This document shows, piece by piece, positions 1 through 64,000 of a DNA stretch of 64,000 nt. This DNA comes from Liolophura sinensis (lineage: Eukaryota > Mollusca > Polyplacophora > Chitonida > Chitonidae), in contig NC_088306.1 in the NCBI RefSeq assembly GCF_032854445.1, forward strand, positions 17,209,764-17,273,763, read 5' to 3'. Below the pieces are notes generated by a model that saw only the letters and a list, made by a program, of their open reading frames with translations, made no database searches and was not told the origin of the DNA. Position 1 is the stretch's first letter, and every line of letters begins with the position of its first letter. The translations under genes were made by a program, and so were the position numbers.

Positions 1-289
1 AATTATTAAATTTAATAGGGGTCATAATCAGCAGCACAACGCCGCCAGAGGCTACAACCTGAACCAGTATACTCTGGCCTTGCGTCTACAGGCTACTTAA
101 ACTGTAAATGATAAAGCAGGCTTACTGTATCAACAGTTCAAGCGGTGGATGAAATATTCTTCCAGTATGTCCAATTCCCGAGACAGCTATTTACAACTTG
201 GACCTTCATCGCTGAAGTCCACAACTTTAATCTGCCATTGACTACAATATGGAAAATCACTACGACGTTAGAGATCTAGAGTAAACATG

Positions 290-405
290 ACAGTGGGTGG
301 TCATAGGAAGAGCCCGGTTTCCTCCCACCATGATGCTGGCTGCCATCGTGTAAGTGAAATATTCTTGAGTACAGCATAAAACACTGATCAAATAATAAAT
401 AAAAC
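290..405 (+). repeat. SINE-B 3' portion
   Basis: It carries the family's internal block (CCCACCATGATGCTGGC), the AAGTGAAATATTCTTGAGTA block and an A-rich tail of AATAAA repeats. The tRNA-like head is missing. Confidence 0.75.
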
Positions 406-959
406 ATTTGTTAAGTGCCAGGCCCAAGGAACATAAACTATCTTAGACATAAATCGGGATTTTAATCATTAAATTTGGTATGTCCTCTTCCATTGTTTTA
501 GCTGAAAGTTTTTTGTACAATTTAAGTTACCGAGCAATATTTTCTTTTATCTGGTTACATTAGAAATTTTAAAGTGATCCAAAATTTTTCAAATCAAGTC
601 TAAAATCGCTTCCTGATCCCAAGGCCAGTACTGTAAACCATGGACTTAGTCATGATCTAAAAAAATCTGAACCGGTACCAAAAAGCTGTTAAATAACTGT
701 ACACGAAGACACACCATTCAGTACCGTACAGTCACATGGGTGACTCCCAAATTTTTCGCTAAGTTGTTGAAACATCTAGGCACACTTTCAAGAATTATGT
801 TGAAGATCTTCAAACTTTGCATCTCAGAGTCTTGGTTATCCTGTATTTATTCATTAAAAGCTACAATATATGATATTATGCTGATCTGGACTGAAATTTA
901 AATTAAATCAAACACTGTGCCCAGTCCAACATGCACCATTTAGGACAGGTGGCAGGATA

Positions 960-1115
960 AGGCAGAGATGCAGTATCTGTGAAGGTCTGTCAGCAACCTG
1001 CTGATGGTCGTGCGTTTCCCCCATTTTTTTCTCCCTCTATAATGCTGGCTGCCGTGGTATAAGTGAAATATTCTCGAGTACAGCGTAAAACACCAATCAA
1101 ATAAATAAAAAATGA
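960..1115 (+). repeat. SINE-B 3' portion
   Basis: Same family as 290-405. It has the GCAACCTGCTGATGG block, TAATGCTGGCTGCCG, AAGTGAAATATTCTCGAG and an AATAAATAAA tail. Confidence 0.75.
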
Positions 1116-1439
1116 GGGAGAGATGCAGTGTAATGCGACTTACTCGCTTTGTTTTCTTAGCAGGTGGAGACTTCGACAAACCATCTAGTGAAGGATTTAG
1201 GGCTAAAAATTCTGTGACTGAAAAAGAGGGGACAAGTACAAATTTAGTTAAACTTTAAATGTTAATCAGAATTAAGAAACTGTATTCATATTCCTTCAAA
1301 CCTTAGAGATGTTACATTTTTATTATAACTTTGATGTTTGCACTTAACACACCCTACAAAGTCAACGTTTACAAAACCACACAATTGCAACTTGCATCCA
1401 AGCTGGAAAGACAGTGCTTTCCTGTCATACAAAAGCACT

Positions 1440-3345
1440 ACTTTCCTACCTGGTCCCAAGTGGGAATGACTTTGCTCTCTTGTAATACATCAATAGTACT
1501 TTCCCACCAGGTCCCAAATGAGACTGATTTGATCTCTTGTAATGCACCAGTAGTACTTTCCTACCAGGTCCCAAGTGGGACTGACAGTGCCCTCTTGTAA
1601 TGCACCAGTAGTACTTTCCTACTTGGTCCCAAGTGGGACTGACATTGCTCTCTTGTAATACATCAGTAGTACTTTCCTACCTGGTCCCAAGTGGGACTGA
1701 CTTTGCTCTCTTGTAATCCACCAATACTACTTTCCTACCAGGTCACAAGTGAGACTGACATTGCTCTCTTGTAATGCAGCAGTAGTACTTTCCTACCTGG
1801 TCCCAAGTGGGACTGACATTGCCCTCTTGTAATACATCAATAGTACTTTCCTACCAGGTCCCAAGTGGGACTGACATTGCTCTCTTGTAATGCACCAGTA
1901 GTACTTTCCTACCAGGTCCCAAGTGAGAATGACATTGCCCTCTTGTAATGCACCAGTAGTACTTTCCTACCTGGCCCCAAGTGGGACTGACATTGCCCTC
2001 TTGTAATACATCAGTAGTACTTTCCTACCTGGTCCCAAGTGGGACTGACATTGCTCTCTTGTAATACATCAATAGTACTTTCCTACCAGGTCCCAAGTGA
2101 GACTGACATTGCTCTCTTGTAATGCAGCAGTAGTACTTTCCTACCTGGTCCCAAGTGGGACTGACATTGCCCTCTTGTAATACATCAATACTACTTTCCT
2201 ACCAGGTCCCAAGTGGGACTGACATTGCTCTCTTGTAATGCACCAGTAGTACTTTCCTACCAGGTCCCAAGTGAGAATGACATTGCCCTCTTGTAATGCA
2301 CCAGTAGTACTTTCCTACCTGGCCCCAAGTGGGACTGACATTGCCCTCTTGTAATACATCAGTAGTACTTTCCTACCTGGTCCCAAGTGGGACTGACATT
2401 GCTCTCTTGTAATACATCAATACTACTTTCCTACCAGGTCCCAAGTGAGACTGACATTGCCCTCTTGTAATGCACCAGTAGTACTTTCCTACCTGGTCCC
2501 AAGTGGGACTGACATTGCCCTGTTGTAATACATCAGTAGTACTTTCCTACCTGGTCCCAAGTGGTACTGACATTGCTCTCTTGTAATACAACAGTAGTAC
2601 TTTCCTACCAGGTCCCAAGTGGGACTGACTTTGCTCTCTTGTAATACATCAGTAGTACTTTCCTACCTGGCCCCAAGTGGGAATGACATTGCCCTCTTGT
2701 AATACATCAATACTAATTTCCTACCTGGTCCCAAGTGAGACTGACATTGCTCTCTTGTAATGCACCAGTAGTACTTTCCTACCAGGTCCCAAGTTGCCCT
2801 CTTGTAATGCACCAGTAGTACTTTCCTACCAGGTCCCAAGTGGGACTGACATTGCCCTCTTGTAATACATCAGTAGTACTTTCCTACCTGGTCCCAAGTG
2901 GGACTGACATTGCTCTCTTGTAATACACCAGTAGTACTTTCCTACCTGGTCCCAAGTGGGACTGACATTGCTCTCTTGTAATACATCAGTAGTACTTTCC
3001 TACCTTGTCCCAAGTGGGACTGACATTGCTCTCTTGTAATACATCAGTAGTACTTTCCTACCTGGTCCCAAGTGGGACTGACATTGCTCTCTTGTAATAC
3101 ACCAGTAGTACTTTCCTATCAGGTCCCAAGTGGGACTGACATTGCTCTCTTGTAATACATCGGTAGTACTTTCCTACCTGGTCCAAAGTGAGACTGACAT
3201 TACCCTCTTGTAATACATCGGCAGTACTTTCCTACCTGGTCCCAAGAGGGACTGACAATGATCTCTTGTTATACATCAATACTACTTTCCTACCTGGTCC
3301 CAAGTGGGACTGACATTGCTCTCTTGTAATACATCAATACTACTT
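1440..3345. repeat. 58-bp minisatellite, about 33 copies, with 348-bp higher-order period
   Basis: The unit contains GTACTTTCCTACCTGGTCCC, then AAGTGGGACTGACATTGC and CTCTTGTAATACATCAGTA. Repeat starts are 58 bp apart, for example at 1621 and 1679. A block of six units recurs at 348 bp (variant unit at 1737 again at 2085). Read in the direction of UBXN7, every unit contains CAGGTAGGAAAGT, a good match to a 5' splice site. It lies in a UBXN7 intron or beyond its exon 8. Confidence 0.95.
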
Positions 3346-3639
3346 TACCAGTTTAACAACAAAAGGAATAAACCATTGACTACACACCTTCAGTGAGAAA
3401 AAGTTCAGGAAGGGAAAGGTTTACATTAGCTATAGCCAGATGAGCTACGAGTCAAAGGTATCCAGAATAATGTAACCATGAAGTGACCCTGAGGGTCAAT
3501 ATTAGACAATCAACGCTGTTGTAATTCATGCATAAAACACGGATGTCAGAAAGTTCAAACAGTATTAACATTCCTTTCTTTTACAGACAAGGGCCATAAC
3601 TCCACCCAGCTTTATAATTTAGCAGGGCTGACTTCTTAC

Positions 3640-3693
3640 CTAAATCGCAGAACGTCACATTATCCAGTTTGTTCCACACTGCCATGTTTTCAC
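3640..3693 (-). CDS. UBXN7: UBXN7 exon 8 (end of UAS domain)
   Basis: A 54-nt exon reading (G)ENMAVWNKLDNVTFCDL. The acceptor is TTCAG|GT and the donor G|GTAAGA, with phase 1 out. It aligns with the UBXN7 segment after DPRTG. The following exon was not found in 1-3639, so the rest of the gene lies left of the window or in exons I could not see. Confidence 0.8.
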
Positions 3694-6600
3694 CTGAACA
3701 AAACACACACATCAATATTAACTATGATGTTAATAACTATAATTAACTAGAAGTTGCCCCATTCACCTGTGGTTTAAATCAGTCACATTTGCATCTCAGA
3801 TGGCTGCAATTTTAGATTTGTAAGCTCTTGCGGTAGACGGGAGCTGGCAGCTAATTTCACTTGACAGCCTTGTGCCTTAACCTAACAACGACATCCTTAG
3901 TACATACATTAAATATTCATTCACTAAAATTCTACATTGGAAATTTTATCCCCATTCCCAGTAACTGAAAATTCCAAGTAAGAAGTGTTACTTTGAAATG
4001 TTGCCATTTTATTGGTTGAGGGAAGCAGGTGCAGCCATTGTCCACGAGTGGGTGTTAATTTGACAACGACTGCTCGTTGTAGTAAAGTGCAACCTGGAAT
4101 GCAAAAGAGAAAGGCCTGTAACAGCCAGATAGCTGGCTGCATTATAAGGACACACCTGTTCTTGGATCCAGCACTGCTACATACGGCCATGTGGTGATTT
4201 TGTAAAACTGCATGTACTTCCTGCCTTCTTCACTGTCATGGTACACCTGGCAACAGCAAAATGCTCTACTGAACAAATGTACATGTACCATAGAAACATG
4301 GGAATACACCAACCACTCAGTAATGTATAGATAGGCTAGTTTGGCCAAGACTCCATTGTCAAGTAACGGTTCCGTCATCGCACAATCCACTTCAGTCCAG
4401 TTGTCTTCAACCTCTGCCTCTGGTTTACTTAGATGAAGTCGCAACTGCCGTTTCCAGGTCCTTTTTTGGTAAGTTCCTCCAGCTCACTGATGTTATGGAT
4501 GGATAACTCGTGTTGTGTTTAATGTTGTGTATGGATAATTGATGTTGTGGATGGATAACTGGTGCTGTGAATAGATAATTGGTGTTGTGGATGGATAACT
4601 CGTGTTGTGTTTGATGTTGTGGATGGATAAATCATGTTGTGTATGGATAGTGCATGTTGTGAATGGATAACTGATGGTGTAGATGGATAACTTGTGTTGT
4701 GTTAAATGTTGTGTATGGATAATTTGTGTTATGGACGGATAACTGATGTTGTGGATGGATAACTCGTGTTGTGTTTAATATTGTGTGTGGATAATTGGTG
4801 TTATGGATGGATAGCTGATGTTGTGGATGGATAATTCGTGTTGTGTTCAATGTTGTGGATTGATAATTGATGTTGTGAATGGATAATTGATGTTGTGGAT
4901 GGATAACTGGTGTTGTGAATGGATAATTGATTTTGTGGATAGATAATTGATGTTGTGAATGGATAATTGATGTTGTGAATGGATAATTGACATTGTGGAC
5001 AGATAACTGATCAACTTGTCGATGCACAGATTTTAGTTCGAATTCATCAGCTTTCTTCCCACAAAAATAAGACTGTAATTTTCGGGGTCATGAATCCAAC
5101 GATCTTGGTAATGAGTGTACTGTTGGGCAATATTGTAGATTTAATGCTCATCATAATCCTCCATCATGAAATTATGCTTCGAGGATGGCGGGATTCTGGT
5201 GGGCATATTCCACGTCTACTGGTAACTTTTCCCAGCAAAGTGAACTAGGCTAATGACATGTAGACAATTTGTTCCCGTGAGAAGCATCAAACTTTTCAGC
5301 ATGTATGTTTAGAATAGGTCGAAATATGGGAAAACGTCGGCTTCACTATGGAAAACCATATGAACGGAGATTTGTCTAGGTATGTGGTGTTAGCATGCCT
5401 TTTTCCCCCTTGTCAAGCTGCTCTCCTCATTTATGGTGTCAATGAAACTTTTCAGGTTCTCCTCAGTCTTCAGCCAGCTTCTCAAAGTGGATTCTGATAT
5501 CTCGTTGTTTTCCCCGACTTTTAGCACATGGCTCCCCAGTCACTCTGGTTATTGCCAGCCGTTTGTCAGATCCTGTGTAGGACTTTCTCTGGGCATCAGG
5601 CAGCTTGTAATCAGCTCCTGTGTAGGATTTCCGCTTGGCATCGGGCAGCTTGTAATCAGCTCCTGTGTAGGATTTCCGCTTGGCATCGGGCAGCTTGTAA
5701 TCAGCTCCTGTGTAGGATTTCCACTTGGCATCAGGCAGCTTGTAATCAACTCCTGTGTAGGATTTCCGCTTGGCATAAGGCAGCTTGTAATCAGCTCCTG
5801 TGTAGGATTTCCGCTTGGCATAAGGCAGCTTGTAATCAGCTCCTGTGTAGGATTTCCACTTGGCATAAGGCAACTTGTAATCAACTCCTGTGTAGGATTT
5901 CCGCTTGGCATCAGGCAGCTTGTCATCAGCTCCTGTGTAGGATTTCCGCTTGGCATCAGGCAGCTTGTAATCAACTCCTGTGTAAGATTTCCACTTGGCA
6001 TCAGGCAGCTTGTAATCAGCTCCTGTGTAGGATTTCCACTTGGCATCAGGCAGCTTGTAATCAGCTCCTGTGTAGGATTTCCGCTTGGCATAAGGCAGCT
6101 TGTAATCAGCTCCTGTGTAGGGTTTCCGCTTGGCATGAGGCAGCTTGTAATCAGCTCCTGTGTAGGATTTCCGCTGGGCATAAGGCAGCTTGTAATCAAC
6201 TCCTGTAGGGTTTCCGCTTGGCATGAGGCAGCTTGTAATCAGCTCCTGTGTAGGATTTCCGCTTGGCATAAGGCAGCTTGTAATCAACTCCTGTGTAGGA
6301 TTTCCGCTTGGCATGAGGCAGCTTGTAATCAGCTCCTGTGTAGGGTTTCCGCTTGGCATCAGGCAGCTTGCAATCAGCTCCTGTGTAGGATTTCCTGATG
6401 ATTTAGCATCAGGCAGCTTGTAATGTCTACTGGTATGAAATTGTAATTCTTCAACCTTTTTGCATGATTGCATTGTGTTTATTCAAGCACACTTTGAGGG
6501 CTTTATTCTGCACAGACTGATACAATTATACTTTTCTTGAAGCCTTGAAATTGGCCAACCAAGCCAATGTAGCTGTGTCTTTAAAAAGAAATTAAAAAGG

Positions 6601-9600
6601 TGCATAAACAGCAGTGAAAGTTGGTCTTTTATACGCAAAAATGTTGATGAATTTGGGTAACTGCACAATGAGACAGCCACATTTCACCTTATCGGATTAT
6701 CATTACATGTAATAAAGCTTACTTTATTGCCACCTTGCTCTATTACAAAACAATAACTTATTACAGAAATCTTTAACAACACTAGGGTCATGGCGATGCA
6801 ACAGAAAGCGATGTGAGAAAACACAAAAACTCTTGTCTCCATCTTAATTTCTAATAATATCTTATACACACACATTTTCTAACAAACACCTGAAACGGCC
6901 TTACTGCTGAAAGCTGATTAAATAGTTCCGCGTAAGAACACCAGTGGTGAGGCTAAGCCTAAACAGGCCACCATGTTTGGCATAAAGGTCAATCTTGTCT
7001 AGTGATGAGAGTGATGTGAAGAAAGTTCAAAGAGCGGTAAAGAATAAGGAACTTGACACATACCTGCCAGAAGACAAAATGCTGTTTGATGATAGCCTTG
7101 ACAGCACTGTTACTCCATACATCTCTGTTCAGGGCCTGACACGCAAACTCCTGAACGTTCTGAACATTCACCATTAGCCACCGCCCATCAGTCGTGCCGC
7201 TGTCTCTCGCCTGTCAATCAAACAACAGTACTTAACACACCACATACCAAGCCATGGCAGCATGTTGCTTCGGATCTAGACATTGAATGATTGAATGATT
7301 TGAGTGATTTGAAATTAACCACGAAAACTACATTTGATCTACTTCATGAGGGATAATTCACTGACGTAAAGGTGCCCTTGTACATCACACGAATAGGAGT
7401 GATAACTCAGGAGCTCTTTAATCTCACAGCAATGGGTGGGGTAACTCACCTTGTCTCTCGTATCAATGGGCGGACCAACTTACAGCTGTAAAGGAGCCCT
7501 TGTATACCTCATCAACGGGAGGGATAACTCACCGATGTGAAGGAGCTCTTGTGCATAGCATCAATGGGAGGGATAACTCACTGATGTAAAGGAGTCCATG
7601 GGTATCGCATCAGTGGAAGAGCCCTTGCGCATTGCATAAAAGGGGAGGGCCAACTCGCCAACATGAAGGAGCCCTTGTGTATAGTATCAATGGGAGGGAT
7701 AACTCACCAACATGAAGGAGCCCTTGTGTATAGTATCAATGGGAGGGATAACTCACCAACATGAAGGAGCCCTTGTGCATAGCATCAACGGGAGGGATAA
7801 CTCACCAACATGAAGGAGCCCTGGTGCATAGAACCAATGGGATGGAGAACTCACCAACATGAAGAAGCCCTTGTGCATAGCATCAATGGGAGGGATAACT
7901 CACCAACACGAAGAAGCCCTTATGCATAGCATCAATGGGAGGGATAACTCGCCAACATGAAGAAGCCCTTGTGCATAGCATCAATGGGAGGGATAACTCA
8001 CCAACATAAAGGAGTCTCTGTGCATCGTATCAGTGGGAGGGCTAACTCACAGATGTAAAGGAGCCTTGTGTATCATACCAATGGAAGGGATAACTCACTG
8101 ACGTAAACGAGCAGAATAACTCAACGTATTGTATCAATGGGAGGGACAACACACCAATGTAAAGGAGCTCTTGTGTATCGGATCAATAGGAGAGATAACT
8201 AACTGGCGTAAAGGAATCCTTGTGTATCGCATCAATGTGAGGGATAGCTCATCGACGTAAAAGAGCCCTTGTGTATCGAATCAAAAGGAGAGATAACTCA
8301 CTGATGTAAAGGAGCCCTTATGTATCATATCTATGGGAGGTCTGAACAGGTCTTCTAACGTCTTCCTCTTACTGTTGCTTCGCGTCACAGAGCGCATAGC
8401 CTCCTGCTGGCCTGTGGAGAAAATTGAAATGCAAACCACATGAGAAGTAAGCACAGGTAAATAATGTTCATAAATGTTATAATGATGATGTCTTACTCTT
8501 TCTTGCTTATGAGTGCTTTAAAGGAAAAGAAAATTTAAATATCAATCAGATACCACTGAAAAGAGTATGCATTTCCGCGCAGGTGCATGCCATAAAAAAA
8601 ATTCTAATATGTACCTAAAGGTCATAAATTATAAATAAAAAATTCTTATATATATCGCTGTGGGCAACTCCACTTTGCCTAAGAACTAGTCCTGAAGTCT
8701 TCTGTGTTAGGAGGAGAATTGCCATCGGAAACCACCAAAATGCAGTTCGTACATTTCTGGTAGAACTCTTCTTCCCAGAAGGTGGCGACCAGTACATTCC
8801 TTTTTCCACTTGACGATCGGGAAACCGAAATGTTGGACATAGGTTCCGAGTTTACACGAACAAGCCGGCAGTTTTAACAACTCTCACTGGCTGAGAGGCA
8901 ACACACCCTTAGAATAAATTACAGGGTGTTAAAGATGGAGGACATGATGGACTTGGCGATAAATGCCAGCTTTACCGTTTTCAGGCTTTACGTGTATGGC
9001 GAGGAAAAATCGCAAAACTATGCAGCTGGCAACACCAGATAGAAAAAAAAGTGCTCTTTTCAGCCTATAGTGTCATGTTTTGAAGTTTTTCTTCTCCTTT
9101 TAAAGATTTACTGGATTATCATACATACTGTCAAGCCTCTTGGGTATCAACTGAACAAACATGCATAACCATAATTATGACTTATTTATTTATTTGATTG
9201 GTGTTTTACACCATACTAAAGAATATTTCACTTATCCGACGACGACAGGCATGATATGACTTATTTAGTTACTTCCTGTTTGGGTTCATATTGACTTTAA
9301 GTATCCTATGCTTGTAACATATGGACATGATGATGCTCAGTTTGCTTTCTGACACATTTTTGTCATTCACACCGTGATCCCTTTTACTTTCCCCACGAGT
9401 TGATACTTACGTGTTTCTGTTTCAAAATCTCGAAATCCATCGAACACGGATCTGGCTGTTCTTCTCCTTCCCCGAAAGCCTTAGGACAAATTAGAAAATA
9501 AAGGAGACAGTTATTATTTTCTTCTTAGACAAAGTGGAAAACAAAAATAAACAATTAAATACTCATCTATGTACAGGAAAAAAGTGATGAAAAAGTACTA

Positions 9601-12600
9601 AAGAGTGTGACTGGCAGTATTACTGACAAATACTCAACAATTCCTTGTTTCCCAGGCAGTGGGATCATGAAACCATCTTAAACTTTAACTCAAAATATCA
9701 ATCATTAAACCTGGTATTTTCCTGTATGTAACAAATAACAATTTTAAAGAGATTTGAAACTCTGACTTAAGTCTAAAATAGTTTCCTGATCATGGAATCA
9801 AATTATTTTCAGCTCTAAATGACTCACAGCCTTAAAAGCTGAACTCGCATCACTTACAGCCCTTAAAGCTGAACTCGCATCACCAACAGCCCTAAATGCT
9901 GCTTGCATCACTTACAGCCCTAAAAGCTGAACTCGCATCACTCACAGCCCTAGAAGCTGAACTCACATCACTAACAGTGCTAAAAGCTAACTCATATCAC
10001 TTACGGCCCAAAAAGCTGAAGCCATCTTAGTGACAGCCCTGAAAAATGAAATCACATCATTTACAGCCCTAAAAGCAGAAATCACATCAACCACTTCACA
10101 GCTTTAAACTTTTAGCTATGAAAGCAGAGCAAAATACTGCATGGAATCCACAAACCTTTGCAAAAGATTCGCTTTGGAGCCTTAATCATGCATTACATGC
10201 AATCTCAAACCAGAAGCTCTTCTAAACATCTTCATCAAGGTTGTCAGAGGGTCATGTCTCAGAATCATTACAATAACTACGATAGAAACGTCCCAGGGAC
10301 ACTTTACTTTACAGGAAAAGTAAAAAGTACACCGGAACACTCAACCCTGGCCTGTTACACTGTATAAAACAGAATAAATGCTTGGTTTTAGAAATCTTAC
10401 TTAAAAATTAGAATGTTAAGAGAAAGATTTTGGTAACAAGTAACTGCCAGCCATCAACTCAGCAGAACACTCTCCGCCCTTGTAAACTACGTTCTCAAAC
10501 CAGCCCCCTCACTTACTGGACCTTATGATGATACCTATTGATATTTCTGATGAACCAGTGTGAATAGAGAATTCAGAAGTTAGTCTGGAAGACAAAATCG
10601 TGTTAAAATAAAAGTTTGGAATGTGTGGCGATTTCTTTTTTACAAGAAAGCACTCAAGAGCGATGATGAGTATTAGAATAGGGGAGTTTCATGTTGAAAC
10701 TCCTTTGTCATCCAAGGTAAAAGTGGTCCTCCTGTCATGTGAATGGTAAAGTTTAGGTAACCTTTCTTCACATTAATTCACTGATCACCTGTCTCACCCT
10801 TTCCCTGAGGCACTGTTGACACCTCTTTCCTTTAGAAACGTGCCAGGGATACTTTACTTCATTTTCACGATTTTGAGCCAAGTGTTTTCAAGGCACATCG
10901 GGTGATTTCTATTAACCAAACTTGTAACGAAACAAGTCTGAATGTGTTTTTCCATGATTACCTGAATCTGGATATTATTCACGTTAATCCACAAGAGTTT
11001 AATTACCATTTGTAGTACATGTACCATTCATACCAATTTCTTTCCCACATTATCAGCAGACTACCATTTGACTTAACCTTAGATATATGTACCTGACAGT
11101 TAACCTAAATTTTCAGACAACCTTCTATACTTCTCACAAAGGGGGCATCCTACTTATTACTTGTGAAAGCTACTTGTCTGTTGTTTATTACAACACTTTG
11201 GGAAATTCTATTTAGTAAGTTACTTTTTTTTAACTTTCCTGTCAAGGCCAGAGACATTAAATTTACATTTATGATGTCTGACATTTGATTTATTTGTTGG
11301 ATTTGCTTTTTGCATAGTATTCAAGAATATTTTATTTATACAATGGCGGCCAGCATTAGGTGGGAGAAAACCCATGACCCCATCTGACATTTGAGATAAA
11401 GCAACCATCAGGTACAAACACAAATAAGTCATAAACACTTAGTCGTACAGGTAGGACCAGGCAGTAGCTCCTACTTGTCACTGGACAGGTGCATGCAGCC
11501 ATAAAACAGCAGCGCAAAAATATACAGCACATGACACACCAACCAATCAATTTACCTGCATCAAAGATCTCTCTGTGCACTACAAAATAGGAAGGCAATG
11601 GTTGGATGTTTGGATTCACTGAAGAATTATTTTGGCAACAGGAAATTAACACTTACATCTACATCTGACTAACATATACCATAAAGCGCGACAAGGTTCT
11701 GTCATACATGTAGTCTCGAGAGATATCACACGGTTTCAAACTACCTACAGAGGAGTTACATAACCTACTTCTGGTAGCCATACTGGAGTTCTGTACCTAT
11801 AGCAGCCCATGTAAACAAGACTCCAAAATGGCTACCTTGCTATTGTTCTGCCAAGGTGATGACGTCACGTGCAACCCCTCTGTCTTTTAATTTTTGTTAA
11901 CTTTTCTAGATTCACTTTTATTTTTATGACATTCAAATGTCTGAATGAATGGATAGTAATAATGTTATACCGCAATAGCGATATTTAAGTGATTTCTGGT
12001 ATCTGACCGTCCACACCCATATTTATTGCTGCAAATTTGTGATTAGTTCCCAGTTTCCTGCTTTGCTCAAGATTTATTAATTTACTTATCTGATTGGTGT
12101 TTTATGTCGTTCAAGAAGAAGAGCTACATTTCCTAAACTCAAACTAACGTGCTTGACAGGCGTTAATCTACATATTGGGTGCACGCACCATGTTTTCTCA
12201 AAGGGCACTATACAAAGCAGAAAGGGGTCAATTTTAGTCAATTTGAAGGCTTTTGCCCCCTGAAGACACTGTTCAGTAAATACTGGGAAAAGCAGTGTTG
12301 GGGTTGTTTGACCTTGAATTGACCTTGAGTCATAGGTTTAGCCAGGAGGGTGTCAAAGCGTCTTTGAGACGCCCTATTCTGACGAAATTAACATGGGAGA
12401 GATAGAGAAAATTGGAAACGAAACGGCTAAATCTATGCCTTGAGTAGATCGTGTTTAGTCTTTGAATGCAGTCTGCCTTATTACAGCTTACCGTATACTG
12501 GTGTCTCTTCTACGAGGGTTTCCTCTTTCTGTGGGATGGGAGCTCGGACCTCGCTGTAAGTACACAGGACACGTGAAGGTCTTGGTTACACAATCAATGA

Positions 12601-15600
12601 TAGCTTTCTTAACACAGGGCTTACAGGCAGAAAAAGCAACACACCACAGAAACTAAATCTACTCTTGAGCTTAGAACCACCCATGGATACTGTTAAACCA
12701 GAATTTATGCTTTCATTCACTGTATGAACCTCAAATTTCAGTCATGGCTTTCATTTTGCCTGATTCTGTTAGTTCTACTGATCTTACACATACAGAAAGT
12801 TGTTGTGAGGCTTGTTTGGAAGTTTGTGATATTCCACTGGAAAAATGTAAGTCTCAGTTCCAAAAGCAGTGTTTCATAACATTGACGTGCCTCTAAAAAA
12901 TGCACTTATATGGTCAAATTTTTAGGTCATATCCAGTATCAACATTGTACGGGAGATGACCTACACGTTGCCCAACTTTTTTTATTAGAAACGTGTTTTC
13001 AGGTTTGTTTGGATTTATTTATTTCTTTGATTGGTGTTTTACACTGTACTCAAGAATATTTCACTTATACGACGGCGGTCAGCATTATGGTGGGAGGAAA
13101 CTGAGCAGAGCCCAGTGAAAACCCACGACCATCCGTAGGCTGCTGGTAGACCTTCTCATGTACAAAGGTTTGTTTGGAAGGCAGGGTGATATCCAACTGG
13201 AAATACATAGTGATACTACTAATGCATTTATGTGCACCTAAAAATTAAATCTGCGCTTTAGAATTGTTCACTTAATATATAACACTGACCAGTTCTACCA
13301 GTGTAGGAAACTGATGAAACCAGAGTAAATCACAAACAAAATAATTTTTGGTGTCATTTTCATAATAATTAGTTCTTTCGTGGTTGAAAAGGTTGAGGAT
13401 TTACAGTACTTATTTTTTCCATCTTTTTGTGTCAGAAATATCACAATATAACGGTCGCTTTACAAACCTGGTAATGTAGGAAGATGATGCTGAGCTGGGT
13501 CCTGCTGTAGCGGCAGCCTCAGAGCGAGCTAGTCCTGAGTTACCTGCCCCTCCTTCCATGTGCATATCAATGGCAAGTTCCAGGTTGTTGTTACAGGCCT
13601 CCAGCATGCGTACACCCACATCTTGGCTGCTTCCTGTCAACATAAACACCAACAATAGTCAATCAAGGAGACCCTATCTTTTGAAGTTTTCACTCATGCT
13701 ACCTGAAACACTACAGCAGAATCTTTATCTGCTGACTAATGTCTGTATTTGTTACTTCTCACACAGCAGTACAGGCTGTTAGCCTGATGGGAGTTTTCCC
13801 GTCTGTGAGATAGGAGAAGTGCATATGAGGACAATGGGACAGGAAAAGTAAAAAGTAGACCGGAACACTCAAACCTGGCCTGTTACACTGTATAAAACAG
13901 AATAAATGCTTGGTTTTAGAAATCTTACTTAAAAATTAGAATGTTAAGAGAAAGATTTTAGTAACAAGTAACTGCCAGCCATCAACTCAGCAGAACACTC
14001 TCCGCCCTTGTAAACTACGTTCTCAAACCAGCCCCATCTCTTACTGCACCTTATGATGATACCTAAAATCGTGTTAAAATAAAAGTTTGGAATGTGTGGC
14101 GATTTCTTTTTTACAAGAAAGCACTCAAGAGTGACGATGGCTGTCAGAATAGGGGAGTTTCATGTTGAAACTCCTTTGTTCTCCAAGGTAAAAGAGGTCC
14201 TCCTGTCATGTGAATGGTAATGGTTAGGCAACCTTTCTTGACATTAATTTACTGATCACCTGTCTCACCCTTTCCCTGAGGCACAGATGACACCTCTTTC
14301 CTTTAGGAACTTCTCAAGTTCACAAACATTCAGATTCTCAATCGTCTCTATTATTTCTCCACTCTAAATTACTTTTCATAAAGCTTTTTTCAGACGCCTA
14401 TGTTATGGTGAATGGGATCAAAAATAGTTATTTCCAGGCCTGGAAAATGCTTAAAGGAGGTAACCACTGCTAGATGTCGCTCCTGTCAATCTAATATCGC
14501 TCTCCCGTTGCATGAAGAATTATCTTTTTGTACATCAGTGACAGTACGATATGAGACAACTTGTGTGGAGAGAAGCAAAGTTCGTCTTCATGAGGACGGA
14601 CTCTCACATGTTACTCCAGATTTCACCATCCTAAGAAAGTGTGTCTTTAGCAGCCTTTGGCTGTCTGGCTACAAATTTCATAGACTGCTTCAGTTCATGT
14701 CAGGTAATAAACATGTAGCACAATTCAAAGTTTGTTGTAAAGTTTTTGATATTGCCAATATGGGTGAGTCGGCATTAGCATGTCATATCGGTGGAATAAA
14801 AACCATGAGATTGATCCCACACTCATGCCAACTGAGTTCATGGCACCAGTGCCAACGGAAATGCTGGCAAGTTGAAAGTCAACTCCCTTAACACTTCCCA
14901 GGTCTGAAAATAACTTTATCTAAAATCAAGGACTTTCCATGATTTTAAGGACATGCACGAACACTGCCATCTCACTCTGCTCTAACTTAGTGGTAAGTGA
15001 GATCGCACTGAAGTGATCGCAGCCTTCCAATAAGCCACATTCACATTTCAGGATGCTTGCCACTATCTGACCAAACTTGCCACAACAGAGCAGCCATGGT
15101 TAAATTAACACTCAGTCGAGGAGGGTGGCCTTTGAAGTTTGAGGTTGTAGTTGATATGCACGGCCAATAAAAACGCAACATTTCAAAGTAACACTTTCTA
15201 CTGGTCACTTTCTCTATCCATTTTACCATCAGTTACTGTCAATGTGGGCACAATTTCCAAGGCAGAATTTTCCATGAAACAGGTATTTCAGGTTGTCAGC
15301 ATACTGTCGCTAGGTTACAGTTGAGGTTTCCAAGTGAGAATTAGCACTAAATTTCTATATACTGCAACATCTTGCGACATTTCTATTAAAAAAATGGCGC
15401 CCGTTTGAAATGCGAAAGTGACTTATTAAGTTATGCTTCAAGACAGATATTTCGGTTAAAAACGTGATAAATGAAGTAGATCTGTTTTTCCTGTTTCACA
15501 AACTAAAGTGAGCTATGCATCTGGTAGTTGCGGAATGGGTTAACTCTTATCGAGCAACGCACTGCAGTTGCAAGAGTTACGTAGAGAAACAGCCCCAAAT

Positions 15601-16366
15601 GTGTCGAATTGAAAGTTAGGAACATTTACTGCTGTTCACACTCACATTAAATCTTCCCAAGCATAAATCGAGGTCAATTTCCTGTTCTTTCAAATTAACT
15701 AGGGCTAACCTGTTCTTAGGTTGTCCTAAACACTAAATGACAAAAAAGGACATCTTTGGGATCTACCCTACTGTGGCCGCCATCTCCATAACTCTAAAGG
15801 CCATAAAGCTGCTATGGCATAGGTTCGGAAAATGTAATTATTTTTCATGAGCATACGTGATTGTCATGGACTTTTTGGATTTGTCAAGTCTCACACCAGG
15901 TTAATAAAAAACAGAGATCACACGGATGACGTCGATTTATGCTAGGCAAATGTTTCTTACCGTGAATGCGACACATTTGTTTCTCTTTGTAACTCTCGCA
16001 ACACATATGTTGCTCGATGAGAGTAAACCTACGCTGTAACTATGCGTCTGGCTAATCCTGGAGCGCTGTCAGCTATTAGCAGGCATTTACGAGCCCCATG
16101 CTCAGAGAAAAATGCATTTCATCTCCCCCTTTTTTTTTCAGCCGGCTGTCACCTCGGATCAAATACTGTGTAACCTGCCCCACTTCAAGTTACGTTTTGA
16201 CGGCAAAAACAACAATAACTGAACGATCTTACAACACAGATATCAGCTTGAAACATTAGGCATTATTTCTATTGTCAGACAGTTATCTTATCCCATTTCT
16301 TTTACCTGTTATCGTGCAGAATTGCTCGACAAGCGACTCAGTGTCTCTTTCCTTAGACGTCGCCAT
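3640..16366 (-). CDS. UBXN7: UBX domain protein 7 (p97/VCP adaptor), 5' part of gene, 8 exons; 3' end beyond left edge
   Basis: Exons 16366-16306, 13633-13468, 12553-12492, 9479-9411, 8411-8302, 7210-7064, 4246-4156 and 3693-3640 join in frame (760 nt, 253 codons plus one base), all with GT-AG borders and matching phases. The protein starts with a UBA-like domain (residues ~12-52, motif MLEACNNNLELAIDMHMEGG). A linker follows with EVRAPIPQKEE and RRRTARSVFDGFRDF, then the DLFRPPIDMIHKGSF segment, then a UAS (thioredoxin-like) domain with RWLMVNVQNVQEFACQ, LNRDVWS, FWQVYHDSEEG and VAVLDPRTG. This order and wording are diagnostic of UBXN7, which in other animals links p97/VCP to cullin-RING ligases and ubiquitylated clients such as HIF1A. 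The UIM and UBX domains are not in the window. The start is the ATG at 16366, which begins MATSKERD. The introns hold four large minisatellites. Recognition is from remembered family sequence, not a search. Confidence 0.94.
4156..4246 (-). CDS. UBXN7: UBXN7 exon 7 (UAS domain, second half)
   Basis: It reads VYHDSEEGRKYMQFYK, then ITTWPYVAVLDPRT(G). This segment, with its PYV cis-Pro loop, is typical of UAS domains. The acceptor is TTGCCAG and the donor G|GTGTGT. Confidence 0.93.
4490..5010. repeat. 20-bp minisatellite with longer variant units
   Basis: Built from GGATAATTGATGTTGTGAAT-like units, interspersed with a longer form carrying GTGTTGTGTTTAATGTTGTG. It sits in UBXN7 intron 6, about 240 bp upstream of exon 7. 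Confidence 0.93.
5570..6425. repeat. 45-bp minisatellite, about 19 copies
   Basis: The unit is CAGCTTGTAATCAGCTCCTG plus TGTAGGATTTCCGCTTGGCATCRGG, with a 45-bp period (5646 to 5691). As 45 is a multiple of 3 and the unit has no stop in several frames, long frames are open on both strands. On the UBXN7 strand one frame reads KSYTGADYKLPDAKR over and over. Unit variants change amino acids freely in that frame (Asp/Tyr/His, Arg/Trp, Ala/Val), as expected for non-coding DNA. It lies in UBXN7 intron 6. Confidence 0.95.
7064..7210 (-). CDS. UBXN7: UBXN7 exon 6 (UAS domain, first half)
   Basis: A phase 0-0 exon of 49 codons. It reads ARDSGTTDGR, then WLMVNVQNVQEFACQALNRD, VWSNSAVKAIIKQHF and VFWQ. 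The acceptor is TTGACAG and the donor CAG|GTATGT. This is the first strand and helix of the thioredoxin-like UAS fold. Confidence 0.93.
7351..8340 (-). repeat. 49-bp minisatellite derived from the exon 5 / 5' splice-site junction of UBXN7
   Basis: About 20 units run leftwards from the real exon 5 end. On the minus strand a typical unit reads CCCATTGATACTATACACAA, then GGGCTCCTTCATGTTG|GTGAGTTATC. The genuine exon 5 end reads CCCATAGATATGATACATAA, then GGGCTCCTTTACATCA|GTGAGTTATC. Thus each unit carries the code for PPID-IHKGSF followed by a splice-donor copy. About ten units keep the GTGAGTTA core. The period is 49 bp (7681 to 7730). Central units (7660-8000) are nearly identical, and those next to the exon are the most diverged. 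Confidence 0.95.
8302..8411 (-). CDS. UBXN7: UBXN7 exon 5 (FRPPID segment before UAS)
   Basis: It reads QQEAMRSVTRSNSKRK, then TLEDLFRPPIDMIHKGSFTS. The acceptor is CCACAG|GC and the donor TCA|GTGAGT. The final ~40 nt of the exon and its donor are the parent of the 49-bp tandem array that begins immediately downstream. Confidence 0.92.
8412..9180. other. UBXN7 intron 4, right part of the stretch without a gene
   Basis: AT-rich intron between exons 5 and 4. I see no repeat array and no supported exon in it. Confidence 0.5.
9181..9262 (-). repeat. SINE-B 3' tail fragment
   Basis: TTTATTTATTTGATTGGTG followed by the inverted AATATTTCACTTAT block of the family. Confidence 0.7.
9411..9479 (-). 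CDS. UBXN7: UBXN7 exon 4 (basic RRR/FDGFRDF linker)
   Basis: A 69-nt exon reading (G)FRGRRRTARSVFDGFRDF then ETET(R). The acceptor is CTAAG|GC and the donor C|GTAAGT. The RRRxARSxFDGFRDF stretch is shared with vertebrate UBXN7. Confidence 0.92.
9820..10095. repeat. 30-bp minisatellite, about 9 copies
   Basis: The unit is CAGCCCTAAAAGCTGAACTC plus GCATCACTTA, with copies 30 bp apart (9915, 9945) and drift towards the right end. It lies in UBXN7 intron 3. Confidence 0.9.
10300..10850. repeat. Dispersed repeat family X, copy 1
   Basis: Near-identical to 13835-14310 for several hundred bases (both contain ACACTGTATAAAACAGAATA and AACTACGTTCTCAAACCAGC). It includes a short hairpin, GGAGTTTC-atgtt-GAAACTCC. 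Probably a transposable element; terminal sequences are not resolved. Confidence 0.75.
10851..12491. other. UBXN7 intron 3 remainder
   Basis: AT-rich. A short SINE-B tail fragment (minus) is visible near 12071-12120. An open frame around 11356-11652 was considered as an exon and rejected. Confidence 0.5.
12492..12553 (-). CDS. UBXN7: UBXN7 exon 3 (EVRAPIP linker)
   Basis: A 62-nt exon reading S-EVRAPIPQKEETLVEETPVY-(G). The EVRAPIPQ string is a conserved UBXN7 linker motif. The acceptor is TTACAG and the donor G|GTAAGC, with phases 2 in and 1 out. It is too short to stand out as an open frame. Confidence 0.92.
13010..13165 (-). repeat. SINE-B, 3' two thirds
   Basis: It begins TTTATTTATTTCTTTGATTG and continues with ACTCAAGAATATTTCACTTA, CAGCATTATGGTGGGAGGAA and CCCACGACCATCCG. 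Length and order match the other copies. Confidence 0.85.
13468..13633 (-). CDS. UBXN7: UBXN7 exon 2 (UBA domain)
   Basis: The acceptor is GACAG|GA and the donor CAG|GTTTGT. It encodes residues 21-75: the rest of the UBA-like fold (SSQDVGVRMLEACNNN, then LELAIDMHMEGG) and a Ser/Ala-rich tail. It enters in phase 1 and leaves in phase 2. Confidence 0.92.
13835..14440. repeat. Dispersed repeat family X, copy 2
   Basis: The left half repeats 10300-10850. The right half (14140-14440) also matches 24470-24760, for example at CTTTCTTGACATTAATTTAC and CAGACGCC. The three copies overlap in different parts, which indicates one longer parent element. Confidence 0.75.
14412..14891 (+). pseudogene. Decayed BED-type zinc-finger fragment of a transposable element
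   Basis: The open stretch (159 codons) ends in a segment reading GNKHVAQFKVCCKVFDIANM, then GESALACHIGG. This resembles the C-x-x-C...MGE-AL-xH core of BED zinc fingers in hAT-like transposons and domesticated relatives. The first Cys of the pair has become Phe, and the usual downstream His is missing (GGIKTMRLI). The upstream part has no recognisable domain. It directly follows repeat family X copy 2 and is probably part of that element. It lies in UBXN7 intron 1, opposite strand. Confidence 0.5.
15510..16050. mobile_element. Fold-back / MITE-like element with ~70-100 bp inverted arms
   Basis: The left arm (15510-15640) contains CTCTTATCGAGCAACG and AAATGTGTCGAATT. The right arm (15935-16050) contains the inverse order, GCGACACATTT then GTTGCTCGATGAGAG. 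Similarity extends inward past the AACATTT block and outward to TATGCATCTGG / TATGCGTCTGG. No transposase lies between the arms. It sits in UBXN7 intron 1, ~260 bp from exon 1. Confidence 0.65.
16306..16366 (-). CDS. UBXN7: UBXN7 exon 1 (start codon, first UBA helix)
   Basis: Encodes residues 1-20, beginning MATSKERDTES and ending EQFCTIT, plus one base of Gly21. The donor is G|GTAAA. The EQF-TITG stretch matches the start of the UBXN7 UBA domain. Confidence 0.9.
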
Positions 16367-17335
16367 GTCGCTTTCGCGGTAACCCAAAACGAGGCTCAAT
16401 AGGAGTAGGCTAACCTCCACACGAAGAAGAGCTACAACACTAAATCTTGGGTGGACGATACTTTTATTCTAGAACTCTAAGATGAAGTCAAAATGATAAA
16501 TTGATATTCTACACTAAATGGACAAGTGATTACTTAGGTTAAATTGAACGTGTTAGTTACTTGTGTGTTTCGGAATGAACTGTTTTGCATGAAAATGCTC
16601 AGGAAAACCTAGGTTTAGCCATGGAAGTAGAATATTTTAACTCCATGGTTTAGCTTCAAACAACCAGTGCACCTTTTTAAGAACTAGGCGTAGAGTGCTT
16701 ACAATTTGAGGGCGTACCGGTTGGGTGGCTCAAAGACATTAGAATATAATTCGTACTTTCGCACCCACCCATGGTATGAATATACTCATCGCAATCTAAG
16801 CTATTAACCTTTTGATATCTGACTACTTTCACGACTGCCAACATGACAGGAAACAGTTTGAAAAATATTTTATAGCGGGAAGACGCATGCGACTGTTTTT
16901 ATTTCTTTCTCTATCTGAATTAAGAGCTCAAGACATTTTTGATGAGATAATTTCCAATAATAATCACACAAAAACTCTAGTGTCTTTGTCTGAAGAAGAC
17001 ATAGGCCCTATGTAGGCCTAAATAACGAGTGGGTGAACTAAATATAATTATCAAAGGTGAATAAATATAATAATTATCTAAGACGGATTCGTATCATGTT
17101 TTTGTGCCCCACGAAGAATTTGTGGGTGGGGGAACCAGCCTGGATTAACAATGCATTAGTCTTTGGCACGTGTAACGCACAGATTTTCTACCGCCGATCG
17201 ACCTCAGTTAAAGATCTGAGTGTTATAGGACTTATGTAATTAAAACCATTTTCGGAAATTCCCACTAACCATGCAGGTACACAGAAAATATGTAGGCCTA
17301 CATAATAAACATTTGTATATAAACACAAGGTATGT

Positions 17336-17590
17336 TTATTTATCTGAGTGAGGTTTTATGTCGTACTCAGGAATAGTTCACTTATACTACTGCGGCCAGA
17401 TTTATGATGGGAGGAAACCGGACAGAGCCTGTGTGAAACTCACGACCAACAGCAGGCTGCTGAGGACCTTTCCCAGTAAGGACGAAGCCAGCATGAGCTG
17501 GACTTGCACTCATAGCGACCGCATTGGCATGAGGCTCCTGGCCGGGCCATTGTGCCACGCTGGCACGCAAACCACCTCGGTACAGGAAGC
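17336..17590 (-). repeat. SINE-B, near full length with head region
   Basis: From the TTTATTTATCTGAGTG tail it runs through the CAGATTTATGATGGGAGGA block to AGCATGAGCTGGACTTGCAC, GCGACCGCATTGG and a partial tRNA-like head. Confidence 0.85.
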
Positions 17591-18159
17591 CCCCTTCCCC
17601 CGCAACTTAAAAAAATTTTTTTATACTATCATGGGGGAATCGGTTTATTTATGGTTTCATATAGCTCAAAATTATTCTCCTTAAAAATTAATGATTTATT
17701 TTCGGATTATTAACTTATATTGAAATTATTATACATGTCGAAAATCGCCCAGTTGTTTCAAACACGTATAAGGAATGTTAAACAATTTACAATGAAACTC
17801 CCATTTTTGCTAATTCGTATAGGTTAATGAAGAAATATAGTGTTGAAATGGAGATCAAAGGTTAAACTTCACTTTAGGTGCCTGAGATCAGCATTATATA
17901 TGGAACTATATGTATACATATAGTCGATGACCTGATACGGAATATCTACCCTTAGTAAAATGCAAGTAGGTCAACAGCTTTGAAAGTTTGGCCTTGTAGG
18001 CCTATATTATGCGTACACCATCAAGTACATGTATATATATATTTTCGTTTAAAATTGTTGTTTTTGACCTGCGATTGACATACATCAAGTTATTTTGGGC
18101 ATGGACCGGTAGTCTAAACTAGCATGACACCTAGGCCCTATACTGCTTTTACCGGCCCG

Positions 18160-18520
18160 AATGGTAGGCCTACAGTTGGTAGAGCCTCCGCTTCGGGAGG
18201 AGATTGATGCAGGGTCAATCCTGGGTCGTGTCAAACTTAAGATCTTGAAAGAGGAAGTTATAACTTCCTCGCTTGGCGTGCATCATTAAGGGAATAATGC
18301 AATGACTGCTTTACCCGTATCAGTAGGTTATAAAGGCTCGGGCGGGGCGTCTGACTTGCTTTCGGTAGGTTGTCTCCGTGAATTAGTACTAGACATAAGA
18401 GCGGTGGAAATCCGTCCTGCAACAAGGAGTCACGTAACATGCACTCTATGGGCTCTTGCGTCGTCATATGGCTGAAAATTGTTAAGTACGATCTTAAACC
18501 CCAAGCACTCACTCACTCTA
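18160..18520 (+). repeat. SINE-A, near full length
   Basis: The tRNA-like head has an A-box-like TACAGTTGGTAGAGCCTCCG and a B-box-like GGGTCAATCCTGGG. The body includes AGGAAGTTATAACTTCCTCG, GGTGGAAATCCGTCCTGCAA and TCGTCATATGGCTGAAAA, ending CTCACTCACT. Confidence 0.88.
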
Positions 18521-18781
18521 CTGCTTTCATCTGTGATAACATTTCAAATGAGATTCCCTGGGAGACATTAAAAAATAATCTATAAAATATACTCGTGTCA
18601 CAGCAATCTTTGTTTAATGTAACAATGTTGGTGTGCTCTAACGAAGGTGTTTCTTTTTATCAGATGACCTGTATTTCATAATCAGAACTGCATACCGATA
18701 CTCAAAACACAAAGTGTACACACTCCAATCCTATCCACGGCACGTGACGGAATACAAATCATGTGACACTGATTGTTCAAA

Positions 18782-18997
18782 ATGGATGCTGTGTTCACCT
18801 TTTCGTTGATTGCCGTTCTGCTTGCTGCCAACCCGGTGTGTCACGCCCTCAGACCTCCGGTATTCCTGGGGCGCCATGATGGTGGATTTCTGGGGAATCC
18901 GGTTGCATCTGAGAAGACTGGAGCGGTTCCACCGGATCAGTATTTTTCACAAAAGCTTGACCATTTCAACTACATCGATGATTCGTCCTGGCAACAG
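18782..18997 (+). CDS. PRSS16: S28 peptidase exon 1 (signal peptide, N-terminus)
   Basis: Starts [20 protein letters not shown] and ends [11 protein letters not shown]...SSWQQ. The donor is CAG|GTGTAG, phase 0. This ATG is preferred because it opens directly into a hydrophobic leader. Confidence 0.9.
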
Positions 18998-21900
18998 GTG
19001 TAGGCCCTATGTATATCTATTTATTTATAAGCCTCCGTGGCTCAGTTGGTTAGCGCGCTAGCTCAGCGTAATGGCCCAGAAGCCTTTCACCAATGCGGTT
19101 GTTGTGAGCTCAAGCCCAGCTCATGCTGGCTTTCACCCGGCCTTACGTGAGAAGATCAGGGTCGTGGGTATATTATGGTACAGCGTTTAGTTGTTAATAA
19201 AATACAAAGAAAAAATAGAAAGAAAAATTATAAAAGGTCTTAAAATTATTGAAATTAAGATTTTGAAGCCTCAAAACATAAACAAAAACAACTTGATTAA
19301 ACAAATTTTACTAAAAATTTAATTGAAAACTGTTTAGGCATGTTCGAGCTCATTTATTATTGAAAAACTTTACCTTTTTTCAATTTCCGGTCGGCTTAAA
19401 GATGTTGAAAATGTTAACAAATTAAATGTAACCCGAAAGGTGTGACTTAATTTTTAGCCGGGACGAAAAGGATCGAAATTTAAAGAGGATACATTTCACA
19501 GAATATTTGTGTCATAAAGGTTTAATATCTTTCACACTGTTTTTGCATACATTTTGATGAGCATTCAACAATATGTGGATAGACATACCCTGCCTTCGCT
19601 GGCATGTGGATTTGTTTAACACTTCAGATCTTGGGATTTAAGTTATATACCGGTATGGCAAAATATTTATTTATTTATTTGATTGGTACGCGGCGCTCAA
19701 GAATATTTCACTTATACTCAGGCGGCCAGCATTATGGTGGGAGGAAACCGCGCAGGGCCCGTGGGAAACTGTCGACCATCCGCAGGTTGCTGAACGACCT
19801 TCCCACGTACGGCCGGAATGGAAGCCTGCGTAAGCTGGACCTGAACTCACAGCGACCGCATTGATGAGAGGCTCCTGGGTCATTGCACCGGGAATGGGAA
19901 AAAAAGTACCGGTGCATGGCCAGTAGTAGTTTTTACTCAATTTTCACAAAATATCTCAAGCTAATCTCCGTTGAAACATTTCTTAGTTTTACTGAAATGT
20001 AACTGTAATACTTCAAGGCAATTATATATTACCTTTCGTAGTTGATTCAAAGAGAAAATAAATAATATATGCGTTTAATTATATGTAAGACACTGGGATT
20101 GACGAGATGTATAAAGCGTCCGCCTAGTTCACCTTTTACACAACTGTTTGAGTCCAATCAGTTTATAGCACAAATTGGCCCTATTTCTATGCTTCAGCGC
20201 TATTTTATAAGCACCCAGTATTACCAGGATAATGGTCCTGTCTTTCTGATGCTGGGGGGAGAGGCAGAGGCTAACCCTCAATGGATGGTCCAGGGGCAGT
20301 GGATCAATTATGCTGCTTCTTACAACGCTCTAATACTTATGCTGGAACATCGCTACTACGGAAAAAGTCGACCAACGAGGTAGGGTATCAAATGAAAATG
20401 AAGTTTGTTCAAGAAATTTTAAATTAAATTTTATTTTAAATTTTAATTTAATCCGCCGAAAAGTTTTTTGCGCCTTTCCGGCACTAATTAAGACTGTTAA
20501 ATGCTTCTTTTCACAGAACTCCTTCTAAATTTCTTACTTGGTTTCTGTTGAACGTTGTCTTGGAAATTAGTCTTGCGATTCCTTACCCGGAATTAACGTG
20601 CTTTATATATGGTTGACATCTGGTGCACAAATGTCCGATCCGACGACTAGATATAAACGCGTGACGGATTTGCAATAGAAAGACTTGCAGCACATGTCGC
20701 TGGATATCTGAGTAACACTTGGCCTTGAAGCCGCAGCCTATACTGCGGAAGCTGGATTCGGTCTTGTGACCTAAAGGGCCAAGGGGTAAGTTTCTCCCTG
20801 TATACCGCTAAGATGGGTTGGTCAGCAAGGGTCCACTTCAGAAGTCTTTGAAGTGCTATACTCTCTTAAAGAGGCCAAATGTGTTATAATGATACAACAT
20901 GTTAAATACTGTAAAATATGAGTGGCAGCATATTAAAATTCGACACTGCGTAATGATTGTTTGCAGGTTGCAACATAGTATTAAAAATAACAGTATTTTT
21001 AACATTTTATAATGTGGAACACAAGTGAAAGTTAAAGATAGTGTTAAATTACAATACTTTGTAAGCTTCTAACTTATTAATCATTTAACACAGCACCTAA
21101 AAGTGTTAATTTGAATTTAAAATAGATTTAGTTAAAAAAAATTTCTAATTGTTTTGTAAAATGTTTTATTTAAGTGTTAACGTAACATTTCAGTTTTAAG
21201 ACAACATTCAAAAGAGTTACATTTTAACTTTAAGTTGGTGTTAAAGTGTACTTATGTTGTTTGGAGGTGGGTTTTGGGATTATGGACTTGGAACTCGCCT
21301 TTATGGCATACAAACGTATACATACGAGTTTTATAACCATGTCATGTGACAGAATCAAGAATTGATCAAATCTCTTCCACATTCCCTTCCGTCTTAAAAG
21401 GTAAAGATTTGCTACGTCAGTGATATGCACCATACTGAATGACGTACACAGTGTGTTCCATATCTTAACATCTTTGCTCCGCGTAATTAAAAAAAAAACA
21501 GGAGACATTTTCAACATTTGTAATAAGAAACGCTTCGCAAAAGCACTGAACACAACATACAACATACATTTAACGTCCTCTCATGCAGTGAAGAGCCGAC
21601 ATTTATTTTTTATCCTGAGTGCACTGTCTCAGTATTTCATGTTTTTTTTTTGTCCCCAGTGATCTGAGTACAGACAATCTACAATACTTAAGCGTGGATC
21701 AAGCTCTCGCAGACGTGGCTAGCTTCAGACAATTCATGTGCGATCAGATGCCGGAGCTAAACACGACAAAGTGGATCGTGTTCGGCGGATCATATTCAGG
21801 TAAATTTTTGACGTGGACGTCTCATTAAACTGCATTAGTTAGTTGATATGCCCCGTAAACAGGGGACAGAGGTTCGATCCCGGGGCGGGTGAAACTTTAA

Positions 21901-22871
21901 AACTGGTAATCTTGGTTGATTTCCGATTGACATCCAAACAGATTAAGGGGAAGAGCCAAGTTCTCGTTCGCCCGGAGTTGGTATATTGCAGCCATTGGGA
22001 TGTCTTCAGCGTAGCTTTCCAGAGAGGCAGCATTATTACTAGGTAGGTCTTCGGATTGCAAGACCTGCTGTAAAGAGTGAGTGAGTGCTTGGGGTTTAAC
22101 GTCGTACTCAACAATTTTTCAGTCATATGACGACGAAGGAATCATTAGGGTGCATGCACGTGTAATGTGCCTCCTTTGTTGCAGGACGGATTTCCACCGC
22201 TCTTTTATTTAGTGCTGCATCAGCATATAGAAATGAATTCGCAATGGTGTAAGTTCCAAGTTCCTACCACAAGCGGTTTCGTCGAAACTGGGCTTTACAG
22301 GGAAAAAACATTCCGAATAACAATTACTTATTAAAGGACAACCTGCGGATGATCGTGAATTTCTCTCTGGATCTTCCCAATTTCCTTCCACCATAATGCT
22401 GACCGCCGTCTATAAGTGAAATATTCTTGAGTATGGCATAAAACACCAATCAAATAAATAAACAAACAAATAAATAAATAAATAAAGTATTAAAGGAAAC
22501 TTTAAATTTAAAGCAAAGGCAGGATTCTGAGCATGCTCATGTCTTCATGCCATGCGTATCTTTGAGCTTGTTTAAAATAATGAAAAAAAAAAACCGTTCC
22601 AAATGCTCGATATTGTAGTGATACTTAACTATATATAGCTTTCTATGAAACAGCCAAAACTTCCATAAGCTGCATTCATTCACTGAAAACACATTTTTTC
22701 ATTTATTTAACATTTAGTTTGCTATGTCATGTCCTTATTGTACAGGTTCCCTAGCGGCCTGGTACCGCCTTAAATATCCTCATCTGGTGGATGGGGCCGT
22801 GGCTTCCTCGGCTCCGATGTACGCCATAATGAACTTTCAGGGTAAGGTTGAAATGTAGAGGATATCATAAG

Positions 22872-22943
<72 letters not shown>

Positions 22944-25900
22944 CTGTGTGTCTGTGTGTGTGTGTGTGTCTGTGTGTGTGTGTATATATGCGAGGTAAAC
23001 ATGTAGCTGGATCTGCTTTTATCAATTGCTTCCATTCAGTGTGATTTTGATATTTCCAAATTTCAAGTGTTTATATTGTATGTAAGCTTGGCAAATCAAG
23101 CTTGCTGTTCTTCATTTCATGTGAATTTGAAATTTTTGTATTTTTAATGGTTCATAATTTATTTCCTTTATGTTTGAAATTTCGAATTTCTGCTTGTTCA
23201 TAGTTCGTATGAGTTTTGTTCCTGTTAGGGTGACATTTGTACTTTCTGCCTGTTCATAATTCGTGCGAACTTTGTTTCTGAGCGTGACCTTTCCAATTTT
23301 TGCCTGTTTATATTTCGTGTGGTCTTGACATTTCTATGTCACTTTAGGTCGCGCGTTCGAATCCAGCTCTCGCTGTTTCTGCTGCGTCATTAGGCCAAGG
23401 GCTGTCAGTTACCTGGCAAGGTCGGTGGATTACATTGTAATCTCCTCCACAAACTTACATTTTGTTTTCTTCATTTAAGTGAAAAAAAAAACACCAATCA
23501 TATAATAAATAAATAACTAAATTAAAAACAAACTTTCAGAGTCAATGCTTTCAGCGTGTCTACTAGCGCTTCATGCGTGTGAACATGTCACGTCACAGTG
23601 CCTCCTTGAAACTAAAGTGATATGATTGTTTCATATATTTGAATGCAATTCTCCTATGCTGGTCACTGACGGAGTTACCAAAGCAAAAACAACAAAACAA
23701 AACGAAAGTTTTTGCAACTCCTAAAGTGTAAATGATATCTTGTGTAACATTCCATCTCGGACTGGCTCCACCGATGCTCTATTCTGATAGGTTACTTGTG
23801 ACGTTTTCTTAGGTGTCAGCCACGTTTCCTTCAATCTTAAACTTGACACCCAAGGAAAACAGACGTTCCGTGAGTTTTGGGTGCCTTTTCCCAAACAATG
23901 GCGACTCGGGTCCAAGCTGGACTGACCAGTGTTCCCGTGTGATACATAAGTACTACAGTACCACGTTGCCCACAGATTGTCATCTCGAAGGAAGCAATGA
24001 CCAATAGACTATACACAAATTTGGCTCGAATTGCTTTAGGTTGTAAAGGATCCCTATCGCGTTGTAGCGCACCGGTACAAATATCAGTACAAACTGAGTT
24101 CAGCCCAAAAATGTCAGAACATTGTTAAAATGAGCAGGGCATACCGAAGCTTGGACCTGCTGGAGATATAATTTCAGTTGATTATAAAGGTGTGTTTAAA
24201 TCGAAAAACGCTCAGAAATTTTCAAATCGCTGCAATGTCGATAAATAGGCCTACGAATGCGCAATGGAACTGTAGGGTTTTGGGGATGTTTAACCTATTT
24301 GTTTTTGCAGGCAAGCCTGTGATATAAAAATTTACCGGATGAAATTCCGTCTTTTGTGAATCAGTGAGATTTTACTCTAACAATTGATGTAAATGGTTTA
24401 ATTGTTGCAACGTGTACAACCCTACCTCATCGTAAACACAGTGAGGTAAAGAAAAGGTGTGCAGTGTTATAATAAGGCAATTTACAATAGGGGAGTTAGG
24501 ATAGATTTGTCAACCGTAAAGCAGCCCACCTATGTCATGGGAGTTGTAAAAAATGTTAGCCAAGCTTTCTTGACATTAATTTACCGATCACTTGTCTCGC
24601 TCTTTTCCGGAGGCACAATGCACACCTCTTTCCTTTGGGATTTTCTCACATTCACAAAAGTTAAGATTCTTAATTTTCTCCTTCATTCGTCTGCTCTAAA
24701 TTACTTTTATGAAAACTTTTTTCAGACGCCCAAGTTAAAGTAAAGGTGATCAAAAATAGTTGCCTAACATTTTTGACTGGCCACATGACACATTTTCTAC
24801 CTTCATCGACAAAAGAGTGTGAACTCCAAACTCCCTTATTCAGCCCACCTCCACGCATACATGTCGCCTAACAACACGCCCTCCGTTACATAGGCCTTCT
24901 GTCCTAAATTTGACAGATCTGTTGGTGGCAGCAACTCAGTCCATCTATGCCACTCAATCAAGCTGGTACAACGGCTGGTTTTGCTGGAGCGGGTTTATGA
25001 ACGGTACAAGCATAATCAACGGCATGGTTTCATATGAAACAAAGAAAGCGGAACAGCTGTTAAAGTAAGATTGATTTATATTGATTACCCTGACTCTGAA
25101 GAAAATGTATCTGTGCATTTGTGTCGTCGTAGTTAACAATTTTTCCGTCATATGACGACGGGAAGTTATTCGATGTGTGTACATACACAAGGTCTTCTTG
25201 TGTGTATGTGTGTGTGGGTTTTTTTTGTTGTTTTTTTTTTGGCTCGGCGAAGGGAGCCGCCACTGAAGCATCATGCCGAAGACACCAGATATGACACCCC
25301 ACCCAGTCACATACTGACACCGCGACAATTAACTAGTCCTCTATTTTTGTTAGGCCACCGAAGCGGTCTAAAGTGATCGGGTTTAAGAGCACACTGGTAG
25401 CATTAGAATAATTTGTCTCGAAATTCTTCGAACTAATGATATCACGAAGCAATTTGAACGAGTATTATACGCCAGCAGTAAACTACCTTTATAGGAACTC
25501 TCAGTCTTAGACTTGTGAAAAAGTGGCTACCAGTATTAAGTTAAACCAGACAAAGTTTGACGGATTATTTCTGAATTTGGTTTCAGAGTTTGTGACAAAA
25601 TTGATCCTAAAAATATGGATGACGTCTCCAACCTGTTTTCTGTGCTGGCGAGCCTCGTTGAGACTGTCGTACAGTACAGTAACGACAACAGACAGTTTGA
25701 GGTAAGGCAACAGTGCAAGCTTTTCTGTTTCCACCATGTTGACGCAGTGCAACACACGCAGATCGGACCACAGCAGCATTTGGCAAGCCAATATAACACC
25801 ATACTGTTGAAAGAGAAGTAGTGTTTAATTGCCCAACGACCCACTTTTGTCACCAAGGCTCCATCGACGTTAAGAGCGGGTGAATCTGGGATTGGATGTA

Positions 25901-28900
25901 TCCGGCATTTCACGGCATGATACAAGTAGCTTACATTACCAGTGGCAACGCACGATTATTTTATAATTAATCTGGATAAATGACTGTTATATATTAAGAG
26001 ATAGGGCAGATGGCTAAATGAACTGAATTCATCAGTCAAATCCTTATGAAGGGAAGTTTTTTGGAGTGTTCATGTACCAAAGTCTGAACAAAAAGTTGTC
26101 AAACAGTGATCAGTCAAGCCAAAGTAGCGAAAAACTAATTTTTTAGACACTTCATTAAGACACTAGATTAGGGCTGAAATGGGTTTTACAAGCTTCGTTT
26201 TATACTATGCAGTCGCTGTGATCTCAAGTCCAGCTCATGCTGGTTTCCTCTCCGACCGTACGAGGGAAGGTCGGCTAGCAACCTGCGGATGGTCTTGGGT
26301 TTCCACCGGGCTTTGAAAGGTTTCCTTCAACCATAATGCTGGCCGCCGTCGTAGAAGTGAACACCAATCAAATAAATAAATGAATCATTTTATACTCGAA
26401 TGTCACTGTTGGCACATGGTGTACTAATATCAGTTGCAAAATGAATTCGACCAGTTAGAAATTGAAAGCCTGTATACTGAGTTGTGGTTCATTTCTCAGG
26501 GAGCTCTCGGTACGGATATCAACATAGAGAAGATGTGTAAAGTGCTGACGGATTTTTCTCCCGGAAAGACCTTGACTGACACGTTCGGAGACGTAGTTAA
26601 AATGTTACTCAAGGCATACAACGAACCCTGTCTGGATTTCAAATACACTAAAATGATTGACCGACTGAAACAAGTGGACTGGAGCAGTGAGAGTGCCGGC
26701 GGAGGTGAGACGGTTTTTTTTAGGAGGCCTGGCTGCTTATTTTTCATCCATATGGGGCATTATTTTTGCACGCCAAACACCGAAGCTTACTGTATGGTGT
26801 GTATTTGGCGGATATTTGGCGAAACTTAAGTGACGTACACACGTGAAGGCAGGCTAAAAAGTCAGCGCCTTCAATCCCGCACCTCCAGACCCTTGTTGTG
26901 TTGAGCCGCCATAAAACCAGATTTCTTCCCGATCGCTTCAGCCGCGTATATGCAAGGGAACGAGACTTGCTGGAGAGGTTATGGAAATCCTTAGACTATC
27001 TTCCCGCTACATTCCTAACCATTGGGTGAGTGAGTGCTTGGGGTTTAACGTCGCACTTAACAGTTTTTTTAGTTATATGACGACGAAGGAGTCCTTAGAA
27101 TGCGTGTTATGTGCCTCCTTGTTGCAGGACGGATTTCCACCGCCCTTTTTTCTAGTGCTGCTTCACTGGGACGTCTTACCGAAGGCAAGTAAGCCACCTC
27201 GCCCGAACCATTATACTGATACGGGTCAACCAGTCGTTGCACTATCCCTAAATGCTGAACACCAAGCGAGGAAGCTGCCACTTCTTACGTGTAACCCGAC
27301 CCAGGATTGAACCTTGATCCACCGCTCCCGAAGCGGACGCTCTACCAATTGTGCTAGCGGAGCCGTTCCTAACCATTGGTGGTTCATTACTCATTGATGC
27401 ACAGTCAACATAGTGATGGTACTTATGAATCCACATGGTGTAATATATTAGGGTATTGTAATGGACATAAGTAAACCTGTATATTTGGGAAACGAAGAAG
27501 GGGCGATAACTCTAAAGAGGTCGTGGTATAAGAAATGACAAAGTAAAACCATTTATTATACATTAACATTGTAATCAATCATCTTGGTTTTTTTTTCGAA
27601 GTTTTGCGCTCAGAGTAAGATAATTTAGGTTGTGACGGAGTTACAGCGTCATTCGATTATCATTTTTTCAACTTTCGGTTGCGCTATACAGTGGTGTAAG
27701 CGTATCGGGATTTGACACTAATAACCCTTGGCCCAATAGGGAATTTTTTTCATATTTACAGCGTCTTCGCTGAGAGTTTTTCTAAGGCATTATTGCCCAC
27801 TTCTATACCTGCACAGCAGAACTACACAAGAGGTGTTACCTGAATATGCATGTATACTTCAATCATATGAAGACGAGGAGTCATTAGGTGTATGTACATA
27901 TACTATGTCTTATTGTGGCAGGGCGAGTCCATGCTGCCAAAGTGCTGTCGCCAGTGAAGTACCAATCATGCCGAAGACACCAAACATAACACCCCAACCA
28001 GTCACATTAAACTGACACCGGGCCAACCTCTCAGTGCTGAACGTCAGTCGAGGTAGCTACAAGTACCATTTTTTAAAAGTTGTTTGGTATGACCCGATTC
28101 GGATTTGATCCCTGGTCTCCAGACTTCTAGGCAGAAGCTCTAACCACTAGGGTACCGACACCATCACCTTTGGTGGTAAAATGCATCCATTTTCAGTGAA
28201 TGCTGATTGGATGCGCTACCTCCAGTCAATACTCTGGCCTCAGTAGCACAGTTGGTAAAGCCTCCGCTTGGGGAGCGGTAGATCCAGGGTCAATCCTGGG
28301 CTGTGTCACAACTAAGACTTTAAAAGAAGAAGTTGCAGCTTCCTCGCTTGGCGTCCAGCATGAAGGGGATAACGACTGACCCGTATCAGTACAATGGCTC
28401 GGGCGGGGCGACTTACTTGCCTTTGGTTAGTCGTCTCATTGAAGCAGCACTAAATGAAAGAGCGGTGGAAATCCGTCCTGCAACAAAGGGGCACATTACA
28501 CGTAGATGCACTCTAGGGACTCCTTCGTCGTCATATGACTGAAAAAGTGTTAAGTACGAGGTTAAAGCCCAAGCACTCACTCATTCACTCCAATCAAAAG
28601 CACAATGCGAATGTTCACATGTTTAACTACTGGTTGTTTACAGATAGACAGTGGATGTTCCAGACCTGCACGGAGTTTGGTTTTTATCAAACCTCTGATT
28701 CTTACGCGCAGCCATTTGGGAACGACTTCCCCTTAAGGTAAATGGTGACTTGGAGTTGTCTCCTCTTAGGCAAACATCCACGTTGACTGTTTTCCATTGC
28801 TATACATACATGTATTCACACAACTTATTTCGAGTTCTCATGTTGTCTGGAATTCAAAGCCCACTCGGGTAATGCCTGCAAGATCTCTAAATTGCTATTA

Positions 28901-30298
28901 ATTGTTCGTCATGCCTGGGCGCTTAAGAACAAAAGGATCCACATATATATTAGTGTCCAGTGAACTGTGTGTGACATGTTACAGAGTTAGTGAGGCAGCA
29001 CTATAAGATTTGTTGGTATTAGGACAAGTTTTCCCGACACAGAATAATAAACGTAATTAACCAAAGTTAGGTTACATCCAACACAAACAGAGAACCAGTT
29101 CAGTTTGACAGATAGGAATTCCACTGTCTCTGCCAATGTTAAATTAAGTTAAATTATGACTGTGGGCTGTGTAGGCATTTGTCGAAAAACATCATGGTGT
29201 GTGGGTTGGAAACAATTCTTTATTGAAAAAAGACGCGAATTAATACACACTGGGAATATCACCCGTACGAACTTTATCAACAGTTTTGAAAACTTATGCT
29301 TTGAATGGTACTGGATTAACGCGTTACTAATAAAGTGTTTTGACTTTTTTTAAGCTGAAAGTTTTTAGAAACTGATATATTATAATGTTTGTTCAAATGA
29401 TTGACAAATGTGTCTAGAACCTACGTGCGTTCGACATCTCGGCACGGGTCAGGAAAGTCCTTTCTGTACTCAAGCATTCAAACTCATGGGCAGTATATTT
29501 CTCTTCTTTCAGCTTTTTCTTACAGCAGTGCTCGGATGTCTTTGGATCAAAGTTCACTGAAACTTTGTTGAAAAGGGGCGTGGAACGGACAAATCTTAAC
29601 TACGGAGGCATCTTTTTCAAAGGATCTAAAGTGATTTTTCCGAACGGATCATTAGACCCGTGGCATACTATCAGTATCACGATGAATTCTCCCAATATGG
29701 ACGATATAACTCCAATATTCATCAACGGTGAGTCGTAATATCTGTGTCTCATTTATTTATATTTGTTTTAAGGCTGCACTGATGAGTGTGTTCACTTGTA
29801 TGACTGTGGTTCGGTTCATAGGCTGAACGGATAGAGCGGATTAAACCACCGCCTCTCGACAGGTACTTGGCAAACTTCCTGACTTAATGCGGCTGTTGAC
29901 CCAACGAGATTTCGGGACCACTTCACAAATTCAAAGCGATTTCTGGCTTTATCTCGACAGATTCTGAGCGCTTATTCCTCACAGTGCTGAGAGCCAAATA
30001 AGGCAGTAACAAGTACCATTTTTAAAGTCTTTGGTATGACCCGACCCGGGTTTGATCTCGGGTCTCCTGACTTCGAGGCATCCAACCATTAGGCCACCCA
30101 AGCGGTCAAGAATCAAACAAACAGAGCTAACGATGTTCTTGAAGTTGTTCCATATGTTCCAATTCGCATGCGCGTTTGTTGCCAGGTACTGCCCACTGTG
30201 CGGACATGTATCCCAGCTCGCCTAAGGATCTCCCACAGCTTGTGGACGCCCGCCAAATGATTCAGAAGACGATTGGACGGTGGCTGGAAGAAGACTAA
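18782..30298 (+). CDS. PRSS16: Lysosomal/secreted S28 serine peptidase, PRSS16-like, complete (10 exons, 507 aa)
   Basis: Exons 18782-18997, 20198-20379, 21660-21799, 22746-22841, 24917-25064, 25587-25701, 26500-26704, 28644-28737, 29513-29727 and 30186-30298 join in frame (1524 nt) with consistent phases. The protein has an N-terminal signal peptide (~residues 1-22), then S28 landmarks [33 protein letters not shown] and [12 protein letters not shown]. The nucleophile motif FGGSYSGSLAAW gives Ser179. [17 protein letters not shown] follows, then PNGSLDPWH (Asp447) and GTAHC (His474). Length and triad spacing fit PRSS16 / thymus-specific serine protease and invertebrate K12H4.7-type proteins better than PRCP or DPP7, mainly from the DPWH and [10 protein letters not shown] wording. 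Family members cleave after proline or act as endo/exopeptidases in endo-lysosomes; the substrate here is unknown. No break is seen. Confidence 0.94.
19028..19190 (+). repeat. SINE-B 5' head (tRNA-derived)
   Basis: GCCTCCGTGGCTCAGTTGG followed by TTAGCGCGCTAGC and, ~45 bp on, GGTTGTTGTGAGCTCAAGCC. These correspond to A- and B-box regions of a tRNA-derived promoter. No cloverleaf of a working tRNA can be drawn. It lies in S28 intron 1. Confidence 0.8.
19665..19915 (-). repeat. SINE-B, near full length
   Basis: It begins TTTATTTATTTGATTGGTAC, then CAGCATTATGGTGGGAGGAA, GACCATCCGCAGGTTGCTGA and ACTCACAGCGACCGCATTGA. It lies in S28 intron 1. Confidence 0.88.
20198..20379 (+). CDS. PRSS16: S28 peptidase exon 2
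   Basis: The acceptor is GCTTCAG and the donor AG|GTAGGG. It encodes [20 protein letters not shown] and continues to [12 protein letters not shown](S), the first strands of the alpha/beta-hydrolase core. Confidence 0.93.
20380..21659. other. S28 intron 2
   Basis: AT-rich. A segment around 20530-20640 (CTTGCGATTCCTTACCCGGA) resembles 35640-35780 (CTTGCGATTATTGACCCGGA), suggesting another low-copy dispersed repeat. No exon seen. Confidence 0.4.
21660..21799 (+). CDS. PRSS16: S28 peptidase exon 3 (reaches nucleophile serine)
   Basis: The acceptor is CCCCAG and the donor G|GTAAAT. It encodes [20 protein letters not shown] and on to WIVFGGSYS(G). Ser179 of GSYSG lies at the end of this exon. Confidence 0.93.
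21835..22080 (+). repeat. tRNA-headed retroposon of a fourth type
   Basis: It contains a B-box-like AGGTTCGATCCCGGGGC shortly after the start and is followed by sequence unrelated to SINE-A, B or C. Only one copy is seen, so the family status is uncertain. Confidence 0.45.
22080..22220 (-). repeat. SINE-A 3' half
   Basis: GAGTGCTTGGGGTTTAACGT, CAGTCATATGACGACGAAGG and GCAGGACGGATTTCCACCGC appear in the order of the inverted family. Confidence 0.85.
22335..22490 (+). repeat. SINE-B 3' portion
   Basis: CAACCTGCGGATGATCGTG, CATAATGCTGACCGCCGTC, AAGTGAAATATTCTTGAGTA and a long AATAAATAAA tail. Confidence 0.85.
22746..22841 (+). CDS. PRSS16: S28 peptidase exon 4
   Basis: The acceptor is TACAG and the donor G|GTAAGG. 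It encodes (G)[18 protein letters not shown] then [13 protein letters not shown], the helix and strand following the nucleophile elbow. Confidence 0.93.
22875..22986. repeat. Compound microsatellite (TA)n-(TG)n
   Basis: About 50 bp of uninterrupted TA is followed by about 60 bp of TG with CTG interruptions. It is 35 bp downstream of the exon 4 donor of the S28 gene. Confidence 0.97.
23345..23520 (+). repeat. tRNA-derived SINE fragment
   Basis: B-box-like GCGCGTTCGAATCCAGCTC, then a body and a tail CACCAATCATATAATAAATA similar to the SINE-B tail. Confidence 0.6.
23521..24470. other. S28 intron 4 remainder
   Basis: No exon, RNA gene or clear repeat was seen here. Confidence 0.4.
24470..24800. 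repeat. Dispersed repeat family X, copy 3
   Basis: It matches 14140-14440 through CTTTCTTGACATTAATTTAC, GGAGGCACAATGCACACCTC-like text and TTTTTTCAGACGCC, then ATCAAAAATAGTT. It ends before the zinc-finger part of copy 2. Confidence 0.7.
24917..25064 (+). CDS. PRSS16: S28 peptidase exon 5
   Basis: The acceptor is GACAG and the donor AA|GTAAGA. It encodes (D)[20 protein letters not shown] and on to [11 protein letters not shown](K). This is part of the helical cap (SKS domain), with an NGT sequon. Confidence 0.88.
25120..25395 (-). repeat. SINE-C, diverged
   Basis: GTCATATGACGACGGGAAG, CGCCACTGAAGCATCATGCC, GAAGACACCAGATATGACAC and a tRNA-like end TTAGGCCACCGAAGCGGTCT. It lies in S28 intron 5. 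Confidence 0.7.
25587..25701 (+). CDS. PRSS16: S28 peptidase exon 6
   Basis: The acceptor is TTTCAG and the donor GAG|GTAAGG. It encodes [20 protein letters not shown] then [15 protein letters not shown]. The VQY-N-DN motif is typical of the family. Confidence 0.92.
26200..26392 (+). repeat. SINE-B lacking the extreme 5' end
   Basis: TCTCAAGTCCAGCTCATGCT, GCAACCTGCGGATGGTCTTG, ACCATAATGCTGGCCGCCGT and an AATAAATAAA tail. Confidence 0.85.
26500..26704 (+). CDS. PRSS16: S28 peptidase exon 7
   Basis: The acceptor is TCTCAG and the donor G|GTGAGA. It encodes [20 protein letters not shown] and on to [13 protein letters not shown]...SSESAGG, the rest of the helical cap. Confidence 0.9.
27022..27365 (-). 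repeat. SINE-A, full length
   Basis: It starts GAGTGAGTGCTTGGGGTTTA and ends in the inverted tRNA-like head (GAACCTTGATCCACC, CGAAGCGGACGCTCTACCAA). It lies in S28 intron 7. Confidence 0.9.
27840..28170 (-). repeat. SINE-C, full length with tRNA-like head
   Basis: On the minus strand the head reads TAGTGGTTAGAGCTTCTGCC (A box) and CCAGGGATCAAATCCGAATC (B box). The body contains the inverse of GCCGAAGACACCAAACATAA. Confidence 0.85.
28235..28595 (+). repeat. SINE-A, full length
   Basis: TAGCACAGTTGGTAAAGCCT, GGTAGATCCAGGGTCAATCC, GTGGAAATCCGTCCTGCAAC and the CAAGCACTCACTCATTCACT end. It lies 50 bp before S28 exon 8. Confidence 0.92.
28644..28737 (+). CDS. PRSS16: S28 peptidase exon 8
   Basis: The acceptor is TTACAG and the donor AG|GTAAAT. 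It encodes (D)[18 protein letters not shown] then [12 protein letters not shown](S). The [10 protein letters not shown] motif is a hallmark of S28 peptidases. Confidence 0.94.
28738..29512. other. S28 intron 8
   Basis: AT-rich unique-looking sequence; no repeat or exon supported. Confidence 0.4.
29513..29727 (+). CDS. PRSS16: S28 peptidase exon 9 (catalytic Asp)
   Basis: The acceptor is TTTCAG and the donor G|GTGAGT. It contains [14 protein letters not shown] and [12 protein letters not shown] with Asp447. Confidence 0.94.
29985..30110 (-). repeat. SINE-C head fragment
   Basis: TGGTATGACCCGACCCGGGT, GATCTCGGGTCTCC and CATTAGGCCACCCAAGCGG match the head of the other SINE-C copies. It lies in S28 intron 9. 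Confidence 0.8.
30186..30298 (+). CDS. PRSS16: S28 peptidase exon 10 (catalytic His, stop)
   Basis: The acceptor is TTGCCAG. It encodes (G)[18 protein letters not shown] and ends IGRWLEED, then TAA at 30296. His474 lies in TAHC. Confidence 0.94.
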
Positions 30299-30794
30299 AC
30301 ATTGTCATGTGGATTGATCATATTATTATAGCAGATGAAATATCTGTCTCACAAAGTCTCAATACTCATTATTACCCAGACAGATGATTAATTATGTTGG
30401 CCTCGGACTCGTTTGGTGACAGAGATAAATAGCGCCAGGGAGCACATCACAGTGTATCATATTCAGTAGTCTAGTCTTAAATAGTCAGTAGTCTAGTCTG
30501 CATAATCAAAAGTTTTCGTCTGTGTAGTCTGTAGTCTCGTCCGCAGAGTCAGTAGTCTAGCAAACCCGAACAATAGTGAGAATGTTTTTATAGTGAGTCA
30601 CCGAAAGTCTAGCATACCGAGAAAAGAATGAAAATGGTGTTTTATGTTGTATGGTGAAATATTATTTAAATGGCCTTCGTGTATTGTATAATAAGGTATA
30701 ATGTATATATCACTACACAATGGTTTTATAAAGTATTGTTTCTGTCCGTTACATTACTAGTATACCTTAAACTTCAAATTTTGTTACGCGTAAA

Positions 30795-30860
30795 AAATAT
30801 TTATTTAGTTGATTGGTGTTTTGCGCCATACTCAAGAACATTTCACTTATACCACGATGA
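30795..30860 (-). repeat. SINE-B 3' tail fragment
   Basis: TATTTATTTAGTTGATTGGTG then ACTCAAGAACATTTCACTTA, truncated after ~65 bp. Confidence 0.75.
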
Positions 30861-30949
30861 AAAAATAAATCTTGCTTTTCCTTTTTGTATGTTACCCATG
30901 TCATGAGTTATCATAGATACATATGCTCTCTCTTGTAAAATACCTACCG

Positions 30950-31310
30950 GTCCGGATAGCACAGTTGGTAGAGCATCCGCTTCAGGACCGGTAGATCCAG
31001 GATCAATCCTTGACCGAGTCACACCTAAGACTTTAAAAGAGGAAGTTGCCATTTCTTCGCTTGGCGTTCAGCATGAAGGGGATAGTGCAACGACTCGTTA
31101 ACCCCGTATCAGTATAATGGCTCGGGCGGGGCGACTTACTTACCTTCGGTAAGTCGTCTCAGTGAAGCAGCACTAAATAAAAGAGCTGTGGAAATCCGTC
31201 CTGCAACAAGGAGGCACATTACACGTACATGCACCCTAAGGATTCCTTCGTCGTCATATGACTGAAAAATTGTTGAGTACGACGTTAACCCCAAGCACTC
31301 ACTCTTGTAA
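30950..31310 (+). repeat. SINE-A, full length
   Basis: TAGCACAGTTGGTAGAGCAT, AGGATCAATCCTTGACCGAG, GGAAATCCGTCCTGCAACAA and the AAGCACTCACTC end. Confidence 0.92.
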
Positions 31311-33925
31311 AATACCAAGTTAAGTTTCAGCTTAATTTTATATATTATATACATGTCTAAAATTTGTTTTACTTTAATATGGATATTCGTTACAGAATAC
31401 ATTGTATGAACACAGACTGTAGGGAACCATACGGAGTGACTGTGAGATGAAATATTTTCCTACTTTAAATTTCATTAGTCATTCTTTGATATACTGGTTT
31501 CCTTATGATTAGGTGTTTAGATGATAAACATGTTTTCCTCTAGAGAGAGTCAAAATTCGCTTTTAGGGTTACGTTAAAGGACAAAACATGTTACGGATTT
31601 AGGATCTTAACGGGTAAAGAAAACCAGACAAAATATGCGCTTAGATCTTTCCAGTGTACAAAAGGTGTTTCATGTATCACGGTGCGGTATACTGTTAATG
31701 TCATAGCATGCTGTTTAATGTGTCTGGCAAAACATGAAGTATATTATAGTTACGACGCAAAAGCTGTTTTATAATGTGTGGTCATTAGTACAGCAAATTG
31801 CGTATTGCATTGTGCGGTCAAACGTCCAGCATATTCAACAAAGACATCTATATAACCTGTAGTCTCACTTTGCGCGCACATGCACCTTAACGCTGCAAAT
31901 ATGAAGGAAGCTGATAATGTTGCCGACCATATCAAATATCAGTGAAATGAATTATTTCTCCAGTGTTGCTGCAAAAAAAAAATAATGTACATCTCTAAAT
32001 AACTCACAAAATGAGCGTAAATCGACCAGTAGAAGTAACTTTTAATTAAAAGCCATCGATGCAGCTTTACATTATACAGTAGTATACAAAAAGCCCCTGA
32101 CCCTGCACATCATAAAAAACCGAATACGTTCACACAAAACGAATGGTGAATACATGGTGTGGAGATGAGGCAAATACATGGGATTTCCCAACCTCACGAC
32201 GACTGATAGATTAAACCGGATCGACCGGCATCGGCTTCAAATCATTGTAAAAAAAATATGGACATAAAAAGTTTAATTAAAGAACCACTCCAGTTCCAAA
32301 ACCTTAATTTGCGTTTTCAAAAACAAAGTACAAAATGATGAAACTCGATTTGCTGGGTATCGTTTTGAAGGACAATGCCGAAAAAATGTTCTTGTAGCTT
32401 TCAGAAAAAAACAAGTAACTTATAACGTCCCACTTGACGCTCTCTAACACGAATTTATTGCGTCAAAATCACCTACATAGGCTATACAGATAATATAAGC
32501 AAAAAGAGCGTTCCAGGTCATTTCTGCCTAATTTAACGTCCTACTGGGGAAATTGTACTGAAACAACGGACAATTATGCTTCCGAGCGCACTCGTGCAGG
32601 TTAAATTATTTTCATTCCTGTGCTGTAAGGCTTAACAAACACTCAGTGAAATAGTGCAAAATGCAAAGTCTGTATCAAATATCTGTACAGCAAAACTGCA
32701 TATGTCACAGCTGTAAAAAATGGATCACTTCGCCCAGGCGTGTTACAACAAACCATTATCACGTTGTTATACATATATTTTTAGCATGATTAGCTACAGT
32801 AATGCAAAGGAAACTTTCATCTGACAAAGGCATTAATAAACGGTAAAGAAAACCCAGTTACCTGTCTTGTTACCTAAAACTCTGAAAATTTGAAAATGAA
32901 ATTTAAGAAATATCTTGAGGTGTTAAATATTGACAAATGTTTTACACCTGTAATTAAATGGAATAATTACCATGATACAAACGCAACATATATTCCTTAT
33001 CTACCAATAATCGCAGAACATTTTCTTTAGGTACAAATTTCTATATGGAAAAAATATTTTTAAACGTGTACATTTTGCATAATGACAAACATTATGTGCA
33101 CAATAAGAAAAGGCGGTAGGTTACTTTAACAAAAATATCATATGCACCCTTGTATGCAGCGAAAACCCATAACCAGGTGACATCATCATATTTACATACT
33201 GTGAGATTTTTCCGTTACCAGAAAGCTGTAGGATCAGATATGTTTTTTTATGTATCCAGGGGTATGTTTACATTAAGCATTCCAGGCTTGTGGCTGTATA
33301 TTTAGACCATACGACTTGAGCGCCATTGTGTCTATGGGGTAAGCAAGATTCAGCTCTCTAGCAAAGGATGTAAAAGGGCTGTTTTCGTTCATAGCTTCAT
33401 AACCACCTATAAAATCTGGGTTCATTGTCCGACATATCCCACCAGAAAAACGTATGATTTATAAAAGGGTATGGGCACAAGGGCTTACGTAAACCACTCC
33501 GATTGTTAAGTTTAGAGAGGAAGCATCAGAGTGCATATTTTGGTCATTGTGTAAGTTAGTAGTGATTTTAAGTATCAAGCAGTGGGAAGATTCAGTTCTG
33601 GAAAAAATTGCCCTTTTACCTCATTTACAAGCGAGCGGAACAGATCGAGGCTCTATGGACACTTGAGGCTAACTCGATTTGCAGCCTCTTGAATAAAAGA
33701 TAGTCTTCAAGAAGATCTCCGCCCCCTTTCAGCTCGGTTTCATTAAGTTTGGAAGAGTTTCTGGACGCGGTGGAGCTTAAATCGAGAAGACTGAATGTAT
33801 ATTCTAGAAGAACAAGAAGACATATCGAGTGGACCATCAGGTTATATCACTATATTATCACTGTATGCGTTTAGCCCATGTTAGGTGATGGAGACTTCAG
33901 GCTCCCTGGTCATCCGGATTGTCGT

Positions 33926-34440
33926 TCACTTCACGAACTGGGAAGATAGTCGCGCGTTCCTCCCGTACACGGCCTGTATTTGTTGTACCCCAAACGGACC
34001 GTACACAAATACGTCCTGGCTGCGGTATCGGAGCTGCATTAACGCCTCCAGAACGGACATGGAGAATGCTGTTCCACCGCACACGACCACTTTGCGCGTA
34101 ATACCGTTCGGTTCTGGAAGGCTGCTGCACATGAGCTCTCTACCAATAGATCCTTCTGCGCCCGTCCAACTCGCATCCGGCTCCTGCAGGGTGTAGACCA
34201 CGTTAATCCGACTGTCCTGACACAGTTCGTCCAGCTCCTCTTTGAAGATTAACTGGTCCAAATCCCGAGCCTGGTACAGCAAGGTGACTTTGGTGAGGTC
34301 GGAGCTGTCCATGGAGACTGACCGGAGAATCTGGATGGCAGGAGTGACGCCGATGCCACCACATAGCAAGATCAGGTGGGAAACGCCGTTTGGTTCGTAC
34401 TCAAACCCACCGCACGGTCCCTCGAATTCCACCTCCGAAC
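33926..34440 (-). CDS. Fusion gene exon 11 (NAD-binding domain, stop)
   Basis: The acceptor is TTGCAG|GT. It encodes (G)SEVEFEGPCGGFEYEPNG, then LILLCGGIGVTPAIQILRSV and ends ARLSSQFVK, TGA. It is a single 171-codon open stretch including the stop. Confidence 0.94.
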
Positions 34441-37400
34441 CTGCAACGATATCGCAAATGCGAATCAGTGAAAGCATCTGATGTTTAGCTTGACAGGGTG
34501 TCTATCTCTTTCATTACAATCATCGTTGGAGTTCGAATTTGTATTAGATCTAGGCACCATGGCATATACTACAACATTCACTGTCCACCATAATGGAAGC
34601 TACATGTCAATGATGACAAGGCCAATTTCCAAGACAACATGCATCATAAACCACTAAAGAAATAAGAAAATCCACCAAGTACGGAGTTATGTGAAGTGAC
34701 ACAGTATCAACCGTTTTCACTTAAGCCGGAAAGACGCAATAAATGTTCTAGGCCCATACATTTGATCAGTGTCATAACATATACCATATCATAGCGCATA
34801 TAAGGCTCAATAACCGCTAACTACAACTGTTTACATTTATTCAACCTCATACATATAAAGCCCTAGGTAGTGCATACTGGAGTTTATTAAATATCATATT
34901 TAGCTATATGATCTTGTGGCGTGATTAAAATGTGGCGTTGTGGTTTTAATGCTTAAGTATCTTTTCAAAATATATCCATTTACTGAGCAGCCCTAATTCT
35001 TCTAAAATTTGGCACAGATATTAGTAGTGTTGAAAGTAAAATATTACATTTCTTTACCAGTCTTCTGGAAAAGTAAAGATAAGAGTATCTAGTTCAATAG
35101 ATGGTCTTATCATTTAAGAAAAAAATAAACTCAGTATTCCCACTAGAATTACATATATACTGGCCAAAATGAGTAGACCAGGTGTCCCAAACTTTAGAAG
35201 AAATATGGTATCTTCTGGCAAGATTGAGAGGCTGATACAGTGAATAGCGCAAGTGTTGCAGGTTATAACTGCGCGGTGCAGAGTTCTGGATGACTGGTTA
35301 AATTATAGTCTGGGCATTTCGCCATGAATCAAGCATTTTCGCACCTTTGTTGGCCGCCAGACTTGACAGAATGTAACACAAAGAGGCACGCCAAACTCAT
35401 ACGAAGTGTACAAAGCTTGAATGGTATATTTCCTGTATTCTTGGCAGTTTTCCAGGTATTCCATTTATTTGGCATTTCTCAAGGGTATTTGACTGAGGAG
35501 ACACGGAAACAAATCCAGTTTGTCTTGTTTTTATAACGGCGGCTCTTGTAGCAAGATAATTTATGAAATCGCCAAACCTTCAATCTGGTGTTTTGCCAAA
35601 TGTAGATCTTTAGCTGGAATAGACTGTTTGTCCTTTCATAATTCAGTTCCAAAGTTTTACTTTATATACTTGCTTAATTCTGTTTTGGTATGTTTTAAAT
35701 GTCATTTCGGGAATTGGCCTTGCGATTATTGACCCGGAATGTTCATTTTGTTTGACGGCTGGTACGCGAATGTGTGCTTCAGCACATAGATTTCTTACCT
35801 ATCTCCAAATTGCGCAGAAATTCTGCCATGACCCCCTGAGATTCATATCGGACCACCACCTCCATCTTGCCGGACAGGTTTGGAGGGGACGTCGGCGAGA
35901 TGTACCGGGTGGAAGGCTTGGCTTCATCAGGTATCAACAGCTTCACGTACTGACCCGGATACGTCCCAAGGTGACTACGTTTCTCCAGCGACTCGAACAG
36001 CATCTTAGCCACGGTGCCGTCCTCCGTGAGCTGTTTAACGCTGATCAGCTTCATCGGAGTCGCCCTGATGGGAGACAAAACCACGCCGTCTACGCCATCG
36101 TCGAAGATCCGCGGAGGGCTTATGTTGAACGGGTTTTCGAAGTCATCCATGCCGTTCGGCTGGGCATCATTCTGGCTGTTTTCCTCTTCCAAGCGTAGCT
36201 CATACAAGAGTTTCTGAACCAAGTCCTCCTTTTGAGTTTTGGTCAAGCGTTTCACCTCCGTGGCCAGCTTTCTCTCATCAGCTCTGACCGCCCTAAGAAG
36301 CAAAACACATTAATATAACATTAAGACAAATATAAATTTTAACAAATTCAAAAATAAAATTGTGTCGTTTACTAATCAATGAAGAATCTTTAAAGCCTAA
36401 AGTAATTTGGGCCAAAGCCCTGTAGTGTTTTGTTAAATCAAGCCTTTGCAATGGAGATTTTTGGGCAAACTGGTAACCGTTAACCCATGTATTATCAGAG
36501 AACAATGGTAAAAGGCCCAAGCCGCTACTGAGCAAGAGAAGGTTCCCCATTGCATTTCTCTTGTATGTGGTTTTACTTTTATTCAAATATATTTTAGGGA
36601 CGAAATCTGAGTTCATGGGCTTACCATGGGTCGACAGCTTCCGGCCCAAGTAGTGCCGTTTTACCGATAGTCTGGCGGATGTATTCATTAGACGGCCCCA
36701 TCACCCAGCCGGCAAAACCATCGCGGAGTAATCTCTCCAGACCTGATGTAAAAAAAAAAAATTAGAATAATTACCACGTGTAAAACATTTTTGGGTTAAT
36801 ATATTTGGGGTTTAATGTCAATTGGGAATGTATCCAATTTGCCAATTTAAAATCATTTAAAGACTAGAGCTTAACTCTAAATAGCATTGATTATCACAGT
36901 ACCCGACCAAAATCGGTGAGAATGGCCCACATATTTACATTTATATTTTACAAAAATCATGATATGAAAAAGCTGTTGTCTCCAATCACTAAAGTGATCT
37001 GCCATCCATTATTGTGCGTACCTAGGTCAGTTTTGTAGCCGGTCCCGCCACAGCTGTGCAGCATATGCTGACTAACTGTGGTCACATTTCTGGACGTGTC
37101 AAACTTCAGCATCTGTAACCATCGTGTGAAATTGGATCTGTTGAGAAAACAAAGAATGTTGTTAGTTCTCGGCAATGGTGTATAATTTGTTATGTGTTTT
37201 ATCTATTTACTGGTATTTTGTTTATTTTTTTTCAAGTCTAATCATAGCATTTTCCTTTTAACGACTCGCCGATATTCATGTCTACCGTTTCAGTTGTGCC
37301 TGCGTGAAGGGCGCGCGTGTGTGCATGCGTGCGTGTGTGAACATTTTCTCTTCCAACAGTCAGACTAAGTCTGACTAAACACTCGAATGCATTCTCTTAA

Positions 37401-40400
37401 AGTTCCGGAAAGGCTGAACTGAATTATAGATTGATTCCGATGACTATGATTTCAATTTTTATTGGATAACACAGACGTTCATTATTTTACTTTTCGGCTA
37501 GCCTATGAGGTCACCATTATTTGATGTCTGGACTGACCAAGATGTCCATAACTTAATTTTTGAAAGACTACGATGTCGATGATTAAAGTTTTCGCCTGAC
37601 TGCTGTCTTTCATTTCAGTTTCATATTGTTCATAATTTTCTATCGTAACTACGATATCTATGCCTTGAACTTTTTTAAAATACCCATGATATCACTGTTT
37701 GGCATACCATGATATTCATGATTTCAGGTTTTCAGTTAACCTTCGATGCCCACGATTTCATTTTGTTCTTGGATCACAACAATGTTCATGCTTTCAGTGT
37801 TTCAGATGACTACGATGTGAATGGTTTCAGTTTTCGTGCGACTACGCTGTCTGTGATTTCCATTCTTTGGATAACTACGACCTCCATGCTTTCATTATGC
37901 TTTTCGCTGACAACGATGTCAGTGCTTTCAGTTTTTCGTATGACTAAGTTGTCTAGGATTTCAGTTTTTTAGTTGACTACGATGTGCACGATTTCAATGT
38001 GTTTTTGGCTGACAACGATGTCATTGTTTTCAGTGTTTCATATAACGACTGTGCATGGTTTCAGTTTTTCGTATGACTACGTAATCTATGATTACAGTTT
38101 TTTGGTTGACTACGATGTGCACGATTTTAATGTGTTTTTGGCTGACAACGATATCATTGTTTTCAGTGTTTCATATAACGACTATGTGCATGGTTTCAGT
38201 TTTTCGCATGACTACTTAATCTATGATTACAGTTCTTTGGTTGACTACGATCCCCATGATTTCGCCGGATGCGCAGTACTATCATCAGCTTCTGAATGTT
38301 TTCTCATGTGCCAAAAAAAAAAAAAAAAAACGGATACAGTACACATTGTCTGAGTTACCGATTACCAGAGACATATTTGTGTTGTATATATAAATACGGG
38401 TCTGTATCGGGTCCTGGCTTAGTATCGCTCAGGACATAACGATGTTGTTGCAGTGGGGAACAGCTGTAGATACTCCATGTCGTTCTGACACAATACCTTT
38501 AACCACAGAAACACAATGCGTATTGGGGAATCCCTGGTGTGTATGCTAGGATATAAAACACCAAGTCGATACGTAACTCTCAGCCACGGTGATTAGATAA
38601 GAGACGAACAAATCCGGAGTACTTTGCAAATGAGGAGTACAGATTTACTGACGAGCAAATGATCCCAGAACGTGCCGCAATTCATTCCAGCGTAGTTTAA
38701 AAGGACAGAAAACCAAGTAACTATTACCAAGTACTATTCAAAATTACCACTATGTTCGTTAATTGCTTGTCGAAATAAAGTCACAATTGTCTTTCCTTAT
38801 AAGTGTATAAGTGGAATGAAACCGCCACGTTTTCTAAGCAAACGCGGTTTGCAAACGGATATGTCTCACCGACGTCTGATGTCAGACCAACCGTTTAGGC
38901 TCCATCTTCTGATCTTAAATACGCATATTAAATTTCGTAACGTTGTTTCCCGTTTTCCGTATGACGGCCGAAACTGGAATGGTTGCTTTTGTTACTTCTC
39001 AGACTTTAAATCTGATAGTGTTTAGCTCGCTTCTTGTATATATTTCTTTGGCGTTTAAATCCTCCTGCTTATTTTATGAACGAAAACACTTGATATATTG
39101 CAATTGTAACTATTTTCATTGTCCTTAACATTCGATAACTATGTAAATCCAACAGTAGCAACAGCATGAATATCAGCGGTCAGTTAAATCGAAAACGCTA
39201 TTATTTGTAGTTTTTGACTTTTATTAAATCACCTTTAGGCCTCTACCACAACGTGTATCAACGTAAAGCAAAGAATACTTGAGTTGGAAGGCAGTGGTTT
39301 CCAATTACACTCTTAGATGAGACAAACATGGGACTTCTTTTGTTGGTGAATAAACGTTCTGGTAAAGACCGTAAGCGTATACAATAGTTTTATGGTTTGT
39401 CGATGAATATACTACAAAGGATAGTCCTACTACAAAGTATACCAGGTCTGTAATCTGCCTCAAACGAGATGCCGTGATCGATGAATCGAAGGAAGTGCAT
39501 ATTGCCCTCCATTGGAAAACTTGTTGAACTGTGGAAAGAGAAAAAAATGAAAACAGCCATCCTAACTTTGAGAATGGCAGGATAGATATCAAAATTTATC
39601 TATCATAGACACAAATTTGTTTTTCTTTTCTTGTTTTTTTTAACCATTCCATAAGCACCACCAAAATGCTGATGTGAAAAGTTCAGAAGGTCTAGCTACA
39701 ACAACGCTCATCCTCTACACGTATCAAGGGCGTGGGAAGCTAATCTCAAACGAAACAGATGTTCCCCTGTTGTCAACTCTATATCGATTCAAAGCCTATT
39801 AAATATTCACAGTCAATTAGACAACGCATAAATATTTTACAACAGGTTGTACTTACGATCCTCCCACAGTGCCCAAATTACCCCCTATACACGGAATACT
39901 CCATACATGCCAGGGTGGACCTATCCAACCATTGAAACTGCCTCCACACATCCAGGGTGGATTTATCACACCAGGGTGCTCCTGAGGTGTTATCTATAAT
40001 TATTTAACCTTGACGAACAGTAATCCTTTAGATCTACCTCTCCACTCACGTCAGAATGTAATGAGCGCTAGATAATAAAACCAAGAGAATAATACCTGAT
40101 ACTAGCACATTTTATCCGACCGTTATAATATACATACTTTAATTAACATATATACGATACGGTCTATAGGCCAATATTGTATGCGCTTTATACAAATAGC
40201 GATGGAACTGGGAAAACACGCCGTGGTATCTATTCTGTCAATTATAACGAAAAACACCATGCTTGATATCAAAACAACTGACTCCAATCCAACCGCATTT
40301 ATCGAACAAATGCCGAGGTATGATTGCCCGACAAAACTCATAAATTAAAAGATATAGACAACTGCCACATTGACTTCCAGAGCGTACTATACAGACAACT

Positions 40401-43400
40401 GCATCGGCGACTTTCACTGTGTATCAAACAGACAACTGCCTTGGTGACCTTCAGTGTGTATTAAATAGACAACTGTCCCTGTGACTCCCAGTGTGAACCA
40501 AACAGACATCTGCCGCGGTGACTTTCACTGTGTACCAAACAGTCAACAGCCAAGATGACTCCTACAATGTACCAAACAGACAACTGTAACAGTGACTTCC
40601 ACTTTGAATGCCAAACAGACAACTGTCACAGTGACTTTCACTGCGTACCAAACAGACAACTGCCACAGCGACTTACATTGTGTACCAAATAGACATCTGC
40701 CACGGTAACTTCCATAGTGTACCAAATAGACAAATACCGCGGTGACTTCTATTGTGTAGAAAATAGACAACTGCCACAGTGACTTCCACGTGAACCAAAC
40801 AGACAACTGTCGCCGTGACTTCTGCCGCTATGACTTCCATTGTGTACCAGACAACTGCCGTGGTGACTTTTACTGTGTACCAAACGCACAACTGCCGCGG
40901 TGACTTCCACTGTGTACCAAACAGACAACTGCCGCGATGACTTCTATTGTGTACCAAACAGACAACTGCCGCGATGACTTCCATTGTGTACCAAACAGAC
41001 AACTGCCGCGATGACTTCCATTGTGTACCAAACAGACAACTGCCGCGATGACTTCCATTGTGTACCAAAGAGAAATCTGCTACGGTGACTTCCATTGTGT
41101 ATCAAACAGACAACTGCCACCGTGACTTCCATTGTGTATCAAACAGACAACTGCCGCGATGACTTCCATTGTGTACCAAAGAGAAATCTGCTACGGTGAC
41201 TTCCATTGTGTACCAAACAGACAACTGCCGTGATGACTTCCATTGTGTAACAAACAGACAACTGCTACGGTGACTTCCACTGTGTACCAAACAGACAACT
41301 GCCGCGATGACTTCCATTGTGTACCAAACAGACAACTGCCACGGTGACTTCCACTGTGTATCAAACAGACAACTGCTGCGGTGACTTCCATTGTGTACCA
41401 AACGCACAACTGCCACGGTGACTTCCATTGTGTACCAAACAGACAACTGCCGCGATGACTTCCATTGTGTACCAAAGAGAAATCTGCTACGGTGACTTAC
41501 ACTGTGTATCAAACAGACATCTGCCGCGGTGACTTCCATTGTGTACCAAACAGACAACTGCCGGAATGACTTGCATTATGTACCAAAGAGAAATCTGCTA
41601 CGGTGACTTCCACTGTGTATCAAACAGACAACTGCCGCGGTGACTTCCATTGTGTACCAAACAGACAACTGCCGCGACGACTTCCATTGTGTACCAAACA
41701 GATAACTGCCACAATGACTTCCATTATGTAGCAAAGATACAAATGCTGCGGTGACTTCCACTGTGTATCCAACAGACAACTGCCGCTGTGTCTTCCATTG
41801 TGTATCAAACAGAAAAATGACTTCTATTATGTACCAAACAGACAACTGCCACGGTGACTTCCATTGTGTATAAAACAGACAACTGCCGCAATGACTTCCA
41901 TTGTGTACCAAACAGACAGCCGCTGAGGTGGCTTCATTGTGTACCAAACAGACAACTGCCGAGGTGACTTCTACTGTGTAACAAAGAGACAATTTCTTCG
42001 GTGACTCCCAGTGTATACCAAACAGACAACTGCCACGGTGACTTCTATTGTTTACCCAGCAGACAATTGTCAAGGTGATTCCTTTTGCGTACCAACTTCA
42101 TCGATATCCCACTGTGTAACAAAGTGTCATGATGACTATCATTGTGTACCATTGCAAACACCTGGTACGGAGACTTCCGGTGTAAACAAATAAATAAGTA
42201 CCACGGTGATTCCCATTGTGTACCAACAGATCTGCCAAGGTGACTCCCACGTTATACAAAACATACAACTGCCAAGGTGACTTCATGTGCACCAAACAGA
42301 CATTTACCAAGGTGACGCCCACTGTGTAACAAACAGACAACTGCCACGGCGACGCACACTGTGTACCAAACAGACAACTGCCTCGGCAACGCACACTGTG
42401 TACCAAACTGACAACTGCCACGGCGACGGACTCTGTGTATTAAAACAGACAACTGCCATGGCGACGCACACTATGTACCAAACAGGCAACTGCCACAGCG
42501 AGGTACACTGTGTACCAAACAGACAACTGTCCCGGTTACTCCTACAATGAACTAAACAGACATCTGTCACGGTGACTCCCAGCGTGTACCAAACAGACAA
42601 CTGCCATGGTTCTTTATACCCAAATGACTGGTTCTTGCCTACTTCAACATTCATTTAACTTAATTAATACCACTAGTAAAGAAATACCTGGACTTCACGA
42701 GGAAAGCAGTGAGAAAATGCTTTAAGCATATCCACAAGGTAGTGAGAAAATGTTTTAATAATATCCAGACAAACAACCATTGATTCACAGCCGCAGTCGT
42801 TACTGGTTACAAATGTCAGGTGTCGTCGACGTATAAAAGGTAGGTCTATTAATATATTCAGTAAATTAACCGCGACCTGAAAATAACTACATTTTCGATA
42901 ACCATGAAGAGCAAACCTCCCCAGTCAAGCCAAAGCTGCAACAACAAGGCGTCCATATCACATACACTATACCATAAAACACTCCAGGAGACTGGCAGTC
43001 ACAGACAAGTTTTACTGGGGAAAATCGCATGTTTACGGTAGTGCTTAGATAAGGGAGAAGCCTGACACTGCAGGCATGTCACATAATTACAGCGAATAGA
43101 TAACAATTTTACAGCACAAACATGAAGATGCCCTTTACGGTTTGCGCTTCGCTCGGAAGCCATCGGTAACATGTTGCCAGGCTGAAGCAGCCTGCATCTC
43201 TTATAACACCCAAATCTAGCCTATCCCGAAGGAAAAGACGTTCGACTTGGTATCTGACAGCCATGAGGTATTGTACTAAGCTGTATTTGGTGATAACTAC
43301 TATTGTATTAGACAAAAATCCATGACAAAAGCTTTTGTCCTTTTCAGCACAAGTGAAACCCTCCACATCCCACCCCCAACCGCGTCAGTTTTATATCCAG

Positions 43401-46400
43401 TTTGCGGTTCAACACAGTGATTCACCACTCAGTCCTTTTACCCACGCCACTCCTTTCCGTTAACGCATTCCCCTCACCCCTCGTCCCTCACATCCAGTTT
43501 GAAAGTCACTCCTCTGTACCATGAATTCGTACCATTTGAAACAAGCACATAAAAAGTGAACTGCCAACTGCGCTTTTTCTCAACACTTCCATACGACACA
43601 GCGTTAAGCGTATCATATTCAACACCTATTCCTCCCTAAAAAAAGTTCATTTTGTACCGGTATGTCAACATGTCTAAATGCTAAATGCTTTACAACCAAT
43701 AATACATGGTCAGCCATTACATAGAGCATTGCCCATCATACAATACACATTCCAGTTTAGCATGAATGAATTTATGGCAAACAATATTCGTTATCTAACA
43801 GAAAATTAAAAATCTAGGCATCAGTAGACTCATTGTTTTGATTCTTTGAAAAATTAATACGAAGCAAACACACGAGAATGTTTTACCGACTATTTGCAGT
43901 GAGAGAAAAGTAAGTGCAAGGCTTAAGCTTCATGAGCAAAGAAAAACAAAAACAAAAACCAAAAAAAAAACCAAAAAAAAAAAAAACAGGAAACAATGGG
44001 AATAGAAGTCGATTTACTACAATTAACAGTATATTGCAATTATTGCGGTCAACCTTCACGTTAATCAAATCAATATAAAAAAAAGCCTTAGACACTGATT
44101 AACCAACAAGCTGCTTTTAAAAAGAAAACGAGTTGACTTTTACAGTACCTTGGCAATATCTGCGACTCTCTGTAAATGGACCAATCGTTGTTCTCGGTGA
44201 CTTGGTCCAAAGCATGGGCCAATGAAAAGGCAGCCAGTCGGCAGGAGTTGGTCGAGACAATAGATTCTCCAAAATAATCCTGGAAAAATAGGTGCACACG
44301 AAAATTTTAAAAGCCGTATCTTTTTAACCTTTACTTTCCTTTAAACAAGCTGTTTGTAATACACAGATATATGTCCATTAACCTGTTAATCCGTTAATCA
44401 GGCGACGTATATAATTATATAAGTACAGATTGGTTCAAATCTTATCTAGATTCCATACTAAGACAATATAGTTATATAAAAGTATACTTAGTAAAGTTGA
44501 TGGACTTTTGTGTCTTGCCTTCACAGTTCTCCGGATTTGCTTCATGAAGGTTCGTGGCACTGAACACAGGTTTAATAAATGGTTTCACCATGACGAGTTA
44601 CAGAGCATCTTCGGATTTCGGGTGGTTTGGTCTATTTTCAACAAAATTATGGCAGTTTTTGTTCTGTTGTTCACTAAGGCCTAGTTGCAGGTCTTATTCT
44701 GAAGACTCAAGACGGTAGTAGATATATAGCGCGAAAATGATAATTGCAGAATGCTTGTTTCATCTGGAAATAGTGAAATTAATATGGAGCAGTATTGGTG
44801 ATTTCATGGACTGACACTCAGTCAAAAACAGTAGGTCCTGCACTGGTCTGAAAAGGGTCAGTTTTACTGCCATCATTAAGTACAAACTCACTGAAGTCGG
44901 TGGTAAACACCAGCCATGCAGTCAAGTACGTAAATAACTGACACGTACCTGAATGGTGGGATAGTCGCATACTCTAAGCCCAACGTCCGCATGGCCTTTC
45001 TTGGTCACGTGTTTCTTAGCAATGTCCACACAGCCCATGGCGATACCATTCCAGCAGCACGAGGACAACAGCAGGAACATGGCGCCCGAACACTCCCGTG
45101 TAGACTGGACAGCGTCCCCTAGTGACGCAAAATTCCCAAAGAAATTACGACGTTACCTTCATCGAGATTTTACGAAAAATACACGTTAAAAACTAATGCG
45201 TTAAATTTAATATAATGACATGTGTTGTGAGTGAAGCTTGAATAGATCATGTTAATGCCACATCACAATATTATATTTTGGACAACACAATACTCCGTTG
45301 CACTAAGAGAAACATTCTGGTGGAATAAGAGAACAATTTTGCCAAATATAACAAAGCAAGTTTGAAGCAATAATGTAATAATATATTCTGTCACCTCTCA
45401 GAAAACAGAGAAATCCGTCAATTGATCAGATTAGTTGTTTAGAATTTGGGTGTCAACACAGACATTTGTATAAAATTCGTCACTCATAATGGACGATTCG
45501 GCTCAATAATCGCGAGGCCAATTTCCACAACAACGCCGTTCAACATAAATTACCAAAGGCCTATGGAAATATATGAATTAAGAAATTAGGACGGATTCAT
45601 GCAGTTTTAACCCAAATCGTGAACCAAGCCAAGTTCACGATATGTTTTTCAGTGGCCAAACTATATTTCAGTTGTGATTTGATTGCTTCTGTTTATATTT
45701 CCAACGTGGCGATCTAATTCAACATGATGAATATACAGCCTCTAGCACCGGGTTAAGTGGAATGTCAGATATTCTAGATGCCGTTGCCGTTCTCTTGCCG
45801 TTAGGTCGGCACACATGGCTTTAAAATGCTTTTTATTTCATCTTGTACAGATAAACATCAGAGAAAAACACCTCTCTAACACATCACATTTCAAGGAAGT
45901 TTCTCTTATTTTATAATATATAATACATACGCTCTGTTCCATAATGCTTTTTTCTTTACACTTTGGCTGTTACTGATGCGATAACATCTCCCTTTACCAT
46001 GGGACACCCTGCTTTAGTCTACAGTGTCATGGGTCGCCAATGCTATTTTTCCTGCGATCAGATAACTTTTTATCCACTTATATGTGTACTCGCCGAAAAA
46101 AATCAAACGCCCTTAAGCATTCCATTCGTCAAAAGAAATAAACTTACAAGACATTTTTTTTACTCGAGTGTAACTATATCCAAATATTTGACTATCTAAA
46201 TGTTCATCAGTTTCAGCTACTGCAAAAGAGGTTACTCGTCCACATTTCATATCATGGACGCCAAATTGCGGCACAAACATCGTGCTAATGCTTTAACACA
46301 CTAACTGCCACTACCACACACGTACAGCGCCTGCATGCATTTCTAACCATTGCAATTTAAATCATATTAGTCTAACATACAAATTTAGAAAATTTAGAAA

Positions 46401-49400
46401 ATTTAGAAAAATTTACAAAAAATACCGTAATTCTTGTAATTTTTGGTACACCTAGTCTTCTCGTTTTAGCCAATGAACGTGTAACTGTAGTACGAATAGT
46501 AGTAGTAGGTTATAGTTTCTTTTTTACACATGGTTAGTCAATCGAATGAAAAACATATCCATATCTTTACTTTTCCCCCAAAACTAGAATGTAATTCTTT
46601 GCTTTCAGCACTAATATCTGTCCTAAAAATATAAAGAATTAGGATATGTTAGATACGCAGGGCTCCAGGCTAAATCTTCTGAAGAAGCACTACATTGTGT
46701 CTGAAGTTTATGTCGAACACGTGTTCACACCTGACTGCCTTTGAATGAAGTTTTTTGCGATGTGTACCTTTACATGCTTTAAAGGCGGAGAAAACATAAA
46801 AATGACGTAACGTTCAGATGAAAGAGTGCGAAAAGTTATTCCTAAATGTGGTCCTTTTTTTTTCCCGATTTTTCCTTAAGGAGAAAAAGACACTCGAAAA
46901 TAATTTTTATATGGTGGGTATTTGGGACCACCTTTTGTATTCATAGTCTTTGCTTAAAAATGTCATAAATGAGGATGTAACACAGGTTTAATACATATTT
47001 TTGCAGTAGAATTTGTTCTTTTTAGCCAACAAATATATTAAACCTCAATTTGGATCATATTTATATTTTAAATATATTCGTAAATATTATAACAATGTAG
47101 ATTAAATGCATATGTTTCGATATGAAAACAAATTTACATTGAAATAAATTTATTACGTATTTTTATGTTTTCTTTAAAAACGCAAATTAAATACTTTCAC
47201 ATACACCATAAACCTTTTGTAATTTCAACTCCTTGACTAGCCGAATCATAATAAAACTCTACTTAGTATAGAAGCGCCAACTGCGTGCATAAAACCATTG
47301 TGTATTTAAGAGTAAAATTTGATATCGAGTAAGTATTTTAAATAATCACACAAACCCTAGACTTCTGCTTTCACAAAATATTGAAACATTTCACAAAAAT
47401 ACTTCAGATACGTTTATGCGCCTATTATGTAGATGAACAAACCAATACTGTGTATTTCTGAAACACATATTTAAGAAGTCTATTTGTTTACTTGTGTACC
47501 AGTGTATAGACAAGCACGTGCCGTACACATCAGAAATATGTGTTTTTCATATTAACACAATCATATCACAAATTTTTCGGCAACTGTCTTGGGAATTCCA
47601 CTTCAGACAGAGTTTATACTTCTGCAAATCATATAAGCCTAAGTGAAAAACAATTCTCACGTGAAACATACGTCATATGCACGTGCCACCGCTAATAAAT
47701 GTCTCCTGTAACCGGTGAGTGTGCGCAGGACAGTTCCACTTTTCAGCTGGTGAGGTACAGGCGAACTTCATGGTCACATTGAACAGGTTAGTTTCGATAT
47801 CCGGCTTCAAAAGCGCTGTACAGTGTAAACAAGCTAAATTGGACATTATTAGTATTTTTCCTATTTTCCTTTTTTTGCAACTATGTGGCAATTTTTTTCG
47901 GCGCTTAGTGTGAAAATAATGCAAATTACCTGAACAGTCTCCATGATTTTCTTGATGAAAGGTGGAAATACTTGGCGAGAGGGTACAATGTGTAAGATAG
48001 TGATGTGCACGTGAGTGACATCCCCTTGACGTTGCTTGGTACAAATCCCAGCTGCTGGGATAGGGACATCTACATTTTGACGGCCAACTTTTGTCAGGAT
48101 TTCTACGGTTGCTTTCTCGAGGCTTGAGCAAGGCAGACACCAATATTTATTGGTCACCGACCCATTAGGTCTGAATTCTAGCAATAAACGTGAACATTTT
48201 CGTTTATGGAAAGTTAATGAGCGCCTGCAGGCATCAACACGTCAATCCGAATGTATTTACGCATGTGTATTTATTCACTGTGTTTTGTCGTTGTTGTATT
48301 TTAAGCTCTTTAAAGGTTCCGCTACTGGAGTGTATCTTGGAAGCCGAATGATTTTGATTATGATTCCTAAAGACAAATGCATTATAAATCCAAACGTCTA
48401 GCTTTACGGACAATATGTCGATCCTGACTTAAGACAACATTTAGCATATGTAAAAACACCTGTGAAAATAGTATTCAGATCTGGACAGGACTAGAGTCAT
48501 TACCTGGGGGTCCTAATAGACGCTCCGCATCCAGCAGCCCTTCTGCGACCACAGGCCCCGATTGATTACCGCGCATGCCCAGTGAAGACCATTCCCCGCA
48601 GCTCGCTCTGACTTCATCCTGCAACCCACAGAGTCGGAAATTGAAATCAATGTGAAAGTTTGGAATTGCTAATAAAATGTGCGCTGGCTAATATCTAATT
48701 TACCATGAAGAGATCTGTTTGTGAAAAGAATACATTACTGGTCTCCCCATCGAACAAAAAATGCAAATTTATTAAACATGTTTGATTGGTCTCCTGTCTT
48801 GAAGAATGAAATGTTTTTAAGGGAAAAAACTCAATCCCTGTACACGCAAAGAAGAATATGAACTTAAAGCTAAAGTCTAATTCACAATATATTTGGCTTA
48901 TTTGTTTGGAGCTGCAATGTTGCCTTGTATACACTTGTGTTGTATATACACATGTGTGAGGTATTGTATCGTCGACCGACTATGCAGCGCGGTGCAGATA
49001 AACAGTAAATGATATTCGCCTCCAATGCTGTTACTTTTTGTAGCCTTTACTCCCTGGTTTGTTGTCTCCATGTACGCATGCTGGTATCAAAGCCTATACA
49101 GTTTTCATCGCTTTTCATGTCCTATAGCATATAGAAAGACTGTAGAAAGCTTTTCCGTGGAATATGCATTGCCATATTTAGTGTTTGTCTGGGCGTGTGT
49201 TTGTCTCAAGGCATATATGGAGTAGAAGAGCCGTATTGTCGTATTTGCCTAGGGTTAAAATATACAGACTAAATCGACCAGTGACGTGTCATCCTTACAT
49301 CCCCACTCACTCTCCTCCCCAGACGGTTTTATACTCATCTGGAGGGTTGGGCGTCGAATTGTTGCCTCTTATTGCATGGCGGAATTATAAATACTGCAGC

Positions 49401-52400
49401 GCGGCCAGCATACTTGGTCGCTGAATGTCTACGAGGCAAGCAGAAACCTTTTAACCCTAAACGTTAGTGCCGCGAGCGCATGACCAAGGTTACAAAAAAT
49501 GTGGGTTGTGTTTTACCCACGGGGTGTATGAAGAATAAATGAATATGAGCACACAATAATTTTTACAGTCTATATACCGACACTGGAAGCCAGTATATAG
49601 CTTAAATTCTGCAAGTAGCAATGCATGTAGTCCACGTCAGTTCAAAGCACGGATCTGGCGAACTTCAATAATACGATGACAGTACAAAAAACATCAGCAT
49701 ATAAGGTGACCACAGTGTGATAGATGGCAAATGATTACACGTAATCGGTGAAATCCGACCTCTTGTCAATTTACCCCAGTTGTGAGATTTTATTAAACTT
49801 CGGCTGTACGTGGGAAAGTTTGTCACCAACCTGCAGACGGTCCTGGATCTCCCCTGGGTTCTTCACATCATAATTCTGGCCGCCGTCGTACAAGTGAAAT
49901 ATTCTTAAAAACGGCGTAAGAAAACCAATCAAGTAAATAAATGAAATAAATATTCTAACTTCTTGTAAATGTTTAAAAACTAGCCTCAACTTATATGACC
50001 CCATAAAACAAGGCTTAACCAGAATGACGTTAAAATTGCCGTGATTTTAACTGTATTTTATTAGACGTTCTTGATCTACTGAAAATGATGTGTTCTTATC
50101 ACCATATAGCCCATGCTGATAGTGTCAAGGCGTGTAGCCTACGTGAGTTTAAAATTTGGAGAACGTCAGCGCAAATATACGAACACATTGTTAATAACTA
50201 CTCATTAACTGGGCGACAAAGGCAGGCTCCGCAGTTTATTAATTCTGCGGTGTCTGAATAGGGTATTTACATGCTGTCCAACAACTCCCTGATGTCCTGA
50301 CTAGCAGTCGTGCTGACGAGCCTACGAACTGTGAATGCAGGTGTACTCACTGGGTGGCTTTCACATGAGTTAAATTTAATAGAATTTCTGTTATCCGAGT
50401 GATTGTTTGAATGTATTCTGTTATTACAGCAGATTATTATGTTAAACACTACACACATTATTCTGTTATGTTGAATACATGACACAATACTGTGATATAA
50501 TAACACAATACATTCAAACATCACGCAGATAACAGATTCTCTGTTTCAACTAACAGATTATTTTTTTAAGTGTACAGTTTTAGCCGTGATAACGGTTACA
50601 AGGAAATTTTCACTTCCTCTAGGGTTCTAACAATTGTGGTGCAAATAAGCTTTGCGCGTGAATAACCTTATCCGCCAATAACTTACTTTTCACCTCTTTA
50701 TTTTGTTTGCTTGTTGTTTAACGCCATACCTTGTTCACCTGTGCCATGACGGACAGGCAGTTCTTTTGGGGGGGCCCAGGTAAACAGTTCATAATTACCA
50801 AAATCATTGTAGCAGTTGTCAGAATTCGAGTCCAGTGCAGTAATCAGTGCATTTGTAGGTGATCAATACATTGGTCAGTTATCAGTGCAGTTGTCAGTTA
50901 TCAGTGCAATTATCAGTAATCAGTGCAGTTATCAGTAATCAGTCCTGTTATCGGTCATCAGTGCTGTTATTAGTAATCACTGATGTTATCAGTTATCAGT
51001 GACGTTATCAGTTATCAATGACTAGTGATGTTTATTTGGTAATCAAAGAATTAACGTTATATCGGTAATAAGTGACGTTATTCATTTGGTGAAGTTGTCA
51101 AGCCTCACCTTCATACACAGGAAGTTGCTAAGGTTGGAGAAGTCTCCGTTAAAGCCGGGACTGGTTGTCTGGACAACGTACCAGTCAGCATAACCAGCAC
51201 TTGTCGCCCAGGAACCAAACTTGAGCAGTTTGAATGTACCGTCTTCCATTTGCCAACATTTGGACGACAGCGGATACCACACATGACCTCCTACCAAAAA
51301 GAAAGCATTTGTGTATATCAGGTGGAATCAAGATAGCGGCTGCACTGTGGACATGTCCTTTCTGAAACTGAAAAATATGCTGTTACACTGCAAAGCATCT
51401 TGAGTACGGCACAAAACACCAATTAAATAAATAAATTTATCTTCTTGGTTAAGTGGAGTTCAAGCTGGCTTTTTATTCCCGACAAATAAATGCCCATGCT
51501 GTTAGCTTCCCGTACAGGAATGCTTCTATATTGACTCCATGGGAATAACCTTTAATCATATTAGTGGGCTATCCGCATATCTAAGCTTGGTTTTGTCAGT
51601 CTATCTATCACTGTCGTAAATCATACTATAGTCCCTCTCTGTGCATCGGCACCAATGTAGTATTGGACAGTATACGAGTTGAACAGTGTACGAGCTGACC
51701 AATATCCATGGTGCCATGGCGCACCTTCCTCTAACAATATCCCTCTGCATAAAATCGGAATTGGAAAATGTTCATGTTATCTTGTTATTGATTGTGGAAT
51801 GACGTGTATACAGGTAACTAAATAAGATATGCAGCGATAATATTCCAATAAAACCACAGGTGTAGGATTTCTTTGACTGTACCATGTGTATGAGATAACT
51901 ATGCGTGTGAGTTCAGGGAGTTTGTGAGTGCTTGGGGTTTTAGTCATATGACGATGAAGAGTCAGTAAGTGCGTGTACACATTCTTGTTGTAGGGCGATT
52001 CCATGCCACCAAAGGGCTGTCGTCACTGAAGTATCATGCCAAAGATACCACACAGCGCACACCAACCAGACACATTATACTGACACCGGGCCACCCAGTC
52101 CTGTTTCCTTGTTCTAACCTCTCAGTGCTGAGCGGCAAGCGATGTAGCAAAATGTACCATTTTAAATGTCTGTCAGTGTATGGTTTGCCGGGTAGTGTAC
52201 TTCACTGTTGTAGGCCATTTCTGTGTGCACGATGTCTGTGAGTCAGTGTAGGATGTGAGAGTGCACAGTGTCTGTCAGTGTATGGTTTGCCGGGTAGTGT
52301 ACTTCACTGTTGTAGGCCATTTCTGTGTGCACCATGTCTGTGAGTCAGTGTAGGATGTGAGAGTGCACAATGTCTGTCAGTGTATGGTTTGCCGGGTAGT

Positions 52401-55400
52401 GCACTTCACTGTTGTAGGCCATTTCTGTGTGCACGATGTCTGTGAGTCAGTGTAGGATGTGAGAGTGTAAGTGTATGGTTTGCCTGGTAGCTTACTTCAT
52501 TGCTGTAGCTGGACACTGTCTGTAAACACGCTGAGTAGCTCACCTGTTGAAGGATCACTGGACACCTGAGTGCCGACTAGTTGGTCCTTGTCCAGGCGTC
52601 TCAGAATATCCTTGGCCGTCTCGTTGTTGTGATGCCGGTAGAGCAGAGCTGAGCATGCGTTCAAATGCATGACTGAAAAGAATGGCGTTGTAGACATTAG
52701 TAACATTAGACACGGATTATAATGTAAACTAAACAACAAGCCGATTCCTACAAAGAAAATGTTTGGTATGTGTCATAATTTGCCATTCTTCTCGACTTTG
52801 GAGAACGAAAAAACTCTGATGGCACGGATACCTTAACATAGGCTGTAACACATAAGTAATGCAAAATATACCAGCATGGAGGCACTACGATTTTATCTAG
52901 TGTACGCGAAAGTCTTTCAGCAACTTACGGATGATCGTGGTTTTCTGCCACGATAATGCTGGCCGCCGTCGTATAGGTGAAATATTCTTGAGTACGTCGT
53001 AAAACTCCAATGAAAAAATGCGATTTAACTAATGTTACGATCTTTTGATTCTTTATTCCAAAATGCAGCGGGAAAAAACTTTGAAACGTCCATAATTTGT
53101 TCGGGAACTCAGTTAATGTTTTAACACTACCTCCTCTTGTGTAAAATGCTTAAAAAGTAGGGACTTTAGATGTCCCTTGGCATCGTCAGATATCTGTTTC
53201 AATATCTACTACTATCCTCATTTTAAAACAGATAGACGTCCATGGGGACAGACATACCATAGACGAGCGCTGTGCTGGGGCAGCCGTACCGTGCTATCGT
53301 CTCTACCACCATCACAGCCGTCCGGTGGGATGCGCCCATACCCCCAAGGGATTTGGGTACGATCAATCCCAGAAGCCCCTGGGTCGACAATGCGTTGAGG
53401 TTTGCACGTGGGTACACATAGTTTTCGTCTGATTTAACCTGGGTAAAGTTTTAAAAAAAATACAGTCAAATACTTTTAGTTTACATTTTTTTTTTTACAT
53501 TTATGTTTCTTGTTTTACATACATTTGTAACATAATAAAATTAAAATACAGCTTAGAGAGTAAAACCAGCTAAATAGTCACACATAACTGGCGAAAAAGG
53601 GACTCCTGTCAATTTACCTCGGTGAGGGTCTTTATTCTTACTGTTCATGTAAGTGCACAAATAGTAGCACTTTATTAATAAGTCACTTTTATTGATAAAA
53701 TTTGTTTTATGTCAAGAAAGCAATGTCTCGGGTTATGAAGCTATTAATCAAGTTTCTGAGTAGGATTGTGTAGTATGAGACTAAGAAAGCGCTAGTAAGT
53801 TATCTTCGGAAACCGCTGGAAGATTAGCTTCAGAAGGCCGTTGTAAGTTACGTTGAAATAGCGCTCGTAATTTGGATGCCCAGACTCTGAAACGTGACTA
53901 CCCTAAAATATGAGAACTTATCCCAGTGTCCCCGTATCTATCATATTGGGTAGATCAGAACTCGGTTTCATATTTCGATATTTATTCCCAGCAATGGGGC
54001 ACGTTTTCCGCCACCATGGTTACACGGGTCCACGCTGGAGTGACAGTTGTTGTGACCGTACATTGGTAGCAATTCATTACACTAAAAATTAACAGATTGC
54101 AACAGATTATTGTTGAATATAACACACGTCTTCTATTGATTCAACGTAAAGTTTCTATTGAACTAACTGAATATTATGTTGAATATGACAAAGTATTGCG
54201 TTATAATAACAGAATACATTTTAGCATCACTCAGACACCAGACTTTCTGTTAAAATTACCTGATTAATTTTTGAAGTGTAGTTCCAAAGGGAAAATGACT
54301 ATACAGCTTTGGCCAGAATTTGTGACAAATTCCGCCTTATTTACATAGAAATTATATGGTTGATACAATAAAATGAAATGATCAAATAAAACTGCTAACT
54401 CATCTTTTAACTTGCACCCAAAATCAGTCGCCATTTTGTACTTTTTCTGATGCCCATAAAGTAGCAGAGAACCATAAAAAGGATCAACATGAGCGAGATA
54501 TTATATCCATTTATCATTCGTTGGTGTTCAACGCCATGCTCAAGAATATTTTTCACATAAGTGGGTGGTCAGGCTTATGGCTTGCAGAATTCGGACAAAA
54601 CCACCACCTTTCGTCATTTTCCTGGAAAACTCCCTGCTTTACAGCTGTAGCCACACACGAAGTCGTGGACAGTGACTTAGTTGATTTTCAGGCTATCACC
54701 CCGCTTGTGGGGTCCTGTTGACAAGAAGCCACGTGGGACAATTTGCGTAGTCTACAGCTCGTTGAAGATTGCCTTCCATGAATATAGTGTGCTGTGTATC
54801 ACATATGAAAAACTTCGTCAGTATATAACTTGCTAAAGGTTTATACTCACAAGTATAAGTGAAAAGTTCTTGAGTATGGCGTTAAAACAATCAAATAAAT
54901 AAATAAACACTGTAGCCCGAGCAGTGGGAGCTGGAGCCAGGAAGTTGTTCTTGTCAAATTTGAAGACTGAAGATCTCGCCTTTCCGAGGAGTAAATACTA
55001 TGCGGTTCCGTCAGATCCCGATGCTTATACAGTCACCGAAGCCCTCGGCGTCATGCCATGTATCTCATGTGTTTTACATTTCCTGTTATATGCCCTAGTA
55101 GACAGAAATAAAACTTCCCTCCTGAGAAACCATATAACGGTGAAGTCTCATTCCCAATGCAGTCTTCACGCACTGAGGAAAGTAGCATAACCATAGGCTC
55201 GACCTGCCACATAGTATTGATTTTTAGCAACTGAAGCCGTTTTGGGCTTGTTATCCATTGGGACGTTAACACATTTCTTCAGCGTCTAGCGCCAGGGATA
55301 TCTTGGTTTTATGCCATCTTCACGAACAAAGCCAAAGGGCCTGATAACATATAGCTAAGCAGTGTTTAATATACTTTATTTGTAACGCAGTTTACATCCT

Positions 55401-55429
55401 TGATTACCTGGAAGTAATTGCCCTAATTA

Positions 55430-55508
<79 letters not shown>

Positions 55509-58500
55509 ATACTCTTCTGTCTCAGCGTCTGTATACTTTATCAGAAGTGTTTTTTTCTGCAAGCTTATATCGGCAACGCTTCTTCTAAATTTAATCGGCA
55601 ATGTTTGGTCAGTGAGCTTTTCTTCACATACTGTATACTGTTGAGGATGCCCTCCCTTCTTAAATGTTGTCCCTCTAAGAAGAAATTTTGGATTATCCCT
55701 TGCCCGCCTAAGAAGCATTATTAGTTTTCCTCCACACTACATATCTTGTTAGGGGCACTCACGTCTCTTACTTATATTGTGCTTTTAAGTTCCACTATTG
55801 GCTTTCTCCACACTCTGGATTCTGTCCTCCAAGACGACAAATGTAAACATGATTTGCTATCGCAGCTAATATGATAGTGTTTGGGGTCTTGTCCGGAGTC
55901 GGCCAGGCTGACGCTATAGAACCATTACAGGTACTTCACTACGCCTTAAACCATTTATGTTACCGGCTCAGTCCAGGTAAATGGCTTCAGTGTGACAATT
56001 TACAAATGGAGATCAAGACTAAACGGGGCTCAATGGACTGGGTTTCATTATTCCTCGCATCTTGGCACTGCACCAAGACTGCAAGCAATCAGCTCTATGT
56101 CGGTCTCTGTAAAGTGCTCTATAACAGTTGCTCTTTAAAGGTAATAACATGTAGCGACCATGACCTTGAATATCATTACGTTACCTCAGTATATGGTTCC
56201 TGGGACAGCATGGTGTCTTTAGGCCTAGTAGACTATTAGCCTACTTGCAACTCGGTCCTTGTACGTCAGATTGATCACCTTTTGGCATTTATTTATTTTA
56301 TTTGTTTGATTGGTGTTTTACGCCGTACTCAAGAATATTTCATTTATACGGCGGCGACCAGCATTATTTTGGGAGGAAACCGGGGGAAACCCACTACCCT
56401 TGTCGCATTTATTGACGGAAAGTGTATACATTAACACTGAAGGGCAGTGAAATGCTAAAATGTGTGTTTTTCATTTATCTTTATTTAGTTTCTGGCCACT
56501 CATGAATTGTTGTATTTGTTAGATGTAGACCTACATATATAAAAGAGTGACTACACTGACGACCATCACTGAATCAATCGCCAATCAGTGAGGTCGCAGA
56601 TTCAAACTCCGCTCTCGCTGGTTCGATTACAGCGTAAGTCCTCATATATATCTAGCCAAGATGTGGTCATGTTTACTACATATAATACAGTTGCCTCCCC
56701 CAACTCCTTCTCCTTCCACACATGCACCCATGAATCTGAACGCCGCCGTGTGTAGAAACTTTGTCCAGGCTGTATAATCAAGTTTAACGATGCATACCAA
56801 ATATTATCATACAGAAGGACTGCATAAGGGACTGGCTTATTTACACTGAAATCCCCCCCCCCCCCCCCGCGGACGCGCGCCGTGGATCAGTAATTCTGTT
56901 ATATGATATGACTCACTCAGTCACACACAGCTGGCAATTCGTGTTTTATAGAGCTGCCTTTTAACAACACTTGATCTGCGTCTCTCATACATACATATAA
57001 ATACTGTCGCTACCGGATCGCCAGAAGGCATCGGTTACTGGACTGACGATAAAAGTTTGATTAACTATACCATACATCCATTCAGACAGACTACTGACAA
57101 TAATGGACACACAATCTCATTTTACATTTCTTTGAGTGGCATATAGCTAGGCCTATAATAATCAACCTGGTTTTGAGCGTTACCACCAGCTTAAAAATGC
57201 CACCGAAAAGATGATGTAAATGATGAATGCAACACTTCAGATGTCCCATCACCCCTTCACATGACAAAGTTACTTTCCAGTCCATTGCCCGTGAAAGCAA
57301 TTATGACGTCATGACGTGAAAAAAAGATTGAACATTTACTTGTAACCAGTATGTGGGACATCCGGCTCACCTTTTTGCAACAATACTGCCTATGATTAGT
57401 CAACTGTGCGTTGTTGATTGACAGTTCGGAAAAGTCTACACCGCATTCACACTTTAACCGGACATCTGTTGGTAAATTTTCATGTAGTTCATTAGATGAC
57501 TTCACGTCAGGCCATTTTCTTCTTTTAATGCTTTATTCCACAAAGCTTATGGGGCCGCTCGGACAAAGCCATTGTAGGCTAAGCTGATTGTATCTACCAT
57601 GGCAAGACATGTTGAACACATATGTTGCCTTGGTAGTTACGGTCGACTTAGCCTATATAATAAGCTTTGTGCACGAGGCCCCAGGGCATTATTATTAAGT
57701 CAATGTTTATGACTACCATTTCAGATTGAAATACGTTTATTATTAACTCCCATATATAGTTTTCATCTATGGAAAAACAACGGACATTTGTCACAACTTC
57801 ACAGTCAGGAGCGGTATTTACTGATTATCAGTATTTTAGAGTAAAATCTAAAAAACATTCTTGTATTTTAATCCATGTTTCGTTGGTCGTGTACGTATAT
57901 TTCAATGCCCACGACTAACATTTCCTAGCTCCTGAAGTCAATATGTCCAGATAATTATACTGTATATATTTCTATGCGCCCAAAACCCTGACACAGTATA
58001 CTACATTATACTGTTCAGTATTTCAGTGTCAATGTCTAATATACTTGTATGTTCAAAACGGCTTCCACGATCACATAAATTATGGTATATCTGCCTGAAT
58101 GATCACATATGTCTGATAGTCCCGTACCCGTGTGTACTACGCGTGTATCTCGTGTTATCTATAGACGTGTAATTCTATACCCAGTAGTTCTGTTGTACTA
58201 TGCCCCTGTGCAGATTTTATACCGACAACCCTGAATGTCCGGCTCATTCAGCCATCTCCACATTCCACTGTACACCGCCGACAAAACCCGGCCATCCGCA
58301 CACCAAGCACGTGGTCGAATCAATTCAGCTGCTCCGCAACCTTCTCTTGTTTTGTATAAACCAACCAAATCCTCCAGCCAAGCTGGTTTATGGTACAATC
58401 AACGTCATTTTAGAAAATGAAACAGCTGGCCTTTGAAATCATGGACGTAAGACGTACCACAAACGGATTTTATGATCGTACTCCCAAGTCACCAGTAGGA

Positions 58501-60268
58501 CTATTGCGCAACCTCACCGGGAAGTCTGACCAAGCCGCCGCTCTTCATCTTCAATCAATTGAGTTCACAAGATAACATTCTATACCGCAGGGGATCAGCC
58601 TTTCTAGTAGCAACATGCCGATCCCGCAAATCCCTCACTTGTATCTAGCCAGGAGGCCACGAGTTACTGTGTGGTAAAGCTGAGGGTCAACCTTTCTGGT
58701 ACCAACATGCCGAGCCCAAAGATGGCGTCCATAAATACCGGCCTATAGCTAACCAACAAGCGACAAGTCAGAAAGCGGTTATATATGTACTAATTCTGGT
58801 CGCCGTCGTGTAAGTGAAATGTTCTTGACCACGGCGTAGAAAACCAAATAAAATAAATAAAATAATCAATGAATATATGTACTAGTGGTGAATTTAGTGA
58901 GACTGACTTAGTGACTTACATTTTGGTGTCGTGTTCATCAATATTCGTTTCAGCTAATACAATATTAGAAACGAATGCCGATATACGTAATAACATGTAA
59001 AAGGGACCAACAATAGCACAGTGCATGATACGAAACGACCTTACTTGATCTGACATTAGTGTTTATTTATTAGACAAGTGTTTTACGATGTACTCAAGAA
59101 TATTTGACCTATACGGCAACGGCCAGCATTAATGTGCGAGGAAACAGACGTAGGCCTACACAGTTCGGTGGACACCCACGACCATCCGCAGGTTACTGCA
59201 AGGCCTTCCTATGTGCGAGTGACTGTAGTGAGACATTGCTCTGGTATTGAGATATTTATTATTTGGTTTTATGATCACGGGAACGATGCGATATTCTTTG
59301 TAAAAAGAAAGAAATAAAAGCTCTGTAAAAATGGTAGAAAAAAACCCCAAAACAAACAACCAAAAAAACTATTATACTACAGAAATAACTTTAGTGATAC
59401 TGGCTTACTGTATTGTGATATGGTCCTGATCACTTGGTTTCAGCAAGCATCTTTATGCGCTATTAGAAAAGAATGTCTGGATATGGTTTCCTTTAATATT
59501 GAAAGTATCAAAACAAAGGCGCTGTAATTGACAGGTTTATGCCCCTTGTAAGAAATGTGCCAGCGGCAGACAGCTCTGCTACAGTCCGTTTTCTTGACCT
59601 AAAAACTTCAGACGTATTCCAATATGAAAGTGTAGACATGATGTATAAGGCTGTGGTGAGGGTCGCCAGCCTGGCAGTCCCGGCATCAGATCGATAACCA
59701 CGGCTGTGACCCTCATTGTGAGGACGGAAGGCCAGCCAGCATTCAGCCACCTTGTTAATTCAAGTCTTTCCCATCCATAACTACGTGGTTTACTTAACCC
59801 CCTGTTTGGAATGTCATTGGTGGCACATGACAGCTAGAATGTTGTCAGAAACGTTTAGACAGACTTGTCAAACGCTTCACCAACGCATTCTTTTAATTGT
59901 AAACCGTATTCCTATATTCTCATTCCTACTAAATCAAAGCTCTTCCTGTGTTTAGTAAATACAACGGTGTGAGAATATCAACATATCGCCAACAGAATAC
60001 TATATGTTATTGCCACCAATCTCCGTGTGAAAGCCCTCGTTTTATACGCATTTATAAATATACCCCGGCATTATCTATGAATATTTCATACCCGGACACA
60101 TGTGATAGGAAAATGTTTACTTACTGCATTGGGTCTCAGAATTGTCCGACACAGTTCCATTAGCTGTCTCTGAAGAGCTTTATCTTCTTCGGTCAGAAAC
60201 CACTGCGGGTCGAACTCAAACCCGACTCCCCAGAACTCCCGACCGCCCCATTGTTTTTCCCCATTCAT
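33926..60268 (-). CDS. Acyl-CoA dehydrogenase / cytochrome-b5-reductase-like (FNR) fusion protein, complete (11 exons, 764 aa)
   Basis: Exons 60268-60125, 53438-53258, 52672-52544, 51290-51109, 48618-48504, 45118-44949, 44279-44149, 37137-37022, 36742-36625, 36292-35799 and 34440-33926 join in frame (2295 nt) with consistent phases. Residues ~15-425 form an acyl-CoA dehydrogenase fold: FDPQWFLTEEDKALQRQL, LLGLIVPKSLGGMG, FGSWATSAGYADWYVV, EWSSLGMRGNQSGPVVAEG, NGIAMGCVDIAKKHV and CGGTGYKTDLGLERLLRDG. A charged linker (~430-500) leads to an FNR module: the flavin motif TRYISP (R558, Y559), VVVRYESQGVMAEFL, the NAD motif CGGIGVTP (621-627), LLYQARDLDQLIFKEEL and VVVCGGTAFSM. It ends VYGPFGVQQI...SQFVK. 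No mitochondrial leader is obvious at the ATG (MNGEKQWGG). By analogy NAD(P)H could feed electrons via the FNR flavin to the dehydrogenase flavin, or the reverse; the substrate is unknown. Single-gene status rests on exon phase continuity, not on transcript data. Confidence 0.9.
34441..35798. other. Fusion gene intron 10
   Basis: AT-rich. It contains a 150-bp stretch near 35640-35790 resembling 20530-20640. No exon seen. Confidence 0.4.
35799..36292 (-). CDS. Fusion gene exon 10 (linker plus FAD-binding barrel)
   Basis: This single exon starts AVRADERKLATEVKRLTKTQ in the linker and runs into GQYVKLLIPDE, TRYISPTSPP and YESQGVMAEFLRNLEI. The two halves of the fusion are therefore joined within one exon, not only by a predicted splice. 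Confidence 0.92.
36625..36742 (-). CDS. Fusion gene exon 9 (ACAD C-terminus)
   Basis: The acceptor is CATCAG and the donor TG|GTAAGC. It encodes LERLLRDGFAGWVMGPSNEY, then IRQTIGKTALLGPEAVDP(W). The usual catalytic Glu of the YEGTSE motif is Gly405 here. Confidence 0.93.
37022..37137 (-). CDS. Fusion gene exon 8
   Basis: The acceptor is CAACAG and the donor G|GTACGC. It encodes SNFTRWLQMLKFDTSRNVTT, then VSQHMLHSCGGTGYKTDL(G). The GG-GY motif is the ACAD subunit-interface and FAD region. Confidence 0.93.
37440..38285. repeat. ~33-bp minisatellite with ~134-bp higher-order unit
   Basis: Degenerate units of TTTCAGTTTTTCGTATGACT plus ACGATGTCTATGA. Four-unit blocks recur at 37972, 38105 and 38240 (133 and 135 bp apart). 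It ends near an A-tract of 18 bases (38313-38330). It lies in fusion intron 7. Confidence 0.9.
38340..40365. other. Fusion gene intron 7, unique part
   Basis: AT-rich sequence with no supported exon or recognisable repeat. Short open frames at 38816-39128 and 39305-39592 have no recognisable similarity. Confidence 0.4.
40370..42620. repeat. 37-bp minisatellite, about 60 copies
   Basis: The unit is CCATTGTGTACCAAACAGAC plus AACTGCCGCGATGACTT, repeating every 37 bp (40981 to 41018). Central units (40900-41560) are nearly identical and both flanks are diverged. Larger blocks with a variant AAAGAGAAATCTGCTACGG unit recur. All long open frames across it come from the repeat. It lies in fusion intron 7. 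Confidence 0.95.
42650..44148. other. Fusion gene intron 7, right end
   Basis: AT-rich, with an A-rich tract at 43945-43986. No exon, RNA gene or known repeat was supported. Confidence 0.4.
44149..44279 (-). CDS. Fusion gene exon 7
   Basis: The acceptor is TTCCAG and the donor AG|GTACTG. It encodes DYFGESIVSTNSCRLAAFSL, then AHALDQVTENNDW and YRESQILP(R). Confidence 0.88.
44949..45118 (-). CDS. Fusion gene exon 6 (ACAD C-terminal helices)
   Basis: The acceptor is CACTAG and the donor CAG|GTACGT. It encodes DAVQSTRECSGAMFLLLSSC, then NGIAMGCVDIAKKHVTKKGH and CDYPTIQ. Confidence 0.93.
45119..48503. other. Fusion gene intron 5, with two exon-like minus-strand segments
   Basis: Mostly AT-rich. 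On the minus strand 48184-47935 is open (THVHITILHIVPSRQVFPPF, ending METVQ|GTAATT), and 47817-47685 is open (ALLKPDIETNLFNVTMKFAC). Joining them as phase 0 gives an early stop, and no family is recognised. They may be remains of another gene or chance. Confidence 0.25.
48504..48618 (-). CDS. Fusion gene exon 5 (ACAD middle domain)
   Basis: The acceptor is TTGCAG and the donor G|GTAATG. It encodes DEVRASCGEWSSLGMRGNQS, then GPVVAEGLLDAERLLGPP(G). The GMRG-xSGP stretch is a standard ACAD landmark. Confidence 0.93.
49795..49955 (+). repeat. SINE-B 3' two thirds
   Basis: CTGTACGTGGGAAAGTTTG, CCAACCTGCAGACGGTCC, TGGCCGCCGTCGTACAAGTG and an AAATAAATGAAATAAA tail. Confidence 0.85.
50380..50575. 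mobile_element. MITE-like element with ~50-bp terminal inverted repeats
   Basis: The left arm has TTTCTGTTATCCGAGTGATT and GTTTGAATGTATTCTGTTAT. The right arm has the inverse ATAACACAATACATTCAAAC and ATCACGCAGATAACAGATTC. The core is ~55 bp and AT-rich. A related copy lies at 54080-54290. Confidence 0.65.
50825..51080. repeat. ~16-bp minisatellite beside a splice donor
   Basis: Units of CAGTTATCAGTAATCAGTG type drift into CAGTGACGTTATCAGTTATC. The array ends ~30 bp downstream of the exon 4 donor of the fusion gene (51108). Confidence 0.88.
51109..51290 (-). CDS. Fusion gene exon 4 (ACAD middle beta domain)
   Basis: The acceptor is TTGGTAG and the donor AAG|GTGAGG. It encodes (G)HVWYPLSSKCWQMEDGTF, then KLLKFGSWATSAGYADWYVV and on to NFLCMK. 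Confidence 0.92.
51925..52165 (-). repeat. SINE-C without head
   Basis: GAGTGCTTGGGGTTTTAGTC, CATATGACGATGAAGAGTCA, GTATCATGCCAAAGATACCA and TGTACCATTTTAAATGTCTG. It runs directly into the 102-bp array. Confidence 0.8.
52166..52500. repeat. 102-bp tandem repeat, ~3.3 copies
   Basis: TGTCTGTCAGTGTATGGTTT recurs at 52167, 52269 and 52371 with almost no differences, followed by a diverged partial copy. It ends ~45 bp from the exon 3 donor of the fusion gene. The first unit starts at the SINE-C end. Confidence 0.93.
52544..52672 (-). CDS. Fusion gene exon 3
   Basis: The acceptor is TTTCAG|TC and the donor G|GTGAGC. It encodes (V)MHLNACSALLYRHHNNET, then AKDILRRLDKDQL and GTQVSSDPST(G). Confidence 0.9.
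52905..53015 (+). repeat. SINE-B 3' portion
   Basis: CAGCAACTTACGGATGATCG, ATAATGCTGGCCGCCGTCGT and GGTGAAATATTCTTGAGTAC. Confidence 0.8.
53258..53438 (-). CDS. Fusion gene exon 2 (ACAD N-terminal helical domain)
   Basis: The acceptor is ACCCAG and the donor G|GTATGT. It encodes VKSDENYVYPRANLNALSTQ, then GLLGLIVPKSLGGMGASH and VVETIARYGCPSTALVY. Confidence 0.93.
54080..54290. mobile_element. MITE-like element related to 50380-50575
   Basis: TTGAATATAACACACG, then TTATAATAACAGAATACATT, AGCATCACTCAGACACCAGA and TTTCTGTTAAAATT parallel the arms of the 50380 copy, but the inverted pairing is decayed. Confidence 0.5.
54515..54575 (-). repeat. SINE-B 3' tail fragment
   Basis: TTGGTGTTCAACGCCATGCT then CAAGAATATTTTTCACATAA. 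Confidence 0.65.
54850..54908 (+). repeat. SINE-B 3' tail fragment
   Basis: AAGTATAAGTGAAAAGTTCT, TGAGTATGGCG and a CAAATAAATAAATAAAC tail. Confidence 0.7.
55431..55506. repeat. (AT)n microsatellite, ~38 units
   Basis: Uninterrupted AT dinucleotides over ~75 bp. Confidence 0.98.
56288..56405 (-). repeat. SINE-B 3' portion
   Basis: TTATTTGTTTGATTGGTG, TTTACGCCGTACTCAAGAAT, then CAGCATTATTTTGGGAGGAA. Confidence 0.85.
56857..56869. repeat. C homopolymer followed by GC-rich block
   Basis: A run of C bases ends in a short CGCGGACGCGCGCC stretch, isolated in an AT-rich intron. Homopolymer length is error-prone. Confidence 0.8.
57551..57682. mobile_element. Fold-back element, near-palindrome of 132 bp
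   Basis: The left arm GGGGCCGCTCGGACAAAGC with ATTGTAGGCTAAG and TACCATGGCAAGACATG is inverted in the right arm (CATATGTTGCCTTGGTAGTT, CTTAGCCTATATAATAAGC, TTTGTGCACGAGGCCCC). Arms of ~60 bp are separated by a few bases. No coding content. Confidence 0.75.
58785..58868 (+). repeat. SINE-B 3' tail fragment
   Basis: CTGGTCGCCGTCGTGTAAGT, GAAATGTTCTTGACCACGGC and an AAATAAATAAAATAA tail. Confidence 0.75.
59062..59220 (-). repeat. SINE-B 3' two thirds
   Basis: TGTACTCAAGAATATTTGAC, GGCCAGCATTAATGTG and CACGACCATCCGCAGGTTAC. Confidence 0.8.
60125..60268 (-). CDS. Fusion gene exon 1 (N-terminus of ACAD)
   Basis: Starts MNGEKQWGGREFWGVGFEFD, then PQWFLTEEDKALQRQLMELC and RTILRPNA. The donor is GCA|GTAAGT, phase 0. 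An in-frame open stretch continues upstream of the ATG, so the start could lie further 5'. Confidence 0.85.
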
Positions 60269-60470
60269 GTCTTTTACAATACGGTTCAACGTAACAGATA
60301 TAGATCCTGCTTATTCGCACTGCTCCGAGAAGTCTATGGCCTCGACTAACTTCCTGTTAACAAGCGAGTTGCCAGAGCAGATGTTCGTCAGTGACTAGCT
60401 GCTAGCCGAGATCTGCGCTCACCAGATCTAAACACTCATCCTAACCTAGTCATATAGCTTCTTATTTCTA

Positions 60471-60485
60471 CCACCAGGGGGCGCG
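60471..60485 (+). promoter_or_regulatory. Candidate CTCF binding site upstream of the fusion gene
   Basis: CCACCAGGGGGCGCG matches the conserved bilaterian CTCF core (CCASYAGRKGGCRS) at every position. It lies ~200 bp upstream of the fusion gene's ATG, in an otherwise AT-rich region. Occupancy cannot be judged from sequence. Confidence 0.55.
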
Positions 60486-62220
60486 TTCATCACAGGGTAT
60501 CCATGGCGTATCGTCATCAAACCCTGCGTAGATACATGTATACGTTAGTCACGGTTATGAACAGTGTACACGCGGTTGGTGGAGAATATACGGCGAAGAG
60601 ACAAAACATCTCCTACCTTAAAGAAGACTATGTTTACAAGAAATTCTATTCCATGCTTTCAGTACATTTTATTAAGGCAAGATTCAGACATACAACCCGA
60701 CACAAGCTATGTGAAATATTACAGGCTACATATCGAGCCAACACGTATGCTTACTCGCTCACCCCAGGCGGTGAATTCATTGCATAAATAACAAGGGGGT
60801 AAATGCAAAACTCTGCATTGAAACCAGGTTGTGTTGACGTTCACAATAATTGTATGCTTCGGCAGTGCACGTAGGCCTGTTGTCTTACTATAATTTCTTG
60901 TTATTATCAGCCGTAGGGGCCTACTTCTCAGAATATCGTCCAATATGGTTCATTTCCCTGTATCTTTACATGTAATCTTTCACCCTGTCGTCTGCCTACC
61001 GCTTCCTCGTGCAAATAGTGAAGTGGCCGGATGTCTCGAATTTCGAAATAATACGAAGAGTAAGAAGTGAACTGAGACCAGAAAAGGCCGTACGTTCAAC
61101 CTGGTCCTGTTAACACTGCGCACCGCAAAATGTGATGACGTTGCCTCAGAAATACCCCAGAAATACGTCATCGGGTGGTAGAAGTGAGAAACAGCGTAAC
61201 TGGACTAGGACCAAGTACGTAACGCGACATCGGCCAATATTGAGTGGTGCAGAAGAAAAACAATGCGGCTGAAAATTCATCGTCACTATTGTGTAAGACA
61301 GATCTAAAGCTAGAGTCCACGTGATCTTCTTAGTAACAAACGCCGTGAGTGAAGAAAACGGTCTTTCCAACATTATTGCACAAGAAAATGCCTGTTGTTG
61401 GATTTGTATAATTTTCAGCTTTCCAAATAGTCTGAGTATTTCTGCAGAGCTTTCGTGATGTTATTTTGTACAGCTAAGCCTTGCTGGTCGCTGGCGAAGT
61501 GGCAAAAAAAATGACCTTTTCCCCAATGCTTTAACATTGGGCGACCATTTCGTTTTGGACACGAAAGGGTGATCACGTGACCCCCAACTTCCGACTCATC
61601 TTACAGAATTAAACCTAATGGATCTAGTGGCTTCGTGTTCTGGAGACCTTTAACTACTGCTAACATGTATCGTTAAGCCACACTTTATTTATTTGAATGG
61701 TACTTTATGGCGCACTCAAAAATATTTCACTTATACGACGGCGACGAGCATTATGATTGGAAACCAACGACCATGGTCAGGTTTCTGGCTGCCACGTACG
61801 AGCCACAGTTTATGTATGGATGTAAACTGCCGACCGTAGGGGATGTTTCAGTGCTCTCGTGTACGAGACCAAAAAAAAAAAAAAAAAAAACCCAAAAAAG
61901 AAAAAAGACATGTGGTGATTTAAAAACTGATTCAGTTTTTTTCTCGAGTAATACAATATACGGCATATGTATATATGGAATGTGTATACACAAAAGTTGC
62001 AGGCCATGATTTTTTTTAATTTTTTCTTTTTTATGATTTTTTTTATGAAAATCAAAATAAAATTAAGAAAACATAGAATCTGTCTGACAATTAATAGTTG
62101 AAAGAGGTTAATTGTTCACTTCCGCAGTCGATTAAATGAGATATTCTTGAGTACGGCGTAAATGATAAATCAAATAAATAAAATAAACTGTTGGTTTAAC
62201 ACAACGTAAACATAATCACG
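60486..62220. other. Region upstream of the fusion gene
   Basis: Intergenic as far as can be seen, with SINE-B tails at 61683 (minus) and 62130 (plus) and A/T homopolymers near 61870 and 62010. Open frames at 60503-60943 and 61146-61373 show no recognisable similarity. Confidence 0.45.
61683..61800 (-). repeat. SINE-B 3' portion
   Basis: TTTATTTATTTGAATGGTAC, AAAAATATTTCACTTATACG and CGACGAGCATTATGATTGG. Confidence 0.8.
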
Positions 62221-62224
62221 TGGG

Positions 62225-62722
62225 CGTCGGCATGCTCAGCTCAAACACACACTGTTCAAGTTCAGCTCATGTTGCCTTCCATTCGCAGTCGTACGTGGGA
62301 AGATCTGTTAGCAACCTGCGGGTGGTTGTGGGTTTCCTTCAATCATAATGACCGGCCCCCACAGTGGGTAGAATTTCCGCTTCGGGCAGAGGTACAGCCA
62401 GGATCAACCCTGGGTCGTGTCACACCTAAGACTTTAAAAGAGGAAGTTGTAACTTCCTCGCTTGGCGTTCAGCATAAAGGGGATAGTGCAAAGACTCGTT
62501 GACCCGTATCAGTATAATTGCTCGGGCGAGGCGGCTTACCTGCCTTCCGTAAGTCATCTCAGATAAAACAGCGGTGGAAATCTGTCCTGCAACAAGGTGG
62601 CACATTACATAAACTCTGATAAGTACCACGTTAAACCTCAAGAACTCACTCACTCCTATCATAATGCTGACCGCCGTCGTATAAGGGAAATATTCTTGAG
62701 TACGGCATAAAACACCAATAAA
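62225..62722 (+). repeat. SINE-B interrupted by a SINE-A insertion
   Basis: The SINE-B head and middle (AAGTTCAGCTCATGTTGCC, GCAACCTGCGGGTGGTTGTG) stop at 62357. The tail (TAATGCTGACCGCCGTCG, ATATTCTTGAGTACGGC) resumes at 62658. The interrupting segment is listed separately. Confidence 0.88.
62358..62657 (+). repeat. SINE-A inserted into SINE-B, with target-site duplication
   Basis: It carries the GGATCAACCCTGGGTCGTGT B-box region, GGAAGTTGTAACTTCCTCGC and CTGTCCTGCAACAAGGTGGC. The host segment ATCATAATGACCGGCC (62342-62357) is repeated as ATCATAATGCTGACCGCC (62658-62675) on the other side. Confidence 0.85.
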
Positions 62723-62849
62723 AAGCTTATTTTCAATACAAAGAACTCATAGCCTCTCGAAACGTGAAAAAACACGTAAAAGAACCCAACAAAAACAAAA
62801 CAATGCATAACGAAGAGAGTCATTTATTGTATATCAAATATCAAACCCT

Positions 62850-62932
62850 AAAGTACTGGCCCTGTACCAGTATAATGTGACTGGACGGGTGTAATGCCTG
62901 GAGTCTTCGGCATGATACTTCAGTGGAGGTAC
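62850..62932 (+). repeat. SINE-C internal fragment
   Basis: GACTGGACGGGTGTAATGCC, then TCTTCGGCATGATACTTCAG, the inverse of the SINE-C body seen at 25260 and 27960. It runs directly into the 17-bp array. Confidence 0.7.
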
Positions 62933-62934
62933 AA

Positions 62935-64000
62935 ACCACATACACCTACAAGCCACATACACCTACAAGCCACATACATCTACATGCCACATACACCTAC
63001 AAGTCACATACACACCTGCAAACCACATACACCTACAAGCCACATACGCACCTACAAGGCACCTACAAGCCACACACATCCACGAACCACATAAATCTAC
63101 GAGCCACATATGCATACAAGCCATACACGCCTGTAAGCCACATACACCTAAAATCCACATACACCTACAGGCCACATACACCAACAAGCCATATACGGCT
63201 GCAAGCCGCACACACACACACACGCACGAACCACATACACCTACAAGCCACATATCTACAAGCCACATACACATACAAGCCATATACAAGCCACACATCT
63301 ACAAACCATATACACCTACAAACCATATACACCTACAAACAACATACACCTACAAGCGACACCCCTACAGGCCACATACACCAACAAGCCACATACAGTT
63401 GCAAGCCACACACACACGCACGAACCACATACACCTACAAGCCACACATCTACAAGCCACATACACCTACAGGCCGCGTACACCAACAAGCCACATACAG
63501 CTGCAAAGCACACACACACACGCACGAACCACATACACCTACAAGTCACACATCTACAAGCCACATACACCTACAAGCCACATACACACCTACAAGCCAT
63601 ATACACCTACAAGCCATATCCACCTACAAGCCATATCCACCTACAAGCCACACACACACACGAACCACATACACCTACAAGCCACATACACCTATAAGCC
63701 ACACATACAGGCCAAATACAAGCCACATACACCTACAGACCACATACACCTACAAGCCACACACACCCACGAACCACATACACCTACAAGCCACATACAC
63801 CTACAAGCCATACACCCCCGCGCGAACCATATACACTTACAAGCCACATACACGTACAAGCCACACACATACCTACAAGTCACATACACCCACAAGCAAC
63901 ATACACCCACAAGCCACACACACCTACAAGCCACATGCATCTACCAGTCACATACACCTACAGGCCACACACTCCCAAATGCCACATACACCTACATTCA
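62935..64000. repeat. 17-bp minisatellite running off the right edge
   Basis: Units of CCACATACACCTACAAG with many short variants (CACACACA expansions, CATACAGCTGCAAG). Larger blocks such as CCACATACACCTACAGGC plus ACACCAACAAGCC recur at ~110-120 bp between 63160 and 63500. Open frames here are repeat artefacts. Confidence 0.95.

Follow-up and report, generated by a model that had tools for sequence, protein, structure and literature searches.

A minisatellite made of exon–intron boundary copies in the UBXN7 gene of the mollusc Liolophura sinensis

The window is a 64,000-nucleotide stretch of the Liolophura sinensis genome (contig NC_088306.1, positions 17,209,764 to 17,273,763). Six exons of the gene UBXN7 were placed on its minus strand (table 1). 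The 181-aa spliced product matches PDB entry 2dlx, the UAS domain of UBXN7, with an E-value of 3.2e-60 (residues 36-174), and the Pfam family Thioredoxin_7 with an E-value of 1.5e-14. The alignment with the human UBXN7 structure 2dlx is free of gaps across HKGSFTS|ARDSG; together with the phase, this match makes 8302 a well-supported predicted end for the exon considered below. In the downstream flank, an open frame on the minus strand (L032, 6084-6191), selected for its motifs and assessed by visual inspection, contains FRYPDGSREQL, which resembles the start of a UBX domain.

Table 1. Features of UBXN7 and of its 49-bp array, with positions in the window.
Feature	Position	Strand	Details	Basis
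UBXN7 exon	9479-9411	minus	one of six placed exons	
UBXN7 exon, source of the repeat	8302..8411	minus	110 nt, end ..RPPIDMIHKGSFTS	splice signals, phase, PDB 2dlx alignment
UBXN7 intron	7211..8301	minus	1091 bp, of which 950 bp (87%) are array	splice signals, unit alignment
Next UBXN7 exon	7064..7210	minus	start ARDSGTTDGRWLMVNVQ..., phase 0 join	phase and PDB 2dlx alignment
UBXN7 exon	4246-4156	minus	one of six placed exons	
UBXN7 exon	3693-3640	minus	one of six placed exons	
UBXN7 exon	1217-1144	minus	one of six placed exons	
Exonic part of first unit	8302..8340	minus	39 nt, PPIDMIHKGSFTS	unit alignment
Authentic donor (predicted)	8292..8301	minus	GTGAGTTATC, TCA|GTGAGT, score 5.43	splice signals, donor matrix
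20 intronic units	7352..8291	minus	copies of exon tail and donor	tandem-repeat search, unit alignment
Three exon-proximal units	8145..8291	minus	changed donor cores ATGAGC, GTTAGT and GTGTGT	unit alignment, core count
Seven middle units	7698..8040	minus	6/7 with TTG|GTGAGT (8.98, above the authentic donor)	unit alignment, donor matrix

The intron that follows the 110-nt exon carries a tandem array with a unit of 49 bp. A tandem-repeat search detected this period over 7449-7616 and 7643-8340, and wrap-around alignment to the unit gives an array that begins at 8340 and, read along the minus strand, ends at 7352, with one exonic and 20 intronic units. A previous reading of the sequence alone (hereafter the sequence-only reading) had described about 20 tandem units over 7351..8411. 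Its count agrees with the alignment; its extent includes, at 8341-8411, sequence that is exonic but lies outside the array. Fifteen of the 20 intronic units are full-length without gaps, one has a 7-nt insertion, one has a 1-nt deletion and three are decayed. The unit consists of 39 nt of exon (PPIDMIHKGSFTS) and 10 nt of intron (GTGAGTTATC) and spans the exon–intron boundary; the authentic boundary is the first unit of the array (8340-8292), in register with the others. The DNA fold of the unit is not unusual (z -0.17 and 1.13), which leaves a hairpin-driven expansion of the array without support.

The 49-bp unit derives from the UBXN7 exon end and its donor, as the sequence-only reading had proposed. 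The exonic 39-mer shares 30 of 39 bases with its own intron, and the similarity between the 8302 junction and the units exceeds that of all 2000 shuffles (mean 19.2, maximum 27). The other five exon ends of the gene reach 17-21 of 39 against any of the five introns, so that no other array in UBXN7 qualifies as exon-derived, and two control 39-mers reach 17 of 39 at best. A 25-nt pattern from the second half of the unit (at most three mismatches) has 16 matches in the window, where 0.01 are expected by chance; all lie within the 49-bp array, the exonic copy included. For a 32-nt pattern from the first part of the unit (at most two mismatches), there are at least eight matches in the 609-Mb assembly, all within the same array.

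Two other arrays were observed in the gene. A 30/88-bp array lies upstream in UBXN7 (window 9822-10089), with GTAAGT- and GTGAGT-like sites on its sense strand. Another UBXN7 intron contains a 58-bp array (window 1410-3346; 33.6 copies) with the donor-like sequence CCAG|GTAGGA on the sense strand; this intron has 34 donor-like sites at or above the threshold on that strand, and there is no sign of an exon origin. A row of donors alone is therefore no proof of origin from an exon, and the special feature of the 49-bp array is its homology to the exon, not the number of its donor-like sites.

The history of the array was studied with a distance matrix and a tree of the 16 intact units. Among the middle units (7991 to 7697), any two are separated by 2 to 8 bases, whereas the edge units 8291, 8242, 8193, 7620, 7522 and 7400 show 9 to 20 differences from every other intact intronic unit; unit 7571 lies near the far edge and yet closely resembles the middle family. 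The similarity of adjacent units was exceeded by 23 of 10000 shuffled orders. The middle of the array is homogenised, and both edges are diverged and old. The sequence-only reading had noted the likeness of the middle units and the divergence on the exon side, both of which are confirmed; the far-end units are diverged too, and its suggestion of an expansion directed away from the exon is replaced by a pattern of old units at both ends and a homogenised interior. Between the exon and the intronic copies (15 intact units), the mean identity is 0.84, 0.76 and 0.58 at codon positions 1, 2 and 3, against a nearly even 0.87, 0.85 and 0.82 among the intronic copies themselves. As the differences from the exon are concentrated at third codon positions, only the exonic copy looks selected for its protein sequence.

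The UBXN7 array is a real exon-boundary minisatellite of an already known kind. Such arrays, called mirages, occur in lancelets in Adh3 and in the globin genes BflGb6 and BflGb9 (PMC3087553), to which PGBD5 and TnC were added (PMC3902484). They are tandem copies of exon–intron boundaries, many with splice signals, homogenised on the inside with the edges excluded, and RT-PCR suggests that regular splicing is undisturbed by them; the units measure 10-72 bp (Adh3), 150-160 bp (BflGb6) and 157 bp (BflGb9), and the BflGb6 array has six and three units in its two haplotypes (PMC3087553, PMC3902484). The UBXN7 array likewise has a unit that crosses the boundary, includes the authentic boundary as one copy, contains many copies of the splice signal and is homogenised inside with its edges excluded. 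It differs in belonging to a mollusc and in the 20 intronic copies of 49 bp that fill 87% of the intron.

A search of the open-licence literature at the level of titles and abstract starts found no mirages outside lancelets, a result that does not establish their absence, and no earlier report of such an array for UBXN7 or for molluscs; a phrase search of the same literature, aimed at one mollusc repeat, gave no paper either. From its title, a work by Turri and others of 1995 is said to concern a minisatellite that supplies many donors in a human interferon-induced transcript; the unit is reportedly 12 bp long and located at a donor of the gene 6-16/IFI6. The UBXN7 minisatellite also supplies many donor copies, known here by their sequence; unlike in the human one, the unit is 49 bp long and all downstream donors share a single early stop. 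The earlier remark that no described example was known in this gene may hold; the kind itself has been described, in the lancelet mirages and, by title, in the human minisatellite.

Some other systems are related more distantly. Introns can be gained when proto-splice sites are duplicated in tandem (Rogers 1989, as cited in PMC3087553 and PMC2812944); potato RdRp is listed as a related case (PMC4974935). The tandem duplication in UBXN7 similarly takes in splice signals; unlike in these cases, the UBXN7 intron appears to have been enlarged rather than newly gained. Human segmental duplications contain internal repeats of minisatellite size, some at exon–intron boundaries, that alter gene structure; they concern recent primate paralogues, and the passages on them describe no row of donors like that of UBXN7 (PMC2812944). 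A nematode minisatellite has been linked to multiple splicing decisions (PMC4039745).

We consider it probable that the array is an exon-boundary minisatellite of the mirage kind, born by slippage and tolerated while its first donor is used. The stretch of 39 nt of exon and 10 nt of intron would have been duplicated in tandem, and slippage or unequal exchange may then have expanded the copies to most of the intron and homogenised the middle. The exonic copy, held by selection on the protein, would be the donor in use, which agrees with the in-phase, gap-free UBXN7 match that use of the first donor gives. The downstream copies would be decoys, possibly bound by U1. Reading through the authentic donor yields VSYLSF followed by TGA, 21 nt past the donor, and any leakage to downstream donors might thus end in nonsense-mediated decay. 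The sequence-only reading had stressed that a unit length of 49 is indivisible by 3, so that a downstream copy would shift the frame; the arithmetic is right, but the shift matters little because every downstream donor, in any frame, includes this TGA, and its use would be expected to give a truncated product or decay. Since the first donor is presumably used and leaked transcripts, sharing one stop, would be removed by decay, such an array could be tolerated and nearly neutral. Its function would most simply be none, the copies being tolerated decoys behind a used first donor.

The strength of the donor copies has to be weighed against this reading. By a donor-matrix score, the authentic donor is the lowest of the six UBXN7 donors placed, the others scoring 6.91 to 9.74. 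Counting the authentic copy, the intron contains the exact cores GTGAGTTATC, GTGAGTTA and GTGAGT 9, 11 and 12 times, respectively, in line with the earlier estimate of about ten units with a usable-looking core. Besides the authentic donor, 14 sites in the intron score at least 5.43, of which 12 lie within the array and two (7247 and 7240) beyond it; in 1000 shuffles of the whole intron, such sites averaged 2.8 and never numbered more than 9. At 8.5 or more there are eight array copies, where the shuffles averaged 0.4 and had three at most. These eight downstream copies, well above the authentic donor by matrix score, make leakage or regulation possible. The row could be regulatory, the copies recruiting U1 and keeping unproductive splicing at a controlled level, with the array length tuning UBXN7 output. 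The excess of strong sites, at both thresholds, and the single stop common to all downstream donors fit this alternative. So does a mild excess in conservation of the donor hexamer among units (0.911; two of 48 other windows are as high), a weak hint of constraint; the 10-nt donor is conserved at 0.90, a level found in eight of 48 other windows. However, the three units nearest the exon all lack a GTRAGT core, use of the eight strong copies would produce exons of 410-962 nt, and the 34 donor-like sites of the 58-bp array intron arose without sign of an exon origin. We regard the regulatory row as unlikely.

The state of the three nearest units could also mean that selection removed competing donors beside the exon, so that a cleared zone shields the first site. 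The absence of GTRAGT from all three has a probability of 0.048 when the 12 good cores are shuffled among the 20 units, and in the chitinase intron described below the acceptor copy nearest to the exon lacks AG. This observation is post hoc and concerns two loci. Moreover, the third unit (TTG|GTGTGT) scores 6.15, above the authentic donor, so that two of the three units are truly weak. The hexamers of the three units carry 4 changes in 18 positions, compared with 30 in 129 in the rest of the same units; having aged no faster than their surroundings, they are sufficiently explained by neutral ageing of edge units, and a cleared zone seems improbable.

An assembly artefact is very improbable: arrays are prone to misassembly, but these units are individually distinct, their gradient of divergence is ordered and, among the matches listed, the unit pattern occurs at one place in the assembly. 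Least credible of all is the reverse order of events, with an existing minisatellite turned into an exon end, which accounts for the shared sequence and nothing beyond it, while the exonic copy codes for a stretch conserved without gaps in human UBXN7 and the intronic copies have not kept this code.

The wider occurrence of arrays was assessed in a 254-kb sample consisting of the window and 19 stretches taken at fixed steps, with arrays defined by units of 20-200 bp in at least three copies. The arrays total 31,882 bp, or 12.5% of the sample; this genome is very rich in minisatellites. Arrays were also present in three of five further stretches. The idea that minisatellite units are generally rich in splice motifs was rejected in this sample, the mean rank p being 0.51 for donors and 0.48 for acceptors (57 rows in 46 blocks; ranks from a home-made dinucleotide-swap shuffle). 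Three of the 57 rows have p <=0.05 as donors and six as acceptors, four of these six being rows of one array (L022). The UBXN7 49-bp array is not among the three donor rows; the chitinase array is one of the six acceptor rows (p 0.03). With plain shuffles, six rows score at least 8.0 as donors against 3.9 expected, of which three belong to L022 and two are UBXN7 arrays.

The acceptor counterpart was found in a chitinase gene (L009; G000:C1:3000001-3010000); it came to notice on visual inspection of the open frames that overlap arrays and was then tested. The intron 5898-6968, preceding the exon at 6969, contains an array of 42-43-bp units, each built around a pyrimidine tract and CAG, giving a row of about 20 acceptor copies (6107-6968). 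There are 22 acceptor sites scoring at least 6, including the authentic one (11.7), and 11 others equal or exceed it; the rate outside is 3.8 per kb. All but one of the 21 non-authentic sites lie within the aligned row, the exception (6049) preceding it. The row ends, in register, with the authentic acceptor, and the copy without AG adjoins it. Similarity on the exon side amounts to 9 of 13 bases, equalled by 19 of 5000 random 13-mers. The exon at 6969 matches GH18 (E 1.2e-7), and the best match of the spliced peptide to chitinases has an E-value of 7.1e-16; the junction is gap-free in the two alignments shown, with a two-residue gap upstream of it. On these splice signals and peptide alignments, the predicted chitinase array is verified as the mirror image, in acceptor form, of the UBXN7 donor array.

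The two loci add a mollusc to the lancelets as carriers of splice-junction minisatellites, and its genome has both a donor form (UBXN7) and an acceptor form (chitinase). They are natural experiments in which the spliceosome has to settle on one site where between twelve and about two dozen resemble it, several of them stronger by the matrix, and show how introns can grow from exon ends. The chitinase array is the one verified splice-junction array in the 19 sampled stretches, too few for a rate. We hold it possible, though rather doubtful, that slippage at splice junctions is a common route of intron growth in this genome and that many introns consist for the most part of their own donors or acceptors, repeated in rows. 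In that event, the spliceosome would routinely pick the authentic end among a dozen or more look-alikes, and such rows would be a source of change in intron size, in splicing and in exon borders.

Other arrays near possible exons were also inspected. The L022 array (4786-8493 of G000:C5:12000001-12010000) consists of about 70 copies of a 53-bp unit with the acceptor-like sequence TTCCTGCAG|G. It ends at a possible last exon that has no Pfam match; it resembles the exon start only weakly (p 0.026, 1000 shuffles), and four of 275 other 77-mers of the locus are as good. Two candidates were rejected by eye as junction arrays, since neither contains the splice junction: an array near a chitinase exon (L009, from 3247) and another near a zinc-finger exon (L015, 998-1569), which stops before the acceptor. 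A Pfam scan of 99 members (98 open frames over arrays and the possible L022 exon) gave 21 families at E <=0.01; those traced to individual members correspond to two chitinase exons, the zinc-finger exon and scattered weak matches in repeats. By eye, CBM_14 agrees with an exon whose linker contains an array.

At a separate locus (G000:C8:37880506-37891931), open frames of 429-529 residues encode eight haemocyanin beta-sandwich domains (PF14830), all oriented the same way within 11.5 kb. Eight such units in a row are the layout of molluscan haemocyanin, which lancelets are not known to have, and so point to a mollusc as the probable source of this genome. None of 14 control genomes matches PF14830; all are prokaryotes, which makes them uninformative on other animals.

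Two further arrays were observed in the window. A 45-bp array of 18.5 copies on the minus strand (5566-6395) lies within an open frame of 339 residues (5466-6482); the unit length is a multiple of 3, and this frame is probably not a gene. A 17-bp array of about 62 copies (62930-63996) reaches the end of the window.
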